Part shown: positions 1-56,689 of the stretch, one piece after another
Layout of the letters: each line of letters begins with the position of its first letter
How positions within the stretch are numbered: the stretch's first letter is position 1
Assembly: GCA_003671255.1 (NCBI GenBank)
Contig: QWPF01000004.1
Location: 1-56,689 of the forward strand
Direction: 5' to 3'
Length of the DNA: 56,689 bases
From: Planctomycetota bacterium
GTDB taxonomy: Bacteria; Planctomycetota; Planctomycetia; Gemmatales; Gemmataceae
Translations under genes and position numbers: made by a program
Notes under the pieces: generated by a model
Database searches by the model: none
What the model saw: only the letters and a program-made list of their open reading frames with translations
Told to the model about the DNA's origin: nothing

Positions 1-946
1 CCGGGAACCAAACTTCGCCCCAGGTAGGCGAATGCCATTTACCTTTATCACTAACGGTAGTGAACTCCAAGGTGCTGGGGGTTTTTTCGGGGTATTTAGG
101 CCAACCAATGGTTCCTTTTGCTAGACCAAGAGTACCTTCAATGCGCCAGCGAATATAAATATCATCGCCCGCACCTTCCTTCGCCGGCCCTGTCCAAACA
201 TCGTCCCAAGAAGAAGCCCGAGTACCCGAATCATATTCAAGAATGTACAAATTAATTCCGTCAGTATGGGGAAATTTAGTACGAGGGTCTTTGGTAGTGC
301 TAGCAAAAACCCGGTGTGGATTGCCCAACCAATAACGAAAAGTATCTAAATGATGAATACTCATAATAAAAGTTGAAAGGGACTTTAGTCCTTGAGCCCA
401 TGGCATCCAATGCGGAATGGCCCGCATTTCTATGGTTGCAAGAACAATATCTCCCAGCTTCCCGGAATTTAAAAGTGTTTTAGCAACCCTAACGGACTGA
501 TCAAACCTCATATTTTGATTCACAGCAAGAGTGATCGAATTTTGATTACAAGCTGCAACCATTTTTCTTGCAGTTTGCAGATCCATTGCCAACGGTTTTT
601 GAGCTAAAATCCCACGCAAATTCTTAGAGCGTTCAATGGCTTTGAATAAGATTTCAGGCTGGGCTTCCGGAGGAACCGCAATATCCAAAATATCAAAGTC
701 GCCATGCTCAAGCATTGCGTCTATTGAATCAAAAACAACAGGAATATTATGGGTTAAGGCAACTTCTTTAGCTTTTTCAGCAGACCTTGAAGAGATGCAA
801 GTAACATTGAATCCAGCACTTTTATAAGCAGGGATCTGGCAATCCTTCATGATAAACCCAGAGCCTATGCATCCAATCTTAAAATCTTTTTTTTGGGGAA
901 GAATCGGGAGTCGAGAATCGACAAGATGTTTTATGAAGTTATCCAC
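1..946 (-). CDS. Gfo/Idh/MocA family NAD(P)-dependent oxidoreductase (3' end cut by window)
   Basis: The visible 315 codons read as a Gfo/Idh/MocA oxidoreductase, a family that oxidises or reduces sugars and related cyclic compounds with NAD(P). A Rossmann start (IGCIGSGFIMKDCQIP) lies about 20 residues in. The family's EKP motif appears as LAQKPLA, which keeps the Lys but replaces Glu by Gln. Further on are VNQNMRFD and an SIHHLDTFRYW stretch typical of the substrate-binding half. I chose the GTG at 946 because AGGA lies about 8 bases upstream and an in-frame TAG lies just before it; the first in-frame ATG is about 33 codons in and would cut the Rossmann fold. It starts 16 bases after ispH, so the two probably share a transcript. 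The substrate is unknown and the C-terminus is outside the window. Confidence 0.85.
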   Translation of the reverse strand, partial: MDNFIKHLVDSRLPILPQKKDFKIGCIGSGFIMKDCQIPAYKSAGFNVTCISSRSAEKAKEVALTHNIPVVFDSIDAMLEHGDFDILDIAVPPEAQPEILFKAIERSKNLRGILAQKPLAMDLQTARKMVAACNQNSITLAVNQNMRFDQSVRVAKTLLNSGKLGDIVLATIEMRAIPHWMPWAQGLKSLSTFIMSIHHLDTFRYWLGNPHRVFASTTKDPRTKFPHTDGINLYILEYDSGTRASSWDDVWTGPAKEGAGDDIYIRWRIEGTLGLAKGTIGWPKYPEKTPSTLEFTTVSDKGKWHSPTWGEVWFP

Positions 947-962
947 ACATGAATCCTATCTA

Positions 963-1904
963 TCAGGAAGTCGAATTTGAAATAACTCTTAGTTCCCTGG
1001 GCAACGGAAACTGGACATGCTCTTCCCTGATGATTCTGTTTTCGACTTGTGCATTATAATTTACCCTAAGCCAATCCACACATTCTTCAACAACATCCTC
1101 AGGAGCACTTGCACCAGCCGTGATTAAAACTTTTTGGGCATTGATAAGCCATTCAGATTTTATTTCTTTTACAGAATCAATTAAATAAGCGGGCTTTCCT
1201 AGGGTTATCGCAAGCTCTGAAAGACGCATGCTGTTGGAACTGTTTTGGCTTCCAAGAACCAGCACAACATCAACTTCAGGAACAATCTCCTTGACTGCTT
1301 CCTGCCTATTTTGAGTTGCGTAGCAAATATCATCCTTGGCAGGGCCTACGATCGTTGGAAATTTTTTCTTCAACACATCAATAATGGCTTGGGCTTCATC
1401 AACACTTAATGTCGTCTGTGTCAGAAAGGCCACTTTAGTATCTTTTGGAAGCTCTAATTTGTTTGCGCTTTCTTCATCTTGCACCAGCACGATATTTTGA
1501 GGCGCTTCACCCATCGTACCCAATACTTCGTCATGGCCTTCATGCCCAATCAAAATTATGGTATAACCCTCGCTTGCAAACTTTACTGCTTCCTTATGCA
1601 CCTTTGTCACCAGCGGGCAGGTCGCATCTATCGCAAGTAAATTTCGCTTCTGAGACTCCAACCTAATGGTTGGCGATACGCCATGCGCACTGTATAAAAC
1701 TGTTGCACCTTCAGGGATATCATCAATCTTATCAACAAAAACAACCCCCCGCTTACTGAAACGCTCGACAACGGGTCGATTGTGAACAATTTCGTGATAT
1801 ACATAAAGAGGCGAGCCAAATTTCTCTAATGCTTTTTCCAGGCTTTCGATAGCCATATTTACACCAGCACAGAATCCCCTCGGATTTGCAAGAATTACTT
1901 TCAT
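963..1904 (-). CDS. ispH: 4-hydroxy-3-methylbut-2-enyl diphosphate reductase (IspH)
   Basis: Last enzyme of the MEP isoprenoid pathway: it reduces HMBPP to IPP and DMAPP with a [4Fe-4S] cluster. The 313-residue protein has all the expected marks: cluster cysteines C12 (RGFCAGV), C96 (DATCPLV) and C194 (DDICYATQNR), substrate-binding H41, H74 and H124, the proton-donor Glu E126 in GHDEV, and the TQTTLS and GSQNSSNS phosphate-binding motifs. Length and residue spacing match the Escherichia coli enzyme closely. A strong Shine-Dalgarno sequence, AGGAGGAG, precedes the ATG. It is the first gene of a probable two-gene unit with the downstream oxidoreductase. Confidence 0.97.
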   Translation of the reverse strand: MKVILANPRGFCAGVNMAIESLEKALEKFGSPLYVYHEIVHNRPVVERFSKRGVVFVDKIDDIPEGATVLYSAHGVSPTIRLESQKRNLLAIDATCPLVTKVHKEAVKFASEGYTIILIGHEGHDEVLGTMGEAPQNIVLVQDEESANKLELPKDTKVAFLTQTTLSVDEAQAIIDVLKKKFPTIVGPAKDDICYATQNRQEAVKEIVPEVDVVLVLGSQNSSNSMRLSELAITLGKPAYLIDSVKEIKSEWLINAQKVLITAGASAPEDVVEECVDWLRVNYNAQVENRIIREEHVQFPLPRELRVISNSTS

Positions 1905-1964
1905 TTAGCTATCTCCTCCTTGTCTATACTAAACATCCTAAAGTATTGTAGCAGAGCAACCAAC

Positions 1965-1996
1965 AAAAAAGCCGCGACTGGAAAACCAATCACGGC
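1965..1996 (-). terminator. Rho-independent terminator after the small secreted protein gene
   Basis: Read on the minus strand, GCCGTGATTGG pairs with CCAGTCGCGGC around a TTTT loop (11 pairs including two G-U), followed by six T. The two G-U pairs form only in minus-strand RNA, which gives the direction. It lies 26 bases past the stop at 2022. Confidence 0.85.
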
Positions 1997-2021
1997 AAAT
2001 CAAATTCAATTGATAAAAGAA

Positions 2022-2351
2022 TCAGTCATACTTAACACCATCTTTTGCCGGTACAATCCACTTTTTTCCTTCTTTTTCAAGCACAACACCTTTAACAGAA
2101 CCTTTGGCAGGACCATTGCAAACCACATCATGATAAGGTTCGGCTTTACCATTATCCTTAAGGTAATAAATGACTACTTTGCCATTTTCTGAAACCTTGA
2201 TGGCATGGCCACAATCAGCAGTTTCGTTAAGGGCACACTTAGAACAATTAATTTCACCTTTAAGGGTAACTTCTTTGGCAGGTTTATCGGCAGCAGAAGA
2301 CAAACCGACGGAAAACATGAAAGCAAAAGCAGCAAGTACAAAATAACGCAT
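2022..2351 (-). CDS. Small secreted Cys-containing protein, function unknown
   Basis: A 109-residue protein with a cleavable signal peptide (MRYFVLAAFAFMFSVGLSSA, then ADKPAKEV). The mature part has a short Cys pattern, INCSKCALNETADCGH, then a beta-rich stretch and a fourth Cys in HDVVCNGPAKG. This could bind a metal or form disulfides. It reminds me of the small planctomycete secreted proteins grouped as DUF6370, but that is memory and not a search. The start at 2351 is preferred over an upstream in-frame start because GGAG sits about 8 bases before this ATG and the signal peptide begins there. It is monocistronic, with its own terminator downstream. Confidence 0.75.
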   Translation of the reverse strand: MRYFVLAAFAFMFSVGLSSAADKPAKEVTLKGEINCSKCALNETADCGHAIKVSENGKVVIYYLKDNGKAEPYHDVVCNGPAKGSVKGVVLEKEGKKWIVPAKDGVKYD

Positions 2352-2455
2352 AACTTTTCTCCAGAGGAAAATAGGGAACAATCGTTAAATATACCATTTA
2401 ATATTTATATTCCACATCAAAGTTTCAAACAAATGATAATTAACCCCTAGAAGTG

Positions 2456-2483
2456 TTGACATCCTAGAAATCGGCCCTATTAT
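2456..2483 (+). promoter_or_regulatory. Sigma-70-type promoter of the arg operon
   Basis: A perfect -35 box TTGACA (2456-2461) and a -10 box TATTAT (2478-2483) are separated by 16 bases. The expected transcript start is near 2490, giving a leader of about 20 bases before argB at 2512. This is the best-formed promoter in the window. No ARG-box-like palindrome is evident. Confidence 0.7.
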
Positions 2484-2511
2484 TACCATTTATTACCTAG
2501 GTTTAACAAAA

Positions 2512-3384
2512 ATGAATGCTCTACATAAAGCTGAGGCATTGATAGAGGCACTGGATTATTTCAGGGCCTTTAGAAAAAAGATTATCGTGGTTAAATTAGG
2601 CGGAAGCATCATGGATGATTCTGATTGCCTAAACAGCACCCTAGCAGACTTAGTTCTCATGGAAACTGCTGGCATGTTTCCTGTTTTGGTACATGGCGGC
2701 GGCAAAGCAATCGACCAAGCAATGGCCAAGCAAGGGCTTCAACCTAAAAAAATTGCTGGCCGTAGAATCACCGACGACGACACACTTGCCATTGTCAGGG
2801 ATGTACTTACCAATGAAACAAATGCTGATATCGTAAGGCGAATCAGAAATCTTGGCGGTAGAGCTATCCCGCTCCACACTGGCGCTATGCAGGTGATGTG
2901 GGGGAAGAAATGGTTGTTGCCTACTGAATCTGGTTTGGTCGATTTAGGGCATGTTGGAGTTGTAGATAAAGTGGACAATAATCTTATTTCGGATTTTATA
3001 AGCGCTGGGGTAATTCCAGTTATACCATCGCTAGCAATTGATGATAAAAATGCATGGCTAAACATTAATGCAGATACTGCGGCTTGCGCTGTAGCGATAA
3101 GTTTGAAAGCTGAGAAGCTTGTTTTTCTTTCTGATACTCCGGGAATACTTCGAGATCGTAAAGACCCCGTATCTTTGATCACCAGCCTTAATCAAAAAGA
3201 TTGCAAAGACTTGATCGAAAAAGGGGTTATTGATGCCGGGATGATTCCAAAGGTTGAAGCTTGCCTTGATAGTTTGCAAAAAGGCGTTGGTAAAACCCAC
3301 ATGATCGATGGCAGGCAGAAACATTCCTTGCTTCTTGAAATATTTACCAAACAAGGCACTGGAACTGAGATTACACTTAGCTAG
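2512..3384 (+). CDS. argB: Acetylglutamate kinase (ArgB)
   Basis: Phosphorylates N-acetylglutamate in the second step of arginine synthesis. The 290-residue amino acid kinase fold shows VVKLGGSIMDD (phosphate-binding Lys and Gly-rich loop), VLVHGGGKAID (substrate loop), GRRITDDDTL, NINADTAACAVA, LVFLSDTPGIL (nucleotide loop) and a C-terminal IDAGMIPKVEAC Lys motif. The extended N-terminal helix before the kinase core is the kind seen in arginine-inhibited hexameric ArgB, so feedback control is possible. The ATG has only a weak upstream Shine-Dalgarno sequence. It is the first gene of argB-argD-argF-rph, 32 bases before argD. Confidence 0.95.
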   Translation: MNALHKAEALIEALDYFRAFRKKIIVVKLGGSIMDDSDCLNSTLADLVLMETAGMFPVLVHGGGKAIDQAMAKQGLQPKKIAGRRITDDDTLAIVRDVLTNETNADIVRRIRNLGGRAIPLHTGAMQVMWGKKWLLPTESGLVDLGHVGVVDKVDNNLISDFISAGVIPVIPSLAIDDKNAWLNINADTAACAVAISLKAEKLVFLSDTPGILRDRKDPVSLITSLNQKDCKDLIEKGVIDAGMIPKVEACLDSLQKGVGKTHMIDGRQKHSLLLEIFTKQGTGTEITLS

Positions 3385-3416
3385 TGTTTAATTAACATTC
3401 AAAGAAAAGGACTACT

Positions 3417-4592
3417 ATGAATTCCAACTTGTTGAACAGTTACAACAAGTATGTAATTGCAAATTACAAAAAGTTTCCTGTTTGCTTGGTCCGAGGCGAA
3501 GGTTCCAGAGTATGGGATGACGAAGGAAATGCGTACCTAGATTTATTTCCTGGCTGGGGATGCGGCTTGCTGGGGCATTGCCCACCTCTTGTCGTTGAAG
3601 CGGTAAAAAATCAAATAGGCAAACTCATACATGTGCCAAATTCATGGTACACAGAACCCCAAGGCATGCTTGCGGAAGCTCTTGCCACCAGAACAGGATG
3701 GGGCGGTCAATGTTTTTTCTGCAATAGCGGAACGGAAGCGAATGAAGCCGCAATTAAAATGGCAAGACTTCATGGCGGGCCCGGAAAATATAAAATCATT
3801 ACTGCGTTAAACAGCTTTCATGGTAGAACTTTTGCGGCTCTTAGTGCCACAGGGCAACCCAAATACCATCAAGGGCTGGAACCAATGTTGCCTGGGTTTT
3901 CTTATGTTCCATTCGGGGACTTAGAAGCCACTGAGCTTGCAATTGATGCAGAAACTTGCGCCATCATGGTTGAACCAATTCAAGGTGAGGGAGGAATCAA
4001 TCTGCCACCTATAGGATACCTTGAAGGGTTGCGCAAGATTTGTGATGAAAACAAGTTAATGCTGATATTTGACGAAGTACAAACGGGAACAGGTCGAACG
4101 GGTAAGTGGTTTGCGCATCAAAATTGGAATGTAATTCCGGATTGTGTTTCGTTGGCCAAAGCATTGGCGGGGGGCGTTGCCTGTGGTGGTTTGATTGCAC
4201 GAGAAGAATTCGCAGCGAAACTTAAACCTGGAACACACGCTGCAACCTTTGGAGGAAACCCCATCGCTTGTGTGGCAGCTCTTGCAACCATAGAAACGAT
4301 AGAGAAAGAAAACCTTCTTGATCGAGCGGTTTCAATAGGTGATCGCTTTAAAACCAAGTTTGAATCGTGGAAGGCAAAATGCTCGCTGATTACTGATATT
4401 AGGATTTCAGGCGCAATGATTGGCCTTGAGCTTTCAGAAGATGCTTCTCATATCGTGCAAAAATGTTTGGAAAAAAAATTACTGATAAACTGCACTCACA
4501 ACACGGTAATCCGTTTGTTACCGGCCCTCAACATAACTGATGCTGAGATTGATGAAGGGTGCGACATACTTGAGAAAATCATTCTTGGATAA
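3417..4592 (+). CDS. argD: Acetylornithine aminotransferase (ArgD)
   Basis: PLP-dependent class III aminotransferase that converts N-acetylglutamate semialdehyde to N-acetylornithine. At 391 residues it is the usual length. Visible motifs are the PLP phosphate loop FFCNSGTEANEAAIK, the FHGRTFAALSATGQ stretch, the PLP-binding Asp in FDEVQTGTGRTG, and the Schiff-base Lys in SLAKALAGG. AAAGGA precedes the ATG. It sits between argB and argF, which supports ArgD over the closely related ornithine or GABA aminotransferases. Confidence 0.94.
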   Translation: MNSNLLNSYNKYVIANYKKFPVCLVRGEGSRVWDDEGNAYLDLFPGWGCGLLGHCPPLVVEAVKNQIGKLIHVPNSWYTEPQGMLAEALATRTGWGGQCFFCNSGTEANEAAIKMARLHGGPGKYKIITALNSFHGRTFAALSATGQPKYHQGLEPMLPGFSYVPFGDLEATELAIDAETCAIMVEPIQGEGGINLPPIGYLEGLRKICDENKLMLIFDEVQTGTGRTGKWFAHQNWNVIPDCVSLAKALAGGVACGGLIAREEFAAKLKPGTHAATFGGNPIACVAALATIETIEKENLLDRAVSIGDRFKTKFESWKAKCSLITDIRISGAMIGLELSEDASHIVQKCLEKKLLINCTHNTVIRLLPALNITDAEIDEGCDILEKIILG

Positions 4593-4633
4593 CCTTTTGT
4601 TGCTGCCAATCTTAGCAGACAATCAAAGTTACA

Positions 4634-5566
4634 ATGGTAACGCAAATGAAGCATTTACTTTCATTACTTGAGTATAACGAATCGGCATTCGTTAAAGTTC
4701 TTGAATTAGCCGAAAAGATAAAGTCAGACTGGACAAAAGGAAAAAGACCAGACCTCCTACCTAGAAAAGTTCTGGGCCTGATCTTTGAAAAACCCTCTCT
4801 ACGAACTAGGGTAAGTTTTGAATCTGCGATGATGCAAATGGGAGGCAATTCCATTTTTCTTGGCACCTCGGATGGCCAGATAGGCGTCCGCGAAACTGTT
4901 GCAGATTTTGCCCGCACAATTTGTCATTATGTTGACGCAGTTGTGCTCAGAACTTTCTCTCATGCAACCGTTGTGGAATTTGCCAAGAATTCCTCCATCC
5001 CTGTAATTAACGGGCTCAGTGATCAATTCCACCCTTGCCAGGCAATTGCAGATATACTCACAATTCGCCAAGCATTTGGTCCAAAACCCGGCAAAACCGT
5101 AGTTTTTGTAGGCGATGGTAATAATGTCTCACGATCTCTTGCGATCGCATGCGCCTTGGTTGGTTACCACTTTATTCTTTCAGGGCCCAAACCTTACCAT
5201 TTCGACAAAGACTTTATTACTTTGTTTTCAAAACGATTTCCCAATGCTGTTTTAAATCAATCCGCCGATGCGAATGATAGTGTCAAAAATGCGGATATCC
5301 TTTACACAGATGTTTGGACCAGCATGGGTCAGGAAAGTGAAAACGAAAAACGAATCAAAAAATTCAAAGACTTCCAGATCAATGATCGTTTATTCAGCAA
5401 AGCTCCAAAACACTGCAAGTTCATGCATTGTCTGCCTGCCCACAGAGGTGAAGAAGTTACGGGTTCTATAATTGATGGCAGGGCAAGTATTGTATTTGAA
5501 CAAGCAGGCAACAGAATGCATGCCCAAAAAGCAATTTTACTCGATATGATTCTTGGTTCAAAATAA
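4634..5566 (+). CDS. argF: Ornithine carbamoyltransferase (ArgF)
   Basis: Makes citrulline from ornithine and carbamoyl phosphate. The carbamoyl-phosphate site is FEKPSLRTRVSFE; the classical STRTR is SLRTR here, a variant that also occurs in acetyl- and succinyl-ornithine transcarbamylases. The ornithine side is of OTC type: HPCQAIADI, DVWTSMGQE and MHCLPAHRGEEV. I therefore keep ornithine as the likely substrate. An in-frame ATG at 4646 is an alternative start and neither has a strong Shine-Dalgarno sequence. It follows argD by 41 bases and precedes rph by 27. Confidence 0.92.
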   Translation: MVTQMKHLLSLLEYNESAFVKVLELAEKIKSDWTKGKRPDLLPRKVLGLIFEKPSLRTRVSFESAMMQMGGNSIFLGTSDGQIGVRETVADFARTICHYVDAVVLRTFSHATVVEFAKNSSIPVINGLSDQFHPCQAIADILTIRQAFGPKPGKTVVFVGDGNNVSRSLAIACALVGYHFILSGPKPYHFDKDFITLFSKRFPNAVLNQSADANDSVKNADILYTDVWTSMGQESENEKRIKKFKDFQINDRLFSKAPKHCKFMHCLPAHRGEEVTGSIIDGRASIVFEQAGNRMHAQKAILLDMILGSK

Positions 5567-5593
5567 CAACTTACTAGGATTAGGACTACCAAC

Positions 5594-6337
5594 ATGCGTA
5601 TTGACGGAAGAAAACCGAATGAACTGAGGCCCTTGCGTTTCAAACGCAATTTCACCAAACAAGCTCCGGGTAGCGTTTTAGTTTCATGCGGAAAAACTAC
5701 CGTCCTTTGCACCTGCACTATTGAGCAATCTGTTCCTCCCTTTTTATTAGGCAAAGGAAAAGGCTGGCTTTCTGCAGAATATTCCATGCTTCCGGGAAGT
5801 ACGGGAAGACGAAAACCTAGAGATCGTGCCGGCAAAGTTGATGGTCGTAGCGTCGAAATCCAAAGACTCATTGGCCGAAGTTTACGAGCTATTGTAAATT
5901 TAGAAAAACTTGGTGAAAGAACTCTTTGGATTGATTGTGATGTTTTAGATGCAGATGGGGGTACAAGAACCGCAAGCATCAATGGCGCTTTTGTTGCCAT
6001 GGTTGATGCATTGCGTTCGCTAGAAAAGAAACCATCTGACAAACCACTTGCCCCTATTAATGAGATTCTAAAAGATAGCATTGCCGCCATTAGCTTGGGC
6101 ATTGTTGATAACAAAGTATTGCTCGACCTTTGCTACGAAGAAGATGCTGGCGCCGAAGTTGATAGCAATCTTGTAATGACAGGTAGCGGCATGTTCATTG
6201 AAGTACAAGCAAGTGGGGAAGAATCAGTATTCGACCAAAAACAGCTTGACAGCATGTTAAAGCTGGGGAAACAGGCAATTGGGGAAATAAAATTAGAGCA
6301 AATGAAGGCGTTAGGAAGCAATTGGCCTCTAGACTAA
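5594..6337 (+). CDS. rph: Ribonuclease PH
   Basis: Phosphorolytic 3'-to-5' exoribonuclease that trims tRNA precursors. The 247-residue protein starts with MRIDGRKPNELRPL, and has SVLVSCGKTTVLCT, the long conserved basic stretch around GSTGRRKPRDRAGKVDGRS, ERTLWIDCDVLDADGGTRTA and DLCYEEDAGAEVDSNLVMTG, all hallmarks of RNase PH and not of PNPase. Length is typical. It is co-transcribed with the arginine genes by spacing. No functional link to arginine is obvious. Confidence 0.95.
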   Translation: MRIDGRKPNELRPLRFKRNFTKQAPGSVLVSCGKTTVLCTCTIEQSVPPFLLGKGKGWLSAEYSMLPGSTGRRKPRDRAGKVDGRSVEIQRLIGRSLRAIVNLEKLGERTLWIDCDVLDADGGTRTASINGAFVAMVDALRSLEKKPSDKPLAPINEILKDSIAAISLGIVDNKVLLDLCYEEDAGAEVDSNLVMTGSGMFIEVQASGEESVFDQKQLDSMLKLGKQAIGEIKLEQMKALGSNWPLD

Positions 6338-6433
6338 TTTAATTTTATTTGTTATGAGACTCTCATCTAATGACTAAAGTTGTGGTTCGGAAAAGCCGGG
6401 CACAAAGTTTTGGTTGATTAAATGGAGGTCAAG

Positions 6434-7408
6434 ATGCGTCTTTTTGCATCCGTAATTTTAAGTGCTTGTATCTTTGTAGTTTCCGGCATTGCCAACACAC
6501 AAACGACAAAAAATGCCTACCCGCTAACAGTTGAAGCAGGAACCTGGCTGATATGCTGTGGAAGTTATTCGGGAATAGATGCCCCGGAATTATCAAAACA
6601 ACTTACAGAAATTCTCAAAACGCGTGATAACCTCACGGCTTACATTTTCAATTATGGTGAAGAAGAAAAGAAAAAACAAATCGCAGACTTTGAAAGACGC
6701 CAAAAGATGAGCCCGGAATTAAGGCAACCCATGAAGTTTACCCGCGTTTCAGAACAATGCGCAGTATTACTGGGTGGTCACAAAGATATTGAAGATGCCC
6801 GTAAAAATCTGGAAAAGATCAAAAAACTTCCAGCTCCAGATTTAAAACTAGAGAATGGAAAAGAAACTGCTGATGTAATTAATATTTATGTTCCAACTGC
6901 AGACAAAAAAGGCGCCGAAATCCGCAGAGAAAGAGTTAACCCTTTCTCAAGGGCTTTCGTTGTAAGAAACCCCCTCATTCCTAACCAAATTATCGCAAAT
7001 AACAAACCTGATCCAGTTCTTAAAACACTCAACGCAGATGAAAAATACAGCCTCCTGAAAAATTCCAAACCCATCACATTAGTGGTTAAAGAATATAATG
7101 GCTCCGCAGTTCTCCAATCAACCAAGCCCATAACTACTTCATTCATGGATAAGTTATTTGGAAGCAGACAAGGGGATATGCTCAGTGCTGCAGCTATGCA
7201 AGCCCACGAAACAGCCAGAGTTCTAAGGAAACTGGAATTTGATGCCTATGTTTTGCATACGCGAACAAGCAGCATTGTAACCGTGGGAGGCTTTGATTCA
7301 CGCGAAGACCCTAATATCGCACGAATCCAAAAAGCCATTACCACACTTAAAATTTCAGCTTTAGACCTTTACACCAGCCCATTACCCATGGAAGTACCAA
7401 AGCTTTAA
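6434..7408 (+). CDS. Secreted protein with SPOR-like repeats, function unknown
   Basis: A 324-residue protein with a signal peptide (MRLFASVILSACIFVVSGIA). The region near residues 30-140 (TWLICCGSYSG...AVLLGGHKDIEDA) and the region near 245-315 (LEFDAYVLHTRTSSIVTVGGF...ARIQKAI) both read like the beta-alpha-beta-beta pattern of SPOR-type domains, each with an aromatic strand followed by an aligned Gly-Gly-Phe or Gly-His turn. This is my reading and not a confirmed hit. Start 6434 is preferred over the in-frame ATG at 6422 because GGAGG lies 7 bases before it. It is 96 bases after rph and ends at a terminator. Confidence 0.75.
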   Translation: MRLFASVILSACIFVVSGIANTQTTKNAYPLTVEAGTWLICCGSYSGIDAPELSKQLTEILKTRDNLTAYIFNYGEEEKKKQIADFERRQKMSPELRQPMKFTRVSEQCAVLLGGHKDIEDARKNLEKIKKLPAPDLKLENGKETADVINIYVPTADKKGAEIRRERVNPFSRAFVVRNPLIPNQIIANNKPDPVLKTLNADEKYSLLKNSKPITLVVKEYNGSAVLQSTKPITTSFMDKLFGSRQGDMLSAAAMQAHETARVLRKLEFDAYVLHTRTSSIVTVGGFDSREDPNIARIQKAITTLKISALDLYTSPLPMEVPKL

Positions 7409-7426
7409 ACACTTCTAAATCATACT

Positions 7427-7681
7427 TTAGCCCGGCTTATTAAGTCGGGCTTTTTTATTTATACCTAAATTATCTTTCACCTTAAACACATCTAAACAAA
7501 GTTCTTCATCCGTATGTGGGCTAGAATGGCATCCATGATTAAATATCGGGATCAAAGTTATTCCTAAAATTAACAAATAAAAAACTGTACTCTCAACAAC
7601 CTTGATTACCATCAGAGCAGCAGGTTGCTTTATTTGAAGCGAGGCTAGAACCCTCTGTTTATTGGATTTGAAAAGCTGCAT
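7427..7681 (-). CDS. Doubtful small membrane protein
   Basis: An 84-codon frame with one plausible membrane segment (VVESTVFYLLILGITLIPIF) followed by a Cys/His-containing tail. Against it: no Shine-Dalgarno sequence is visible at either candidate ATG, and its last codons run into the terminator of the opposite gene. It may be a chance frame in an AT-rich spacer. Confidence 0.2.
   Translation of the reverse strand: MQLFKSNKQRVLASLQIKQPAALMVIKVVESTVFYLLILGITLIPIFNHGCHSSPHTDEELCLDVFKVKDNLGINKKARLNKPG
7429..7457 (+). terminator. Rho-independent terminator closing the arg-rph-SPOR unit
   Basis: AGCCCGGCTT pairs with AAGTCGGGCT (10 pairs, one G-U) around a short AT loop and is followed by T6. 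It starts about 20 bases after the stop at 7408. Confidence 0.85.
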
Positions 7682-7772
7682 GACTTAATCTGCTAAAAAG
7701 AACAAATTACTTAACACTTCTTAAATTAACATAATTAAACTAAACACACCAAATTTTAATAGCCAGACTAAC

Positions 7773-7809
7773 TCAATATATTGAATACTGTATAAGAATA
7801 GATTCAATA
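7773..7809 (+). promoter_or_regulatory. Palindromic promoter-like region before the Nudix-like gene
   Basis: A perfect 12-base palindrome TCAATATATTGA (7773-7784) overlaps an inverted repeat TATTGAAT (7779-7786) / ATTCAATA (7802-7809). A -10-like TATAAG at 7791-7796 lies between the arms. This layout fits an operator over a promoter, but no good -35 box is seen. Confidence 0.35.
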
Positions 7810-7831
7810 AAATTGGCAGGAAAACAGGGCC

Positions 7832-8422
7832 ATGAGCAAAGCAAGTATATTAGTAATAGCAAGAAATCATATTCCAGAACAACTATTAAAACATGGATTT
7901 AACCCTGCATCCGAAAGCATGGTAAAAGCAATGCTCGAAAACCCCCAATTGTTTTTCATGGATAGAGATTTAGCTGAAAACGACCCAAACTATAAACAAT
8001 TGATTCCCTATGTGGTGTTTCAAAGCCCAAAAGGTTTTTTCAACTATCAACGGGGAAAAGCCAGTTCGGAAACCAGGCTACGGCTTCTTCGCTCTCTTGG
8101 AGTTGGAGGACACATCGAAAAAGAAGACGGCGACATAGGGCAAAGCAGTTATTTAAAAGGCCTTTGGCGCGAACTCAATGAAGAAGTAGGAGTTGGCCCC
8201 TCCAACAATATAAAACTTTTAGGCTTTATTAATGACGACTCCAATGATGTGGGTAAGGTACATCTCGGAATCGTTCATTTATACCAAATCGAAACCTCAG
8301 ACTTGGAATCAAAGGAACTAAATTTAACTGATTGCAAATTTTCAAGCATACAGGATATAAAAACCAACGAAGAATCGTTTGAGACATGGTCCCGCCTTAT
8401 GATGCCTTACCTCGACCAATAA
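7832..8422 (+). CDS. Nudix-like hydrolase with a divergent Nudix box
   Basis: A 196-residue protein. The centre reads GVGGHIEKEDGD...LWRELNEEVGV, matching the C-terminal half of a Nudix box (REUxEExGU) used to bind Mg2+ and hydrolyse nucleoside-diphosphate-X compounds. The Glu expected seven residues before the REL is replaced by Ser, so the box is not canonical. The N-terminal 75 residues (ILVIARNHIPEQLL...YVVFQSPKG) form a domain I recognise from phosphoesterase-type Nudix proteins but cannot name. CAGG lies upstream of the ATG. It is monocistronic. Confidence 0.75.
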   Translation: MSKASILVIARNHIPEQLLKHGFNPASESMVKAMLENPQLFFMDRDLAENDPNYKQLIPYVVFQSPKGFFNYQRGKASSETRLRLLRSLGVGGHIEKEDGDIGQSSYLKGLWRELNEEVGVGPSNNIKLLGFINDDSNDVGKVHLGIVHLYQIETSDLESKELNLTDCKFSSIQDIKTNEESFETWSRLMMPYLDQ

Positions 8423-8425
8423 AGA

Positions 8426-9247
8426 CTATTTGGGAATATTAACTGAAAAATCGATAACCAGACTATCCCTCATGGCAGTTTGAATCCAAGAAGAATATTT
8501 TGTTTTAAGGATAGTTTTTCTTTGGTCAATTTCTTGGAAGGCTAAGCTTTCATTGTCAGACAATGGCCCCCAAATTATTTTAAAAGGAACTTTTTCTGAA
8601 TAAACCAAAACCAAGCCATCCTTCATCTCAATCAAACAATCCTTGGGTAAAAGTATTTCGGCCAGATAGCCCAAAATTTTAGAGCAAGAAATAACCTGAT
8701 CATTTTTCCATTGGATACCAGCTTTATCCGTGGGAAAAGGCAAAGGTGTAGCTAGAACAGGCAATCCAATTTGCATAGCATTTATTGGCAAAATAACACC
8801 ATTAACATCAACAACTCTAAACTTTTCCGCTGTATTAATTTCGACCTTTTCTTGAACTAATGGAACAACCATGGCCGGAACCCGAAATTCTAGAACTACT
8901 TTTAGATTATTCGCCCCTTCTCTTTGTATTTCTACAACTTTATACACCCAAGGATGAAGTTGGAAAGCTGCAAAAATTCTGCCCAATATGCCTTCTTCCA
9001 ACACATCAACATCTTCTTTCAAATTTCCTAGGTAGCGAACTTCATTTAGAAACTCTTCTTTAGATAAGACTGCGGGAGAAGGACTGTTAATATTTGAAAA
9101 AGCAAGCAAAGAATTATGACGAGAAACGATTAATTTATTAAACGAGTAATCAGCTTTAGATAAAAAATAGATAAAAAAACCACATGAGATGAATGATAGA
9201 ACAACTACTAAACAAAACCCTAACCAAGAGAAGATAAGTTTTTTCAC
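8426..9247 (-). CDS. FtsQ/DivIB-like cell-division membrane protein
   Basis: A 273-residue protein with one N-terminal membrane segment (LGFCLVVVLSFISCGFFIYFL), then a POTRA-like region (AAFQLHPWVYKVVEIQR...LEFRVPAMVV) and the FtsQ hallmark RVVDVNGVILP...GLPVL. The C-terminus (KIIWGPLSDNESLAFQEI) also fits FtsQ beta-domains. In other bacteria ftsQ follows murC-murB-ddl, and here it follows murB by 23 bases, which supports the call. The GTG start is preceded by GGGTAAT. No ftsA or ftsZ is nearby, which would fit Planctomycetota. It might be a generic POTRA protein. Confidence 0.65.
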   Translation of the reverse strand: MKKLIFSWLGFCLVVVLSFISCGFFIYFLSKADYSFNKLIVSRHNSLLAFSNINSPSPAVLSKEEFLNEVRYLGNLKEDVDVLEEGILGRIFAAFQLHPWVYKVVEIQREGANNLKVVLEFRVPAMVVPLVQEKVEINTAEKFRVVDVNGVILPINAMQIGLPVLATPLPFPTDKAGIQWKNDQVISCSKILGYLAEILLPKDCLIEMKDGLVLVYSEKVPFKIIWGPLSDNESLAFQEIDQRKTILKTKYSSWIQTAMRDSLVIDFSVNIPK

Positions 9248-9270
9248 AATATTACCCGATTAGAAACTGA

Positions 9271-10152
9271 TTACCAAATAGTGATTTCGAGTTCCAGATC
9301 TACATTGAATCTTTCACGAATTCCTTGTTTTACCTGCTCGATCAATCTTAAAACATCTTCAACAACAGCATTGGGGTGGATCACAATATAATTCGAATCA
9401 CGGTCACAGATTTCTGCACCACCGACTTTGGTTTTTTGAAATCCCCCCTGCTCCATTAAAGATGCAGCGGTTAAACCTCTAGGGTTTTTAAATATTTTGC
9501 CTGCGTAAGGCACACCAAGAGGCAATTGAATTTTCCTACTGATCCAAGCTTTGCGTAATCTTTTAACAATGGATTCGGTCTTATCAATTTCAAATGCAAA
9601 TTCAACGCTCAGAATCACGGGGTCTCTAAGATCATTTCCTTTGTCACTAAATGAAATTTCTTCCTTATCTCGAATTTGAATAATACCAAGCGAATCTATT
9701 ACTTCAATTTTTCTTACAAACCTGGAAATAGGGCCAGATTTATCACTTGTATTCGAAAGTAATGCGCCACCAATAGTCCCGGGTATGCCGATAAGCGTTT
9801 CAAATCCTGCCATATTGTTTTGAGAGCAAAAAGAAATGGCAGAAAAAATCGAAGCTCCAGCGCCCATTCGGACTGTGTTACCTAAATTTTCAAAACCACA
9901 GAATGCAGGATTCGTCAATTTAACGACTACGCCCGGAACTACCGCACTCCGAACAAGAAGGTTGCAACCATTTCCCAAGATTCGAAAAGGAATTTTATTA
10001 GTATGGCATGTTTTAAAAAGTGCAGCTAATTCCTCTTTGCTTCGAGGCTCTGCAAGATACTCACAAACCCCAGCTAAACCTGAGAATGTATGGGGAGAAA
10101 GAGACGAAGATTTTTTTATAATAGGTTCAAATTCCATCAAGTATTTCATCAC
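9271..10152 (-). CDS. murB: MurB-like UDP-N-acetylenolpyruvoylglucosamine reductase with altered catalytic residues
   Basis: FAD-dependent reductase of UDP-MurNAc synthesis by family. The 293-residue sequence has the FAD-binding ILGNGCNLLV, the GIPGTIGGALLSN loop, a C-terminal domain with AGKIFKNP and GAEICDRDSNYIVIHPNA, and the final LELEI with the active-site Glu. Two positions look changed: the catalytic Ser of the usual AGSxFKNP motif is Lys (K219), and the usual YRxS motif carrying the substrate Arg reads SDKGN, with Lys (K171) in place of Arg. It may therefore be a slower or divergent MurB, or a paralogue. The start is GTG 10152 or ATG 10149, with GGGGAT upstream. Confidence 0.8.
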   Translation of the reverse strand: MMKYLMEFEPIIKKSSSLSPHTFSGLAGVCEYLAEPRSKEELAALFKTCHTNKIPFRILGNGCNLLVRSAVVPGVVVKLTNPAFCGFENLGNTVRMGAGASIFSAISFCSQNNMAGFETLIGIPGTIGGALLSNTSDKSGPISRFVRKIEVIDSLGIIQIRDKEEISFSDKGNDLRDPVILSVEFAFEIDKTESIVKRLRKAWISRKIQLPLGVPYAGKIFKNPRGLTAASLMEQGGFQKTKVGGAEICDRDSNYIVIHPNAVVEDVLRLIEQVKQGIRERFNVDLELEITIW

Positions 10153-10303
10153 AATCCCCGTCGTTAATTTATCAAAAATAACTTAAAAGTAGAAAACCAC
10201 CTTCATTACTAACATACCATAGTACATAGGGAACTGAAGCACCCACTCAATTATTTAAGAAAGCTTTATAATATTAAGCTTCAAAATCCCATGAGGGCAT
10301 TTT

Positions 10304-10984
10304 ATGAATTCTAGTACGATCAAAAACCTAATCAATGATCCAACTGCTATTTTAGTAAGTGGTGGACTCGATAGTGCAATATTATTGGCGGATATGGTTA
10401 ACCATAAATTCCCAAAGGTTTGGCCCGTATTTGTTCAATGCGGGCTGTATTGGGAAAAAACCGAATTAGAATACTTAAGAAGATTTATCAATGCTATCAA
10501 GGCCCCAAACCTTGCCGAACTAATAATTCTTGATGTACCTGTTGGCGATTTGTACAAGGATCACTGGAGCCTGACAGGGATAAATGTTCCCGATGTAAAA
10601 TCCCCCGATGAAGCTGTTTTTTTGCCAGGAAGGAATGTCCTTTTGACTGCGAAGGCTCTTTTATGGTGCAATCTTAATCAAGTTAAAAGTCTTTCCTTGG
10701 CAGTTTTAGAATCCAATCCTTTCCCTGATGCCACTGACAGTTTTTTTCTTACCATGGAACAAGCCATCAATGAATCAGTTTCTGGAAATGTCAAATTGCT
10801 AAGGCCCTACGCGGGTATGCATAAAACAGATGTTTTAAAAATAGGCAGAAACGCGCCTTTGGAACACACTTTTTCTTGTATTTACCCAATAAACGGAATG
10901 CATTGCGGCAAATGCAACAAATGCGCTGAGAGAAAGAATGGTTTTAGCCAAGCCTCGATGAAAGACCCAACTTCTTACTCCTAG
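10304..10984 (+). CDS. queC: 7-cyano-7-deazaguanine synthase (QueC)
   Basis: Converts 7-carboxy-7-deazaguanine to preQ0 with ATP and ammonia, on the way to queuosine in tRNA. The 226-residue protein has the PP-loop AILVSGGLDSAIL near the N-terminus, FLPGRNVLLTAKA in the middle, and a C-terminal zinc site FSCIYPINGMHCGKCNKCAERKNGF. GAGGG lies 7 bases before the ATG. No other queuosine gene and no recognisable preQ1 aptamer is in the window, so regulation is unknown. It is convergent with the ATP-grasp genes. Confidence 0.92.
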   Translation: MNSSTIKNLINDPTAILVSGGLDSAILLADMVNHKFPKVWPVFVQCGLYWEKTELEYLRRFINAIKAPNLAELIILDVPVGDLYKDHWSLTGINVPDVKSPDEAVFLPGRNVLLTAKALLWCNLNQVKSLSLAVLESNPFPDATDSFFLTMEQAINESVSGNVKLLRPYAGMHKTDVLKIGRNAPLEHTFSCIYPINGMHCGKCNKCAERKNGFSQASMKDPTSYS

Positions 10985-11115
10985 GATAAATTAAGTAACG
11001 ATTGGGTGAGGTTTAAAAATAGTAAAGAATAACTTTCAAAAAAACTAAAAAAGGCGAGGATGATAAATAATTTGCAGAAGCCTTAACCATGCTGCAAATG
11101 ATAAGACGGATAAAA

Positions 11116-12153
11116 TCAAGGGCCACGCTTCCAGGCACGAGTCACAAGGTTTTCAAGAAAAACCCCATAGGTCTGGTTGGCAGAATCAAGGCTTATAGCC
11201 AATCCAGTTACAATATGAAGGTCGGGGTTCGGATTAACTTCGATAACATAGATAGTATCATCAGAAGAAACACGCATATCGATTCTCCCATAGTCACGAA
11301 TTCCAAGTGCAAGATAAGCTCTTTTAACTGTATCTTTAACTTTTTCCAATAACTCAGGAGTTAATTTGGCAGGATATTCATAAGGGGTTCCTTCAAACTC
11401 AACGGAATCAGGTTTCCACTTTGCATCATAAGAAATAATAGGCCAAAGCCCTTTATTGCGAATGGTAAAATGAATTTCTGAGGGAGCAAGGACAATAATA
11501 TCAGGATCTTCAATAACTGCTGCAGTAAGTTCCCTGCCATCAATAAACTGCTCCACTAAAACAGGTGGGCCATAATTTTTAAGCAATAACTTAACACGCT
11601 CAACAAGATCATATTGCGAAGTTACCACACTACCTTGATCAACCCCAATGCTGGCATCTTGGGTTGCAGGTTTAACAATGACTGGCCACCCAAGCTTATT
11701 CTCAGGAACATCTGCATTATTAACCCAAAAGAAACCAGGAGTGGAAACGCCATAAGATTGCAGTACGGCCTTGGCGAGGGCTTTGTTTCTTCCAACAGCA
11801 AGGGCTTGGGATTTAGATCCCGTGAATGGAATCTTCATCCACTCAAGAAGACCAGCAAGGTGAACTTCCGTTTCGGTAAAATCAGCAAAACCTTCAAACA
11901 TATTAAAGACAACATCAGGCGGATCAGAATTCAACCTTTGAATAAGTGGTCCCAAATCTTTAGCCAATCCAAATCTTTCAAAACGCACACCATGCTCTGC
12001 AAGCGCATTTTCAATAATCTCAACAGTTTCAATAACTTCATGTTCTGAATCAGCATCCGGGTGATCCAATGGCAAAACAGGGATGTTATGAAGTATCAAC
12101 ACTTTAAAAGGTGATTGTGGAACAACAAGATTATCAGTCAGATTTTCATTCAT
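11116..12153 (-). CDS. D-Ala-D-Ala ligase-like ATP-grasp enzyme 2
   Basis: A 345-residue ATP-grasp protein in the D-alanine-D-alanine ligase group; such enzymes form an acyl-phosphate and join it to an amine. Motifs are PDVVFNMFEGF near residue 75, IPFTGSKSQALAVGRNKALAKAVL, the ATP-binding WPVIVKPATQDAS, and metal ligands in YGRIDMR and IEVNPNPDL. Real Ddl ends in EVNTxPGMT; here Pro-Asp-Leu-His follows, so the substrate is likely not D-Ala. The start at 12153 (MNENLTD) is chosen from family length; an in-frame upstream start would overlap the previous gene. It is the last gene of kamA-ligase-ligase. Confidence 0.85.
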   Translation of the reverse strand: MNENLTDNLVVPQSPFKVLILHNIPVLPLDHPDADSEHEVIETVEIIENALAEHGVRFERFGLAKDLGPLIQRLNSDPPDVVFNMFEGFADFTETEVHLAGLLEWMKIPFTGSKSQALAVGRNKALAKAVLQSYGVSTPGFFWVNNADVPENKLGWPVIVKPATQDASIGVDQGSVVTSQYDLVERVKLLLKNYGPPVLVEQFIDGRELTAAVIEDPDIIVLAPSEIHFTIRNKGLWPIISYDAKWKPDSVEFEGTPYEYPAKLTPELLEKVKDTVKRAYLALGIRDYGRIDMRVSSDDTIYVIEVNPNPDLHIVTGLAISLDSANQTYGVFLENLVTRAWKRGP

Positions 12154-12208
12154 AAAGAAAGTGTATAAGTTTGAATGAAGATGTAAAAGAAAAAAGCTTG
12201 GTATAAAA

Positions 12209-13204
12209 CTATAGGCCAAGTCTTTTCGTAGCTGCTTCAAAAACAGATAGGATCAATTTTTCGTATGTCCAACCCATCCCCTTAGCAATTAAACCAAAAT
12301 CACTGGTTACCGGATTAAGACCAGGCAAAGGATTTGCCTCAATAAATACAGGCTGGTTATGAGCATTAAGTCGAAAATCTATTCTTGCAAAATCTTTACA
12401 ACCTAATGCCTTAAAAGCTTTAACAGCACTGCTAAACAATGCGCTGCTAACCTCGAAAGGAATTTTTGGTGGCACATTATAATCAACCCTGGAAAGATAA
12501 TTCCTCTTTACCTCAAGACTGTAAATGAAAAATTCGTCCTTTATTTTCGGAGCAATCTCCATTGCGCCAATTACTTCCAGATCAGCCCCATTACCTATCA
12601 AACCAACCGTGATCTCTGTTCCAGGTAAATATTCTTCAACAATAATTGGCTGATCATAACCATTAATTACTTCACTTAGTAAGGCACGAAGTTGCTGATG
12701 GGTTTTCGCAACAGCGGAATCGCGTATACCTTTGCTAGAACCTTCCCAAGCAGGTTTAACAACGACTGGAAAAGAAAAATTAATAGGAATAGAGTCTAGA
12801 TCAAAGTTTTCCGGTGTAAAAGTGGCGCCCTTGGGAACCATGACTCCAACATCAGAAACTATCTTTTTTGCAACATCCTTATCTAAACCAACACAAAGAG
12901 TAAAAGGGTCGGAACCAGAATAAGGGATTCCAAGAATTTCAAGTAAAGCTGGAACCCGGGCTTCCCTAGCCCTGCTTGTGCCACGCCCTTCAGCAAAATT
13001 AAAAACAAAATCAGGACGATCTTTAATCAAAGCAGCAGGTAAATCCGCAGACTCTGCGAAATATACAATTTGATGATTTTTTGTAGCCAACACCGCACCA
13101 ATTGCCTGCATCGTTTCTGGTGAGTCAAATTCTTCCTCAAAATCATCGGTATGCGTATTTTTGGCACCGGCGGACTTTAAGTTACAGACAATCCCGATTT
13201 TCAT
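12209..13204 (-). CDS. D-Ala-D-Ala ligase-like ATP-grasp enzyme 1
   Basis: A 331-residue ATP-grasp ligase of the Ddl type. Visible are PDFVFNFAEGRGTSRA near residue 70, GIPYSGSDPFTLCVGLDKDVAK, FPVVVKPAWEGSSKGI (ATP-binding Lys), IVEEYLPGTEITVGLIG, and the metal-binding FARIDFR and FIEANPLPGLNP. It is a distant paralogue of the next gene, which it precedes by 55 bases. Start 13204 has a strong AGGGAG 6 bases before it. A hairpin with a T-rich tail lies only about 20 bases upstream, so expression probably depends on read-through from kamA. The substrate is unknown; context with KamA suggests an amino-acid or peptide ligation. Confidence 0.87.
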   Translation of the reverse strand: MKIGIVCNLKSAGAKNTHTDDFEEEFDSPETMQAIGAVLATKNHQIVYFAESADLPAALIKDRPDFVFNFAEGRGTSRAREARVPALLEILGIPYSGSDPFTLCVGLDKDVAKKIVSDVGVMVPKGATFTPENFDLDSIPINFSFPVVVKPAWEGSSKGIRDSAVAKTHQQLRALLSEVINGYDQPIIVEEYLPGTEITVGLIGNGADLEVIGAMEIAPKIKDEFFIYSLEVKRNYLSRVDYNVPPKIPFEVSSALFSSAVKAFKALGCKDFARIDFRLNAHNQPVFIEANPLPGLNPVTSDFGLIAKGMGWTYEKLILSVFEAATKRLGL

Positions 13205-13224
13205 GATACTCCCTAACAACAAAA

Positions 13225-13258
13225 TAAAGCCGCCAAGTAAACAACCTGGCGGCTTTAA
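13225..13258 (-). terminator. Terminator or attenuator hairpin between kamA and the ATP-grasp pair
   Basis: A perfect 10-base stem (AAAGCCGCCA 13226-13235 with TGGCGGCTTT 13247-13256) with an 11-base loop. On the minus strand it is followed by a T-rich TTTATTTTG. It lies 17 bases after the kamA stop and about 20 bases before the next ATG, leaving no room for a promoter between. It may set a lower level for the downstream ligases. Confidence 0.7.
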
Positions 13259-13275
13259 ATTAAACTTTAATACAC

Positions 13276-14733
13276 CTACCGAGCCTTCCTTACGGGGGAA
13301 ACTTTCTTTTTAATCCCCAACTCTATCAAGGAATCAGGCATCACTTCATTTTCTGGTGAAGCCCCCTCATTCGAAGAGCAGCCAGAGGATGCCTCTTCAG
13401 CAGAAGCTGCAGCTAGGTTCATCTGACGACGAATCATTCGCTCTGCATTTTCTGGAATTAGAGCAGATTTACTGCCTTGAAGAAGTGAGCTAACGCCTCG
13501 GGTTCTACCCTGATCATTACTTTGCAGGGGTTTATCCTCTGCCTGATAACGAACAAGCATACCTTCATAATTGCGCAGCACAACAGCATCATCAGAAGCG
13601 GAAACCACATAATTTGGCATTACAGGAATTTTACCACCACCATGCGGGCTATCGACAACATAGGTAGGAATTCCCAATCCAGACATATGCCCGCGAAGGC
13701 CTTCCATAATTTCCATACCTTTCCAGATAGAGGTGCGGAAATGCCCGGCACCAATAACAGGATCGCAATGAAAAATGTAGTAAGGTCGCACTTTAATACG
13801 AAGTAAGCCTCGCATTAATTTACGCATAGTATCCAAGGAATCATTAACTCCCTTAAGAAGTACCGTGTGATTATTAACAGGGATACCCGCTTTTAACAAT
13901 GACATACAAACCTTGGCAGATTCTGCTGATATCTCATTAGGATGGTTAAAGTGAGTTTGAATCCACACTTTCCCTACAGAACCTAAAAGATCAATCAAAG
14001 ACTGATCAAACAAACGCTGAGGCAAAGTAACCGGAACGCGAGTTCCAATACGAATGACATCAACATGAGGGATAGCAGCGAGGTTCTCTAAGAAGAACTT
14101 AAGTTTAGTAACTGGGAGGGTAAGAGGATCTCCACCAGAAACAATAACATCCCGGATTTCGGAATGATTTCTGACATATTCAACCATACGCTCATCATTG
14201 CGGCTTATTGAATCCCAACCACCACGAACCATGGTAGCTCGTTTGCGAGTGCAAAACCTGCAATACATGGAGCATACATGAGTGGTAACAAGCAAAGCTC
14301 TATCAGGATATCTGTGAGTCAAGCCTGGAACGGGTGAATCCTTGTCTTCTTCAAGCGGATCTTCCAATTCGTACCCAGAAGGATTGGTGCGTTCTAATGG
14401 TGAAGGAATGGACTGAAGCCTGATGGGATCTTCAGAATCTTCAGGGTTTATAAGAGAAAAGTAATAGGGAGGAATAGCGGTTTTGTATTCGGTTTCCAGC
14501 GAATTTATCGCTTCCAACTCCTCAGGACTAAAGGTAATTAAACCCTTTAGCTGCCTAACCGAGCGAATGGCATTTTGGGATTGCCAGCGCCAGTCATTCC
14601 ACTGCTGATCCGGAACATCACGCCAAATAGGATGACGCTTCGGCTTACCGGGAGGTTCTTCGTTATCGCCACCCCCGAATTGATCGGAGAATGGAACGGG
14701 TGCCGCCTCGGCTCGCACATCGGATTCACTCAT
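13276..14733 (-). CDS. kamA: Lysine 2,3-aminomutase-family radical SAM protein (KamA-like)
   Basis: Radical SAM, PLP-dependent enzyme of the KamA family, which moves the amino group of L-lysine from carbon 2 to 3. In the 485-residue protein the [4Fe-4S] cysteines are C154, C158 and C161 (HVCSMYCRFC), followed by TRKRATMVRGG. Later are IVSGGDPLTL, THFNHPNE and the PLP-Lys region DSPHGGGKIPVMPNY. The N-terminal 130 residues and a Ser/Ala-rich tail make it longer than the EF-P-modifying EpmB, so beta-lysine or a related product is more likely. An upstream TTG is in frame, but the ATG at 14733 has AAGG just before it. It heads a unit with two ATP-grasp ligases. Confidence 0.9.
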   Translation of the reverse strand: MSESDVRAEAAPVPFSDQFGGGDNEEPPGKPKRHPIWRDVPDQQWNDWRWQSQNAIRSVRQLKGLITFSPEELEAINSLETEYKTAIPPYYFSLINPEDSEDPIRLQSIPSPLERTNPSGYELEDPLEEDKDSPVPGLTHRYPDRALLVTTHVCSMYCRFCTRKRATMVRGGWDSISRNDERMVEYVRNHSEIRDVIVSGGDPLTLPVTKLKFFLENLAAIPHVDVIRIGTRVPVTLPQRLFDQSLIDLLGSVGKVWIQTHFNHPNEISAESAKVCMSLLKAGIPVNNHTVLLKGVNDSLDTMRKLMRGLLRIKVRPYYIFHCDPVIGAGHFRTSIWKGMEIMEGLRGHMSGLGIPTYVVDSPHGGGKIPVMPNYVVSASDDAVVLRNYEGMLVRYQAEDKPLQSNDQGRTRGVSSLLQGSKSALIPENAERMIRRQMNLAAASAEEASSGCSSNEGASPENEVMPDSLIELGIKKKVSPVRKAR

Positions 14734-15037
14734 ATACCTTATAACCTCCAAAAGAACTCTGAAATCTCGCCTTTCAACTTATTGCTTTAGAAAAATAACT
14801 CCTGTCATTTTCAGCTGCAATAGTTAGGCACAACATGGAGCGATCATAACGATAACTTCTTAAATTACAAGAGTTTCCTTCCCCAACAAATCACTCCATA
14901 TGCATATTAGTCACAATTTGATCACCACTTGTCAACACCAACAATCAATTATGCAAACACAAAGAACATTAAGTTGAGTCTCTGCAAATAAAAAGATATC
15001 ATAGAAATGCAACAACTACTCTTACAGGAGAACGAAG
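14734..15037. other. Divergent intergenic region between kamA and the HEAT gene
   Basis: About 300 bases without a gene. For kamA (minus strand) a perfect TTGACA reads from 14935 to 14930, but the nearest -10 (TAATAT, 14909-14904) is 20 bases away, so it is only a weak candidate. For the plus strand there is a better promoter at 14974-15002, listed separately. No hairpin or small gene is evident. Confidence 0.5.
14974..15002 (+). promoter_or_regulatory. Promoter candidate for the HEAT-repeat gene
   Basis: TTGAGT (14974-14979) and TATCAT (14997-15002) are separated by 17 bases, matching the sigma-70 layout. The leader to the ATG at 15038 would be about 28 bases and contains AGGAGA. Confidence 0.5.
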
Positions 15038-15691
15038 ATGAAAACTTTTCTTTGCGCAATATTTCTCGGCACATGTATTTGCACATTTATAAGCGCAGAA
15101 GATGCGAATACACTTATCCTGCAATTAAAAAACAAGGATCCTGAAATACGCAGGGTCGCAGCAAAAACCTTGGGAGAGAATGGCGAAGATGATGCAAAAG
15201 TTGTCGCAGCATTGATACTTGGGTTGCAAGATAAAGATACTTTCGTGAGAAGATTTTCTGCTCAATCACTTGGGAATTTAAAAACAAAAAACAAAGATGC
15301 AATCCCCGCACTTGCAGCATTATTAAACAACGAAGATGAAAAAAAGGAGAACCAAAATGCAGCTGCGAATTCTTTAGGGAAGATTGGCGCAGAAAGTTTT
15401 TCGGTTCTTCATTCTGTTTTTAAAGACAAATCCAAACCCATTTACATTCGTGAAAAAGCAATTGATGCCATTGGAGTCTTAGGCAAGGATGGGAAATCCG
15501 CAGTACCTGATCTTATGGAGACACTAAAAGACAATGATCTTCGTTTTTCTTCTGCAGTTGCACTAGGAAAAATTGGTTCCGAAGCCAAGCAAGCAAAAGA
15601 GTCACTCAAATTAATTGTCGAAGACAAAAAACAAAGGGATAAATCCTTCAAGGATGCAGCGTCCACCGCCTTAAAAAACATCGGAAACTAA
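15038..15691 (+). CDS. Secreted HEAT-repeat protein
   Basis: A 217-residue protein with a signal peptide (KTFLCAIFLGTCICTFISA) and about five HEAT/PBS-lyase-type helical repeats, each with an Ala-x-x-x-Leu-Gly core (RRVAAKTLGENG, RRFSAQSLGNLK, NAAANSLGKIG, EKAIDAIGVLG, SSAVALGKIG). Such repeats make a curved scaffold for protein binding. No catalytic motif is seen. AGGAGA precedes the ATG. It is 27 bases upstream of the methyltransferase, so the two may be co-transcribed. The function is unknown. Confidence 0.85.
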   Translation: MKTFLCAIFLGTCICTFISAEDANTLILQLKNKDPEIRRVAAKTLGENGEDDAKVVAALILGLQDKDTFVRRFSAQSLGNLKTKNKDAIPALAALLNNEDEKKENQNAAANSLGKIGAESFSVLHSVFKDKSKPIYIREKAIDAIGVLGKDGKSAVPDLMETLKDNDLRFSSAVALGKIGSEAKQAKESLKLIVEDKKQRDKSFKDAASTALKNIGN

Positions 15692-15718
15692 CTTAAATCT
15701 TAGTCAGGCACCGCAGGC

Positions 15719-16507
15719 ATGAGTTTCAATTCTTCTTCACCGCCAGATTGGCTCATGCCTGAGGGTGTCAGCAAAACCCAATGGGAATATATTTCTAATC
15801 AATATATTGCATCAAACTATGATTCCTCACTCAAAGACAATCCAGTTTTTCATCAGGATCTAATTTTTCTGGAAAAGCATTTTAACAAAGCGGGCATAAT
15901 TCTTGATCTTGGTTGTGGAACAGGAAGAGTTACAGAACATTTCGCTCCAAAAAAACACAAAGTTTTGGGAATAGACCTTTCAGGTCCCATGCTATGTGAA
16001 GCCTGCAATAAAAACATTAATGGACCACATTTGTTTCTTCGCGCAAATATGTTGGATCTTTCATGCCTTTGTTCCAACTCAATTGATTATTCATCTTGTC
16101 TTTTCAGTAGTTTTGGCATGCTTTTAAATAAAAAGCATCGCACCGCAATGCTGGAGGAAATCTTTCGTGTTTTAAAACCGGGAGGCAAATTCATTCTTCA
16201 TGTACATAATTTATGGTCAGCCTCTCAAGGAATTCAAGGATATCAATGGCTTGCATTAGATTTGTGCCGAAGAATTGGGCGCTCCAACGATTTTGGGAAC
16301 AGATTACTACCTGCCCACCAAGGAATATGCGGTTTAACCTTGCACTTGTTCACTTGGAAGGAAATTTCAATCCTGTTGAAAAAAGCAAACTTCAAAATGA
16401 TTGAGGTAATGCCTTTAGGAAATCCATCTTGGGAAGCAAGCAACTCGCCTAGATTGGATAAAAAATTGTTTGCCCATGGATACCTAATTGCCTGCAGCAA
16501 AACATAG
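15719..16507 (+). CDS. Class I SAM-dependent methyltransferase
   Basis: A 262-residue methyltransferase of the Methyltransf_11/25 type. The SAM-binding motif I is IILDLGCGTGRVTEHF, followed by the acidic motif II in VLGIDLSGPML, SSCLFSSFGMLLN as motif III, and VLKPGGKFILHVHN after it, close to the UbiE/Coq5 layout. The acceptor cannot be told. A GCAGGC sequence lies just upstream of the ATG. It sits between the HEAT gene and the FHA gene without a clear pathway context. Confidence 0.88.
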   Translation: MSFNSSSPPDWLMPEGVSKTQWEYISNQYIASNYDSSLKDNPVFHQDLIFLEKHFNKAGIILDLGCGTGRVTEHFAPKKHKVLGIDLSGPMLCEACNKNINGPHLFLRANMLDLSCLCSNSIDYSSCLFSSFGMLLNKKHRTAMLEEIFRVLKPGGKFILHVHNLWSASQGIQGYQWLALDLCRRIGRSNDFGNRLLPAHQGICGLTLHLFTWKEISILLKKANFKMIEVMPLGNPSWEASNSPRLDKKLFAHGYLIACSKT

Positions 16508-16697
16508 GCTTAAAAACCGACGGGCTGAATCAAACAACCTTATTATTACAAAACAGCACTCTTCTAACGAAATTAACGATTATTACTTTATTATTAAAGC
16601 AGTTTAATGGTTAAAAATACTAGTAGGTGTGGTATTTTCAACTATTAAGCATTAAATTTGAGTGTCTTATTCTTTTCGATATAGGTAATTAATAAGC

Positions 16698-17144
16698 ATG
16701 CAATTTCGATTAGTGCCTCTCGAAGGCGGTAACACGATCGAATTATCACGAGATCTTACGGTCGTGGGCCGTAAAGAAGATTGCGATTTACGGCTTGATC
16801 ATAAGTCTATATCCAAGTTTCATTGTGTGATCGTACGAATGGAAAACACATTGCTACTTCGGGATCTTGGCAGCACCAATGGCACCATGGTGAACGGAAA
16901 AAGAATAAGGCGGGCCACGCTTAAAAACAATGATCGCTTAGACATAGCTAACCTGCCGTTTAAAGTACAAATAAGCATTGGGAAGGCCATTGAAAAGACT
17001 CCTCAATTCGAAGGCACAATTCAAATAAGTAATCAGGATAACGATGCTGACGAAAAAGATGATGATTCAAATTCGGACCAAATAAACAAAGATGACATAG
17101 TACAAAACAATGATTTGCCTGACCATTACCCATCAAATAATTAA
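16698..17144 (+). CDS. FHA-domain protein
   Basis: A 148-residue protein whose first 95 residues form a forkhead-associated domain, a reader of phosphothreonine. The signature residues are present: VVGRKEDCDLRL (Gly-Arg), SISKFHC (Ser and His) and DLGSTNGTMVNGKRI. The C-terminal 45 residues are acidic and Asn/Asp-rich, probably disordered. It could take signals from a Hanks-type kinase such as the one at 31126-31974. The stop codon overlaps that of convergent bioF (both lie in TTAA at 17141-17144). Confidence 0.9.
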   Translation: MQFRLVPLEGGNTIELSRDLTVVGRKEDCDLRLDHKSISKFHCVIVRMENTLLLRDLGSTNGTMVNGKRIRRATLKNNDRLDIANLPFKVQISIGKAIEKTPQFEGTIQISNQDNDADEKDDDSNSDQINKDDIVQNNDLPDHYPSNN

Positions 17145-18343
17145 AGCTGACATAAAACCACTTTAAGCTTTAAAAGAAAATCATTAATAAGATCATATGT
17201 ATGAAAAGCAGTGACTGAAATACGCAGTCTTGAAGAATTTACGGGTACGGAAGGCGGACGGATAGGAGGAACCAAAAACCCCAGTTCCAATAGCTGCTTA
17301 GCGATACGCATTGTTTTTTCTGTATTCCCAAAAATAACAGGAATGATATGACTTTCCGATGGGCCGATATCCAGCCCCATCTCCACAAGATTTTTACGCA
17401 AGTAATTGGAAAGCGAAATAACCAAGTCTCTTCGTGTATCATCTTTATTGATTAACTTGATTGCAGTTCTTGCTGCAGCAACACAAACCGGTGAAAGCGC
17501 TGTGGAAAAAATATAAGAACGAGCTTTGTTTTTTATCAGCTTTATTATTTTCTTGTTAGCACAGACGAAGCCACCTTGTGAGGCCAATGCCTTACTCAAA
17601 GTTCCTAATTTTATTATTCTGCTCTTCCAATCCGAATCGATGGGGAATATATCGGTCAAGCCTCTTGCACCGTCACCCGTGACTCCAGTAGCATGTGCCT
17701 CATCAAGAATCAACATGGCATCATTTTTCAAAGTAAGTTCATAAAGCTTTTCGATAGGGGCAAAATCACCATCCATACTGAAAAGGGTATCTGAAACAAT
17801 CCATAATTTTCTGAACTTACCCTGGTTACGGAATATTAAATTTTGGAGGTGATCACAATCTTTATGCTTAAAAAACCGAAGCGTTGCGCGAGAAAATCTG
17901 CAGCCATCAATAATACTTGCATGATTCAAAGAATCGGAAAGAATCAAATCCTTGGGATGAACCAATGAGGAGATAGTACCAAGATTTGCAGCAAAACCAC
18001 TGGAGAAAACAAGGGCATCATCAAACCCCTCCCAATGAGCGATATCTCGCTCGAGAGCACGATGCAATTTCGTATAACCAGAAACCAAGGGGGAAGCACC
18101 AGAACCTACGCCATACGAATTAAGCGCCCTACGGGCAGAGTGAAGAACAGCGGGGTGTTTTGAAAAGGCCAGATAATCATTTGAAGCAAAATTAACAAGT
18201 TTTTTGTTACGGTAAAGAACAGAACCATCAGGACAGAAATTAAGTGCCCTACGAAATCGATTCAATCCAGCATTAGTAATAAGATCTAACTCATGCTGGA
18301 TCGAATTTAAATGATCAACAGATTGAGAATCAGGAATTTTCAA
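17141..18343 (-). CDS. bioF: 8-amino-7-oxononanoate synthase (BioF)
   Basis: PLP enzyme that condenses pimeloyl-thioester with L-alanine in biotin synthesis. The 400-residue protein has NFASNDYLAFSKHP, GVGSGASPLVSGYTKLH, FSSGFAANLGTI, LILDEAHATGVTGDGARGL (PLP Asp and His) and the Schiff-base Lys in KLGTLSKALASQGG. The related glycine C-acetyltransferase and serine palmitoyltransferase share these motifs, but it directly follows bioB (21 bases), which supports BioF. It appears to use a TTG start at 18343: it is in frame with bioB after that gene's TAA, and no ATG lies between. Confidence 0.88.
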   Translation of the reverse strand: MKIPDSQSVDHLNSIQHELDLITNAGLNRFRRALNFCPDGSVLYRNKKLVNFASNDYLAFSKHPAVLHSARRALNSYGVGSGASPLVSGYTKLHRALERDIAHWEGFDDALVFSSGFAANLGTISSLVHPKDLILSDSLNHASIIDGCRFSRATLRFFKHKDCDHLQNLIFRNQGKFRKLWIVSDTLFSMDGDFAPIEKLYELTLKNDAMLILDEAHATGVTGDGARGLTDIFPIDSDWKSRIIKLGTLSKALASQGGFVCANKKIIKLIKNKARSYIFSTALSPVCVAAARTAIKLINKDDTRRDLVISLSNYLRKNLVEMGLDIGPSESHIIPVIFGNTEKTMRIAKQLLELGFLVPPIRPPSVPVNSSRLRISVTAFHTYDLINDFLLKLKVVLCQL

Positions 18344-18364
18344 TTTATCTTTGCAATCCCAAGG

Positions 18365-19447
18365 TTAAAAGTTCAACACTGGAAGCTGAAGAAGCGATCC
18401 GTTGGAGTTCGGGGTAATTTCAGAAACTGGAATGGATTCATCCAAATCACCAACACGGTCATCCTGCCATTCAAGTTCGAGGTCGCTAATCATTTGTAAA
18501 TCTTCCTGATTAGCCCGCCCGTAAGTGGAAAGATAATTACCAATTAAGCCGCTGGTGCCCCCGACATAAAAAATCCAACTTTGAAGGTCACGAAGATTTT
18601 TTTCCCTGCCACCAGCAACTTTCAAATCTTGCTTTGGAAGTATCAAGCGCATGACAGCGATGATCTTTAGGATTTCCATTGGTTTAAGTTTAGGAACATT
18701 CTCCAGCGGTGTTCCAGCAATAGGATGGAGAAAATTAAGCGGAACAACATGGGGGTTAAGCTCTTTCAAACTAAACCCAAGGCTGACCCGATCATCAACA
18801 CTTTCGCCCATGCCAAAAATACAACCGCAGCATGCTTCAAGGCCAGCCTTCTGCGCAATCTTTACAGTATCAACACGATCTTGCCAAGAATGAGTGGTAA
18901 CCACCTTAGGATAAAACTCTTTTGAAGTTTCGAGATTATGATTAATTCTGCGGATACCAGCAGCTTTTAAATCTCGGGCTTGAGATTCATTCAAAGTGCC
19001 AAGTGTTGCGCAATGAGTTATGCCATCAACCTTTTTCATGGACTCAATAGCTTCCATGATTTTGGGCCATTCTTTTTTGTTGGGCCCCCTACCACTGTTC
19101 ACAATACCAAAAGCACTGGCCCCATTATCTCGGGCGCTAGCACAGGCTTTTTCAACAGTTTCCCCATCCATCATAGGATAAGCGTCAACATCAGCATCGT
19201 AATGAGCACTTTGGGCACAGAATTTACAATCTTCGCTGCAATTCCCAAATTTGGTGGGAAGAATGCTGCAAAAAGTTACTTTATTGCTATGAAAATACCT
19301 ACGGACTTTGTTAGCAGCATAAAATAAATCATAAAGTTCGCCTCCTTGAACTAGAAAAAGCTGCTTGGCTTCATCTCTAGTAATATCCCCCCCGGTAATA
19401 ATCCGATTAGCAATAGCAAGAAAATCAATTGGAGATTGCTGCACCAT
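18365..19447 (-). CDS. bioB: Biotin synthase (BioB)
   Basis: Radical SAM enzyme that inserts sulfur into dethiobiotin. The 360-residue protein has the cluster motif NCSEDCKFCAQS with C70, C74 and C77, then YPMMDGETVEKA, GCIFGMGES, LNFLHPIAGTP and AGGREKNLRDLQ, all as in BioB. Start 19447 is chosen because GAGGAG precedes this ATG; an in-frame upstream start lacks one. The C-terminal 50 residues (IGNYLSTYGRANQEDLQM onward) match the usual tail. It is first in bioB-bioF; bioA and bioD are not in the window. Confidence 0.95.
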   Translation of the reverse strand: MVQQSPIDFLAIANRIITGGDITRDEAKQLFLVQGGELYDLFYAANKVRRYFHSNKVTFCSILPTKFGNCSEDCKFCAQSAHYDADVDAYPMMDGETVEKACASARDNGASAFGIVNSGRGPNKKEWPKIMEAIESMKKVDGITHCATLGTLNESQARDLKAAGIRRINHNLETSKEFYPKVVTTHSWQDRVDTVKIAQKAGLEACCGCIFGMGESVDDRVSLGFSLKELNPHVVPLNFLHPIAGTPLENVPKLKPMEILKIIAVMRLILPKQDLKVAGGREKNLRDLQSWIFYVGGTSGLIGNYLSTYGRANQEDLQMISDLELEWQDDRVGDLDESIPVSEITPNSNGSLLQLPVLNF

Positions 19448-19502
19448 ATATGAACTCCTCAAAGCGAAAAGATTAAAGTCATAAAACCCAACGAGAATCA
19501 TT

Positions 19503-19736
19503 TTACGAATTTTTGCGACTGGGCATGCAAATAAGGACTAAAATTCCAACTGAAGAAACAAATGCAAACACACCTGAAAATAAATTACGCGTATAAGTTC
19601 TGTCTCCTGGTTCACTTTGCAAAGGAACGGGAGCAGCAGGCGGTTGAGCGTAAATCGGGGTAGAAGAAAATAATAAAAATGAAAGCAATAAAGTTCCTAT
19701 GACCATGAGAAATCTCTTAGCGGGATTAGCTAGCAT
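19503..19736 (-). CDS. Small membrane protein with two hydrophobic segments
   Basis: A 77-residue protein with an N-terminal hydrophobic segment that could be a signal peptide (LMVIGTLLLSFLLFSSTPIYA), a Pro-rich loop, and a second helix (LFSGVFAFVSSVGILVLICM). No known family is recognised. Its ATG at 19736 overlaps the end of the preceding membrane-protein gene, so translation is probably coupled. A later in-frame ATG (LMVIG) is possible. Confidence 0.55.
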   Translation of the reverse strand: MLANPAKRFLMVIGTLLLSFLLFSSTPIYAQPPAAPVPLQSEPGDRTYTRNLFSGVFAFVSSVGILVLICMPSRKNS

Positions 19737-20412
19737 GGCGCCAAGGATTTTTAAACCAAGTACCAGGACTTGAATAAGCCATATTTTCATTCTGAGATCG
19801 AAACCTTTCTTCTTCCTGCATGAGGCGCCACTTCCTCTTGCGAAAATACTTGGTTAAAAAGTACTGAATAATAGTACCAAATATAACAAACCCAATACAA
19901 ATCACATCAATAAGGCCAGCTTGTTTATCAACAATTAAAGAAGAATCTAAAGCTTTAACCCTATCAAGAATTGCAATGATACCATAAGCCGAGGCTAGGG
20001 TACCAAGTAAGCTGGAAAAAGCGGTAAACCAGAAGGGGTAAAGCAAAAGAGCAGCTATGCCGCCAACCAGAAGGCAAGCCAACCAAGCATCGCCAGCGGG
20101 CATAAATAGATTACCGATAATAAGCCCTGTACATCCACCTAAAACAAAAACAACAACTCGAATGATGGAAAGGGCCAAAATACCAGCTGAGATACCAAAT
20201 AAAAGGGCAGCAAAAATGCCTTGGATTCCAAAATCGGGGCCTTTATCAAATCCTAATACCCCTGCACCTGCTGTTGCCAAAAATACAACCCAAAACTTGT
20301 GGGTTAGGTAACCTGCACTCCACAACAATAATCCACACAATAAAATGGCAATCAAAGTTGGTGTCGATAATTTTATCACTTCAGAAAAAATATCAGGATC
20401 AAGAAAATGCAT
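19726..20412 (-). CDS. Multi-pass membrane protein, function unknown
   Basis: A 228-residue protein with about six or seven hydrophobic helices (TPTLIAILLCGLLLWSAG, FWVVFLATAGAGVLGF, IFAALLFGISAGIL, VVVFVLGGCTGLIIGNL, WLACLLVGGIAALLLYPFW, and one near residue 180), then a basic, charged C-terminal tail (KYFRKRKWRLMQEEERFR) that is likely cytoplasmic. The repeated Gly-rich helices resemble TMEM198/DUF4203-type proteins, but this is uncertain. The ATG at 20412 has AGGAG about 11 bases upstream. Confidence 0.7.
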   Translation of the reverse strand: MHFLDPDIFSEVIKLSTPTLIAILLCGLLLWSAGYLTHKFWVVFLATAGAGVLGFDKGPDFGIQGIFAALLFGISAGILALSIIRVVVFVLGGCTGLIIGNLFMPAGDAWLACLLVGGIAALLLYPFWFTAFSSLLGTLASAYGIIAILDRVKALDSSLIVDKQAGLIDVICIGFVIFGTIIQYFLTKYFRKRKWRLMQEEERFRSQNENMAYSSPGTWFKNPWRHAS

Positions 20413-20472
20413 TAGATAAAGAACTCCTATTCGAGTAACCCGCAAGTATAAAACGGATCTTTCGATTAACGA

Positions 20473-20502
20473 AGTGTAGCTTTAAATCATGGATTTTGTC
20501 AA
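20473..20502 (-). promoter_or_regulatory. Promoter candidate for the membrane-protein/bio unit
   Basis: On the minus strand TTGACA (20502-20497) and TACACT (20478-20473) are 18 bases apart, inside the 107-base gap between tsaE and the membrane-protein gene. It could drive the two membrane-protein genes and bioB-bioF independently of tsaE. Confidence 0.5.
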
Positions 20503-20519
20503 TAAAAGGCTTAATGAGG

Positions 20520-21020
20520 CTATAAGCTTTCAACCAAACGAACCAAATCCGCCAATACTCGAGAACAACCCAAATCACCAAGCAAAGAAATATGAATTCT
20601 TCGCTCTTCTTGAACTAAAACCTCTAAAAATATGTCCATCCTTGAAGCAGGTAAGCATTTTTTGATCTTATCAGCCCATTCAATCAGCACTACATTCCCA
20701 CCTTGAAACAACTCATCACCACCAAAATCAAGAAACTGAGACTCACTCTCCAAACGATAAACATCTAAATGATGTACCGTGCAACGACCCTGATACTCCT
20801 GCATTAAAACAAAAGTCGGACTAGTTACAAACTCCAATGATGAACACTCGAGACCCTGACACAAGGATCGAACCAGAGTTGTTTTACCGCTCCCCAATTC
20901 GCCGTTTAATCCAATAACAAAAGAAGACGGAATCAACCGCCCCAAAGAAACACCAAGTTCCTGAAACTTCTCAAGGGAAGAAACAGTGATAGCGCAAGAA
21001 AAGGTGGATCGGGTATTCAT
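20520..21020 (-). CDS. tsaE: tRNA threonylcarbamoyladenosine biosynthesis ATPase (TsaE)
   Basis: P-loop ATPase that works with TsaB and TsaD to make t6A in ANN-reading tRNAs. The 166-residue protein has the Walker A motif GLNGELGSGKTTLVRSL, SPTFVLMQEY, VHHLDVYRLES and a Walker B-like VVLIEWADKI, all diagnostic. It lies 11 bases after the large TPR gene, so it is probably co-transcribed with it. tsaB and tsaD are not here. Confidence 0.94.
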   Translation of the reverse strand: MNTRSTFSCAITVSSLEKFQELGVSLGRLIPSSFVIGLNGELGSGKTTLVRSLCQGLECSSLEFVTSPTFVLMQEYQGRCTVHHLDVYRLESESQFLDFGGDELFQGGNVVLIEWADKIKKCLPASRMDIFLEVLVQEERRIHISLLGDLGCSRVLADLVRLVESL

Positions 21021-21031
21021 AAAAAGTTTAA

Positions 21032-23656
21032 TTAATCATCATTTTCTTCAGGACGATCAACATTCGTATCGCCATTCTGAATACGCTTCAATTGTTTTTT
21101 ATAATAAACCTTAGTAGGTTCGAGAGCAACAGCCTTGGTTTGAGCTTCAACAGCTTCTTTTTGGCGATTTAACTGAAATAAGACTTCAGCAAGAGTGTCG
21201 AGATGAGCAGCACTTTTGCCATCCAGCTTAATTGCAGCCTCGGCCTGACTAAGTCCCCAATTCAAATCAGTTTTACAGCAAGCAGAAAGCCAAGCAGCAG
21301 AGTTATGCGCCCAGGAACAATTAGGATAATCATCACCCACTTTTTGGATCGATTTTTTTGCAGTAGCAAAAATCTTATCTGCTAGATCCTTTCTACCTTT
21401 TGCAACCAAAGGTTGGTAAACAAGGATAGGCAACTCAACCTCGCCTGGTTGTAAATCATACGCCTTCGTAGCAAATACATCAACTTTATCAAAATTGCCT
21501 TCATCGATTGCAGATCTACAACGCAGCCGAGCGATTAAACAAGGCACATTTACATATGCTTGGCTTTGCGTAAAAGAAACGAAAGGTGTCATGCAGCGAA
21601 GCATAGCAAGCTCATAACCATCGGCAGCTTTTTCAAAGTTCTTTTTTTCAATAAGCCTGCTTGCTATCGCACGAGAAGAAGCCCCAACGCTATAAGAACC
21701 AGGCTCCCCGGTTTTGGAAACCAAATCAAATTGCACAAGGGCATCATCCACATAATTTCTTTTGCCCAAGGCATAAGCAAAATCTAGCCTAACCTGTTCA
21801 TTACCGAGAGGCGCCCAAGAGGCCAAATCCTTCCACTTGGAAGCTTGCGTTTTATCGCCTATGTTTTCTTCCATTTTTGCGATCATAAAAGCGAGGATCG
21901 ATTTAGATTTATCTTTTTCCCAAGCGGCCTTATAAGAATCCCTAGCTTTAATCCAGTTCTTTTGTTCTGCGTACAAGTCTGCTAGCGAAACCAGAATCGT
22001 TTCACTGCCAAACTTATCAGCCAACTCTTTCAGCTTATCTTGCAAACCATATTTTTTAAGAATAGCGCTTGCAGCATTTTTCAAACTTACACTTTCTTCA
22101 GAAGTTACCGTAGAAGCGTATTCTAAAAGATCATCAACAAGTTTTTCAATGGCCTTAATCTCAACCTTTTTGCCATGCAAATCATTTATCTGCATAATCA
22201 CAGATTGAGCAGATTCAATATTTTTCTTTTTAAAAAGAAAGCGGAATAAAGGATCGTAGTATTCAGAGTCATCGCCAAACATTTTGTTCAATATGCGTCC
22301 AGAGGCTTCACGATGTTCCATTTTTTGCAGATACTTAGCCGCATCATCCAAAGCACGATCTTTTTTCTTAATTAAGATCCAAGCATGAACCAACTTTAAA
22401 GGCCAATCACCCTCAGATTTATCAGCGATACGACTGCTATAGTAATCCAGCGTTTTCAATGCCTGCTCTTTTTCGCCCAAGCCGTAGAGGATTTTAGCCC
22501 AATGAATTTCGAGTGAAGGAACATCCTTCGCATTTTCGTTTTTTGCTTCGTCAATCAAGGGTTTGATTTTCTCAAACTCAAAACGACTGGCATAAATCTC
22601 TGAAACCATCATGCGTTTTTTGTTTTTCAGCAAGTATTGAATCCCTTCGGGAACCATGTAATTCAGCAATGCGATTTTTGCGGCCTGCGACAATTGCTCG
22701 GTAGATTCAACCTCATTTTTATCTTTGCCAGTTAATTCTTCAGCAATTTCCACAAGGGTTTTACTGGCTTTATCAAATTCCGCTTTTTCGTTTGCCAATC
22801 GGTACATTGCCAGTTTGTAACCTAATTTCCCCAAGAGTAAATCGTCGGGGAAATGATCGGTTTCCAAAACAGCCTTCCACTTGGAAGCTTCGAGGGCTAA
22901 TTGCGTATAGAGTTCCGGGTTTTTAGAGTCTTTTGCAAATTTCAGAGCTTCGATCCTTGCGCCTTTGCTACGATACAAAAAAGCAAGAATCTCATTATTT
23001 ATTTCATCACTGATCTTGGGCGATTTGTTTTTCGATAGTTCCGTAATGATTTTATCTGTTGAAGATGAAAGTAATGCATATGCAGCATAATTCGAAAAAA
23101 CCCCCTCAGCCCTGTTTTCTAGCATCATCTGTAGAATTTGATCTAAAAATTTGAATTCATTTTTCTCAATCAGATACGGAATAACTTTACTTATTGCCTT
23201 GGATGCGTAAGAAAGCACAGAGTTCCGAACATCTTCCTGCTCTTCTGCATTAATAATTTTAATAACAGATTTAACACCTTGTCCGCCCATTTCAATTAAT
23301 TTGGCAATCGACTTTTCTTTATCTTGCAAATTTCCAGATTGATACGATTGAATCAAATCAATAACAGCAATGGGAGAATCTTGATAAATCCCCCACTTGA
23401 ACTTTTCCAGCAGTTCCAGGGATCGTTTGCGGATTTCCGCATCCGCGCCTTTCAAGGCGATTTTGAGTTGGTCCTCGGCATCGCTGCCTGCTTTCCACAA
23501 ATTTTTATGTGCATTTTCTCGGGTGGTAAAATCCGCATCACCTAATTCATCAATCCATTTTTTTATCTGCGCTTGTTTAGAATCTTGAAATGCCTGCACC
23601 GATCCCAATAGGAATAAAACAATGAAAACTTGAAAAAGCCTTAATTTAAAAGACAT
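21032..23656 (-). CDS. Large secreted HEAT/TPR-repeat protein
   Basis: An 874-residue protein with a signal peptide (FQVFIVLFLLGSVQAF, then QDSKQ). The first 150 residues look HEAT-like (TRENAHKNLWKAGSDAE, IRKRSLELLEKF). Most of the rest is helical TPR-type repeats, with clear ones at the C-terminus (WGLSQAEAAIKLDGKSAAHLDTLAEVLF..., then RQKEAVEAQTKAVALEPTKVYY). It is probably a periplasmic scaffold. No enzyme motif is seen. Start 23656 has GAGG upstream; an in-frame TTG two codons earlier is less likely. It is first in a unit with tsaE. Confidence 0.85.
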   Translation of the reverse strand: MSFKLRLFQVFIVLFLLGSVQAFQDSKQAQIKKWIDELGDADFTTRENAHKNLWKAGSDAEDQLKIALKGADAEIRKRSLELLEKFKWGIYQDSPIAVIDLIQSYQSGNLQDKEKSIAKLIEMGGQGVKSVIKIINAEEQEDVRNSVLSYASKAISKVIPYLIEKNEFKFLDQILQMMLENRAEGVFSNYAAYALLSSSTDKIITELSKNKSPKISDEINNEILAFLYRSKGARIEALKFAKDSKNPELYTQLALEASKWKAVLETDHFPDDLLLGKLGYKLAMYRLANEKAEFDKASKTLVEIAEELTGKDKNEVESTEQLSQAAKIALLNYMVPEGIQYLLKNKKRMMVSEIYASRFEFEKIKPLIDEAKNENAKDVPSLEIHWAKILYGLGEKEQALKTLDYYSSRIADKSEGDWPLKLVHAWILIKKKDRALDDAAKYLQKMEHREASGRILNKMFGDDSEYYDPLFRFLFKKKNIESAQSVIMQINDLHGKKVEIKAIEKLVDDLLEYASTVTSEESVSLKNAASAILKKYGLQDKLKELADKFGSETILVSLADLYAEQKNWIKARDSYKAAWEKDKSKSILAFMIAKMEENIGDKTQASKWKDLASWAPLGNEQVRLDFAYALGKRNYVDDALVQFDLVSKTGEPGSYSVGASSRAIASRLIEKKNFEKAADGYELAMLRCMTPFVSFTQSQAYVNVPCLIARLRCRSAIDEGNFDKVDVFATKAYDLQPGEVELPILVYQPLVAKGRKDLADKIFATAKKSIQKVGDDYPNCSWAHNSAAWLSACCKTDLNWGLSQAEAAIKLDGKSAAHLDTLAEVLFQLNRQKEAVEAQTKAVALEPTKVYYKKQLKRIQNGDTNVDRPEENDD

Positions 23657-23842
23657 TGGCAATCCTCGCCCTAGCTGAATAAGTAATGGTTAAAAACCAT
23701 TGGCTATATAATCCTATTCATTGTTAGCCCAAAACGACAAGTATAAACAGGGTAATCCGTTGCAAATAAGTTAAAACTATGAAATAACCTGCTATTATCT
23801 GATTTTGTGCTTAGGCGATAACCAAGGAGATAAATTCCACCT

Positions 23843-25258
23843 ATGATAAAAACACCCCTTTTTCTGCTAGTAATAGGATTAACCTTTATATTAATTATGC
23901 CTAGGAATAGCGAAACCAAAGAACCTTCAAAAACATCACTGGAAGTAGGATTTGCAAAAGGTGATGCCACTCCTAAGGTTGGAATAAATCCAATTTATAT
24001 AGCAGGTTTTGGGCATAACCGAAAAGCAGAAGGAGTCAGCGACCCAATCTTAATAAGGGTGATGGTATTAAAAAATGAGGGTAAAAAATACGCATTCATT
24101 TGCGCAGATTTGATTGGTTTGTTTAAAGATCAAGTTGATGAAATTCGCAAAGAATTAAAAGATTTTGAGAATGTCATGTTCTCCTGCACCCATTCCCATG
24201 AAGGTCCGGATACTTTAGGCCTTTGGGGTCAAACACCTTTCCAATCTGGAATTAACCCCGATTACATGCTTTCTTTGGTTAAAATCACAGTAAATACTGT
24301 CAGAGATGCTGCTAAAAATCTTACTCCTTGCGAAACTGAAATTGCTGCAGTTTCAATCCCTGAACTTCTATATGACGGAAGACCGCCAATCGTAAAAATG
24401 GATGAACTATTAACTTTAAGATTCAACAAAGAAAAAACAAAGACAGCTTTGGGTATTGTTCTTTTCTGGCATTGTCACCCAGAAACTTTAGGAAGTATTA
24501 ATAAAAAATTAAGTTCAGATTTTGTTGGTTACACGGTAAATGAAATCAAGAAACAAACTCAAGCCGAAGCAATTGTATTTACCGGAGCGGTGGGCGGCTT
24601 AATGACCTCACTAAAAGTTCCAATAAAAAATCAACAAGGTGAGAACTTGAATGACGGAACATTTGAAAAAACCGAACGCTATGGTCAATTGTTGGCAAAT
24701 GCCAGTCTCAATTCATTGAAAAAAGCCAAGGCTGTTAATTTGACCCCTATAGTTGTACGAAAAAAGGAGATTCTGCTTCCTGTTGATAATCCTATCTATC
24801 GTTTGGCGAAACAATTAGGGGTTTTTAAACGAGAAATATTTGATTGGGATTTACAACTTAATAAGCATCCCAGCCTGAACCAACGAGAAGAAAAGCATCC
24901 ATCTGTAAAAACCGAGGTAAGTATCATAAGATTGGGTGAACTTGGAATCGGGTGTATCCCTGGTGAAATATACCCCGAACTACTTCTAGGAAAAGTTGCA
25001 AAAACACCAGAAAAAGAAGCCGATTACCAAAATGCAAGCACTGAACCAGATTGGTTTCAAAAATGGAATATGCCTTACAAAACCGTGGTTGGTCTTGCAA
25101 ATGATGAAATCGGATACATTCTTCCCAAAAAACAATGGGATGAAAAACCCCCATATGCATATGGAAGTAAATCTGCACCCTATGGCGAAATAAATAGCCT
25201 AGGGCCTGATACTGCTTTTCTTATAGCCAATGCTTTCAACGAATTACTATCCAAATAA
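23843..25258 (+). CDS. Neutral/alkaline non-lysosomal ceramidase-like secreted protein
   Basis: A 471-residue protein with an N-terminal hydrophobic segment (FLLVIGLTFILIM) and the start of a neutral-ceramidase fold: VGFAKGDATPKVG, GFGHNRKAEGVSDPILIRVMVL, FICADLIGL and FSCTHSHEGPDTLGLWG, with the metal-binding His pair, plus FWHCHPETLG later. The C-terminal immunoglobulin-like domain of true ceramidases seems absent, so it is a short homologue. Many planctomycete members of this family act on unknown substrates. GGAG lies about 10 bases before the ATG. It is monocistronic. Confidence 0.82.
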   Translation: MIKTPLFLLVIGLTFILIMPRNSETKEPSKTSLEVGFAKGDATPKVGINPIYIAGFGHNRKAEGVSDPILIRVMVLKNEGKKYAFICADLIGLFKDQVDEIRKELKDFENVMFSCTHSHEGPDTLGLWGQTPFQSGINPDYMLSLVKITVNTVRDAAKNLTPCETEIAAVSIPELLYDGRPPIVKMDELLTLRFNKEKTKTALGIVLFWHCHPETLGSINKKLSSDFVGYTVNEIKKQTQAEAIVFTGAVGGLMTSLKVPIKNQQGENLNDGTFEKTERYGQLLANASLNSLKKAKAVNLTPIVVRKKEILLPVDNPIYRLAKQLGVFKREIFDWDLQLNKHPSLNQREEKHPSVKTEVSIIRLGELGIGCIPGEIYPELLLGKVAKTPEKEADYQNASTEPDWFQKWNMPYKTVVGLANDEIGYILPKKQWDEKPPYAYGSKSAPYGEINSLGPDTAFLIANAFNELLSK

Positions 25259-25303
25259 GTATCCCCGATTTCCGGAAGTAACTATTTAGGGATCAACGAA
25301 TAA

Positions 25304-25327
25304 AACCCAAACTAAAAAGCTTGGGTT
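25304..25327 (-). terminator. Terminator after the Pro-rich lipoprotein gene
   Basis: On the minus strand AACCCAAGCT pairs with AGTTTGGGTT (one G-U pair), followed by TTTATT. On the plus strand the same site has an A-C mismatch and no T run, so it serves the minus strand. It lies about 55 bases past the stop at 25382. Confidence 0.6.
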
Positions 25328-25381
25328 CTAAATCGTTCATCATCTAGGAATCATTACAACTTTGAGAATCACCAGAAAAAC

Positions 25382-25759
25382 CTAATTAATTATTCGGGAT
25401 GTTGGATTAGCCGGAGTTGGCTGAGCTTGTGGCACCAATTTTGGAGCAGGATTATTAGGAGTGGGGCTCAATGGCAAAGTGTTTTGCGGATTTAATGGTG
25501 GGGGTGCGGTTTGTGTTGATACTCCAGGAGCTACTGGGACCCCGGGTTGTCCAATCACATAGGTGCCACTTTCTTCAATTACGGGTATTCCCTGTTGAAC
25601 AATAACTTCACCACCGTTTAAGGTTTCAGGAAAAGCATTGTCAGCTTTTTTTGCCTGACCACCTCTTAAAAACCCCCCATTGCCATCACCCCAAGTACAG
25701 CCCCCCAAACCAAGGATCGAGGCAATTAAAATCGATACACCCATAATTTTCGTCTTCAT
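25382..25759 (-). CDS. Proline-rich lipoprotein
   Basis: A 125-residue protein with a lipoprotein signal ending in the lipobox LGLGGC (Cys at about residue 21), then a Gly-rich stretch, a short ordered part (GGEVIVQQGIPVIEESGTYV), and a Pro/Asn/Gln-rich tail that is likely disordered. No family is recognised. The ATG at 25759 is chosen over an in-frame TTG two codons upstream; AGGTAGGG precedes it. It sits downstream of the S41 protease but beyond that gene's terminator. Confidence 0.75.
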   Translation of the reverse strand: MKTKIMGVSILIASILGLGGCTWGDGNGGFLRGGQAKKADNAFPETLNGGEVIVQQGIPVIEESGTYVIGQPGVPVAPGVSTQTAPPPLNPQNTLPLSPTPNNPAPKLVPQAQPTPANPTSRIIN

Positions 25760-25871
25760 AATCAAGCCCTACCTAAAAGATTTGCTAAAAACATTAAAGT
25801 TCTTCTGAAGCTCATTCCCAACAATAGATAATGCAACAGAAAAAGCATGTCGGCAAATCGAAGATACAAAT

Positions 25872-25914
25872 AAAAAGAAAACGCAATAATCCTGCAAAGG
25901 ATCATCGCGCTTTC
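25872..25914 (-). terminator. Strong Rho-independent terminator after the S41 protease gene
   Basis: On the minus strand a 16-pair stem (GAAAGCGCGATGATCC with GGATTATTGCGTTTTC, three G-U pairs) with a six-base loop is followed by T5. The G-U pairs form only in minus-strand RNA. Confidence 0.88.
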
Positions 25915-25948
25915 TCGTTAAAGACAGATTAAACGCTAAGGTTTAATA

Positions 25949-28561
25949 CTAGCTTGCTTTCTTCTTGGCTGGTTCTGTACTAACCGTGGAAAGCAACCCT
26001 TTAATATACTTCATGGCTTCGTCAAGTTGACGATCCTTGAAATCCTTGGTCACCGGTTTAGTTGCAGGGCTATCTTTCCTTTGGATAACCTCAATATCTC
26101 GCTGATGTTCCATAAGATCATCGCGTTCCTTGCGTGAAAGTTTAATTTCAAGATCAGGCTTAACGCCCCACTCGTCTTCATCCTTGCCGCCGGTACTGGA
26201 TTTGTTAAGGTTCTTACCACTGGGGCGCCAGAAAGAAGCGATAGTAAGTTTTAATTCACCATCACCAAAAGCCTGTATGTTCTGAACGCTACCTTTACCA
26301 TAACTTCGTTCGCCAATGATAATCGCACGATGGTGATCTTGAACAGCAGCAGAAACGATTTCTGAACCACTGGCACTGCCACTATTAACAAGGCAAGCCA
26401 TGGGAAAATCAAGCAAGCTGCCATCAAGAACGCCCGTATGCTTTTGCTCGCGCCCTTGTCGCGGTCTGATGCTAACAATCAGACCATCGCCAATAAACAA
26501 ATCTGAAATATCAACAGCGCTATCAAGTAAACCACCGGGGTTGAATCTAAGGTCAAGAACAAAACCTTTGACGCCGCTGGTAACTAATTCCCTCATCACT
26601 TTAAGAAGATCACGGGCGGTATTTCTGGAAAAGCTAGTAATTCTTGCGTACCCAATTTTAGAGGTTGGGTCGATCATGAAATCCCAATCGTCGTTGTCTT
26701 TACGCTTGAAACCAAGAACGGTTTCAACTTCAACCCTTCCACGGCTGATTTCAAATTCAATCGGTTTTTCAACACCTTCACGCTGAACAATAATTTTAAC
26801 CTTAGTATTGGGCTTACCCAGTATTTTTTTAACTGCATCAGAAAGCAACATACCCTTAGTTGAAATAACCTCTGGTTTGGGCAGGGCTTTACCATCGCTA
26901 TCAACCTCCCTAATCACCGTGGAGATAATATCTCCAGCCATAACACCAGCCTTGTATGCAGGGCTATTTTTAATGGGAGTGACAACCAACAACATTTCGG
27001 AAACCGCATCTTTGCGAATTTGCACACCAATGCCAGTAAAGTTACCCTGAACATCCCGGTCGAAATTAGCTTTGGTTTCGCCATCAATATAAGTCGTGTA
27101 CGGATCTAAATTACTAAGCATACGCTGCAGGGTAATATCCACATCTTTGCCGTTATCAAGATCTTCTCTTTTACCCAGATGAATTCGTGCATCCGAGAGA
27201 ACCTTAAGAATATCTGGTTCACGCAAGTCCTTGGGATTCTTTATCTTTGCCTGCAAGGAATCAGGTATTTTTTCTTCAATTCTTCGATATAGTCCTTTGA
27301 TGGCCCACGCAGTCATATCACCAGGGTTAACTTCTTTTACATAGCCTTTGCGAATGACTTCAATAGCTTGCTGAACCTTTTTGGCAAAAGCATCAGCTTT
27401 GTCTTTACCTAATTTTGTTTGATCAAGAATCTCAGTTCGTTTCTTTTCAAAACCTGCTGGATCAATCTTCCCGTCAACCAACGATTGATATTCCTTACGC
27501 AAGCTTCGTTGTGCCTCAAGTTTAGGCATTTTCAAAAGCAACAACTGCCCTTCAGAGTCAAGTTCTTCAGGAACTTTTTTAGCAGCTACAAGCTTTTGAA
27601 ATTTATCTAATCGATCATTTGCCTTGGCAAATTCCTTGGGATTATGTGTGAGAATGTAATGATTGGTACGGCCACCCAGTACCCAGTGAAGTTGGTTTTT
27701 CTCTTCCTTCGTCTTACCGTATTGCTTGGTCAAATCGGTCATTTTCTTGTCAAGAAATTCAGCCAACTCATCAACCGTAACCACACCATCTGCTTCGTAA
27801 CCCTCCTTGTCGGCTTCGCCTTTTAAACCTTCAATCACAGCTTTGGTGAAAACGCTATTATTATCAGCTTCAACAGAAGCATACAGGCCATTGGTGGCAA
27901 GAAATACAACCCTACCCGGAAGTGGCAGGTGATCTTCAGAAGCATCTTCGCCCAAAAATTCTTGATAAGGATTGGCACCTAAAGAAGCTTCAGCAACAGC
28001 TTTGCCCTGTGCAGGTTGAAAACCTTTAAAGTTCACATCGACAAAAGAACAGAATTTTTCAGATTTCAAGGCTTTGAGGGCGTCAGCAAGATCACTACTT
28101 GCGATGGCATTTTTGTCGCGACCTAAAAAAGTGGAGTCGCTGGTAAAATAGCATCGACGATCGCCACTATCTCCCAGAGGGCCACCCTGCCCGAAAAAAC
28201 CAAAAATAACTAAGTCATTGGGTGTAGCTTTAGATGCGACCCACTTCAAAGCCTCCATAACATTATCGCGGGTGGCCTCTGAAGTATAATCTGAAAGGTC
28301 TTTGGCGTTCTTGGGGTCGCCCAACAGCAATTTCCCGTTGTCTTTAGTTAACCCCAGAATGTTTTTATCGGAAAGCAACTTAAAAAGGGCAATGGCGTCA
28401 GCTTCCGCCTTGGGTTTCTCTTTAATCTGTGCATCTTTGTATTTACTTACGCCAATGATTACGGTGTAAACATTTTGCTTACCACCTTCAGCAGAAATAA
28501 ACGGTGTTAGAGATATAAAAAGCAAAGAAGCCAACAGAAGTTTAACTAGGAGCCTTGACAT
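25949..28561 (-). CDS. Caspase-like (inactive) domain fused to a PDZ/S41 C-terminal processing protease
   Basis: An 870-residue secreted protein. After a signal peptide (VKLLLASLLFISLTPFISA) comes a C14 caspase-like domain (residues about 30-175): YTVIIGVSKYKD, EATRDNVMEALKW, VIFGFFGQGG and SFVDVNFKGF. The catalytic His of the usual GHG is Gln (Q125) and the catalytic Cys of DxC is Asn (N177), so it looks inactive. A helical linker follows, then a PDZ region (TGIGVQIRKD...AGVMAGDII) and an S41 core with GFVLDLRFNPGGLL and the Ser-Lys dyad S731 (GSASGSEI) and K756 (SYGKGSVQ), which is intact. The dead domain may bind a partner or peptide. Start 28561 is chosen by signal peptide position. It has its own terminator. 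Confidence 0.88.
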   Translation of the reverse strand: MSRLLVKLLLASLLFISLTPFISAEGGKQNVYTVIIGVSKYKDAQIKEKPKAEADAIALFKLLSDKNILGLTKDNGKLLLGDPKNAKDLSDYTSEATRDNVMEALKWVASKATPNDLVIFGFFGQGGPLGDSGDRRCYFTSDSTFLGRDKNAIASSDLADALKALKSEKFCSFVDVNFKGFQPAQGKAVAEASLGANPYQEFLGEDASEDHLPLPGRVVFLATNGLYASVEADNNSVFTKAVIEGLKGEADKEGYEADGVVTVDELAEFLDKKMTDLTKQYGKTKEEKNQLHWVLGGRTNHYILTHNPKEFAKANDRLDKFQKLVAAKKVPEELDSEGQLLLLKMPKLEAQRSLRKEYQSLVDGKIDPAGFEKKRTEILDQTKLGKDKADAFAKKVQQAIEVIRKGYVKEVNPGDMTAWAIKGLYRRIEEKIPDSLQAKIKNPKDLREPDILKVLSDARIHLGKREDLDNGKDVDITLQRMLSNLDPYTTYIDGETKANFDRDVQGNFTGIGVQIRKDAVSEMLLVVTPIKNSPAYKAGVMAGDIISTVIREVDSDGKALPKPEVISTKGMLLSDAVKKILGKPNTKVKIIVQREGVEKPIEFEISRGRVEVETVLGFKRKDNDDWDFMIDPTSKIGYARITSFSRNTARDLLKVMRELVTSGVKGFVLDLRFNPGGLLDSAVDISDLFIGDGLIVSIRPRQGREQKHTGVLDGSLLDFPMACLVNSGSASGSEIVSAAVQDHHRAIIIGERSYGKGSVQNIQAFGDGELKLTIASFWRPSGKNLNKSSTGGKDEDEWGVKPDLEIKLSRKERDDLMEHQRDIEVIQRKDSPATKPVTKDFKDRQLDEAMKYIKGLLSTVSTEPAKKKAS

Positions 28562-28690
28562 AATCCAAATTCCTTTCGAGTTCCGTTCAAGTTGTTTCAA
28601 AGTTCAGGAATTCACACAACCTTCATACCATTTTGGCGGGTTAAGTAACAATAAGTCAACCCGGCTATTGAAACAATAACAATTTTGTTA

Positions 28691-29821
28691 TTAGAAAGAT
28701 TTTGCAAGCTTCCGCAGGACTTCAACGCCCCGTTCTAAAGTTACCTGTTTTGCTGCAAAACTGATTCTAAAGTTGGTATCAGAAGAACTAAAAGTCTTTC
28801 CTGGTATTATTAATAAGTCGAGTTGAATTGCTTTTTCAACAAAAGCAGTACTATTTCCGCCTGGAGCTTTCGGGAAAAGATAAAAAGCGCCGCCTGCGTG
28901 GGGTATTTCATAACAATCCTTGATGCCGTTTAAAAGAAAATCCCGCTTCAGTTTGTACTGTTGCATAAAACCAGACATATCTTGATTTAGGGCAGTGAGG
29001 CCGGCGTATTGAACCATACTTGGTGCGCAAACAAAGGTAAATTGCTGCAATTTGATCATTTCTTGTATTAATTTGGTGGGCCCATGGGCATAACCCATGC
29101 GCCAGCCCGTCATGCCATAGGATTTGCTAAATCCGTCAAGAACTAGAACATTATGATTAAAATCGGCAGGAGTTTGTAATAACCCATCAAAATGAAAAGC
29201 ACTGTATATCTCATCAGATATCAACAAAACGCCATGCTTTCTGGCAAGTTCAGCAAGTTCTTTAACAGTTTCAAGGGAGTATGTTTTTCCCGTGGGATTT
29301 GCAGGATTATTAAAGAGTATAACCTTGGTTTTTTTGGTAATGGCTTTTTCGACCTTGTTAATATCAATTTCGAAATCGGGATAGGTATCAATAAAAACAG
29401 ATTTTCCACCGGCAAGCGATACAAGATGAGGGTACATAACAAAATACGGATCAAAAATGATAACCTCATCGCCCGGATCAACAACACAACAAAGAGCAAG
29501 AACCAAAGCCCCACTAGTTCCGCTAGTGACAATCAAATCTCGATTGGATTTTGGAAATTTCGCTTCGACCCTCTGCAACAATTGCTGCCTGAGTTCAGGG
29601 ATACCTTGGGTAAGTGTGTAAGTATTCCTACCCGCATCAATGGCATCTTTAGCGGCCTTTTTAATAGGTTCAGGTACATCGAAATCGGGTTGACCAATAC
29701 TTAAATTGATCGGATCTTTAATCGACTTCGCCAGTTCAAACACTTTTCTAATGCCTGATGATTCGATGTGCGACATACGCTCTGCAATCCAATCATCTAC
29801 CACAGAATCCTGATTCGTCAT
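28691..29821 (-). CDS. Class I/II pyridoxal-phosphate aminotransferase
   Basis: A 376-residue aminotransferase close to the aspartate/aromatic type. Motifs are SIGQPDFDVPEPI, YTLTQGIPELR, VTSGTSGALVLAL (PLP phosphate), LFNNPANPTGKTYS, LISDEIYSAFHFD and the Schiff-base Lys in LDGFSKSYGMTGWRMGY, then a C-terminal FRISFAA with the carboxylate-binding Arg. The exact amino-acid pair cannot be told. Start 29821 has AAGG about 9 bases upstream; an in-frame ATG five codons earlier lacks a Shine-Dalgarno sequence. It follows the DUF3754-like gene by 25 bases. Confidence 0.9.
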   Translation of the reverse strand: MTNQDSVVDDWIAERMSHIESSGIRKVFELAKSIKDPINLSIGQPDFDVPEPIKKAAKDAIDAGRNTYTLTQGIPELRQQLLQRVEAKFPKSNRDLIVTSGTSGALVLALCCVVDPGDEVIIFDPYFVMYPHLVSLAGGKSVFIDTYPDFEIDINKVEKAITKKTKVILFNNPANPTGKTYSLETVKELAELARKHGVLLISDEIYSAFHFDGLLQTPADFNHNVLVLDGFSKSYGMTGWRMGYAHGPTKLIQEMIKLQQFTFVCAPSMVQYAGLTALNQDMSGFMQQYKLKRDFLLNGIKDCYEIPHAGGAFYLFPKAPGGNSTAFVEKAIQLDLLIIPGKTFSSSDTNFRISFAAKQVTLERGVEVLRKLAKSF

Positions 29822-29846
29822 CGCTTGGCCTTTCATAAACAAAAAA

Positions 29847-31085
29847 TTACAATGGCTGATTGGAAAACAGATGTTGTTCAGATACTTGCAAAGCCCATTT
29901 AGCCTGTAACTTTTTCAAAGCATCCTCAATTGGTATTGCCTTAAACAACATCCCCGACTCTTCAACCAATCCTAGGGATTGAAGTTTTTTAATCCCATCA
30001 ACAATATCGTAATCTATTTTTTTGACAAAATGCTGAGTAAAGAAAAGCTCTATAAAATCATCAAGTTGCTGACTTGCCCAACCTTTTTCGGGAGCATACT
30101 TAAGCAAACAATAATATCCAAGTATCGCTTCCCTGCCTTGTTGTTCTTCGGCTTCGTCCATCAATCGAGAAATGACGCCTGAATTACTATCCAGCAATTG
30201 AAAGTAAAGATTTTTAATCATTCTTAGATCATAGTTCTGCCTTTTAGTCACATAGTTGTAGTAACTACGATAGCCATAACCCCCAAAAGCAAGAGCCAAA
30301 GGCCAGGTAACGCCAACCAATGCAACAATTCCAACCTTTAAAAAGCTAATAATAACGTTGTAAAAAACCAGACCAATTCCAGTGACAATAGGGTAACTGA
30401 TCATGCTTTGATCAATGCGGTTGAGGCGAACTTTTGCACCAGGAAAAACCATGGGGATTTCGTTTTTAGGAATGTCCTTGAATAGTTTTAGGAAAACATG
30501 ATCAGACAAAACCGAGTTAGCATCATGATGATTCTTTTTTTTTGTTTTAACAAAAGTAGCAAAACGGGAATAACCAGGGGTCGGGACTTTATCTTGCTTC
30601 CAAGGTGCCCACCATTTTGAAGGCCTCCTTAATACAAAAGTATCACCCCGATAATACATAAGTAGGCGATCAAACTCTTCTTGCCTGATTTGCACATTGA
30701 GCCCCCAATATTTCGAGGAATCCTGCTCCCACTTATGCACATTTTCCCATGTTAATCTTTTAAAATTCGCATGCTCAAGCAGTTTAATGAATCCTGCTTC
30801 CAAAGTATCTAACGAAGCAACGGGTTCTTGAGCGGAAGGATCTAGATGGCTTTGTTTTGTTACTAAAGGCAAATAATTTGAATCAGGATCAAAAAAATAG
30901 TACTCAGATTTGATCGCCTCTAAAGGCTTTGCAAACTCCATGAATAATAACGAAGATAGGGTCTCCATTAACAGCGCTAGATTCTTCTTTAACGAGACAT
31001 CAAAACCGCAATCATTAAGGATCAACTTAACCAGATCACCTTTCCTAACAAGGATTGTATGCTCTAGATGGCGATGATTGCCCAT
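29847..31085 (-). CDS. DUF3754-like membrane protein
   Basis: A 412-residue protein. The central part, FLKLFKDIPKNEIPMVFPGA followed by KVRLNRIDQSMISYPIVTGIG, is what I know from the DUF3754/TMEM143 family, including the two hydrophobic helices around residues 230-285 (VFYNVIISFLKVGIVALVGV, LALAFGGYGY). The N-terminal 180 residues are soluble and contain YRGDTFVLRRPSKW; the C-terminal part is helical. The biochemical role is unknown. It is followed by the aminotransferase and preceded 40 bases upstream by the kinase, so the three may form one unit. Confidence 0.75.
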   Translation of the reverse strand: MGNHRHLEHTILVRKGDLVKLILNDCGFDVSLKKNLALLMETLSSLLFMEFAKPLEAIKSEYYFFDPDSNYLPLVTKQSHLDPSAQEPVASLDTLEAGFIKLLEHANFKRLTWENVHKWEQDSSKYWGLNVQIRQEEFDRLLMYYRGDTFVLRRPSKWWAPWKQDKVPTPGYSRFATFVKTKKKNHHDANSVLSDHVFLKLFKDIPKNEIPMVFPGAKVRLNRIDQSMISYPIVTGIGLVFYNVIISFLKVGIVALVGVTWPLALAFGGYGYRSYYNYVTKRQNYDLRMIKNLYFQLLDSNSGVISRLMDEAEEQQGREAILGYYCLLKYAPEKGWASQQLDDFIELFFTQHFVKKIDYDIVDGIKKLQSLGLVEESGMLFKAIPIEDALKKLQAKWALQVSEQHLFSNQPL

Positions 31086-31125
31086 TAATCAAAACCCCCA
31101 ACCGTTGCAGAAATACAACAGATTT

Positions 31126-31974
31126 CTACCATTCTAGTCCTGCGAGGCCATCATTAGGATTTTTAAGCACCTCTTCGATTAATTTATCCAAGGCGCCTTG
31201 AACTTCGCTCATTCTTTCAGGCCTTGATGTAGCTTGAAATGAAAGACATCGATTCACAAGGTCTGCAAGAGTCTTATTAATCGGTGGCATGAGGGCTTCC
31301 ACGGGTTTGAACTGCTTTTGCCAAGACTTCAATTCAATCGGTTTATTTTCTTCATTTAAAGATGGGGGAGGCAACTTACTAGTTATCATCTTGTACATAG
31401 CAGCACCGAGCGAATAAATATCCGTTCGTTCGTTAACCATTTTGTGTTTGGCCTGTTCAGGAGCCATATATTCAGGAGTTCCTTGAATCCGGTCTTTAGG
31501 TTCATCGCGAATCCAAGAGAGCCCGAAATCAATGACTTTGACAGTACCATCTTTGCCAAGCATGATATTATTTGGTTTGATATCAGCGTGAAAGACGCCT
31601 TTTTTGTGCATATGAACAAGTGCTGAAGCAACTTGTTCAAAAACCTGCATGATGCGTACGGGAGAAAGTCTGGGTGCTTCGTCAATGGTTTTTCCATCAA
31701 CAAATTCAATGAGCATATGCATTTTTTTAAGTCGGAACATCCAATCTTTAACAGGTTCAAGTGCATAGATTTTTATGAGGTTAGGATGGTCAAACAATTG
31801 CGCCACCTTAAATTCATGCTCTGCCTGTTCCTTAAATTTCATATCTTCTGGAGATTCCAGAGGCACAACTTTGAGTGCAAAATTTTCAGCAGTTTTAGTC
31901 ATGCGGATTTGAAGTATCGCACTTTGTGCACCATTCCCCAACGGGCCAACAACCGAAAACTTTTCTATCTTCAT
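31126..31974 (-). CDS. Hanks-type serine/threonine protein kinase
   Basis: A 282-residue cytoplasmic kinase with little beyond the catalytic domain and no membrane segment. Visible are the Gly-rich loop GPLGNGAQSA, ATP-binding K35 (FALKVV), the catalytic loop FHADIKPNNIML (HAD in place of HRD, with catalytic D131 and N136), metal-binding DFGLS (D149) and the APE motif GTPEYMAPEQ. It should be active; non-RD kinases are usually not controlled by activation-loop phosphorylation, and the Ala before Asp fits that class. AAGGGAAG precedes the ATG. It is first of kinase, DUF3754 and aminotransferase. Confidence 0.93.
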   Translation of the reverse strand: MKIEKFSVVGPLGNGAQSAILQIRMTKTAENFALKVVPLESPEDMKFKEQAEHEFKVAQLFDHPNLIKIYALEPVKDWMFRLKKMHMLIEFVDGKTIDEAPRLSPVRIMQVFEQVASALVHMHKKGVFHADIKPNNIMLGKDGTVKVIDFGLSWIRDEPKDRIQGTPEYMAPEQAKHKMVNERTDIYSLGAAMYKMITSKLPPPSLNEENKPIELKSWQKQFKPVEALMPPINKTLADLVNRCLSFQATSRPERMSEVQGALDKLIEEVLKNPNDGLAGLEW

Positions 31975-32094
31975 CTTTCTTCCCTTTTAGACACAAATTA
32001 TTCCTTACATATTACTGTCTTTAAGACTCTTCTCAACATCTGAACTTCTTTTTATTGCGAAATAACTGTTTCTTTAATTTAGAAACAATGATAA

Positions 32095-32454
32095 GCCGTA
32101 CTTACTATTTGCTTGCAATAAAGCCAAATGACTCAACCAACGAAATTCAATGCTGATAGATCCTCTACAAAATTAGGAGCAATGGCAGGATTTTATTCCA
32201 GAAATCCTGAATCAATCAGTCAGATTTCAAGATACATTGAAGCAGGGAACCTTTATATTAATAGAAAGATTACCGGTGCGATGGTTCACAGGCAACCCTT
32301 TGGCGGTTACAAGTTAAGCGGAGTAGGCTCCAAAGCAGGTGGCACCGATTATTTGTTGCAATTTGTCCTTCCAAGGACTATTACAGAAAACACACTCCGG
32401 CGAGGCTTTGCTCCCGGTGTGCCCACCCGAGGCTTTGACCTTGATATTTCTTAG
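32095..32454 (+). pseudogene. pruA: Remnant of L-glutamate gamma-semialdehyde dehydrogenase (C-terminal end)
   Basis: A 108-codon frame from 32128 ends in the unmistakable C-terminus of the PutA/RocA-type aldehyde dehydrogenase: FYSRNPES, GNLYINRKITGAMVHRQP, FGGYKLSGVGSKAGGTDY, LLQFV and ENTLRRGFAPG. The catalytic Cys, Glu and NAD domains are missing. Just upstream, scraps of the preceding conserved part appear in shifting frames: AVLTI at 32095 in one frame and LLAI-PND at 32109 in another, with an in-frame TAA before the ATG. The intervening residues expected in a whole gene are absent. The rest of the gene is not on either strand here. It could still be translated, but not as a working dehydrogenase. 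Confidence 0.85.
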
Positions 32455-32477
32455 TCCCCAAGTGAATAGGTAACACC

Positions 32478-33413
32478 ATGATGATTCGAAATGTTTTTGC
32501 TTTATCTTTCGTACTTTTTATTGGTATCGCAGCAGCGTATCCACCAGAAGAAATTAAAGCCCATAACGCCCTAGTTTATTCGGTGGCCTTCAGTCCTGAT
32601 GGAAAAACCCTTGCAACTGCGGGATTTGATAACAGCGTGAAACTATGGGACTACGCAACCGGTAAAGAAATCCGCACTATTTCAGGGCATACGGGCCCTG
32701 TTTACGCAGTTGCTTTCAGCAAAGACGGGAAAACCCTTTATTCTTCAAGCCTTGACACAACCATCAAAGCTTGGAATACCGTAGATGGGAAAATGACTCA
32801 GGAACTTAAAGGCCATACTGGAATTGTTGATGGGTGCGCTATCAGTCCCGATGGCAAAACTTTAGCTTCTTGCAGTTCTGATAAATCAGTCAAACTTTGG
32901 AACTTAGCAGATGGAAAAGAATTAAAAACTTTAGGTTCACACGCCAACTCTGTTTACAGTGTCGCCTTTTCCCCCGATGGAAAATCTTTGGCTTCTGCAA
33001 GTGCAGACATGACCATAAAAATTTGGGACATAGCATCACAAAAAGAAACCAAATCGTTGAAGGGACCCACCGCTGCGATAACAGGCGTTGCCTTTACAGA
33101 CAACAATACTCTTGTTTCAATCGGGCAGGATCGCTTCGTCAGGATTTGGAATGTACAAGCCGGAACAGAAACAAAGAAAATGGGCCCCACACCAGATGAT
33201 CTTTACGGTTTGGCCCTCTCTAAAGATATTAAAAGCTTGGCTACAAGCGGATATGGTGGGAATGTAGCAATATGGAATCTGGCGGATGGGAAAGCAAGTT
33301 TCAACAAGAAGCTTAAGTTATTCGGGGCGTATTGTGTGGCCTATTCTCCTGATGAAAAACATCTGATTACAGGACATGACTCAAACTTTTTGTTGATCAC
33401 ACCCATCAAGTAA
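32478..33413 (+). CDS. Secreted seven-bladed WD40 protein
   Basis: A 311-residue protein with a signal peptide (NVFALSFVLFIGIAAAY) and seven WD40 blades that fill the whole mature protein: HNALVYSV...LWDY, HTGPVYAV...AWN, HTGIVDGC...LWN, HANSVYSV...IWD, AAITGV...IWN, DDLYGL...IWN and a final AYCVAYSPDE. The repeated SPDGKTLA motif between strands is typical. It is a stand-alone propeller for protein binding, probably exported. A weak AGGTAA precedes the ATG. It follows the pruA remnant by 23 bases and ends 11 bases from a convergent lipoprotein gene. Confidence 0.92.
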   Translation: MMIRNVFALSFVLFIGIAAAYPPEEIKAHNALVYSVAFSPDGKTLATAGFDNSVKLWDYATGKEIRTISGHTGPVYAVAFSKDGKTLYSSSLDTTIKAWNTVDGKMTQELKGHTGIVDGCAISPDGKTLASCSSDKSVKLWNLADGKELKTLGSHANSVYSVAFSPDGKSLASASADMTIKIWDIASQKETKSLKGPTAAITGVAFTDNNTLVSIGQDRFVRIWNVQAGTETKKMGPTPDDLYGLALSKDIKSLATSGYGGNVAIWNLADGKASFNKKLKLFGAYCVAYSPDEKHLITGHDSNFLLITPIK

Positions 33414-33424
33414 GAGCTATCTTT

Positions 33425-33610
33425 TTACTTGTTATCACCGGAAGGATTTGAAAAAGGCGAGTTACCCGCTTTTTGTGAAACCAACAAAGGATCCGAAATC
33501 CCCGGGTCCTTTGGTAGATTGGTGACTCCTGTTCCTTTACATCCTAAAACAAATAAAGAGATCAAAACACCAGCAAAAACAGGGAAAAGCATTCTCATGT
33601 AGATTTTCAT
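33425..33610 (-). CDS. Very small lipoprotein
   Basis: A 61-residue protein with a lipoprotein signal peptide and lipobox FVLGC (Cys at about residue 24), then a Gly/Pro/Ser/Asn-rich mature part of about 38 residues (KGTGVTNLPKDPG...). No family is recognised. GAGG lies 6 bases before the ATG, which makes it credible despite its size. It is convergent with the WD40 gene. Confidence 0.65.
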   Translation of the reverse strand: MKIYMRMLFPVFAGVLISLFVLGCKGTGVTNLPKDPGISDPLLVSQKAGNSPFSNPSGDNK

Positions 33611-33786
33611 AGCAACCTCGCAATCGAACTACCATGCGGTAAAACTTTACAAATAAATCTACAACAAGAAATCAACTCAAGGAGCAAATCCTTAAGTACA
33701 TTCAAGAATTTTTACAATGTTTTCGACTGATTAAAAGCAAGTATGATAGATGTGACGATTTTAACGAGGCAATAATCTGATTTCAA

Positions 33787-33806
33787 GAAACACCTCAGCG
33801 AGGCAC
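33787..33806 (-). terminator. Weak terminator-like hairpin after the HEAT membrane protein gene
   Basis: On the minus strand TGCCTC pairs with GAGGTG (two wobble pairs) around GCT, followed by TTTC. It lies directly after the stop at 33807 and would end the ten-gene unit. The stem is short, so this is tentative. Confidence 0.3.
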
Positions 33807-35345
33807 TTACAAATCTTCGCTTAAATGAGCCAGAGCTTCTCTTGCATGAATTGCAACATCCGTGTCTGCTGAATCCGCCAACTGATCTAGTTCAGGCCAC
33901 AGTAAGGATATCCCTTGTGTGGAAATGGTATGAATGGTTTGGTGAACAGTTAAAGGATCATCGCTAAGAAGATTTTTTGCAAGCGATTGCAGAGATTTTC
34001 GTTCACCTAATCTGGCAAGGGCAGCGGTGGCAGCAAAACTGATTTCTAGTTTTGATTCGTTACGCATTTTATGAAGGGTTTTTAGGACCTCCAACCGGTT
34101 TACTGGTTCCCACCAACCCAGGCTAGTCAATGCCTCTTGAACAACACCGGCAACACCACAGTTAGCAAGCTCTATCAAACAATTTTCCGCTTCGATCCCC
34201 GGATGATGGCGCAGGCACTTGGCAAGAGCGATTTTCTCCATGTTTTTGGACTTGGCGCTACTATAAAACCAACTGAAATTTTTGAAGCGATATGCAGATT
34301 TATAAGTGGTTACAAGAGCCTGCCCTTTGTTTGTTTTTTCAAATGCGAACAATTCCCAAACAAAAGATTTGTAAGGATAACCTGGGTCTGCAAGCCATTC
34401 CCATGCAGAAACAGGAGGCGCACACTTTAACGAATAGAGTGCACGCAAAACTTCGAGGTGTTCTCCCCAGGAAGATTTTTCAAGCTGATGTACTAATGCT
34501 ATTTGGGCATTAGAGAGATAAGATTTAATCGACAACTCAAGTGAATCCAAACGTGAAATCTGCCAGCGGAAATCTTCTGGGTTTTGAAGTTCCTGCTCTA
34601 AAATCTCATTCATGCCGTGATAACGCTTTAAAAACTTGATCCCATTTTGAAAAAGAACAACTAACGCTGCACAGTTGTACTGAATCCGATTATCCCACAC
34701 GAGTTCATAAAGGCTGCCAATTTTTGCCTCTGCAAAAACCTCAAGCGAGATCCCTGATTGCAATCCATCCATCGCCATCGATAAGACCACTACTGCAAGA
34801 TTTCTTTCTTGCGGTATGGGCGATTTTAGCAATTCAGGGAAAGAATCAAAGCTGACGATCTCTGCGGCAAATAAAGGGGCAATCGCCAATTCCCTACGCT
34901 GGCAAAGGTAAGTAACAATTTCGGGAAGAATTTTGTCCCGGTTCACCTGCCTAAGAGCGTTGGTGATATCAATTGCGTACCATAAATCTTCGAGAGGATC
35001 TTTGGAGTGGGTTTTGCCAAACGATTTTTGCAGGATTTCAAAAGACTGATTCGTGCCCAATTCCAATAAGGAACGCACCACAACAACATAATCTAAACCG
35101 GGTCGAAGCATGGCCTCAACCTGCATGACCATGCCATTTTCTAGGTAATTACTAATCTTATTCTTAGTTTTGTCCATCAGCCAAACGGGAAGATCCTGGC
35201 CTTGATAAATCTCGAGATGTTGCCGGGAAACAGGAGAAAGGCCTGTTACTTTCTGATTTTCACCATTACTGCGAAAGTTTAACACCAAAAAAAACAAAAC
35301 AGCAACTACCAGAAACAGAATTATCATGATTAACATTGGATCCAT
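33807..35345 (-). CDS. Membrane-anchored HEAT-repeat protein
   Basis: A 512-residue protein with one N-terminal membrane helix (LIMIILFLVVAVLFFLVLNF) and a helical repeat body. HEAT-like units are seen near residue 190 (ERNLAVVVLSMAMDGL), 385 (AENCLIELANCGVAGVVQEALTSL), 440 (SFAATAALARLGER) and at the C-terminus (DVAIHAREALAHLSEDL). No catalytic motif. AGGAGA precedes the ATG. It is the last gene of a ten-gene run, 41 bases after proA. Function unknown; a scaffold is the best guess. Confidence 0.8.
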   Translation of the reverse strand: MDPMLIMIILFLVVAVLFFLVLNFRSNGENQKVTGLSPVSRQHLEIYQGQDLPVWLMDKTKNKISNYLENGMVMQVEAMLRPGLDYVVVVRSLLELGTNQSFEILQKSFGKTHSKDPLEDLWYAIDITNALRQVNRDKILPEIVTYLCQRRELAIAPLFAAEIVSFDSFPELLKSPIPQERNLAVVVLSMAMDGLQSGISLEVFAEAKIGSLYELVWDNRIQYNCAALVVLFQNGIKFLKRYHGMNEILEQELQNPEDFRWQISRLDSLELSIKSYLSNAQIALVHQLEKSSWGEHLEVLRALYSLKCAPPVSAWEWLADPGYPYKSFVWELFAFEKTNKGQALVTTYKSAYRFKNFSWFYSSAKSKNMEKIALAKCLRHHPGIEAENCLIELANCGVAGVVQEALTSLGWWEPVNRLEVLKTLHKMRNESKLEISFAATAALARLGERKSLQSLAKNLLSDDPLTVHQTIHTISTQGISLLWPELDQLADSADTDVAIHAREALAHLSEDL

Positions 35346-35386
35346 GATGTTCTCCTGCTTAAGGTTTGATGCTACCTTTGTAAAAG

Positions 35387-36646
35387 TTATTCCGGTCTTA
35401 TATTCCCATTTCCTATGATAACATATTTATAGGAGGTTAGTTCATTTAATCCGCAAGGGCCCCGAGCATGGTACTTATCTGTGCTAATACCAATCTCAGC
35501 CCCCAACCCGATTTGGCCTCCATCATTAAACCTTGAACTAGCGTTAACAATTACTGCTGCAGAATCAATTTCGCGTATAAATTGCTGGGAAGCGGCCAAA
35601 TTTGAAGTAATAATTACATCGGTATGCTTTGAACCATACTTATTAATATGCTGTATTGCATCATCTATATCAGCGACAATTTTCACAGAAATAATCAGGT
35701 CAAGGAATTCTTCTAAAAAATCCTGTTCAGAAGCTTTTTTTAATTCTGACACGATGGAACAACTTAATGCGCATCCCCGCACTTCCACCCCATGTGCAAT
35801 CAAAGCCTTATGGAGAACAGGTAAAGCGAGCTGTGCAATATTTTTATCGATGAGTAGGCTTTCAACTGCATTGCAAACTCCCGGCCTTTGGCATTTCGAA
35901 TTCACCAGTATCTTTGCTGCCATTTCCAGATCCGCACTACCTTCAACATAAACATGACAGTTCCCATCAAAGTGTTTCATAACGGGCATAGTTGCTTCAA
36001 GAGAAACACGCTTAATAAGTTCTTTCCCACCTCGTGGGATAACTAGGTCGATGAGATCAGATTTAAGCAATAGTTCGCCTACTACTTCCCGATCAGGAAT
36101 TTGAACAAGCTGAATGGCATCAACTGGAAGGCCAGAGTTTAAAAGCTCTGACCGAAGGATTTCAACCAGAATCTTATTTGTGTTTAATGCCTCTTTGCCT
36201 CCGCGTAAGATAATCGCATTTCCACTTTTAAAACTCAGCGCAGCAGCATCGGAGGTAACATTAGGCCTCGACTCATAAATAAAAAACAATACGCCCAATG
36301 GAACTCCGACTTTGAGGACCTGCAACCCATTAGGGCGGAACCCACCTTCTAAAACCCTTCCAATGGGATCTTTGAGAGTGGCAATTTCAACCATAGAATT
36401 AGCCATATCGGCTAATCTTTTGGGAGTAATAGTGAGCCGATCCATTTGAGAAACACTGAGTGCAAATTTCTTAGCATTAGATAGATCAAGCTGGTTAGCG
36501 TCTTGGATGCTATTAGAAGCATTTAACAAGCGAGTAGAGGCTGCCAAAAGCCAATCATTCTTGCGCTGAGTACTTAAACTAGCAAGCTGGGCAGCGACAT
36601 TTTTGGCTTTTAAAGCAATATCCTGAGAGTACGATTTAATATCCAT
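35387..36646 (-). CDS. proA: Gamma-glutamyl phosphate reductase (ProA)
   Basis: Reduces glutamyl-5-phosphate to glutamate semialdehyde in proline synthesis. The 419-residue protein has FIYESRPNVTSDAAAL, SGNAIILRGGKEA, PRGGKELI, HFDGNCHVYVE and the catalytic Cys in RPGVCNAVESLL, followed by SSRFNDGGQIGLGAEIGIST, all standard ProA. The start at 36646 has AGGTGG about 12 bases upstream and fits family length; an in-frame codon 13 positions earlier is less likely. It follows cdaR by 25 bases. proB is not in the window. Confidence 0.95.
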   Translation of the reverse strand: MDIKSYSQDIALKAKNVAAQLASLSTQRKNDWLLAASTRLLNASNSIQDANQLDLSNAKKFALSVSQMDRLTITPKRLADMANSMVEIATLKDPIGRVLEGGFRPNGLQVLKVGVPLGVLFFIYESRPNVTSDAAALSFKSGNAIILRGGKEALNTNKILVEILRSELLNSGLPVDAIQLVQIPDREVVGELLLKSDLIDLVIPRGGKELIKRVSLEATMPVMKHFDGNCHVYVEGSADLEMAAKILVNSKCQRPGVCNAVESLLIDKNIAQLALPVLHKALIAHGVEVRGCALSCSIVSELKKASEQDFLEEFLDLIISVKIVADIDDAIQHINKYGSKHTDVIITSNLAASQQFIREIDSAAVIVNASSRFNDGGQIGLGAEIGISTDKYHARGPCGLNELTSYKYVIIGNGNIRPE

Positions 36647-36671
36647 CAAATGATTCCACCTAAAATATTCA

Positions 36672-37718
36672 TCAGGGCGCAGCACCTAAAGGGCCGCTAG
36701 TTTTCTTCGCAGCTTCCAATGGTATTAATTCTATGGTTCTTTCCCTTGCAATCTCTTCTAGCAACAAAAATTCTCGAGGAAGTTGCAATTTAACAGACTC
36801 TACATTCAGACCAGGAGTGCCTGGCCTGGCTGTAAGATCGATGTAGGCAAGGATCTTGGGAAGATCATTTAAAACCGGGCCTTGGATTTTAATATCGATT
36901 TTTGCAGATCTTTCGTCAGTAAATCGTGGTTTGAAAGCAAAATTCGAGGGACAAAGAAAACGAATGGAAACATCTGAAATCTCATATATTTTTTTGGGCT
37001 CAGGAATCGATCTCACTAAAACTTTACTAGGCAAAACCTTAACAGGCTTTCCTTCTAATTCATCCACCACTGCAACCCGAACCGACTGCGAAATATTGTT
37101 TTGAAAACCCATAGGGCCGAAAGGAATAGCAGTGAAATGCGTGGGTATACTTCTTGTCCGCTCCAATATTTCGACCGGGCCCTTGACTAATACCGAAGCA
37201 GGCTCGATTAAAATCTGACTTAATACCGAACCTTCCATGCCACTCTCTAACCGCACCGGAATTAATTTCTCTCCCAACCGATACACCGTTACAGGGATTT
37301 TATTTTTCCCATCGACCAGCCTTGCCCTTACTCCCTGTGGAACCGGGATATCGCTTTCGGCAATTACAACATTATCGCCAAACTTGAATTCCCCCAAGCG
37401 CTCTTCCGTAACACTATATTCAATTTTTGAAACACATTCATCATGCTCAAGTGCCCTGCGAAATTCTCGGATTTTTAAAGGGGCCCCTGAAAAAGAAACA
37501 TGAACTTTCATGTTCGAAACAACATCTAGCATGAAATGATCTTGCTGCAGTGGATTCAAGGAAACCACAACGGGTATGGTTACATTGTCGATAATTTCCT
37601 GATCTCGGTTACTGCCATATAACCATGCCATAAGAGCCAAAGCAAAGGCGACGGCTAAAGAACTAAAGCGATCGACCCATTTAAACTTCAACCAATTAGA
37701 GAAAACTTTATAGTCCAT
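36672..37718 (-). CDS. cdaR: YbbR/CdaR-like regulator of the diadenylate cyclase
   Basis: A 348-residue protein with one N-terminal membrane helix (FSSLAVAFALALMAWLYG) and an extracytoplasmic part of about four YbbR-type beta modules (each with a P-x-x-V-x-V-x-G pattern, for example EPASVLVKGPVEILER, and KIDIKIQGPVLNDLPK...). In Firmicutes CdaR binds CdaA and tunes its activity. It directly follows cdaA (20 bases), which supports this role. GAGGGG precedes the ATG. YbbR modules are poorly conserved, so the repeat count is a guess. Confidence 0.82.
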   Translation of the reverse strand: MDYKVFSNWLKFKWVDRFSSLAVAFALALMAWLYGSNRDQEIIDNVTIPVVVSLNPLQQDHFMLDVVSNMKVHVSFSGAPLKIREFRRALEHDECVSKIEYSVTEERLGEFKFGDNVVIAESDIPVPQGVRARLVDGKNKIPVTVYRLGEKLIPVRLESGMEGSVLSQILIEPASVLVKGPVEILERTRSIPTHFTAIPFGPMGFQNNISQSVRVAVVDELEGKPVKVLPSKVLVRSIPEPKKIYEISDVSIRFLCPSNFAFKPRFTDERSAKIDIKIQGPVLNDLPKILAYIDLTARPGTPGLNVESVKLQLPREFLLLEEIARERTIELIPLEAAKKTSGPLGAAP

Positions 37719-37738
37719 ATATTACCCCTCAAGACTAA

Positions 37739-38584
37739 TCAAGCAACTCGGTCTGATTCTTGATTTTCAGGAATCGTTGCTTTGGTTGGACGAACATGGG
37801 AAGAATTAGATTCAAGCAGTTCCGCCAGCCTTCTTGAAAGATTTTCTCTTGGAACAACCTCCAATTTTCCTGCTGAGGCCAGAGTGATTCTGCCTGTTTC
37901 TTCGCTAACAACCAGCAAGATAGCATCTGTTTCTTCACTAGTACCCAAGGCAGCCCGGTGCCTCATCCCATGCAGATTTTTTGAACTCACTTCAATGGGA
38001 GACAAAGGCAACTGACACCCAGCGGCAACAATTCTCCCATTGCTTACAATCATTGCGCCATCATGAAGAGGGCTTTGCTTTTGAAAAATGGCCCGGATTA
38101 AAAGGGGAGAAACTTCGGCATCAACGCGCGTGCCTGTTTCAACATAAACCGTAAGTGGAATTTCCCGTTCGACGGCAATCAACGCGCCAACAAATTGCCC
38201 TGCAAGAACTTCTGCAGCATCGGAAAGTTTATCAACAATCGGTCGTTTGCTAGAAGAAGTGATGGCATACAACACGCCATATTTTCCCAACCACATCAAC
38301 CCGCGCCTTAATTCGGGCTGAAAAATAACAAGCAAAGCAAGAAGCATGGTAGCGAGAAGATAATCAAGAATTCTACCTACAACGGTAAGGTTGAAAATGC
38401 TGACAAGAATTTGGGCAGAAAGAAAGATACCAACCACAACCAACCCAAAGGCACGCACAACTCCCATGCCTCGACTCCGCCCCAAGAACTGTAATAGGAA
38501 GAAAATAGCAACAGCAAGGATTGCAATTTGAACTACAGCCCTTGCGTCGAGCATTTCCCATGTGTGAAGTATTCTTTCATACAA
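37739..38584 (-). CDS. cdaA: Diadenylate cyclase (CdaA)
   Basis: Membrane enzyme that makes the second messenger c-di-AMP from two ATP. The 281-residue protein has three N-terminal helices (VVQIAILAVAIFFLLQFL; AFGLVVVGIFLSAQILVSIF; LLATMLLALLVIF) and a DAC domain with both catalytic motifs intact: DGA (D175-A177 in LHDGAMIV) and RHR (R208-R210 in GMRHRAALG). It appears to use a TTG start at 38584, with GGGGG upstream; an in-frame ATG at 38554 is the alternative. It lies between folP and cdaR. Confidence 0.94.
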   Translation of the reverse strand: MYERILHTWEMLDARAVVQIAILAVAIFFLLQFLGRSRGMGVVRAFGLVVVGIFLSAQILVSIFNLTVVGRILDYLLATMLLALLVIFQPELRRGLMWLGKYGVLYAITSSSKRPIVDKLSDAAEVLAGQFVGALIAVEREIPLTVYVETGTRVDAEVSPLLIRAIFQKQSPLHDGAMIVSNGRIVAAGCQLPLSPIEVSSKNLHGMRHRAALGTSEETDAILLVVSEETGRITLASAGKLEVVPRENLSRRLAELLESNSSHVRPTKATIPENQESDRVA

Positions 38585-38609
38585 AATAAACTGCCCCCAA
38601 GCTAAATAA

Positions 38610-39470
38610 TTAAAGCACCAGATTTCGTTTCATCGTAAAAGATTGCAACGCTTTTATGGTAGTCACTAGGTCTTTCGCAGCAATTACATCATGCACTCTA
38701 AAAATCTGTGCAGAATCATGCAACAAGGAATAAGACAATACCGCCAGCGTTCCCGCCAGCCTTTCGTCCATTTTCCTTCCTAATAAAGTCTGCAGAAACT
38801 TTTTGCGAGAAACTCCCAGACAAATAGGCAATCCAATTTTTCTTAATGAATCAAACCCAGTTATCAGTTCAAGATTATGATCATAAGTTTTCCCAAATCC
38901 TATACCCGGATCAATGCTTACCGACAACGGATCAACTCCTGCACTGACCATTATCTGATATCGATGATTCAAAAAACTTGAAACTTCTGAAACAACATCA
39001 TCATAAGATGGGTTTTGCTGCATGTTCTCAGGTGTACCCTTGATATGCATGATAACCCAACCACAAGCCCTCTTCGCTGCCAGCTCCAACATTGCAGGAT
39101 CAAAAGTAAGCGCACTAATATCGTTGATAATATGAGCGCCAAGATCTAGCGCTGCCGCTGCCACCTTACTTTTAGTCGTATCAATTGAAATGCAGGCTTT
39201 AAGCCTGCCTGCCAACTTTTCAATTACAGGAAGAACCCTAGCTTTTTCATCGTCAAGAGAAACAGGAATGGCCCCAGGCCTAGTGGATTCTCCACCTATA
39301 TCAATTATATCAGCGCCCTGATCTTCCATACGCAATGCATGATCAACGGCTGAGGTAATGGCAAGATGCTCACCGCCATCAGAAAAACTATCGGGTGTAA
39401 CATTAAGAATGCCCATGATTAAAGGGCGTTCTGTTAGATCAAATAATTTATCTTTAACTTTCCAAAACAT
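38610..39470 (-). CDS. folP: Dihydropteroate synthase (FolP)
   Basis: Joins p-aminobenzoate to the pterin diphosphate in folate synthesis; the target of sulfonamides. The 286-residue TIM barrel has IMGILNVTPDSFSDGGE, DIGGESTRPGA, ISIDTTKSKVAAAAL, HIINDISALTFD, WVIMHIKGTPENMQQNP, SIDPGIGFGKTYDHN and LGVSRKKFLQ. Length is typical. GGAG precedes the ATG. It is 12 bases after the LptE-like gene and 25 bases before cdaA, a folP-cdaA pairing also known in other phyla. Confidence 0.95.
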   Translation of the reverse strand: MFWKVKDKLFDLTERPLIMGILNVTPDSFSDGGEHLAITSAVDHALRMEDQGADIIDIGGESTRPGAIPVSLDDEKARVLPVIEKLAGRLKACISIDTTKSKVAAAALDLGAHIINDISALTFDPAMLELAAKRACGWVIMHIKGTPENMQQNPSYDDVVSEVSSFLNHRYQIMVSAGVDPLSVSIDPGIGFGKTYDHNLELITGFDSLRKIGLPICLGVSRKKFLQTLLGRKMDERLAGTLAVLSYSLLHDSAQIFRVHDVIAAKDLVTTIKALQSFTMKRNLVL

Positions 39471-39482
39471 TCGAAGACTCCA

Positions 39483-40136
39483 TTACCAAGGAATCTCCAT
39501 CATAGCGACAATTTGAGTTGCGAGAACATCAACATTCGTTTTTCTAGCAGAGGTAATTGATTGTCCAAGTTCAGGAATAAAACTAGTCAGCGAAGTTACA
39601 AGTACAGGAGTCGTATCAGGCTGAACATTAGGATTGCCCCCAAGCGCCACTGGAGTACCCTTGTTCAAATCCGCCTTGGGTCGGGAAAGAATATCACCCG
39701 TACGAAGGTCTTTCCAAACAATTTGAACCGCAAGGTTTGTTTCAGCTTCTCGAATTTCATTAAGCTGATTGCGATTGATGATGTTCTTTGAGAAATTGAC
39801 AATATTTCCGGTCAATTCCGTATCTGCAGGGGTATTGCCATTAACCACCTTGTATGGAGTTTTGGATTCTATTTCCCGAATGACCGCAAGAGTCAGCTCA
39901 TTTTCGAGGCCCTGCCCTGCGCCACCACCCGGCGTAAAGGTGTTATTTTTAAACAAAGGAACTCGAACCGTGCGAATGTTGGAATCAAAATTTGTTTTGG
40001 TGGTGTATCTAAAGATTTTCAAATGCCCATCTTGCATGCAAGCAGGGCAAACAAACCCTATCAAACTGGCAAACAACACCATTAGAAAAGATTTTGATCC
40101 ACATGCTGAATTTGGCTTTTTCATTGGTAACACCAT
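39483..40136 (-). CDS. LptE-like outer-membrane lipoprotein
   Basis: A 217-residue exported protein. After a hydrophobic start (FLMVLFASLIGFVCPAC) the mature part reads IRTVRVPLFKNNTF, GLENELTLAVIREIESKTPYKVV, ADTELTGNIVNF and EAETNLAVQIVWKDLRTGDIL, the pattern of LptE, which plugs LptD during lipopolysaccharide assembly. The lipobox is poor (VCPAC), so lipidation is unsure. The ATG overlaps the stop of the preceding BamD-like gene (TAATG), implying coupling. An in-frame ATG four codons later is possible. Confidence 0.72.
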   Translation of the reverse strand: MVLPMKKPNSACGSKSFLMVLFASLIGFVCPACMQDGHLKIFRYTTKTNFDSNIRTVRVPLFKNNTFTPGGGAGQGLENELTLAVIREIESKTPYKVVNGNTPADTELTGNIVNFSKNIINRNQLNEIREAETNLAVQIVWKDLRTGDILSRPKADLNKGTPVALGGNPNVQPDTTPVLVTSLTSFIPELGQSITSARKTNVDVLATQIVAMMEIPW

Positions 40137-41458
40137 TAATCCAGAGGTTTAGGCATAGGAACCGACTTGGCATCCTTAACAGGCTTGGCATCCGGATGAG
40201 GTGGAAGCCCTTGCTGAGTTTGCACAGGCGCTGGGCCTTCCTCAACCGATCTATCAAGGGGTTTTGGTGCAGGAGCAACTTCGGGGACCAAAGGTGCCTG
40301 CTCTCTTGGCTGATCTGGGCCACCGGGAAGATAACCGTGCTCTTTCTCTGCCTTGGTTTTCAACTCTGCCATTCGTTTATCTGAATCTTCTGCAAACTTG
40401 GTATTGGGGTATCTCCGACGCACCAACTCGTAATAGAAGTATGCGGAACCAGGATGCCCTGTGCGCTTATAAAACTCTGCCATCTTGAAATCTTTTTCAG
40501 CCTGCTGGAAAGTGATACCAACTAACTGCCTGGAAAGAAAATCCTTTTTCTTCTCTGCTAGTACAGGAAAATTCTGCAAAGCTGAATGAACCATCTGTCT
40601 CGCTTCAGCAACTTTACGACCATCGTAATCCGAACCACCAGTGCTCATGTGTTTCGAAATAATCGCAAGTTCAACAGCTTGCGGCGCAAGTTCACTATTA
40701 GAATGCCTCTCAACAAGTTGTGTAAAATAATGATCCGCCTCGCGATAATCTTCATTAAAGAATTTAACGCTACCCGCAAGGAAAAGTGCTTTATCAGCTA
40801 GTGGGCCACTAATATCGTTCCAACGAACTTGCTCTAATTTTTCGATCGCCCGACCTTCTCGATCGATCAAAGGCTTAGTTTTATCAAAGCTAAGGAACCT
40901 TGGAGTAACAAACCACCGTTTTCCATCGCGATATTCTTTGGTTTCGCGCATTTGTTCACGAGTATCATCGAGCCAATAGTTAGCGATATCATACATATGC
41001 TGAACAGCTTGCTCTCTAAAAGCAGTGCGTTCAAAGTTTTTCAACAATTTAACATAGGTGTCCGCAGCTTTAGGATAATAGCCCTGAAGTCGCAAACATT
41101 CCGCTTCGTAGTAAGTACCTTCTTCAGCAGTAAGCGGATTTTTTTTATCATCTGCAAGCCTGTGAAATATTTTCTCAGCCTTACTGTATTCTTTGTTTCT
41201 GAAAAGCTCCTTAGCACCCGCAAGCTTGCCCTCGGGGCTAGCAGGATCAACGGGCTTATCTAAAACCCCGCCATCCGCACCAAGTACAAAACTTTCTTTC
41301 GGTGGCGGAGGTGCGCTGGGTAATCCAATCAAAGGAATCCCATCTGTTACGCAGCCAGTAGTGGCAAGTAAGAAGAAACCTGGGAAAAGTAATCCAGCTA
41401 ATTTGGACATGAACATGCTCTTAGAAGGTTCAATTTTTTTGAGTAAATTTAAATACAT
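40136..41458 (-). CDS. BamD-like outer-membrane assembly TPR lipoprotein
   Basis: A 440-residue protein with a lipoprotein signal (FPGFFLLATTGC). TPR-like units follow from about residue 70: GKLAGAKELFRNKEYSKAE, YYEAECLRLQGYYPKAADTY, then ALFLAGSVKFFNEDYREADHYF and FKMAEFYKRTGHPGSAYFYYELVRR, which is the BamD/YfiO layout. The C-terminal 70 residues are Pro/Ala/Lys-rich and likely disordered. The start is 41458, where GGAGG lies 6 bases before the ATG and the ATG overlaps the recO stop. An open frame continues 69 codons upstream inside recO but is not needed. Confidence 0.8.
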   Translation of the reverse strand: MYLNLLKKIEPSKSMFMSKLAGLLFPGFFLLATTGCVTDGIPLIGLPSAPPPPKESFVLGADGGVLDKPVDPASPEGKLAGAKELFRNKEYSKAEKIFHRLADDKKNPLTAEEGTYYEAECLRLQGYYPKAADTYVKLLKNFERTAFREQAVQHMYDIANYWLDDTREQMRETKEYRDGKRWFVTPRFLSFDKTKPLIDREGRAIEKLEQVRWNDISGPLADKALFLAGSVKFFNEDYREADHYFTQLVERHSNSELAPQAVELAIISKHMSTGGSDYDGRKVAEARQMVHSALQNFPVLAEKKKDFLSRQLVGITFQQAEKDFKMAEFYKRTGHPGSAYFYYELVRRRYPNTKFAEDSDKRMAELKTKAEKEHGYLPGGPDQPREQAPLVPEVAPAPKPLDRSVEEGPAPVQTQQGLPPHPDAKPVKDAKSVPMPKPLD

Positions 41459-42234
41459 CCTGCCTCCAGGTAGGTAAGCAGTTTCGGCCTTCTGCCCATT
41501 AAATAAGTAATGTAACGGCCGAAAATCTTCCTGATTTCTTTTCTGATTTGCAAAGGAATGATTTGCAGGTTTTCCATTGAAACACCTTCCAAAGAAAGAA
41601 GAACCTGCAAGCTTTCGCTTGAGATTTTGAAAGAAGTCCTGTCTGCAAGAGAACAACTTCGACATTTTACGCCGCCTCCAGCAGGACTAAAAACTTTATG
41701 AACTTCATTAACCGCTCCAGAACAGCCCGTACACATTTTTAACTCAGGACGGAAGCCCAATTCTACTAGCAAAATAAATTCAAACCGAAATAGTACCGCA
41801 GCTATTCTCCCTTGCCTCTCGTCCTGGTCTGCATATTCTTTGCCATCCCCCAACTCGCTCCAATTAGTCAATGCAAGCAATGCTTGCTCAAAAATCACAG
41901 GGTTCGGATCGTAATCCTCAGTCCACTCGGATAACAGTTCCGCAAGGTAATAAGAAGCGTGCAAAGCATTCAGATCTTTTCTTAATCCAGAAAACCCATG
42001 CAGAACCTGCGCCTCAGTAAGAAGATCTAACGAACCAGATGTTTTGCGGAGAAGCACAATATTGCAGTGGGTAAGCAAGTCAAGCGCATTCTCAAAGGAA
42101 GATTTGAGCCTTCTGCCACCTTTAGCCAAAGCCCTTACTTTTCCAAATCTTTTTGTCCACAATGTGGAAATGCGACTGGTTTCACTCCAATCGATCGTTC
42201 GTAAAACCAATGATTCCGTCTTTTCGAGAGACAA
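41449..42234 (-). CDS. recO: DNA repair protein RecO
   Basis: Recombination mediator that loads RecA with RecR. The 261-residue protein has an OB-fold start (SLVLRTIDWSETSRISTLWTK), GGRRLKSSFENALDLL, the helical middle, and a zinc ribbon with four cysteines (MCTGCSGAVNEVH...GVKCRSC). It appears to start with TTG at 42234: GAGG lies 7 bases upstream and no ATG is near. It is 14 bases after ybeY and overlaps the BamD-like gene by 10 bases. Confidence 0.9.
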   Translation of the reverse strand: MSLEKTESLVLRTIDWSETSRISTLWTKRFGKVRALAKGGRRLKSSFENALDLLTHCNIVLLRKTSGSLDLLTEAQVLHGFSGLRKDLNALHASYYLAELLSEWTEDYDPNPVIFEQALLALTNWSELGDGKEYADQDERQGRIAAVLFRFEFILLVELGFRPELKMCTGCSGAVNEVHKVFSPAGGGVKCRSCSLADRTSFKISSESLQVLLSLEGVSMENLQIIPLQIRKEIRKIFGRYITYLMGRRPKLLTYLEAGCI

Positions 42235-42248
42235 AAAGACCTCAATAG

Positions 42249-42692
42249 TTATTGTAAAGGGGCAATATCAGGCAAACCCAATCTTGAAAGGTAGAACCTT
42301 TCTCTCTTACGCATATTTTTCCTTGATACAGGGTCCATATCATCGAACCCACACAAGTGAAGTAATCCATGTATCAAATAAAGTGTCAGTTCATGCTGAA
42401 GAAGATGCCCGGCCTTTTTTGCATGCCTGCGAGCTACGCCAACCCCTATCAGAATCTCACCCATCATTTTGTTTTTTTCTTCATCTAGGGGAAAAGTAAT
42501 CACATCAGTTGGCTCATCGTGATCCAAAAACTTTTTGTTTGCAGCGTGAATCCCTTTGTCATCAAGCAAAGCTACACTGATCAAGGCACTTTTAATTCCC
42601 TCTTTCAAAAGAACTTCTTTGCCTACCTCTATGATTTTCTTGTTTGTAAAAACAGATATTTTGACCTGCCTGGCGATGACAATCTCCAGCAT
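42249..42692 (-). CDS. ybeY: Endoribonuclease YbeY (rRNA maturation)
   Basis: Metal-dependent RNase that helps mature 16S rRNA. The 147-residue protein has NKKFLDHDEPTDVITFPL, GEILIGVGVARRHAKKAG and the zinc motif LIHGLLHLCGFDDMD. The first two His of HxxxHxxxxxH are present, but the third is Asp (GFDD in place of GYDH), which could still bind metal. GGGA lies upstream of the ATG. It follows parA by 41 bases. Confidence 0.9.
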   Translation of the reverse strand: MLEIVIARQVKISVFTNKKIIEVGKEVLLKEGIKSALISVALLDDKGIHAANKKFLDHDEPTDVITFPLDEEKNKMMGEILIGVGVARRHAKKAGHLLQHELTLYLIHGLLHLCGFDDMDPVSRKNMRKRERFYLSRLGLPDIAPLQ

Positions 42693-42733
42693 AGTTTTTC
42701 CCGTTAAGAATGAAATGGATTAGTTATGAATTA

Positions 42734-43600
42734 TCATACCAAGGATTCTTCTGCTTCCAGCCCCAACGAGACTTCACCGGTTCTTTCGTTCACATGCGCT
42801 GTTGCAGAAAAAAGAGAAACTTGTTTCATTTCAATTTCTTGCGCCAACCTCAAATAATCTTCTGCACCATTGCACGAAGGTGCGTAGGAAAAAATTGATT
42901 TCCCATAACTGGGGCACTCAGCAAGTTTGATGTTGCGCCTGATCTTAGTTTGAAAGATTTTGGCATTAGCCCAAGGGACATTTTGCCCCTGACTCTTTTC
43001 AAGAAACTCGTGCAAATCTGTAACAACTTCCTGACCCAACTTAGTATTCGCTTCATATAAGGTAACAATCACACCTAAAACTTTTACCGCTGAATTCAAC
43101 CTTCGAGCCACCAATCCTGTGGTTTCAAACAATTTCCCCAAGCCATGCAATGCGAAGTAATGAGGTTGCAAAGGAATTAATATTTCATGAACGCAAGCAA
43201 GTGCGTTAAGGCTTAAGATGCCCAACGAAGGGGCACAATCAATCACTATATAATCAAAATCTTCATTATCATTATCAAGCGCATCCCGCAAAAGGAGCTC
43301 TCTACCAACAACCCCTGCGAGTTCGACCTCAGCAGCAGCAAGATTAATATCCGAGGGAACAAGAAAAAGATTTTTGTCAATTTGAAGCCTAACTTGCCCA
43401 ATAGGCTTGGACTGAACCAAAACATCATAAATGGAAGTAACACCTAGGGAAACCCCCAGATGAGCACTCGCATGGGCTTGGGGATCGAGATCAATCAGGC
43501 AAACTTTTTTACCCATGCCAGCTAAAGCTGCAGCTAAATTTACCGCGGTGGTGGTTTTTCCCACTCCGCCCTTTTGATTTAGTATCGCTATTTTGCGCAT
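42734..43600 (-). CDS. parA: ParA/Soj-family partition ATPase
   Basis: A 288-residue Walker-type ATPase. The deviant Walker A reads NQKGGVGKTTTAVNLAAAL with both Lys, followed by CLIDLDPQAHASAHLG, YIVIDCAPSLGILSLNAL (Walker B region) and PLQPHYFALHGL. This is the chromosomal ParA/Soj type. No parB and no parS-like palindrome was seen nearby. The start at 43600 (MRKIAIL) fits family length; in-frame upstream ATGs have no clear Shine-Dalgarno sequence. It heads the ten-gene run ending at 33807. Confidence 0.9.
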   Translation of the reverse strand: MRKIAILNQKGGVGKTTTAVNLAAALAGMGKKVCLIDLDPQAHASAHLGVSLGVTSIYDVLVQSKPIGQVRLQIDKNLFLVPSDINLAAAEVELAGVVGRELLLRDALDNDNEDFDYIVIDCAPSLGILSLNALACVHEILIPLQPHYFALHGLGKLFETTGLVARRLNSAVKVLGVIVTLYEANTKLGQEVVTDLHEFLEKSQGQNVPWANAKIFQTKIRRNIKLAECPSYGKSIFSYAPSCNGAEDYLRLAQEIEMKQVSLFSATAHVNERTGEVSLGLEAEESLV

Positions 43601-43877
43601 TTTTAACTCTGCTTTCTTAAAAACAAATCCCGTTAAGATGGTGCCTATAACCACTCCTTTCATTTTTGAAAACCCCAAGCATGGTAAATAGGCTTGTCAA
43701 AACCATTACAATCGGCACATTTTAACAAATTAGATAAACTGGCATGTTTGTTTAAAGCGTTATAAAGATCAAATATGCCGATAACAATAAATAGGTATTG
43801 GACTATGAACATTTTAACCGGTTACTTATACTCCGCCCGCTTAAGGGTCGGTTTTAAGTTCCTGAGGAGGGAGCCTC

Positions 43878-44882
43878 GTGGCGGCAGACCAGTCCACAGA
43901 TCTGGTCGTAGAAACCTACAAGTTGACCAAGATCTACCAAAACAAACAGATAGCATTAAACGATGTGTGCCTTCGCATCGAACGGGGCACCGTACTTGGT
44001 TTACTTGGTTCCAACGGCGCAGGTAAAACCACTTTGCTCAGGCTAATTATTGGCTTGCACAGGCCAACTGCTGGTTGGGTTAATGTTTTTGATAAGAACA
44101 TGACTCCAAACTCTGCTCAACTACGCAGAAAAATTGGCTACATCCCTACCAATCCTCAGTTTCCTAAGGGTATGACTCCAATAACTTACCTTGATTACAT
44201 GGCAAGATTATTCGGTCTGCCTGAAGATGTTCGTAAACCCAGGCTTGCATCATTAATTCGAGCAGTGGATTTATTAGGGGCATCAGGCAATCCTATTTCC
44301 GGTTTTTCAAATGGCATGACCGCAAGGCTTGCTGTAGCTGCAAGTCTTATCAATGAACCAGACCTACTAATTTGGGATGAGCCAACCCACGGACTAGATC
44401 CAGAAGCCCGCAGAAGCATGCTGGAATTAATCAAGTCTCTTAGTAAAGAAAAAACATTGATCGTTTCCTCGCACAACCTCAGCGACATTGATGAAGTTTG
44501 CGACCATGCTGCAGTATTGAGCCATGGGCAGCTCATTTTCTACGGATCTCTTCAAGACCTTAAAGGCAGGATGCGCAAAAACCATTATGAACTTGATCTC
44601 GAAGGAGATCAGAAATCCATCACCAAAGCTGTGCAAACTATTAAAACTCTTAATGAATTTAAGACTGTTTCCCTTAAGCAAAAAAAGCTGGAAATATACC
44701 TTAATGATGATGTGGTTGCATCCACTGCATTGGCAAACCTTTTTATGACTTTGACTGATAGCAAAATAAATTTGTTAAGCATCAAGAGTATAGGGCAGCA
44801 GACAGAAGAAGCATTCCTCGACCTTGTGGAACAGGAAGAATCCCGCGGATTTGCAAGAATTTACAAGCAGGAAGCTGCCTGA
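43878..44882 (+). CDS. ABC transporter ATP-binding protein
   Basis: A 334-residue ATPase of the NatA/CcmA type. It has LVVETYKLTKIYQNK, Walker A LGSNGAGKTTLLRLI, Q-loop YIPTNPQFPKGMTP, a signature that reads ISGFSNGMTARLAVAASL (FSNGM in place of LSGGQ, close to the YSxGM common in this subfamily), Walker B LLIWDEPTHGLDPEAR and the H-loop IVSSHNLSDIDEV. The C-terminal 110 residues form the usual regulatory extension. It starts with GTG at 43878, which AGGAGGGAG precedes. The membrane partner follows by 30 bases. The substrate is unknown. Confidence 0.93.
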   Translation: MAADQSTDLVVETYKLTKIYQNKQIALNDVCLRIERGTVLGLLGSNGAGKTTLLRLIIGLHRPTAGWVNVFDKNMTPNSAQLRRKIGYIPTNPQFPKGMTPITYLDYMARLFGLPEDVRKPRLASLIRAVDLLGASGNPISGFSNGMTARLAVAASLINEPDLLIWDEPTHGLDPEARRSMLELIKSLSKEKTLIVSSHNLSDIDEVCDHAAVLSHGQLIFYGSLQDLKGRMRKNHYELDLEGDQKSITKAVQTIKTLNEFKTVSLKQKKLEIYLNDDVVASTALANLFMTLTDSKINLLSIKSIGQQTEEAFLDLVEQEESRGFARIYKQEAA

Positions 44883-44912
44883 TTGCAGGAAGTTCGAAAG
44901 AGAACATGACCC

Positions 44913-45683
44913 ATGAGCACTGGCACACTAAAAGCTGATCAATACAGGAAATGGCTGCCCTACTGGGCCGTTTTCCAAACCGACATGCAACAAACTGTTC
45001 ACACCTGGATTTACCGGTTATGGCTGCTCGCTTCGATTTTAATTCTTGCGGGCTTCTTCACTTATCGTTTCGGAGTTTACAAAGAAACCGGCATTATTCA
45101 GCATGGCTCACTTTTCTTTCTTCAATCGCTGCGCTGGACAATCTTGGGAAGCATGACTCTTGTGGTTGTTCTTACTACCGGATGTATTTCTTCCGAACGC
45201 GGAACTCTTGCAGACTCTGTTCTTAGTAGAGGCATAAGCAGGTATCAATATTTCTTAGGTAAATGGCACGCCCGACTTGTGACAGTAATAGGAACCTTTT
45301 TACTATTAGGTTCGATCACGATCATAGGGTGCATTTTTTTCCTGCACGAAGATCTATCACTCAAAGGATGCCTGATTGCACTTGCTGCGATTTGTGCGCT
45401 CTTATTTACAGTGGTCACATGCTGCGTAACCGTAAGCGCAATCATAAACAGTACGGTTTTGGGCATCATCACCGTATGGGTTCTTTTATACGGTGTAACC
45501 CTCGGATTAAGTTATTTCCCGAGCGTTCATTTATCTCCTGAAGTAACCATGCAGGCTTTACCCCACATGGTTAAAGGAGAATATGACATTCAAGCATTGG
45601 GACGATTGTTTATATGGACATTGGGAATATCGCTGGGCATATCAAGCTTTGGAATGCTTTGGTTTGCAAGGCGCGATATTTAA
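44913..45683 (+). CDS. ABC-2-type transporter permease
   Basis: A 256-residue membrane protein with about six helices (WLLASILILAGFFTYRF; ILGSMTLVVVLTTGCI; TVIGTFLLLGSITIIGCIFF; LIALAAICALLFTVVTCCVTV; TVLGIITVWVLLYGVTLGL; LGISLGISSFGMLWFA). The ERGTLADSVLSRGISRYQY loop after helix 2 is typical of ABC-2 permeases such as the NosY/gliding type. It pairs with the ATPase 30 bases upstream. Its stop is one base from that of the convergent glgP gene. Confidence 0.88.
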   Translation: MSTGTLKADQYRKWLPYWAVFQTDMQQTVHTWIYRLWLLASILILAGFFTYRFGVYKETGIIQHGSLFFLQSLRWTILGSMTLVVVLTTGCISSERGTLADSVLSRGISRYQYFLGKWHARLVTVIGTFLLLGSITIIGCIFFLHEDLSLKGCLIALAAICALLFTVVTCCVTVSAIINSTVLGIITVWVLLYGVTLGLSYFPSVHLSPEVTMQALPHMVKGEYDIQALGRLFIWTLGISLGISSFGMLWFARRDI

Positions 45684-45684
45684 A

Positions 45685-48246
45685 TCAACTCCAGAGAATC
45701 AACCCGGGTTCCAATTGGTTTGCAAGGTCGGGATGTTTAGGCAATACCCGAATCCTATACCCATGCTGACCACTAGAATTACATGGAATCTCGCCAGAAA
45801 AGATCCAGTCATTATGCTCCTGCTTCTCCTGTTTCATGGAAGCAAGGTGGATTTCTTGAATCTCCCAGTTTGAATCCATAGGACCATAATAAATCTGCAC
45901 ATCAACATCTGCAGGGCTCAACTGGCCCAAATGAACCTTGGCTTTCACATGAAACTTAGTCCCCACCTTATGAGGATCATGCTGGGGATTTGAAATCTCA
46001 TGCACACCCAAATGACGCCATTGATCATGAAGACGATGACGCCATTGAGAAAGATCATCCGCACCCTGAAAGTTATTAGAAGAAAGTTTGTTGTAACGAA
46101 CTGAACTAGGCCAGTAACAAACTTTAGTATACTCCGCAACCATTCTAGATGTACTGAATACCGGGGCCAAAGTACTAATGGCATTCTTCATCATCTTGAT
46201 CCAACCCCTGGGCAAACCATCGGTACCGCGGTTGTAAAAGAGGGGAACGATTTCTTGTTCAAGCAGATCGTAAATCGCCCTACTTTCAACTTCATCCTGA
46301 TATTCAAGATCCGAATACTCTTCTCCCGCGCCAATAGCCCAACCATTCTGCCCATTAAACCCTTCGCACCACCATCCATCAAGAATACTGAGGTTCAACC
46401 CTCCATTAACTGCAACCTTCATGCCACTAGTACCAGAGGCTTCCAAAGGCCTGCGCGGATTGTTGAGCCAAACATCAACCCCCTGCACCATGTAGCGGGC
46501 AACATTCATCTCATAATCTTCAAGAAAAACAACACGGTGCTTAAACTCTGCACGCTTGGTCATGTGAAGAATCTCAGCAATCAACTCTTTTCCACCGTTG
46601 TCTTGCGGATGTGCTTTGCCTGCAAAAAGAATCTGCACGGGCCGATCTTTATTATTAACAAGAGCAGCAAGCCTATCGATATGCTTGAAGATAAGTGCGC
46701 CACGCTTGTAGGTTGCAAACCTTCGAGCAAACCCAATGGTCAAAGCTTCGGGGTCGAGAATCTCATCTGCACGGGATATTTCAGAAGAGGTAGCAGCACG
46801 ATTTTTCAACTGCATTTTCAATCTTCTACGGGCAAAGGAAACCAGCCTTTCCCTGCGTCTTTCGTGGGTTCGCCAAAGCTCAGCATCGGGAATGGAATCA
46901 ATGCGTTTCCACAAAAGCTCATCATTGGGCTTCAAACCCCAACCCGCACCCAAATACCGATCATAAAGCTGAACCATATCCGGAGAAACCCAGGTACTGG
47001 TATGAACCCCATTGGTAACCGAGGTTATGGGCACTTCTTTGTCCATCAACCCATGCCAAATGTTTTTCCACATATTCCTGCTAACTTCACCATGCAACTT
47101 GCTTACGCCATTGCTTACATTCGAAAGTCGAACAGCAAGCACAGTCATGCAAAAAGTTTCAGTTGAATCGGAAGGATTTTCACGCCCAAGACCAAGAAAA
47201 TCTTCCTTACTCATTCCAAAAGATGACATCAATCCATTAAAGTAATGTTCGATTTGAGCAGGCGAAAAACGATCATTCCCCGCAGGAACAGGCGTATGCG
47301 TGGTAAACACCGTACCTGCTGCCACTGCCTCTCTGGCCTTGCGAAAATCAATCTTCTTCTCGTCCATTAGGCAGCGAATTCTCTCCAAACATGAAAACGC
47401 ACTATGGCCTTCATTCATGTGAAACACCGTTGGATCGATCCCCAACGCATGCAAAACCTTGGCGCCTGCCATTCCAAGAACTACTTCCTGGCGAATACGA
47501 TTTTCAGTATCGCCACCATATAACCTTGCAGTAATCCCCCGATCATCAACCTGATTTTCGGGAATATTGGTATCAAGCAAAAGCAAAGGAACCCTGCCGA
47601 TATTAATCTGCCAAACCTTAACAAGAACATCTCTACCAGGGAAATGAACCTTAACAACAAGAACTTGCCCAGCCTTGTCGAGCACCTGAACAGCTGGTAA
47701 TCCAAAGAAGTCATTTTCTGGATAGCGCTCTTGCTGCCAGCCATCTGCATTTAAATATTGCCTGAAATACCCCTCGCGATACATCAAGCCAACACCATAC
47801 AACGGAATACCAATATCGCTCGCAGCTTTTAGATGGTCGCCTGCAAGAACTCCGAGCCCGCCTGAATAAACAGGAATACTTTCATGGATGCCAAACTCAG
47901 CACTAAAATAAGCAATTCTGCAGAGATTCTTATCTTTGGAATAATTTTCCTGAAACCAAGTTGTCGCAGACATGTAACGATCAAAATCCTGTTCCACACG
48001 ATCCATATGATTGAGAAAGCCTTCATCCGAAATAAGGTCTGTTGTTTGCGTTTGCGAAAGTTGATTTAAAAGGCGAACGGGGCTATGATCAACCAATTCA
48101 AATTGATCGGGATTAATTCTTCGAAAGAGTTCAACCGCTTGATGATTCCAACACCACCAAAGATTCATGGCAATTTTATGAAGTGCATTCAATCGCGCTG
48201 GAAGGCTGGGAACTACGGTGTAAAAACGAGTGGGATTTGTGCTCAT
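45685..48246 (-). CDS. glgP: Alpha-glucan (glycogen) phosphorylase
   Basis: Releases glucose-1-phosphate from glycogen or maltodextrin. The 853-residue protein is of the archaeal/thermophile-type alpha-glucan phosphorylase with an N-terminal DUF3417 domain (LHKIAMNLWWCWNHQAVELF). It has YFSAEFGIHESIPVYSGGLG, HMNEGHSAFSCLERI, TVFTTHTPVPAGNDRF, VTNGVHTSTWVSP, FARRFATYKRGAL, and the PLP-binding EASGTSGMKVAVNGG. A C-terminal extension of about 120 residues (VKAKVHLGQLSPADVDVQIYY...) is also seen in this subfamily. AGAGAGG lies just upstream of the ATG. It is monocistronic. Confidence 0.95.
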   Translation of the reverse strand: MSTNPTRFYTVVPSLPARLNALHKIAMNLWWCWNHQAVELFRRINPDQFELVDHSPVRLLNQLSQTQTTDLISDEGFLNHMDRVEQDFDRYMSATTWFQENYSKDKNLCRIAYFSAEFGIHESIPVYSGGLGVLAGDHLKAASDIGIPLYGVGLMYREGYFRQYLNADGWQQERYPENDFFGLPAVQVLDKAGQVLVVKVHFPGRDVLVKVWQINIGRVPLLLLDTNIPENQVDDRGITARLYGGDTENRIRQEVVLGMAGAKVLHALGIDPTVFHMNEGHSAFSCLERIRCLMDEKKIDFRKAREAVAAGTVFTTHTPVPAGNDRFSPAQIEHYFNGLMSSFGMSKEDFLGLGRENPSDSTETFCMTVLAVRLSNVSNGVSKLHGEVSRNMWKNIWHGLMDKEVPITSVTNGVHTSTWVSPDMVQLYDRYLGAGWGLKPNDELLWKRIDSIPDAELWRTHERRRERLVSFARRRLKMQLKNRAATSSEISRADEILDPEALTIGFARRFATYKRGALIFKHIDRLAALVNNKDRPVQILFAGKAHPQDNGGKELIAEILHMTKRAEFKHRVVFLEDYEMNVARYMVQGVDVWLNNPRRPLEASGTSGMKVAVNGGLNLSILDGWWCEGFNGQNGWAIGAGEEYSDLEYQDEVESRAIYDLLEQEIVPLFYNRGTDGLPRGWIKMMKNAISTLAPVFSTSRMVAEYTKVCYWPSSVRYNKLSSNNFQGADDLSQWRHRLHDQWRHLGVHEISNPQHDPHKVGTKFHVKAKVHLGQLSPADVDVQIYYGPMDSNWEIQEIHLASMKQEKQEHNDWIFSGEIPCNSSGQHGYRIRVLPKHPDLANQLEPGLILWS

Positions 48247-48429
48247 AAGCCTCTCTTATTTAGGTAAACATAACAAAATAAAAAGGTACAACCTTAACTA
48301 TTTGACAAACAATAAATAATTAACAACTGTCGAATAAATAAAACAACTATTATCCTTTCAACGAATATTAGATAACATATAACCAGTTTACAAGACTACA
48401 TAAATAATAGAAATAATTGTTATGGTTAT

Positions 48430-48475
48430 GAAGCTTGTCAATTGAACCTTGCGGAAATTTTTAAAAGCAAGCTTC
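48430..48475 (+). repeat. Inverted repeat in the leader of the UDP-glucuronate decarboxylase gene
   Basis: GAAGCTTG (48430-48437) and CAAGCTTC (48468-48475) are perfect reverse complements, 30 bases apart, and end about 30 bases before the start codon. It could be an RNA hairpin or an operator. Confidence 0.3.
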
Positions 48476-48506
48476 TTTGATAAGAACGCTTGAAAGGACT
48501 CGAATA

Positions 48507-49445
48507 GTGCGAACACTCGTTACAGGCGGTGCTGGATTCGTAGGATCTCACCTTTGTGAAACTTTTTTGGCCATGGGCCATGAAGTTATCTGCGTTGATA
48601 ACTTCATTACCGGATGCCTAGGAAATGTTGAACATCTTAGAAACAATCCGCAATTCAGTTTTATTCGCCACGATATCAGTCACCACCTAGAAATCGATGG
48701 CCCAATCGATAACATCTTGCACTTTGCTTCTCCCGCCAGCCCGGTTGATTATCTCAAACACCCCATTCCAACTCTTAAAGTTGGGTCTTTGGGCACCCAC
48801 AACACCCTAGGTTTGGCAAAAGCCAAAAACTCATCCTACCTCTTGGCAAGCACCAGTGAGGTTTATGGCGACCCCGAAAGACACCCACAAAGCGAAGATT
48901 ATTGGGGGAATGTTAACCCTATTGGCATTCGTGGTGTTTATGATGAAGCTAAGCGCTTTTCTGAAGCTATGGTTATGGCCTACCATCGTTACCATAACAT
49001 TAACACACACATCATTCGGATATTTAATACTTATGGTAATCGCATGAGACTGGACGACGGCAGAGTGCTACCTAATTTCATGGGCCAAGCACTGAGGGGA
49101 GAACCTTTAACTGTATACGGAGATGGTTCCCAAACCAGAAGTTTTTGCCATGTTGACGATTTAGTGGAAGGCATCACAAAGCTATTGTTCAAAGATTTTC
49201 ATGAGCCGGTAAATTTAGGTAACCCCAGCGAAGTAACTATACTGGAATTCGCAAAAGAAATACTTGATTTATCAGGGAGCAAAAGCCAAATCATATTTCA
49301 CCCCTTGCCTCAGGATGATCCGAAGGTGCGAAAGCCCGATATATCAAGGGCAAAAAAGCTTTTAGGATGGGAGCCAAAAATACAACGAACCGCAGGGTTA
49401 ACAAAAACCCTGAAGCACTTCCAAGAAAAAATCGCACGAAAGTAG
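48507..49445 (+). CDS. NAD-dependent epimerase/dehydratase, UDP-glucuronate decarboxylase-like
   Basis: Extended SDR enzyme that probably makes UDP-xylose from UDP-glucuronate for glycan synthesis. The 312-residue protein has the Rossmann [60 protein letters not shown], catalytic Tyr and Lys in [32 protein letters not shown], and [20 protein letters not shown], all close to UXS. Start GTG 48507 is chosen because AAAGGA lies about 8 bases upstream and the Rossmann strand begins at once; an in-frame TTG ten codons earlier is less likely. Confidence 0.9.
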
Positions 49446-49457
49446 AGCGATAATTCC

Positions 49458-49489
49458 TTGACAAGACATGGTTTCATCGTTGTTATAAG
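49458..49489 (+). promoter_or_regulatory. Weak promoter candidate upstream of the exb operon
   Basis: A perfect TTGACA (49458-49463) is followed after 19-20 bases by TTATAAG (49483-49489). The spacing is longer than the usual 17, so confidence is low. It lies 190 bases before exbB, leaving a long leader that includes the hairpin at 49566-49612. Confidence 0.35.
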
Positions 49490-49565
49490 AAAAGCTGATT
49501 TAATTTTAATGATTTTGATTCTAATGGAACTAATGTCTGCTAGGCTGTGTCAAAATAATTGGTAT

Positions 49566-49612
49566 GAAAGTTTGATGAGAATTAAGTTTCTTAAATTTCC
49601 AATCAAACTTTC
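49566..49612 (+). repeat. Inverted repeat in the exb operon leader
   Basis: GAAAGTTTGAT (49566-49576) and ATCAAACTTTC (49602-49612) are perfect 11-base reverse complements with a 25-base loop that itself holds a near-palindrome (AATTAAG/CTTAAATT). It ends 67 bases before exbB. No T run follows, so it is not a plain terminator. Confidence 0.6.
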
Positions 49613-49679
49613 AGTCTACTAAGGTTTTGCTGTTTTCAAAAGGGTTGACAAGATGCTAACGCTTATTAAGGGGATTTTC

Positions 49680-50507
49680 ATGTCAGGGACTTTGTCACGG
49701 TTTTCTGTTATTTTACTTGTTCTTGTTGCATTTTTATTCAGCACGAATAGTTCCTATGCCTTTCAAGAAGGAGCGGCTCCTGCTGCTGAAAAGAAAGATG
49801 ATGGAGAAAATAAACCTGCCCAGAATACCAGTTTATTCATGCACATTCTTAAATCTGCAGGATGGGTTTTCGGTCCACTTATTATGGCTATTTCCATTGC
49901 ACTTATTGCGCTTGTTTGCCTTTTGGCGATGGAACTACGCATGGTAACATCAATTCCACCCAATTTTGTCGAAGAATTTACCGACCTTGTTAACAAAAAA
50001 CAATTCAAACAAGCTTTCGACATCGCCAAAGAAGATGGATCATTCCTTGGCAGAGTGATGAGTCAAGGAATGTCTAGGCTTCAATATGGTATCGAAGATG
50101 CCAGAGAATCTGCCTACAACATGGTTGACAGCATCAAAGCCAGCAAAGAAGTATCAATCACCTATCTTTCAACTATCGGAACACTTGGGCCCCTGATTGG
50201 TTTGGTTGGAACCGTATTTGGTATGATTCTTAGCTTTATGGAACTTGGCAGGCCCGGTTCTACACCAAGGCCAGATAAACTTGCAGATGGTATTTCCCAT
50301 GCACTTGTAGTTACTCTTCTTGGGATTGGGCTATCCGTACCAGCGATTTTCTTTCATGCATTTTACCGCAATCGATTAATTAAAATTTCGATGGATACTA
50401 GCTTGATCGCAGATGATCTTTTAACCCAGATGTATCACAGCACCAAAAAAGCCGCTGGGCAACCTGCCGCGCCTACAGCAGCAGGTGCAGGCGCCCCTGC
50501 AAAATAA
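49680..50507 (+). CDS. exbB: ExbB/TolQ/MotA-type proton channel subunit
   Basis: A 275-residue inner-membrane protein of a proton-driven motor. It starts with a signal-peptide-like segment (FSVILLVLVAFLFSTNSSYAF), then a short charged loop, a first helix (SAGWVFGPLIMAISIALIAL), a cytoplasmic domain (IPPNFVEEFTDLVNKKQ onward), and two pore helices with the conserved Thr/Gly pattern: YLSTIGTLGPLIGLVGTVFG and ISHALVVTLLGIGLSVPAIF. The C-terminal tail is Ala/Pro-rich. Start 49680 has AAGGGG before it; an in-frame ATG nine codons earlier is less likely. It is first of exbB-exbD-exbD-X-toroid. Confidence 0.9.
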   Translation: MSGTLSRFSVILLVLVAFLFSTNSSYAFQEGAAPAAEKKDDGENKPAQNTSLFMHILKSAGWVFGPLIMAISIALIALVCLLAMELRMVTSIPPNFVEEFTDLVNKKQFKQAFDIAKEDGSFLGRVMSQGMSRLQYGIEDARESAYNMVDSIKASKEVSITYLSTIGTLGPLIGLVGTVFGMILSFMELGRPGSTPRPDKLADGISHALVVTLLGIGLSVPAIFFHAFYRNRLIKISMDTSLIADDLLTQMYHSTKKAAGQPAAPTAAGAGAPAK

Positions 50508-50572
50508 CTGCCTATAAGTAGGGCCAAAATTGAAATGGTCTTTACTAGTCATGGTTGTTTTATAGGGCAGTT
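50506..50572 (+). repeat. Long-range hairpin between exbB and the first exbD
   Basis: AACTGCCTATAA (50506-50517) pairs with TTATAGGGCAGTT (50560-50572) with one bulged base, enclosing 42 bases. It starts at the exbB stop codon and ends 38 bases before exbD. No T tract follows. It could be an mRNA stability or processing element that lets exbB be made in excess. Confidence 0.6.
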
Positions 50573-50610
50573 AAAGACTAAGACAAAACTCAAACAGGGG
50601 TTAAAGTAGC

Positions 50611-51138
50611 ATGAGTCATGGTGGATCTAGCGAAGGAAACATGGAACCGAACCTCACTCCGCTTTTGGATGTGGTGTTGCAGCTTCTAATGTTTTTCATG
50701 ATGTGCGTTAATTTTGTTACCAACCAGGTATCCGAAGAAATTGTACTTCCAGAATCTATGTCTGCTGTGCCCATGGACAAGAATGAAGTCGATGTTTTGT
50801 TCGTTAATGTTCGGCCTTTTATACTCAAGGATTATGAATCCAAAGGTGCTACCGCTCTTCAAAAACTTACCGATAAGTTTAAAGAGGGCGACCCCTTTAT
50901 CATTATCCTTGGTGAAGAACCCATGCGATTCAACGAATTTAAGTTCTGGTTAAGAAACCAATTCAACACCCTTAAACGAACAAGTAAAGATGGCAAAGTA
51001 AAAACCACAATCGTTATGCGAGCACACAAACTTACTGATTATGACCAGGTTTATCGTGTCTTGCAAATGTGCAAAGTTGAAGGTTTTAGGCAAATCAAAC
51101 TCCGGGCTGTAACAAAGAGCGTGGCACAACCAATATGA
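50611..51138 (+). CDS. exbD: ExbD/TolR-type motor subunit 1
   Basis: A 175-residue protein with one membrane helix carrying the proton-relay Asp (D20 in NLTPLLDVVLQLLMFFMM), then a periplasmic ExbD domain (VSEEIVLPES, GEEPMRFNEFKF, and KTTIVMRAHKLTDYDQVYR near the C-terminus). AGGGG lies upstream of the ATG. It pairs with a second exbD that overlaps its stop by four bases (ATGA). Two different ExbD subunits suggest a heteromeric motor. Confidence 0.9.
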   Translation: MSHGGSSEGNMEPNLTPLLDVVLQLLMFFMMCVNFVTNQVSEEIVLPESMSAVPMDKNEVDVLFVNVRPFILKDYESKGATALQKLTDKFKEGDPFIIILGEEPMRFNEFKFWLRNQFNTLKRTSKDGKVKTTIVMRAHKLTDYDQVYRVLQMCKVEGFRQIKLRAVTKSVAQPI

Positions 51139-51656
51139 GTAAGCACAAGAACGAAGAACCATCACCGGAAGTTATATTGCCCATCACTCCCATGTTGGAC
51201 ATGGCTTTTCAATTGCTGACATTTTTTATATTCACTTACAATCCTTCAGGGATGGAAGGTCAGTTTGATTTAAGCTTGCCTTCCGATAATGAAGCTGCTG
51301 CCAAGGAAACCAAAACACCTCCTCCTCCCCCAGATCCTGATGCTCCTCCAAAAATCGAAGCTGATGTTACAATTGTGGTGGAAGCCGTCACCGATGATAT
51401 CAATCGTGGTGAAATAGCAAAAATACATATCAAACAGAATTCTGGTTCGGTCATCGTGGGAGATCTCAAAGAGCTGTTTGAAAAACTCAAACTAGCCAAT
51501 GAGACTGCTACTGAAAAAGAGGTTGTTAAAATTCAGCCTGCAAGTAAGCTTAAATGGGCTAATGTTGTCATGGTAGCAGACACTTGCCGCAAAGCTGGTT
51601 TCAAAAATGTCAGTTTTGTTGAACCTCCGGGATTCAACATCAGCGTTGTTAATTAA
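51135..51656 (+). CDS. exbD: ExbD/TolR-type motor subunit 2
   Basis: A 173-residue paralogue of the previous protein. The membrane helix has D22 in ILPITPMLDMAFQLLTFFIF. After it comes a stretch ending in a proline run (KTPPPPPDPDAPP, about residues 60-73) absent from the first copy, then an ExbD periplasmic domain (ADVTIVVEAV..., KLKWANVVMVADTCRKAGF). The start overlaps the previous stop, so translation is coupled. The Pro-rich insert could reach towards the cell wall. Confidence 0.9.
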   Translation: MSKHKNEEPSPEVILPITPMLDMAFQLLTFFIFTYNPSGMEGQFDLSLPSDNEAAAKETKTPPPPPDPDAPPKIEADVTIVVEAVTDDINRGEIAKIHIKQNSGSVIVGDLKELFEKLKLANETATEKEVVKIQPASKLKWANVVMVADTCRKAGFKNVSFVEPPGFNISVVN

Positions 51657-51674
51657 TTATTTCAGGCACGAAAG

Positions 51675-52874
51675 ATGGCTAAGCACAACAACACTTGTAA
51701 AATCATTGCCTTGGGTTTTCTGTATCTCGTTTGTACATTTCCAACTAAAACCGCCCATGCGCAAGACATTGACACGGTCCCTTTATTTCAGCTATTTCAG
51801 CCAGAACAAAGCTATTTAGCAACCCTTTGTATTGGCTCGGGAACCACGCCAGGAATCGGTCTTTTAGGCTCTCTTTCCACTTTGGTTAGTGGGGACGATG
51901 CAGGTTTTAATATCTGGTCTTTTAGCGCACCTTTTTCTTCCAGAAGAGATAAAACCCTTCTCGCTACTTGCGGTTTAATTCTTTTACCTGCTGGTTCTGC
52001 TATGGCTGGAATTGAATCAATTAGCTTGCTAAAGATTGGCGATGAGGAAGATTTTTGGTCTTTGATTAATTCTGATGTTGTTCGACCGATTCCCGAAGAA
52101 TTCCTCGAACGGGTAAAAGATGAAAAGCCTATTTACGGGGCTTCTTTTGATGACTTGGAAGCCTCTGCTTATTGCGAATTCGTGCTGATGGCTTATCAAA
52201 CTTCGGCATTAGCCTTCACACAATCGGCTCGTAAAGATCTCACTTTTTCCGATCTTATGGTCAAACCCAAGACTAATCGAGGCGAGGTCGTTGAGATCAA
52301 AGGAAGACTAAGGCGCCTGAGAAAGATTGTGCCACCCGTTGCATTATACAATGTTGGTGTTTCCGAGCTTTACGAAGGCTGGGTCTTTCAGGAAATGTAT
52401 GGCCCTAACCCTGTTTGTATTCTGCTGACGCAATTGCCTGACAACATTCAACCTTTTGAAAAAAATGACTACCTGATTGAATTCCAAGGCTACTTTTTCA
52501 AAAAATATCGTTACATGACAGCAAATAGTGGTAGCGAAAACCCTTGGAAAGATACCCCTTTAATAATTGGGAAAACTTTAAAAGTTACAAGAGGGTCTAT
52601 CGACTCTCCCGAAGAAGGTGTTTCTTGGGCAAAAGGACTTCTGCCTTTGTTTACCGGGGTATTTTTGGTTTTCCTTTCAGGAATTATAGGACTGATTGTT
52701 TGGTTTATGCGTGGCGACCGGAAGATTACAACCCGGTTAAGAAACAGGCAAATCGAAGTTGATCCTATTTTCAAGGATTATTCGGAAAATACAGGGAACC
52801 AAATGGGTATTTCAGCGTCTAAGTTACCAGATAACGACTCTGGAAATTCAACCTTTCCAAATTACAGGATTTGA
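51675..52874 (+). CDS. Exported single-span membrane protein of the exb operon, function unknown
   Basis: A 399-residue protein with a signal peptide (IIALGFLYLVCTFPTKTAHA), a large extracytoplasmic part, and one C-terminal helix (LLPLFTGVFLVFLSGIIGLIV) followed by a basic cytoplasmic tail. A hydrophobic stretch near residue 95 may be a second helix. The middle holds a beta-rich module, VVEIKGRLRRLRKIVPP...LYEGWVFQEMYGPNPVCILL...YLIEFQGYFFKKYRYM, that looks like an OB-type barrel. I do not recognise a named family. It lies 18 bases after exbD2 and 60 before the toroid gene, so it is likely part of the same machine. Confidence 0.8.
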   Translation: MAKHNNTCKIIALGFLYLVCTFPTKTAHAQDIDTVPLFQLFQPEQSYLATLCIGSGTTPGIGLLGSLSTLVSGDDAGFNIWSFSAPFSSRRDKTLLATCGLILLPAGSAMAGIESISLLKIGDEEDFWSLINSDVVRPIPEEFLERVKDEKPIYGASFDDLEASAYCEFVLMAYQTSALAFTQSARKDLTFSDLMVKPKTNRGEVVEIKGRLRRLRKIVPPVALYNVGVSELYEGWVFQEMYGPNPVCILLTQLPDNIQPFEKNDYLIEFQGYFFKKYRYMTANSGSENPWKDTPLIIGKTLKVTRGSIDSPEEGVSWAKGLLPLFTGVFLVFLSGIIGLIVWFMRGDRKITTRLRNRQIEVDPIFKDYSENTGNQMGISASKLPDNDSGNSTFPNYRI

Positions 52875-52934
52875 TTGATTTCTCTAACCATACATGCAAT
52901 AATTAATTATCAATAAAGTTTAGGAGAGTTATTC

Positions 52935-54755
52935 ATGTCACAAAATTACATTGTTAAAGGCACAATCAAATCAACGGGGAAGCCCATTGAATCCAAGATT
53001 GTTGCTCAAAGTGAAAAAAACGCTGAAATGATCGCCCGTGACAGGGGGATCGAAGTTACCTCCGTTTGGCTCGAAGGAACTGTACCCGCGATTGCGGCCA
53101 CCAAACCCGTTATGGGGTTGGCGGTATTTGCAGGCATTGGCCACGAAGCAGGCCGCGTTGAACTTTCCGAAACACTTCAAGATAACAGTGGTTATGCAAA
53201 TATTATTTGGGCCATGGGGGCAGGTGTTATTAGTGCTGCAATGCACGGCTTGCTGATTCTCTTAATTATGCTTATTCCCTTTGAAAACGCTCCAGTTCAA
53301 GCTGCCAAGCTTGATGAACCAACTAAAATCGAAGAATCCGAACCAGAACCCGATCTCACAATAACAGACATCGGCAACGATATCGAAGTTCCTACGCAAT
53401 ACAATGTGGATCGCAAAGATGAGATGAGTGTGCCCGGCCCTGAAGATCCTTCTCAAACCGTTGGCATTCCCAATTCACCTGAAACTGTCGCTTCTAATGT
53501 TCCTCCCCCTCCAGGTTTTGGCGGTGGTACAGGCGCTGCTCCCTCTTTGGATGTTTCTGGCCTTGGCAGTAATGTTGGTTCAATTGGTGGAATGGGCGGG
53601 GTTTATGCCCCCGGTGGTATTGCAGGCCGCAGCGGTGCTACTCGTGAAAAACTTCTTAACGAAGGTGGTGGTAATGCCCTTTCCGAAGCTGCTGTTGCTC
53701 GTGGACTTAAATTTTTTGCCCTGCACCAAGCCGATGATGGGCATTGGTCACTTGATAAATACGGTGATCATTATCGAACTGCACCAATCGGAAATCCTGC
53801 TTCCAAAATAATCAAACACAATACGGGTGAAAAAGCTCAAAGTAACGATATCGCAGGAACAGGCTTTGGTTTATTACCTTTTCTAGCTGCAGGTATCACA
53901 CATAAACCTTCGGGTAAAAAATCTCAGGAAGACTACAGCAAAACCGTTATGGGTGGGGTTAACTTCCTTATTAAAAAACAAGGCAAGGATGGTAATTATG
54001 GAGGTGGGCTTTACTCTCACCCCTTGGCCACCATTGCTATGTGCGAAGCTTATGGCATGACAAGCGACCCCCTTATCAAAATCTCTGCTCAAAGAGCCCT
54101 AGACTATTTGATTTATGCCCAACATGATGGTGGTGGCTGGCGCTATGGCCCCAAACAAGCAGGCGATACATCTGTTACTGGTTGGTGCACTATGGCATTA
54201 AAGAGCGGCCAAATGGCTGGCCTTAAAGTTCCTACCGAACGATACAAAATGGTTGAAAAGTATCTTGATGGTGTACACGATCCAAAATCTGGTGGCTATG
54301 GCTATACCGATCCCGGTGCAGCTCCTGCTATGACCGCTATCGGTATGCTTTGCAGGCAGTACATGGGTGTTAACCCAAGAAACCCCGGCCTTTTAAAAGG
54401 CGTGGAAATTATGAAAAAGATTCACCCCGGCGTTAGCCCTGCGAATTACAACATGTACCAAATTTACTATGCAACTCAGGTTATGCACCATATGTGTGGG
54501 GAAGCTTGGGATTTCTGGAACCTAGGCCCCGAAGTTGCTGGAGTTCGTAAAAACGGGGTTCGTGATATTTTAATTGCCAAGCAGGTTCAAGGTGCAGATC
54601 CTAAAAAGATCATGCTCTCTGGTAGCTGGGATGCTCTTGGCGCTCACGCCGATGCTGGTGGTAGGATTATGGCTACATCCATGGCTCTTCTTACCATGGA
54701 AGTTTATTACAGGCATTTGCCTTTGTACCGCCGCGAGATGGGCGGAGCGAAGTAA
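52935..54755 (+). CDS. TonB-like membrane anchor fused to a squalene-cyclase/prenyltransferase alpha-toroid
   Basis: A 606-residue protein. Residues 1-48 (QNYIVKGTIKSTGKPIESKI...) form a small cytoplasmic beta-alpha module. A single helix follows at about 90-115 (WAMGAGVISAAMHGLLILLI) with S100 and H104 in S-x-x-x-H-G, the same pattern as the Ser16/His20 pair in the TonB helix. Then comes an acidic Pro linker (EESEPEPD, VPGPEDP), a Gly-rich stretch, and from about 250 to 600 a squalene-cyclase-type alpha-alpha toroid (EAAVARGLKFFALHQADDGH, KKQGKDGNYGGGLYSHPLA, AQHDGGGWRYGPKQAGD). The cyclase Asp motif DxDD is not seen, so catalysis is doubtful. AGGAGA precedes the ATG. It ends the exb operon. 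Confidence 0.88.
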   Translation: MSQNYIVKGTIKSTGKPIESKIVAQSEKNAEMIARDRGIEVTSVWLEGTVPAIAATKPVMGLAVFAGIGHEAGRVELSETLQDNSGYANIIWAMGAGVISAAMHGLLILLIMLIPFENAPVQAAKLDEPTKIEESEPEPDLTITDIGNDIEVPTQYNVDRKDEMSVPGPEDPSQTVGIPNSPETVASNVPPPPGFGGGTGAAPSLDVSGLGSNVGSIGGMGGVYAPGGIAGRSGATREKLLNEGGGNALSEAAVARGLKFFALHQADDGHWSLDKYGDHYRTAPIGNPASKIIKHNTGEKAQSNDIAGTGFGLLPFLAAGITHKPSGKKSQEDYSKTVMGGVNFLIKKQGKDGNYGGGLYSHPLATIAMCEAYGMTSDPLIKISAQRALDYLIYAQHDGGGWRYGPKQAGDTSVTGWCTMALKSGQMAGLKVPTERYKMVEKYLDGVHDPKSGGYGYTDPGAAPAMTAIGMLCRQYMGVNPRNPGLLKGVEIMKKIHPGVSPANYNMYQIYYATQVMHHMCGEAWDFWNLGPEVAGVRKNGVRDILIAKQVQGADPKKIMLSGSWDALGAHADAGGRIMATSMALLTMEVYYRHLPLYRREMGGAK

Positions 54756-54780
54756 TCTAACCCTGTCCTCCTAAATCACC

Positions 54781-54811
54781 AAGGGCCTGTTGGATTTTCC
54801 AACAGGCCCTT
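54781..54811 (+). terminator. Hairpin terminator after the exb-toroid operon
   Basis: A perfect 14-base stem (AAGGGCCTGTTGGA with TCCAACAGGCCCTT) with a TTT loop, 25 bases after the stop. The tail ACTATTTT is only weakly T-rich. The stem is the longest perfect one in the window. Confidence 0.75.
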
Positions 54812-54915
54812 ACTATTTTACCCAGCCGGCTGAATATTCCGACTTTTCGTCAAATTCGCTTTCAAGCTCATACCCCGCATTACCGATAAATAAAACAGTA
54901 TATCAAACATTTATT

Positions 54916-54943
54916 GGCATAGATTTAACTCTATGCCGGGGGA
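54916..54943 (+). promoter_or_regulatory. Leader hairpin directly before the Shine-Dalgarno of the Pro/Thr-rich protein
   Basis: GGCATAGA (54916-54923) and TCTATGCC (54930-54937) form a perfect 8-base stem with loop TTTAAC. It abuts GGGGGA (54938-54943), the ribosome-binding site for the ATG at 54951. A structure here could affect initiation. Confidence 0.4.
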
Positions 54944-54950
54944 TTCGATC

Positions 54951-56689
54951 ATGTTGCGCAAATTATGGCTTAGCTCCCTGCTTTTAGCACTTACTGGAAC
55001 AACCATTGGGTTGGCTTATTCTGAAACCCCGAGCAATAATGAAATACAAAAGCCAAAAGACCGGTTTTTAACCGTAAATGAAAAAGGGAAACCTTCAATA
55101 AAATGCAAGCTTATCTTAGCTTGGACCAACAAAACCGGGCAGCAATGCTATTTAGTAGAAACTGTTGAAACGGGTGCAAAAATCACCATCGTTCAAAATC
55201 CAGCTTCCTCTAAAACACAAAATTCAACAACAAATTATCACTGGGCAAACGCCATTACTCCGCCAGCGAATTCACCTATTCCTCCTGAATATAACATCGT
55301 AAAATCTACCCCTTCACATAAAGAACCTGTAAAAGTTGAGGCAAAAACTGCGGTTAATAATTCAACCGTTGTGCCCATGCAAACTGCTATCCAAAAAAAC
55401 AACCCTCCTTTGAAAATTGAAACTGCAACTATTAAAAAAGACGTTGATACTCCAAGTGGAAAACCCTTGGCGACAGAATTCATCACCATTCCCGCACCAG
55501 GCGCTGATAAAATCGTTGTCGTTCCAGAGAAAAGCAAAAAGTTCTTTGCTGCAAAAACTCCACAATCCAACACCGACAAAATAATCGTTCTTAAAGAAGA
55601 AAAAAACCTCATTGCCACCAGCACTGGGCCAGAAAAAGTTATATCCATCACTGAACTCCCCAACAAAACTCCTTTACTTGCAAAGCCAAATAATAAAACA
55701 GCGACTTCTTCGAGTTCAAGCACTCAAATAATTGCTCCTCCTGATGCAAGCAGCGTTGCTAACAAAAGTGAATCTAAAGTAGCAGAACCCTTGCCACCCA
55801 AGACGGTAAATAAAACCCCCACTGCAATAACCTCGCTTCCAAATGAAACAAAAAAACTTGAACTGGAGCAACCCAAAGCTCAAGATTGGCGTAAGTCTTG
55901 GGGCAGGATGGATTCCTCCCAGGAAAAAACCAATATCACTAAAGCTCAACCTGCTGATGCTGAACTTCCTCATGCAGATAAAACCAAACCTGATCCACTG
56001 AAAAGCGTTGACTATCTGCATCCTAAGCTAGAAGAAAAAATATCCAAAAAAGCCGTAAAAGCTGTGGGAAAAGAAAGCTCCAACAAAGAAGTTGAAGCAA
56101 TTGTTTCTGGGGGCATTGCGCCAAAAACTACTGCAGAACTTGCAGAAAATTCACCACCTAAAACTACTCCCAAAATTACTCCTAGCGTTTCGCCTACAAA
56201 AACCTTAAAAAACACCCCAATAGAAACACCAACTGAAACTCTTAAAGTTACACCCAAATCAACACCCAAAACCACCCCCGTTGTTAAAGTTAAAAACAGC
56301 CCAAAAATTATTTCAGAAAGCGTTGAAACTACTTCTCCACTTCCCATCGTTGTCATCAAAGAACCCAGACAACCGAGAATCCTTCTTACCAAAAAGAATG
56401 ATCCTGCCGAGCCTAAAACTCCAGATATTCTTGACCGTACCATGGGGCGAATTTTTGGGTTCTTGGAAAAGCCTAAAGCAGTTAACACAAATGAAGATAA
56501 AGCCCCTCCAGGAAACGGTTCGGTTATAGCTGCGGGCGCTCCCCCTGTTCGAATGATTCCTTTCCAACCCAATGGCCAACCCTTGGGCGCACCTCCTACT
56601 GCGCACATGTTCACTCCTCCACAAGCGCCACAACTTTTCCCCAGCAATCCTTCAAATGTTTCAGTTGGGTCTAGATACCCAACTCAAGG
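54951..56689 (+). CDS. Secreted Pro/Thr/Lys-rich low-complexity protein (3' end cut by window)
   Basis: An open frame of at least 579 codons that runs off the window. It starts with a signal peptide (KLWLSSLLLALTGTTIGLAY), then a short ordered part with two Cys (IKCKLILAWTN and QQCYLVETVETGAK), and then a long low-complexity region rich in Pro, Thr, Lys, Ser and Asn, with runs of T-P-K/K-T-P type near residues 405-450 (KTTPKITPSVSPT, TPKSTPKTTP). The last 60 visible residues turn Gly/Pro/Gln-rich (PPVRMIPFQPNGQP). GGGGGA lies 7 bases before the ATG. It is probably extracellular or wall-associated. No family is recognised. It follows the exb operon but beyond its terminator. Confidence 0.85.
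   Translation, partial: MLRKLWLSSLLLALTGTTIGLAYSETPSNNEIQKPKDRFLTVNEKGKPSIKCKLILAWTNKTGQQCYLVETVETGAKITIVQNPASSKTQNSTTNYHWANAITPPANSPIPPEYNIVKSTPSHKEPVKVEAKTAVNNSTVVPMQTAIQKNNPPLKIETATIKKDVDTPSGKPLATEFITIPAPGADKIVVVPEKSKKFFAAKTPQSNTDKIIVLKEEKNLIATSTGPEKVISITELPNKTPLLAKPNNKTATSSSSSTQIIAPPDASSVANKSESKVAEPLPPKTVNKTPTAITSLPNETKKLELEQPKAQDWRKSWGRMDSSQEKTNITKAQPADAELPHADKTKPDPLKSVDYLHPKLEEKISKKAVKAVGKESSNKEVEAIVSGGIAPKTTAELAENSPPKTTPKITPSVSPTKTLKNTPIETPTETLKVTPKSTPKTTPVVKVKNSPKIISESVETTSPLPIVVIKEPRQPRILLTKKNDPAEPKTPDILDRTMGRIFGFLEKPKAVNTNEDKAPPGNGSVIAAGAPPVRMIPFQPNGQPLGAPPTAHMFTPPQAPQLFPSNPSNVSVGSRYPTQ

What the first reader, a model, noticed from the sequence alone, without database searches (positions are those of the whole stretch)
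49680..54755. ExbB-ExbD-ExbD motor operon ending in a TonB-like anchor whose C-terminal domain is replaced by an alpha-toroid
Seen: exbB, two different exbD genes overlapping by ATGA, a single-span exported protein, and a 606-residue protein in one run. The last protein has one membrane helix with Ser-x-x-x-His-Gly (S100, H104), then an acidic Pro-rich linker, then a squalene-cyclase-type toroid. Known: in TonB, the helix Ser16/His20 pair couples to ExbBD and is followed by a Pro/Glu linker; the C-terminal domain grips outer-membrane receptors. Inference: this is a proton-driven machine in which a toroid takes the place of the TonB receptor-gripping domain, possibly pulling or presenting a periplasmic ligand. 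The toroid lacks the cyclase DxDD motif, which argues against an enzyme.
Basis: partly seen in the sequence, partly recalled or inferred. Interest (0 to 1): 0.85.

Follow-up and report, generated by a model that had tools for sequence, protein, structure and literature searches.

The report
Proton-motor arm ending in a toroid
Planctomycete bacteria carry a TonB-like, proton-powered arm whose far end is a ring-shaped alpha-toroid instead of the usual TonB tip, in genomes of a genus that has no TonB tip domain and no TonB-dependent receptors, so a known kind of envelope motor probably drives an unknown task there.

Summary
The five-gene operon (exbB, exbD1, exbD2, an exported OB-fold protein, anchored toroid; 49653-54755) is real and ends in a strong terminator. 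The last protein has a membrane helix with S100/H104, a disordered Pro/acid linker and a confidently modelled alpha-toroid. All Gemmataceae anchors examined carry S-x3-H or S-x3-N, against 3 of 945 control membrane segments with S-x3-H. Asn is the substitution reported to work for His20 in E. coli TonB; at least four His/Asn switches are needed on the tree. In Gemmataceae 35 of 42 anchored toroids lie just downstream of exbB/exbD; unanchored homologues do so in 0 of 11-12. All seven genomes of the genus lack the TonB C-terminal domain and TonB-dependent receptor barrels. The catalytic DxDD is not conserved, but the toroid keeps a nearly invariant Tyr/Trp/Asp/Ser/Glu set, so it probably binds a ligand. 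Force transducers with a swapped C-terminal domain (vWA) were described in PVC bacteria in 2025; no toroid version was found in the papers searched. Verdict: a new variant of a known kind, widespread in Planctomycetota. Motor coupling is well supported by comparison; the ligand and the job are unknown.

The parts
49653..50507 (+). ExbB/TolQ-like proton-channel subunit
   Evidence: PF01618 E=2e-22; equivalents of E. coli ExbB Ser34, Thr148, Thr181 and Pro190 kept, Trp38 is Ile, Glu176 is His; nearest solved relatives TolQ/ExbB
50611..51138 (+). ExbD/TolR-like subunit 1, with the proton-carrying Asp in TPLLDVVLQLLMFF
   Evidence: PF02472 E=2e-16; sequence
51135..51656 (+). ExbD/TolR-like subunit 2 (different paralogue), Asp in TPMLDMAFQLLTFF; overlaps exbD1 by ATGA
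   Evidence: PF02472 E=7e-15; sequence
51675..52874 (+). Conserved exported single-span protein (here 'orf4'): signal peptide, OB-fold-like periplasmic domain (aa 205-304, about 52287-52586), C-terminal helix with the membrane span (aa 315-362)
   Evidence: No Pfam; AlphaFold2 model; Foldseek finds SSB/OB folds; present beside the toroid across Gemmataceae
52935..54755 (+). Anchored toroid, the proposed force transducer (606 aa)
   Evidence: AlphaFold2 model mean pLDDT 77.5, toroid mostly above 90
52935..53072 (+). N-terminal cytoplasmic beta-beta-alpha-beta domain (aa 1-46) of the anchor; found in this genus and its nearest neighbour only
   Evidence: Model pLDDT about 88-97; no Pfam; profile hits only own genus and L037
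53193..53270 (+). Transmembrane helix (aa 87-112) with S100 (codon 53232-53234) and H104 (codon 53244-53246)
53271..53621 (+). Disordered Pro/acidic linker (aa 113-229); conserved island aa 140-178 (53352-53468: DLTITDIG...YNVDRKDEMSVPGPEDPSQTVGI), possible ExbD-contacting 'motor box'
   Evidence: pLDDT below 50; composition; island shared by many Gemmataceae anchors
53622..54725 (+). Alpha/alpha toroid (aa 230-597)
   Evidence: invariant residues
54781..54811 (+). Intrinsic terminator (14-bp stem, 3-base loop) closing the operon

Best explanation
The operon encodes a proton-motive-force-driven envelope machine of the Ton/Tol type. ExbB with the two ExbDs forms the ion-driven stator. The anchored protein docks its single membrane helix on the ExbB rim through Ser100/His104, contacts ExbD through a conserved island in its disordered linker, and reaches into the periplasm. 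There an alpha-toroid, not a TonB/TolA C-terminal domain, grips a partner. The toroid keeps a conserved residue set, so the most likely partner is a defined ligand, my best guess being a glycan or peptidoglycan-type polymer, or an outer-envelope protein that carries one. The motor would pull on or release it. The OB-fold protein is a dedicated partner in Gemmataceae. Shown by sequence and model: gene order, domain architecture, motif conservation, motor co-occurrence, absence of TonB tips and receptors in the genus. Inferred: motor docking, force transmission, ligand binding. Guessed: ligand class.
For: S-x3-[H/N] in every anchored Gemmataceae toroid examined, against 0.3% S-x3-H in control membrane segments. 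His switches with Asn, with at least 4 changes on the tree; [quoted passage not shown] ExbB keeps the Ser34 partner of that motif, described structurally in PMC12215075. exbBD adjacency: 35/42 anchored against 0/12 short unanchored homologues in Gemmataceae, Fisher 1.5e-7. In Pirellulaceae the same toroid follows exbB-exbD on linkers of up to about 1100 residues. Most orphan-bearing Pirellula genomes (8 of 10 by coordinates) also hold a toroid just downstream of an exbB. The genus has no TonB_C and no receptor barrels while both models ring in E. coli, Caulobacter and Bacteroides. The fold model is confident.
Against: No complex was modelled and no experiment exists. ExbB Trp38, the other TonB/TolA contact, is replaced by Val/Ile/Leu/Met. 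Kiritimatiellae anchors lack the motif (AxxxP) although exbBD is adjacent in some, and the longest Pirellulaceae anchors have three membrane helices with CxxxH. About a dozen Pirellula-type loci and several Gemmataceae loci have anchored toroids without adjacent exbBD. On phylogenetically independent pairs the anchor/exbBD link is 4.2 for, 0 against, of 5 pairs, which is too few for significance.
Confidence: 0.75

Rival explanations
1. Tethered enzyme: the toroid is an active periplasmic enzyme (terpenoid, sugar or lyase chemistry) held near the inner membrane, and the motor serves something else in the operon.
For: Soluble secreted homologues keep most of the same conserved residues without any motor, so the toroid has an intrinsic task. 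Foldseek neighbours are enzymes: type II terpene cyclases, GH76, glucose-2-epimerase, AprG. Weak profile hits to pectate lyase and GH88.
Against: DxDD is not conserved. An ExbB-contact motif would not be selected in a passive tether. Linkers of up to about 1100 residues fit reach better than catalysis.
Confidence: 0.12
2. Regulatory clamp: the toroid protein binds the motor and gates ion flow in response to a periplasmic ligand, as a sensor or plug, without transmitting force.
For: Same docking evidence as the best explanation; the conserved residue set could be a sensor site.
Against: Toroid genes outnumber exbB genes in most of the Pirellula genomes searched and anchored ones are often orphans, which suits interchangeable arms better than dedicated plugs. 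Very long linkers fit reach.
Confidence: 0.1
3. Isoprenoid-lipid hauler: the toroid holds a hopanoid, sterol or polyprenyl lipid and moves it across the envelope.
For: The closest solved relatives by sequence profile are squalene-hopene and oxidosqualene cyclases.
Against: The toroid family is nearly phylum-wide (206 of 244 genomes) and reaches Kiritimatiellae and Lentisphaerae, where I know of no general hopanoid or sterol synthesis (own knowledge); the conserved residues are rich in Tyr/Trp plus Asp/Ser/Glu rather than greasy.
Confidence: 0.08

Closest known systems
TonB-ExbB-ExbD (E. coli Ton system; PMC12215075)
   Same: ExbB and ExbD families; Ser-x3-His helix; Pro/acidic linker after the helix; type II topology
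   Different: No TonB_C domain; toroid instead; no TonB-dependent receptors in the genus; two different ExbD genes; extra OB-fold protein; ExbB Trp38 not kept
TolQ-TolR-TolA
   Same: TolQ is the nearest solved relative of this ExbB; TolA shares the Ser/His helix and three-part build
   Different: No TolA C-terminal domain, TolB or Pal in the operon
vWA force transducers of PVC bacteria (Williams-Jones et al. 2025, PMC12204202)
   Same: tolQ plus a pair of unlike tolR genes followed by a transducer with SHLS helix, disordered linker and an unrelated C-terminal domain; PVC distribution
   Different: C-terminal domain is vWA there, a toroid here; TPR gene upstream there, none in this operon; OB-fold partner here
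Squalene-hopene/terpene cyclase-like alpha-toroids (PF13243/PF13249)
   Same: Toroid fold and QW-type repeats by profile and structure
   Different: Catalytic DxDD not conserved; membrane anchor; motor operon
Complement/alpha-2-macroglobulin TED domain
   Same: Same toroid superfamily by profile (TEP1, 1e-5)
   Different: No macroglobulin domains and no thioester CGEQ motif in the window protein

Membership tests
TonB protein | Membrane helix with Ser-x3-His that contacts ExbB | tested here: met
   S100/H104 present; Ser and His/Asn conserved in anchored relatives; the contact itself was not tested
TonB protein | Pro-rich disordered linker | tested here: met
   17 Pro in 119 residues, pLDDT below 50
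TonB protein | TonB_C domain (PF03544) | tested here: not met
   No hit in the protein; no hit in any of 7 genomes of the genus
TonB protein | TonB-dependent receptor partners | tested here: not met
   PF00593 absent in 7 of 7 genomes of the genus, present in 8 of the 21 genomes searched
ExbB/TolQ/MotA | PF01618 with pore threonines | tested here: met
   E=2e-22; T148 and T181 equivalents kept
ExbD/TolR | PF02472 with membrane Asp | tested here: met
   Both paralogues match and hold the Asp in TPxLD; 96 of 112 fetched ExbDs matched a strict pattern, and the unmatched ones whose span is visible in the printout also hold the Asp
ExbB5-ExbD2-transducer complex | Anchor helix docked on the ExbB rim | not testable with these tools
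   Only single chains can be modelled; ExbB Ser34 kept, Trp38 not
vWA force transducer | vWA C-terminal domain | tested here: not met
   No vWA hit; toroid fold
Squalene-hopene/terpene cyclase | Alpha-toroid fold with sequence kinship | tested here: met
   Profile 1e-21 to SHC; Foldseek top hit SHC
Squalene-hopene/terpene cyclase | Catalytic DxDD/DxDT acid | tested here: not met
   DxD[DT] anywhere in the toroid of only 15 of 74 relatives, not in the window protein
Zorya defence (ZorA/ZorB) | ZorA/ZorB with ZorC/ZorD or ZorE | tested here: not met
   Only a marginal ZorA match of the ExbB (0.004); no other component

The most novel reading that the evidence does not exclude
Planctomycetota run a near-phylum-wide family of proton-driven arms tipped with ligand-binding toroids, several per genome and partly sharing motors, which take the place of the Ton system in lineages without TonB tips and TonB-dependent receptors and haul or release a polymer or lipid in the planctomycete envelope.
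Probability: 0.3. Interest if true: 0.88.

Novelty: new variant of a known kind. Interest (0 to 1): 0.68.

Why it matters
It adds a second unrelated tip domain (after vWA) to the known set of motor-driven envelope arms, in a phylum whose envelope biology and macromolecule uptake are poorly understood. It gives a ready reading for many proteins that match only squalene-cyclase-like domains. It makes a plain test possible: what does the toroid hold, and does holding it need the proton motor? Natural His/Asn switches in the helix look like an evolutionary repeat of a classic TonB mutant result.

Tried and rejected
Hopanoid or sterol cyclase as the function: DxDD not conserved. Zorya-type defence: only a marginal ZorA match. 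Shared N-terminal domain between the anchor and ExbD2 of other genera: pairwise 29% over 31 residues and a mixed profile looked promising, but a profile built from the anchors alone did not find it, so it is not used. Literature on toroid/ExbD/TonB combinations: nothing relevant. Swayne and Postle 2011 is not held, so only its title, seen in a reference list, is used.

Full report
What is there. The window is part of a 3.2-Mb planctomycete genome; its nearest named relatives are Planctomycetaceae/Gemmataceae MAGs, and I call its family Gemmataceae on that basis. Positions 49653-54755 hold five genes on one strand: exbB, exbD1, exbD2 (ATGA overlap), an exported single-span protein ('orf4') and a 606-residue anchored protein, closed by a 14-bp-stem terminator at 54781-54811. 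Across 42 Gemmataceae neighbourhoods the toroid is present in 42, an exbD/orf4 similarity cluster in 39 and exbB in 32; the next most shared genuine neighbour, an upstream NAD-epimerase, is in only 12 (other clusters in that list look like antisense frames of the operon). The operon itself is therefore the unit.

The anchored protein. An AlphaFold2 model on 74 relatives shows a small N-terminal domain (1-46), one membrane helix (87-112), a disordered stretch (118-227) and a toroid (230-597, pLDDT mostly above 90). Foldseek places the toroid among (alpha/alpha)6 proteins: squalene-hopene and type II terpene cyclases first, mixed with glucose-2-epimerase, GH76 and AprG. A profile of the family reaches squalene-hopene cyclase at 1e-21 and more weakly the TEP1 thioester domain.

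The TonB-type helix. In E. coli, TonB Ser16 and His20 contact ExbB Ser34 and Trp38, and TolA has the same motif (PMC12215075). Here S100/H104 match. In the 74-row alignment the column of S100 holds Ser in 45 rows and that of H104 holds His in 39 and Asn in 7; most of the rest are gaps, soluble proteins or Kiritimatiellae. Every Gemmataceae anchor fetched has S-x3-H or S-x3-N; the one apparent exception, L130, looks like a mis-set ORF start. In unrelated ORFs of the same loci S-x3-H occurs in 3 of 945 strong membrane segments. On a tree of 130 toroids the His/Asn switch needs at least 4 changes. Asn is reported to substitute fully for TonB His20 (title of Swayne and Postle 2011, seen in the reference list of PMC8928145).

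Linker. The linker is Pro/acid-rich. An island about 40-75 residues after the start of the motif (window aa 140-178, consensus LT..D.G ... R...V.VPG.V.P...VGI) is shared by many Gemmataceae anchors. Such an island in disorder would suit a 'motor box' that pairs with ExbD, as described for TonB and TolA (PMC12204202); this is inference. In Pirellulaceae the linker grows to about 1100 residues.

Motor linkage and its control. Of 42 Gemmataceae anchored toroids with at least 4 kb upstream, 35 have exbB or exbD within 6 kb upstream; of 12 motif-less homologues under 600 aa, mostly signal-peptide-only toroids, none does (Fisher 1.5e-7; one of the 12, L138, is probably an anchored gene split by a frameshift, leaving 0 of 11). 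Related sequences inflate that p-value: on independent pairs the count is 4.2 for and 0 against of 5, not significant. Outside Gemmataceae, exbB-exbD-toroid runs occur in Pirellulaceae, Lentisphaerae and Kiritimatiellae. About a dozen Pirellula-type loci have anchored toroids with the motif but no exbBD nearby. Ten of their genomes hold 8 to 16 toroid matches and 6 to 9 PF01618 matches, and in 8 of 10 a toroid lies about 1-2 kb downstream of an exbB (coordinates compared by eye), so sharing of a motor is possible.

No TonB here. PF03544 and PF00593 give no match in any of the seven genomes of the genus, while both ring in E. coli, Caulobacter and Bacteroides. Some of these genomes are incomplete MAGs, but all seven agree. 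G000 has five PF01618 genes, so this motor is one of several.

The toroid tip. Invariant or nearly invariant residues include the QW-type structural Gly/Trp/Gln and also Y360, E371, Y404, D411, S413, W417, Y457, Y511 and W528. They lie mostly at loops and helix starts on what the order of elements suggests is one end of the barrel; coordinates could not be inspected. Soluble homologues keep most of them but differ at H362 and K423. The tip thus has its own conserved task independent of the anchor. DxDD is absent: the segment that I match to it reads SNDIAGT, and only 15 of 74 relatives have DxD[DT] anywhere in the toroid.

orf4. It has a signal peptide, an OB-like five-stranded domain (205-304) and a long C-terminal helix. 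It is a faithful companion of the toroid in Gemmataceae, present even in several loci without exbBD, and is not found by its profile in the Pirellulaceae loci.

Known or new. The 2025 paper PMC12204202 describes PVC transducers with the same logic (tolQ, two unlike tolRs, SHLS helix, disordered linker) but a vWA tip. Its main text has no 'squalene', and paper searches found no toroid version; the library lacks most subscription journals. Homologues of the toroid domain occur in 206 of 244 sampled Planctomycetota genomes (149 of 173 genera); how many of these are anchored was not counted. I therefore rate this a new variant of a known kind, with function open.

Noticed in passing
L158 5887-6816 (+) beside exbD/exbD/exbB 6825-8738 (-), same genome as the window: A second motor locus with a convergent 310-aa protein whose helix also has Ser-x3-His (SFIVH) and no Pfam match: possibly another transducer with an unknown tip.
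   Followed up: partly
L155 9471-12992, L156 2342-5875: Toroid proteins of about 1175 aa directly downstream of exbB-exbD; L155 carries PD40 (TolB-like) beta-propeller repeats between the membrane helix and the toroid.
   Followed up: partly
L046, L048, L061-L063, L077, L084: Pirellulaceae anchors with three membrane helices, CxxxH instead of SxxxH, and a disordered linker of up to about 1100 residues before the toroid.
   Followed up: partly
L089, L094: Kiritimatiellae anchors beside exbB-exbD-exbD lack Ser/His in the helix (AxxxP instead), so docking there must differ.
   Followed up: no
window 49653-50507: Most Gemmataceae toroid-linked ExbBs have His in place of E. coli ExbB Glu176 (GISHALVVT).
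   Followed up: partly
L098 and L099 (G000 paralogues); L141-L153: Secreted toroids of about 370-480 aa without anchor or motor; in Gemmataceae some nest among anchored ones on the tree, suggesting repeated loss of the anchor.
   Followed up: partly
window 54933-56689 (runs off the end): Exported Thr/Pro/Lys-rich protein of unknown family downstream of the terminator; relatives lie near the operon in a few Gemmataceae loci.
   Followed up: no
L109-L113 exbD2 genes: ExbD2 proteins with an extra N-terminal small domain and a long Pro/Ala-rich stretch; the domain looks like the anchor's N-terminal domain by eye, not confirmed by profile.
   Followed up: yes
window 48477-49445: NAD-epimerase (UDP-glucuronate decarboxylase-like) gene upstream; similar genes lie near the operon in 12 of 42 Gemmataceae loci.
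   Followed up: no
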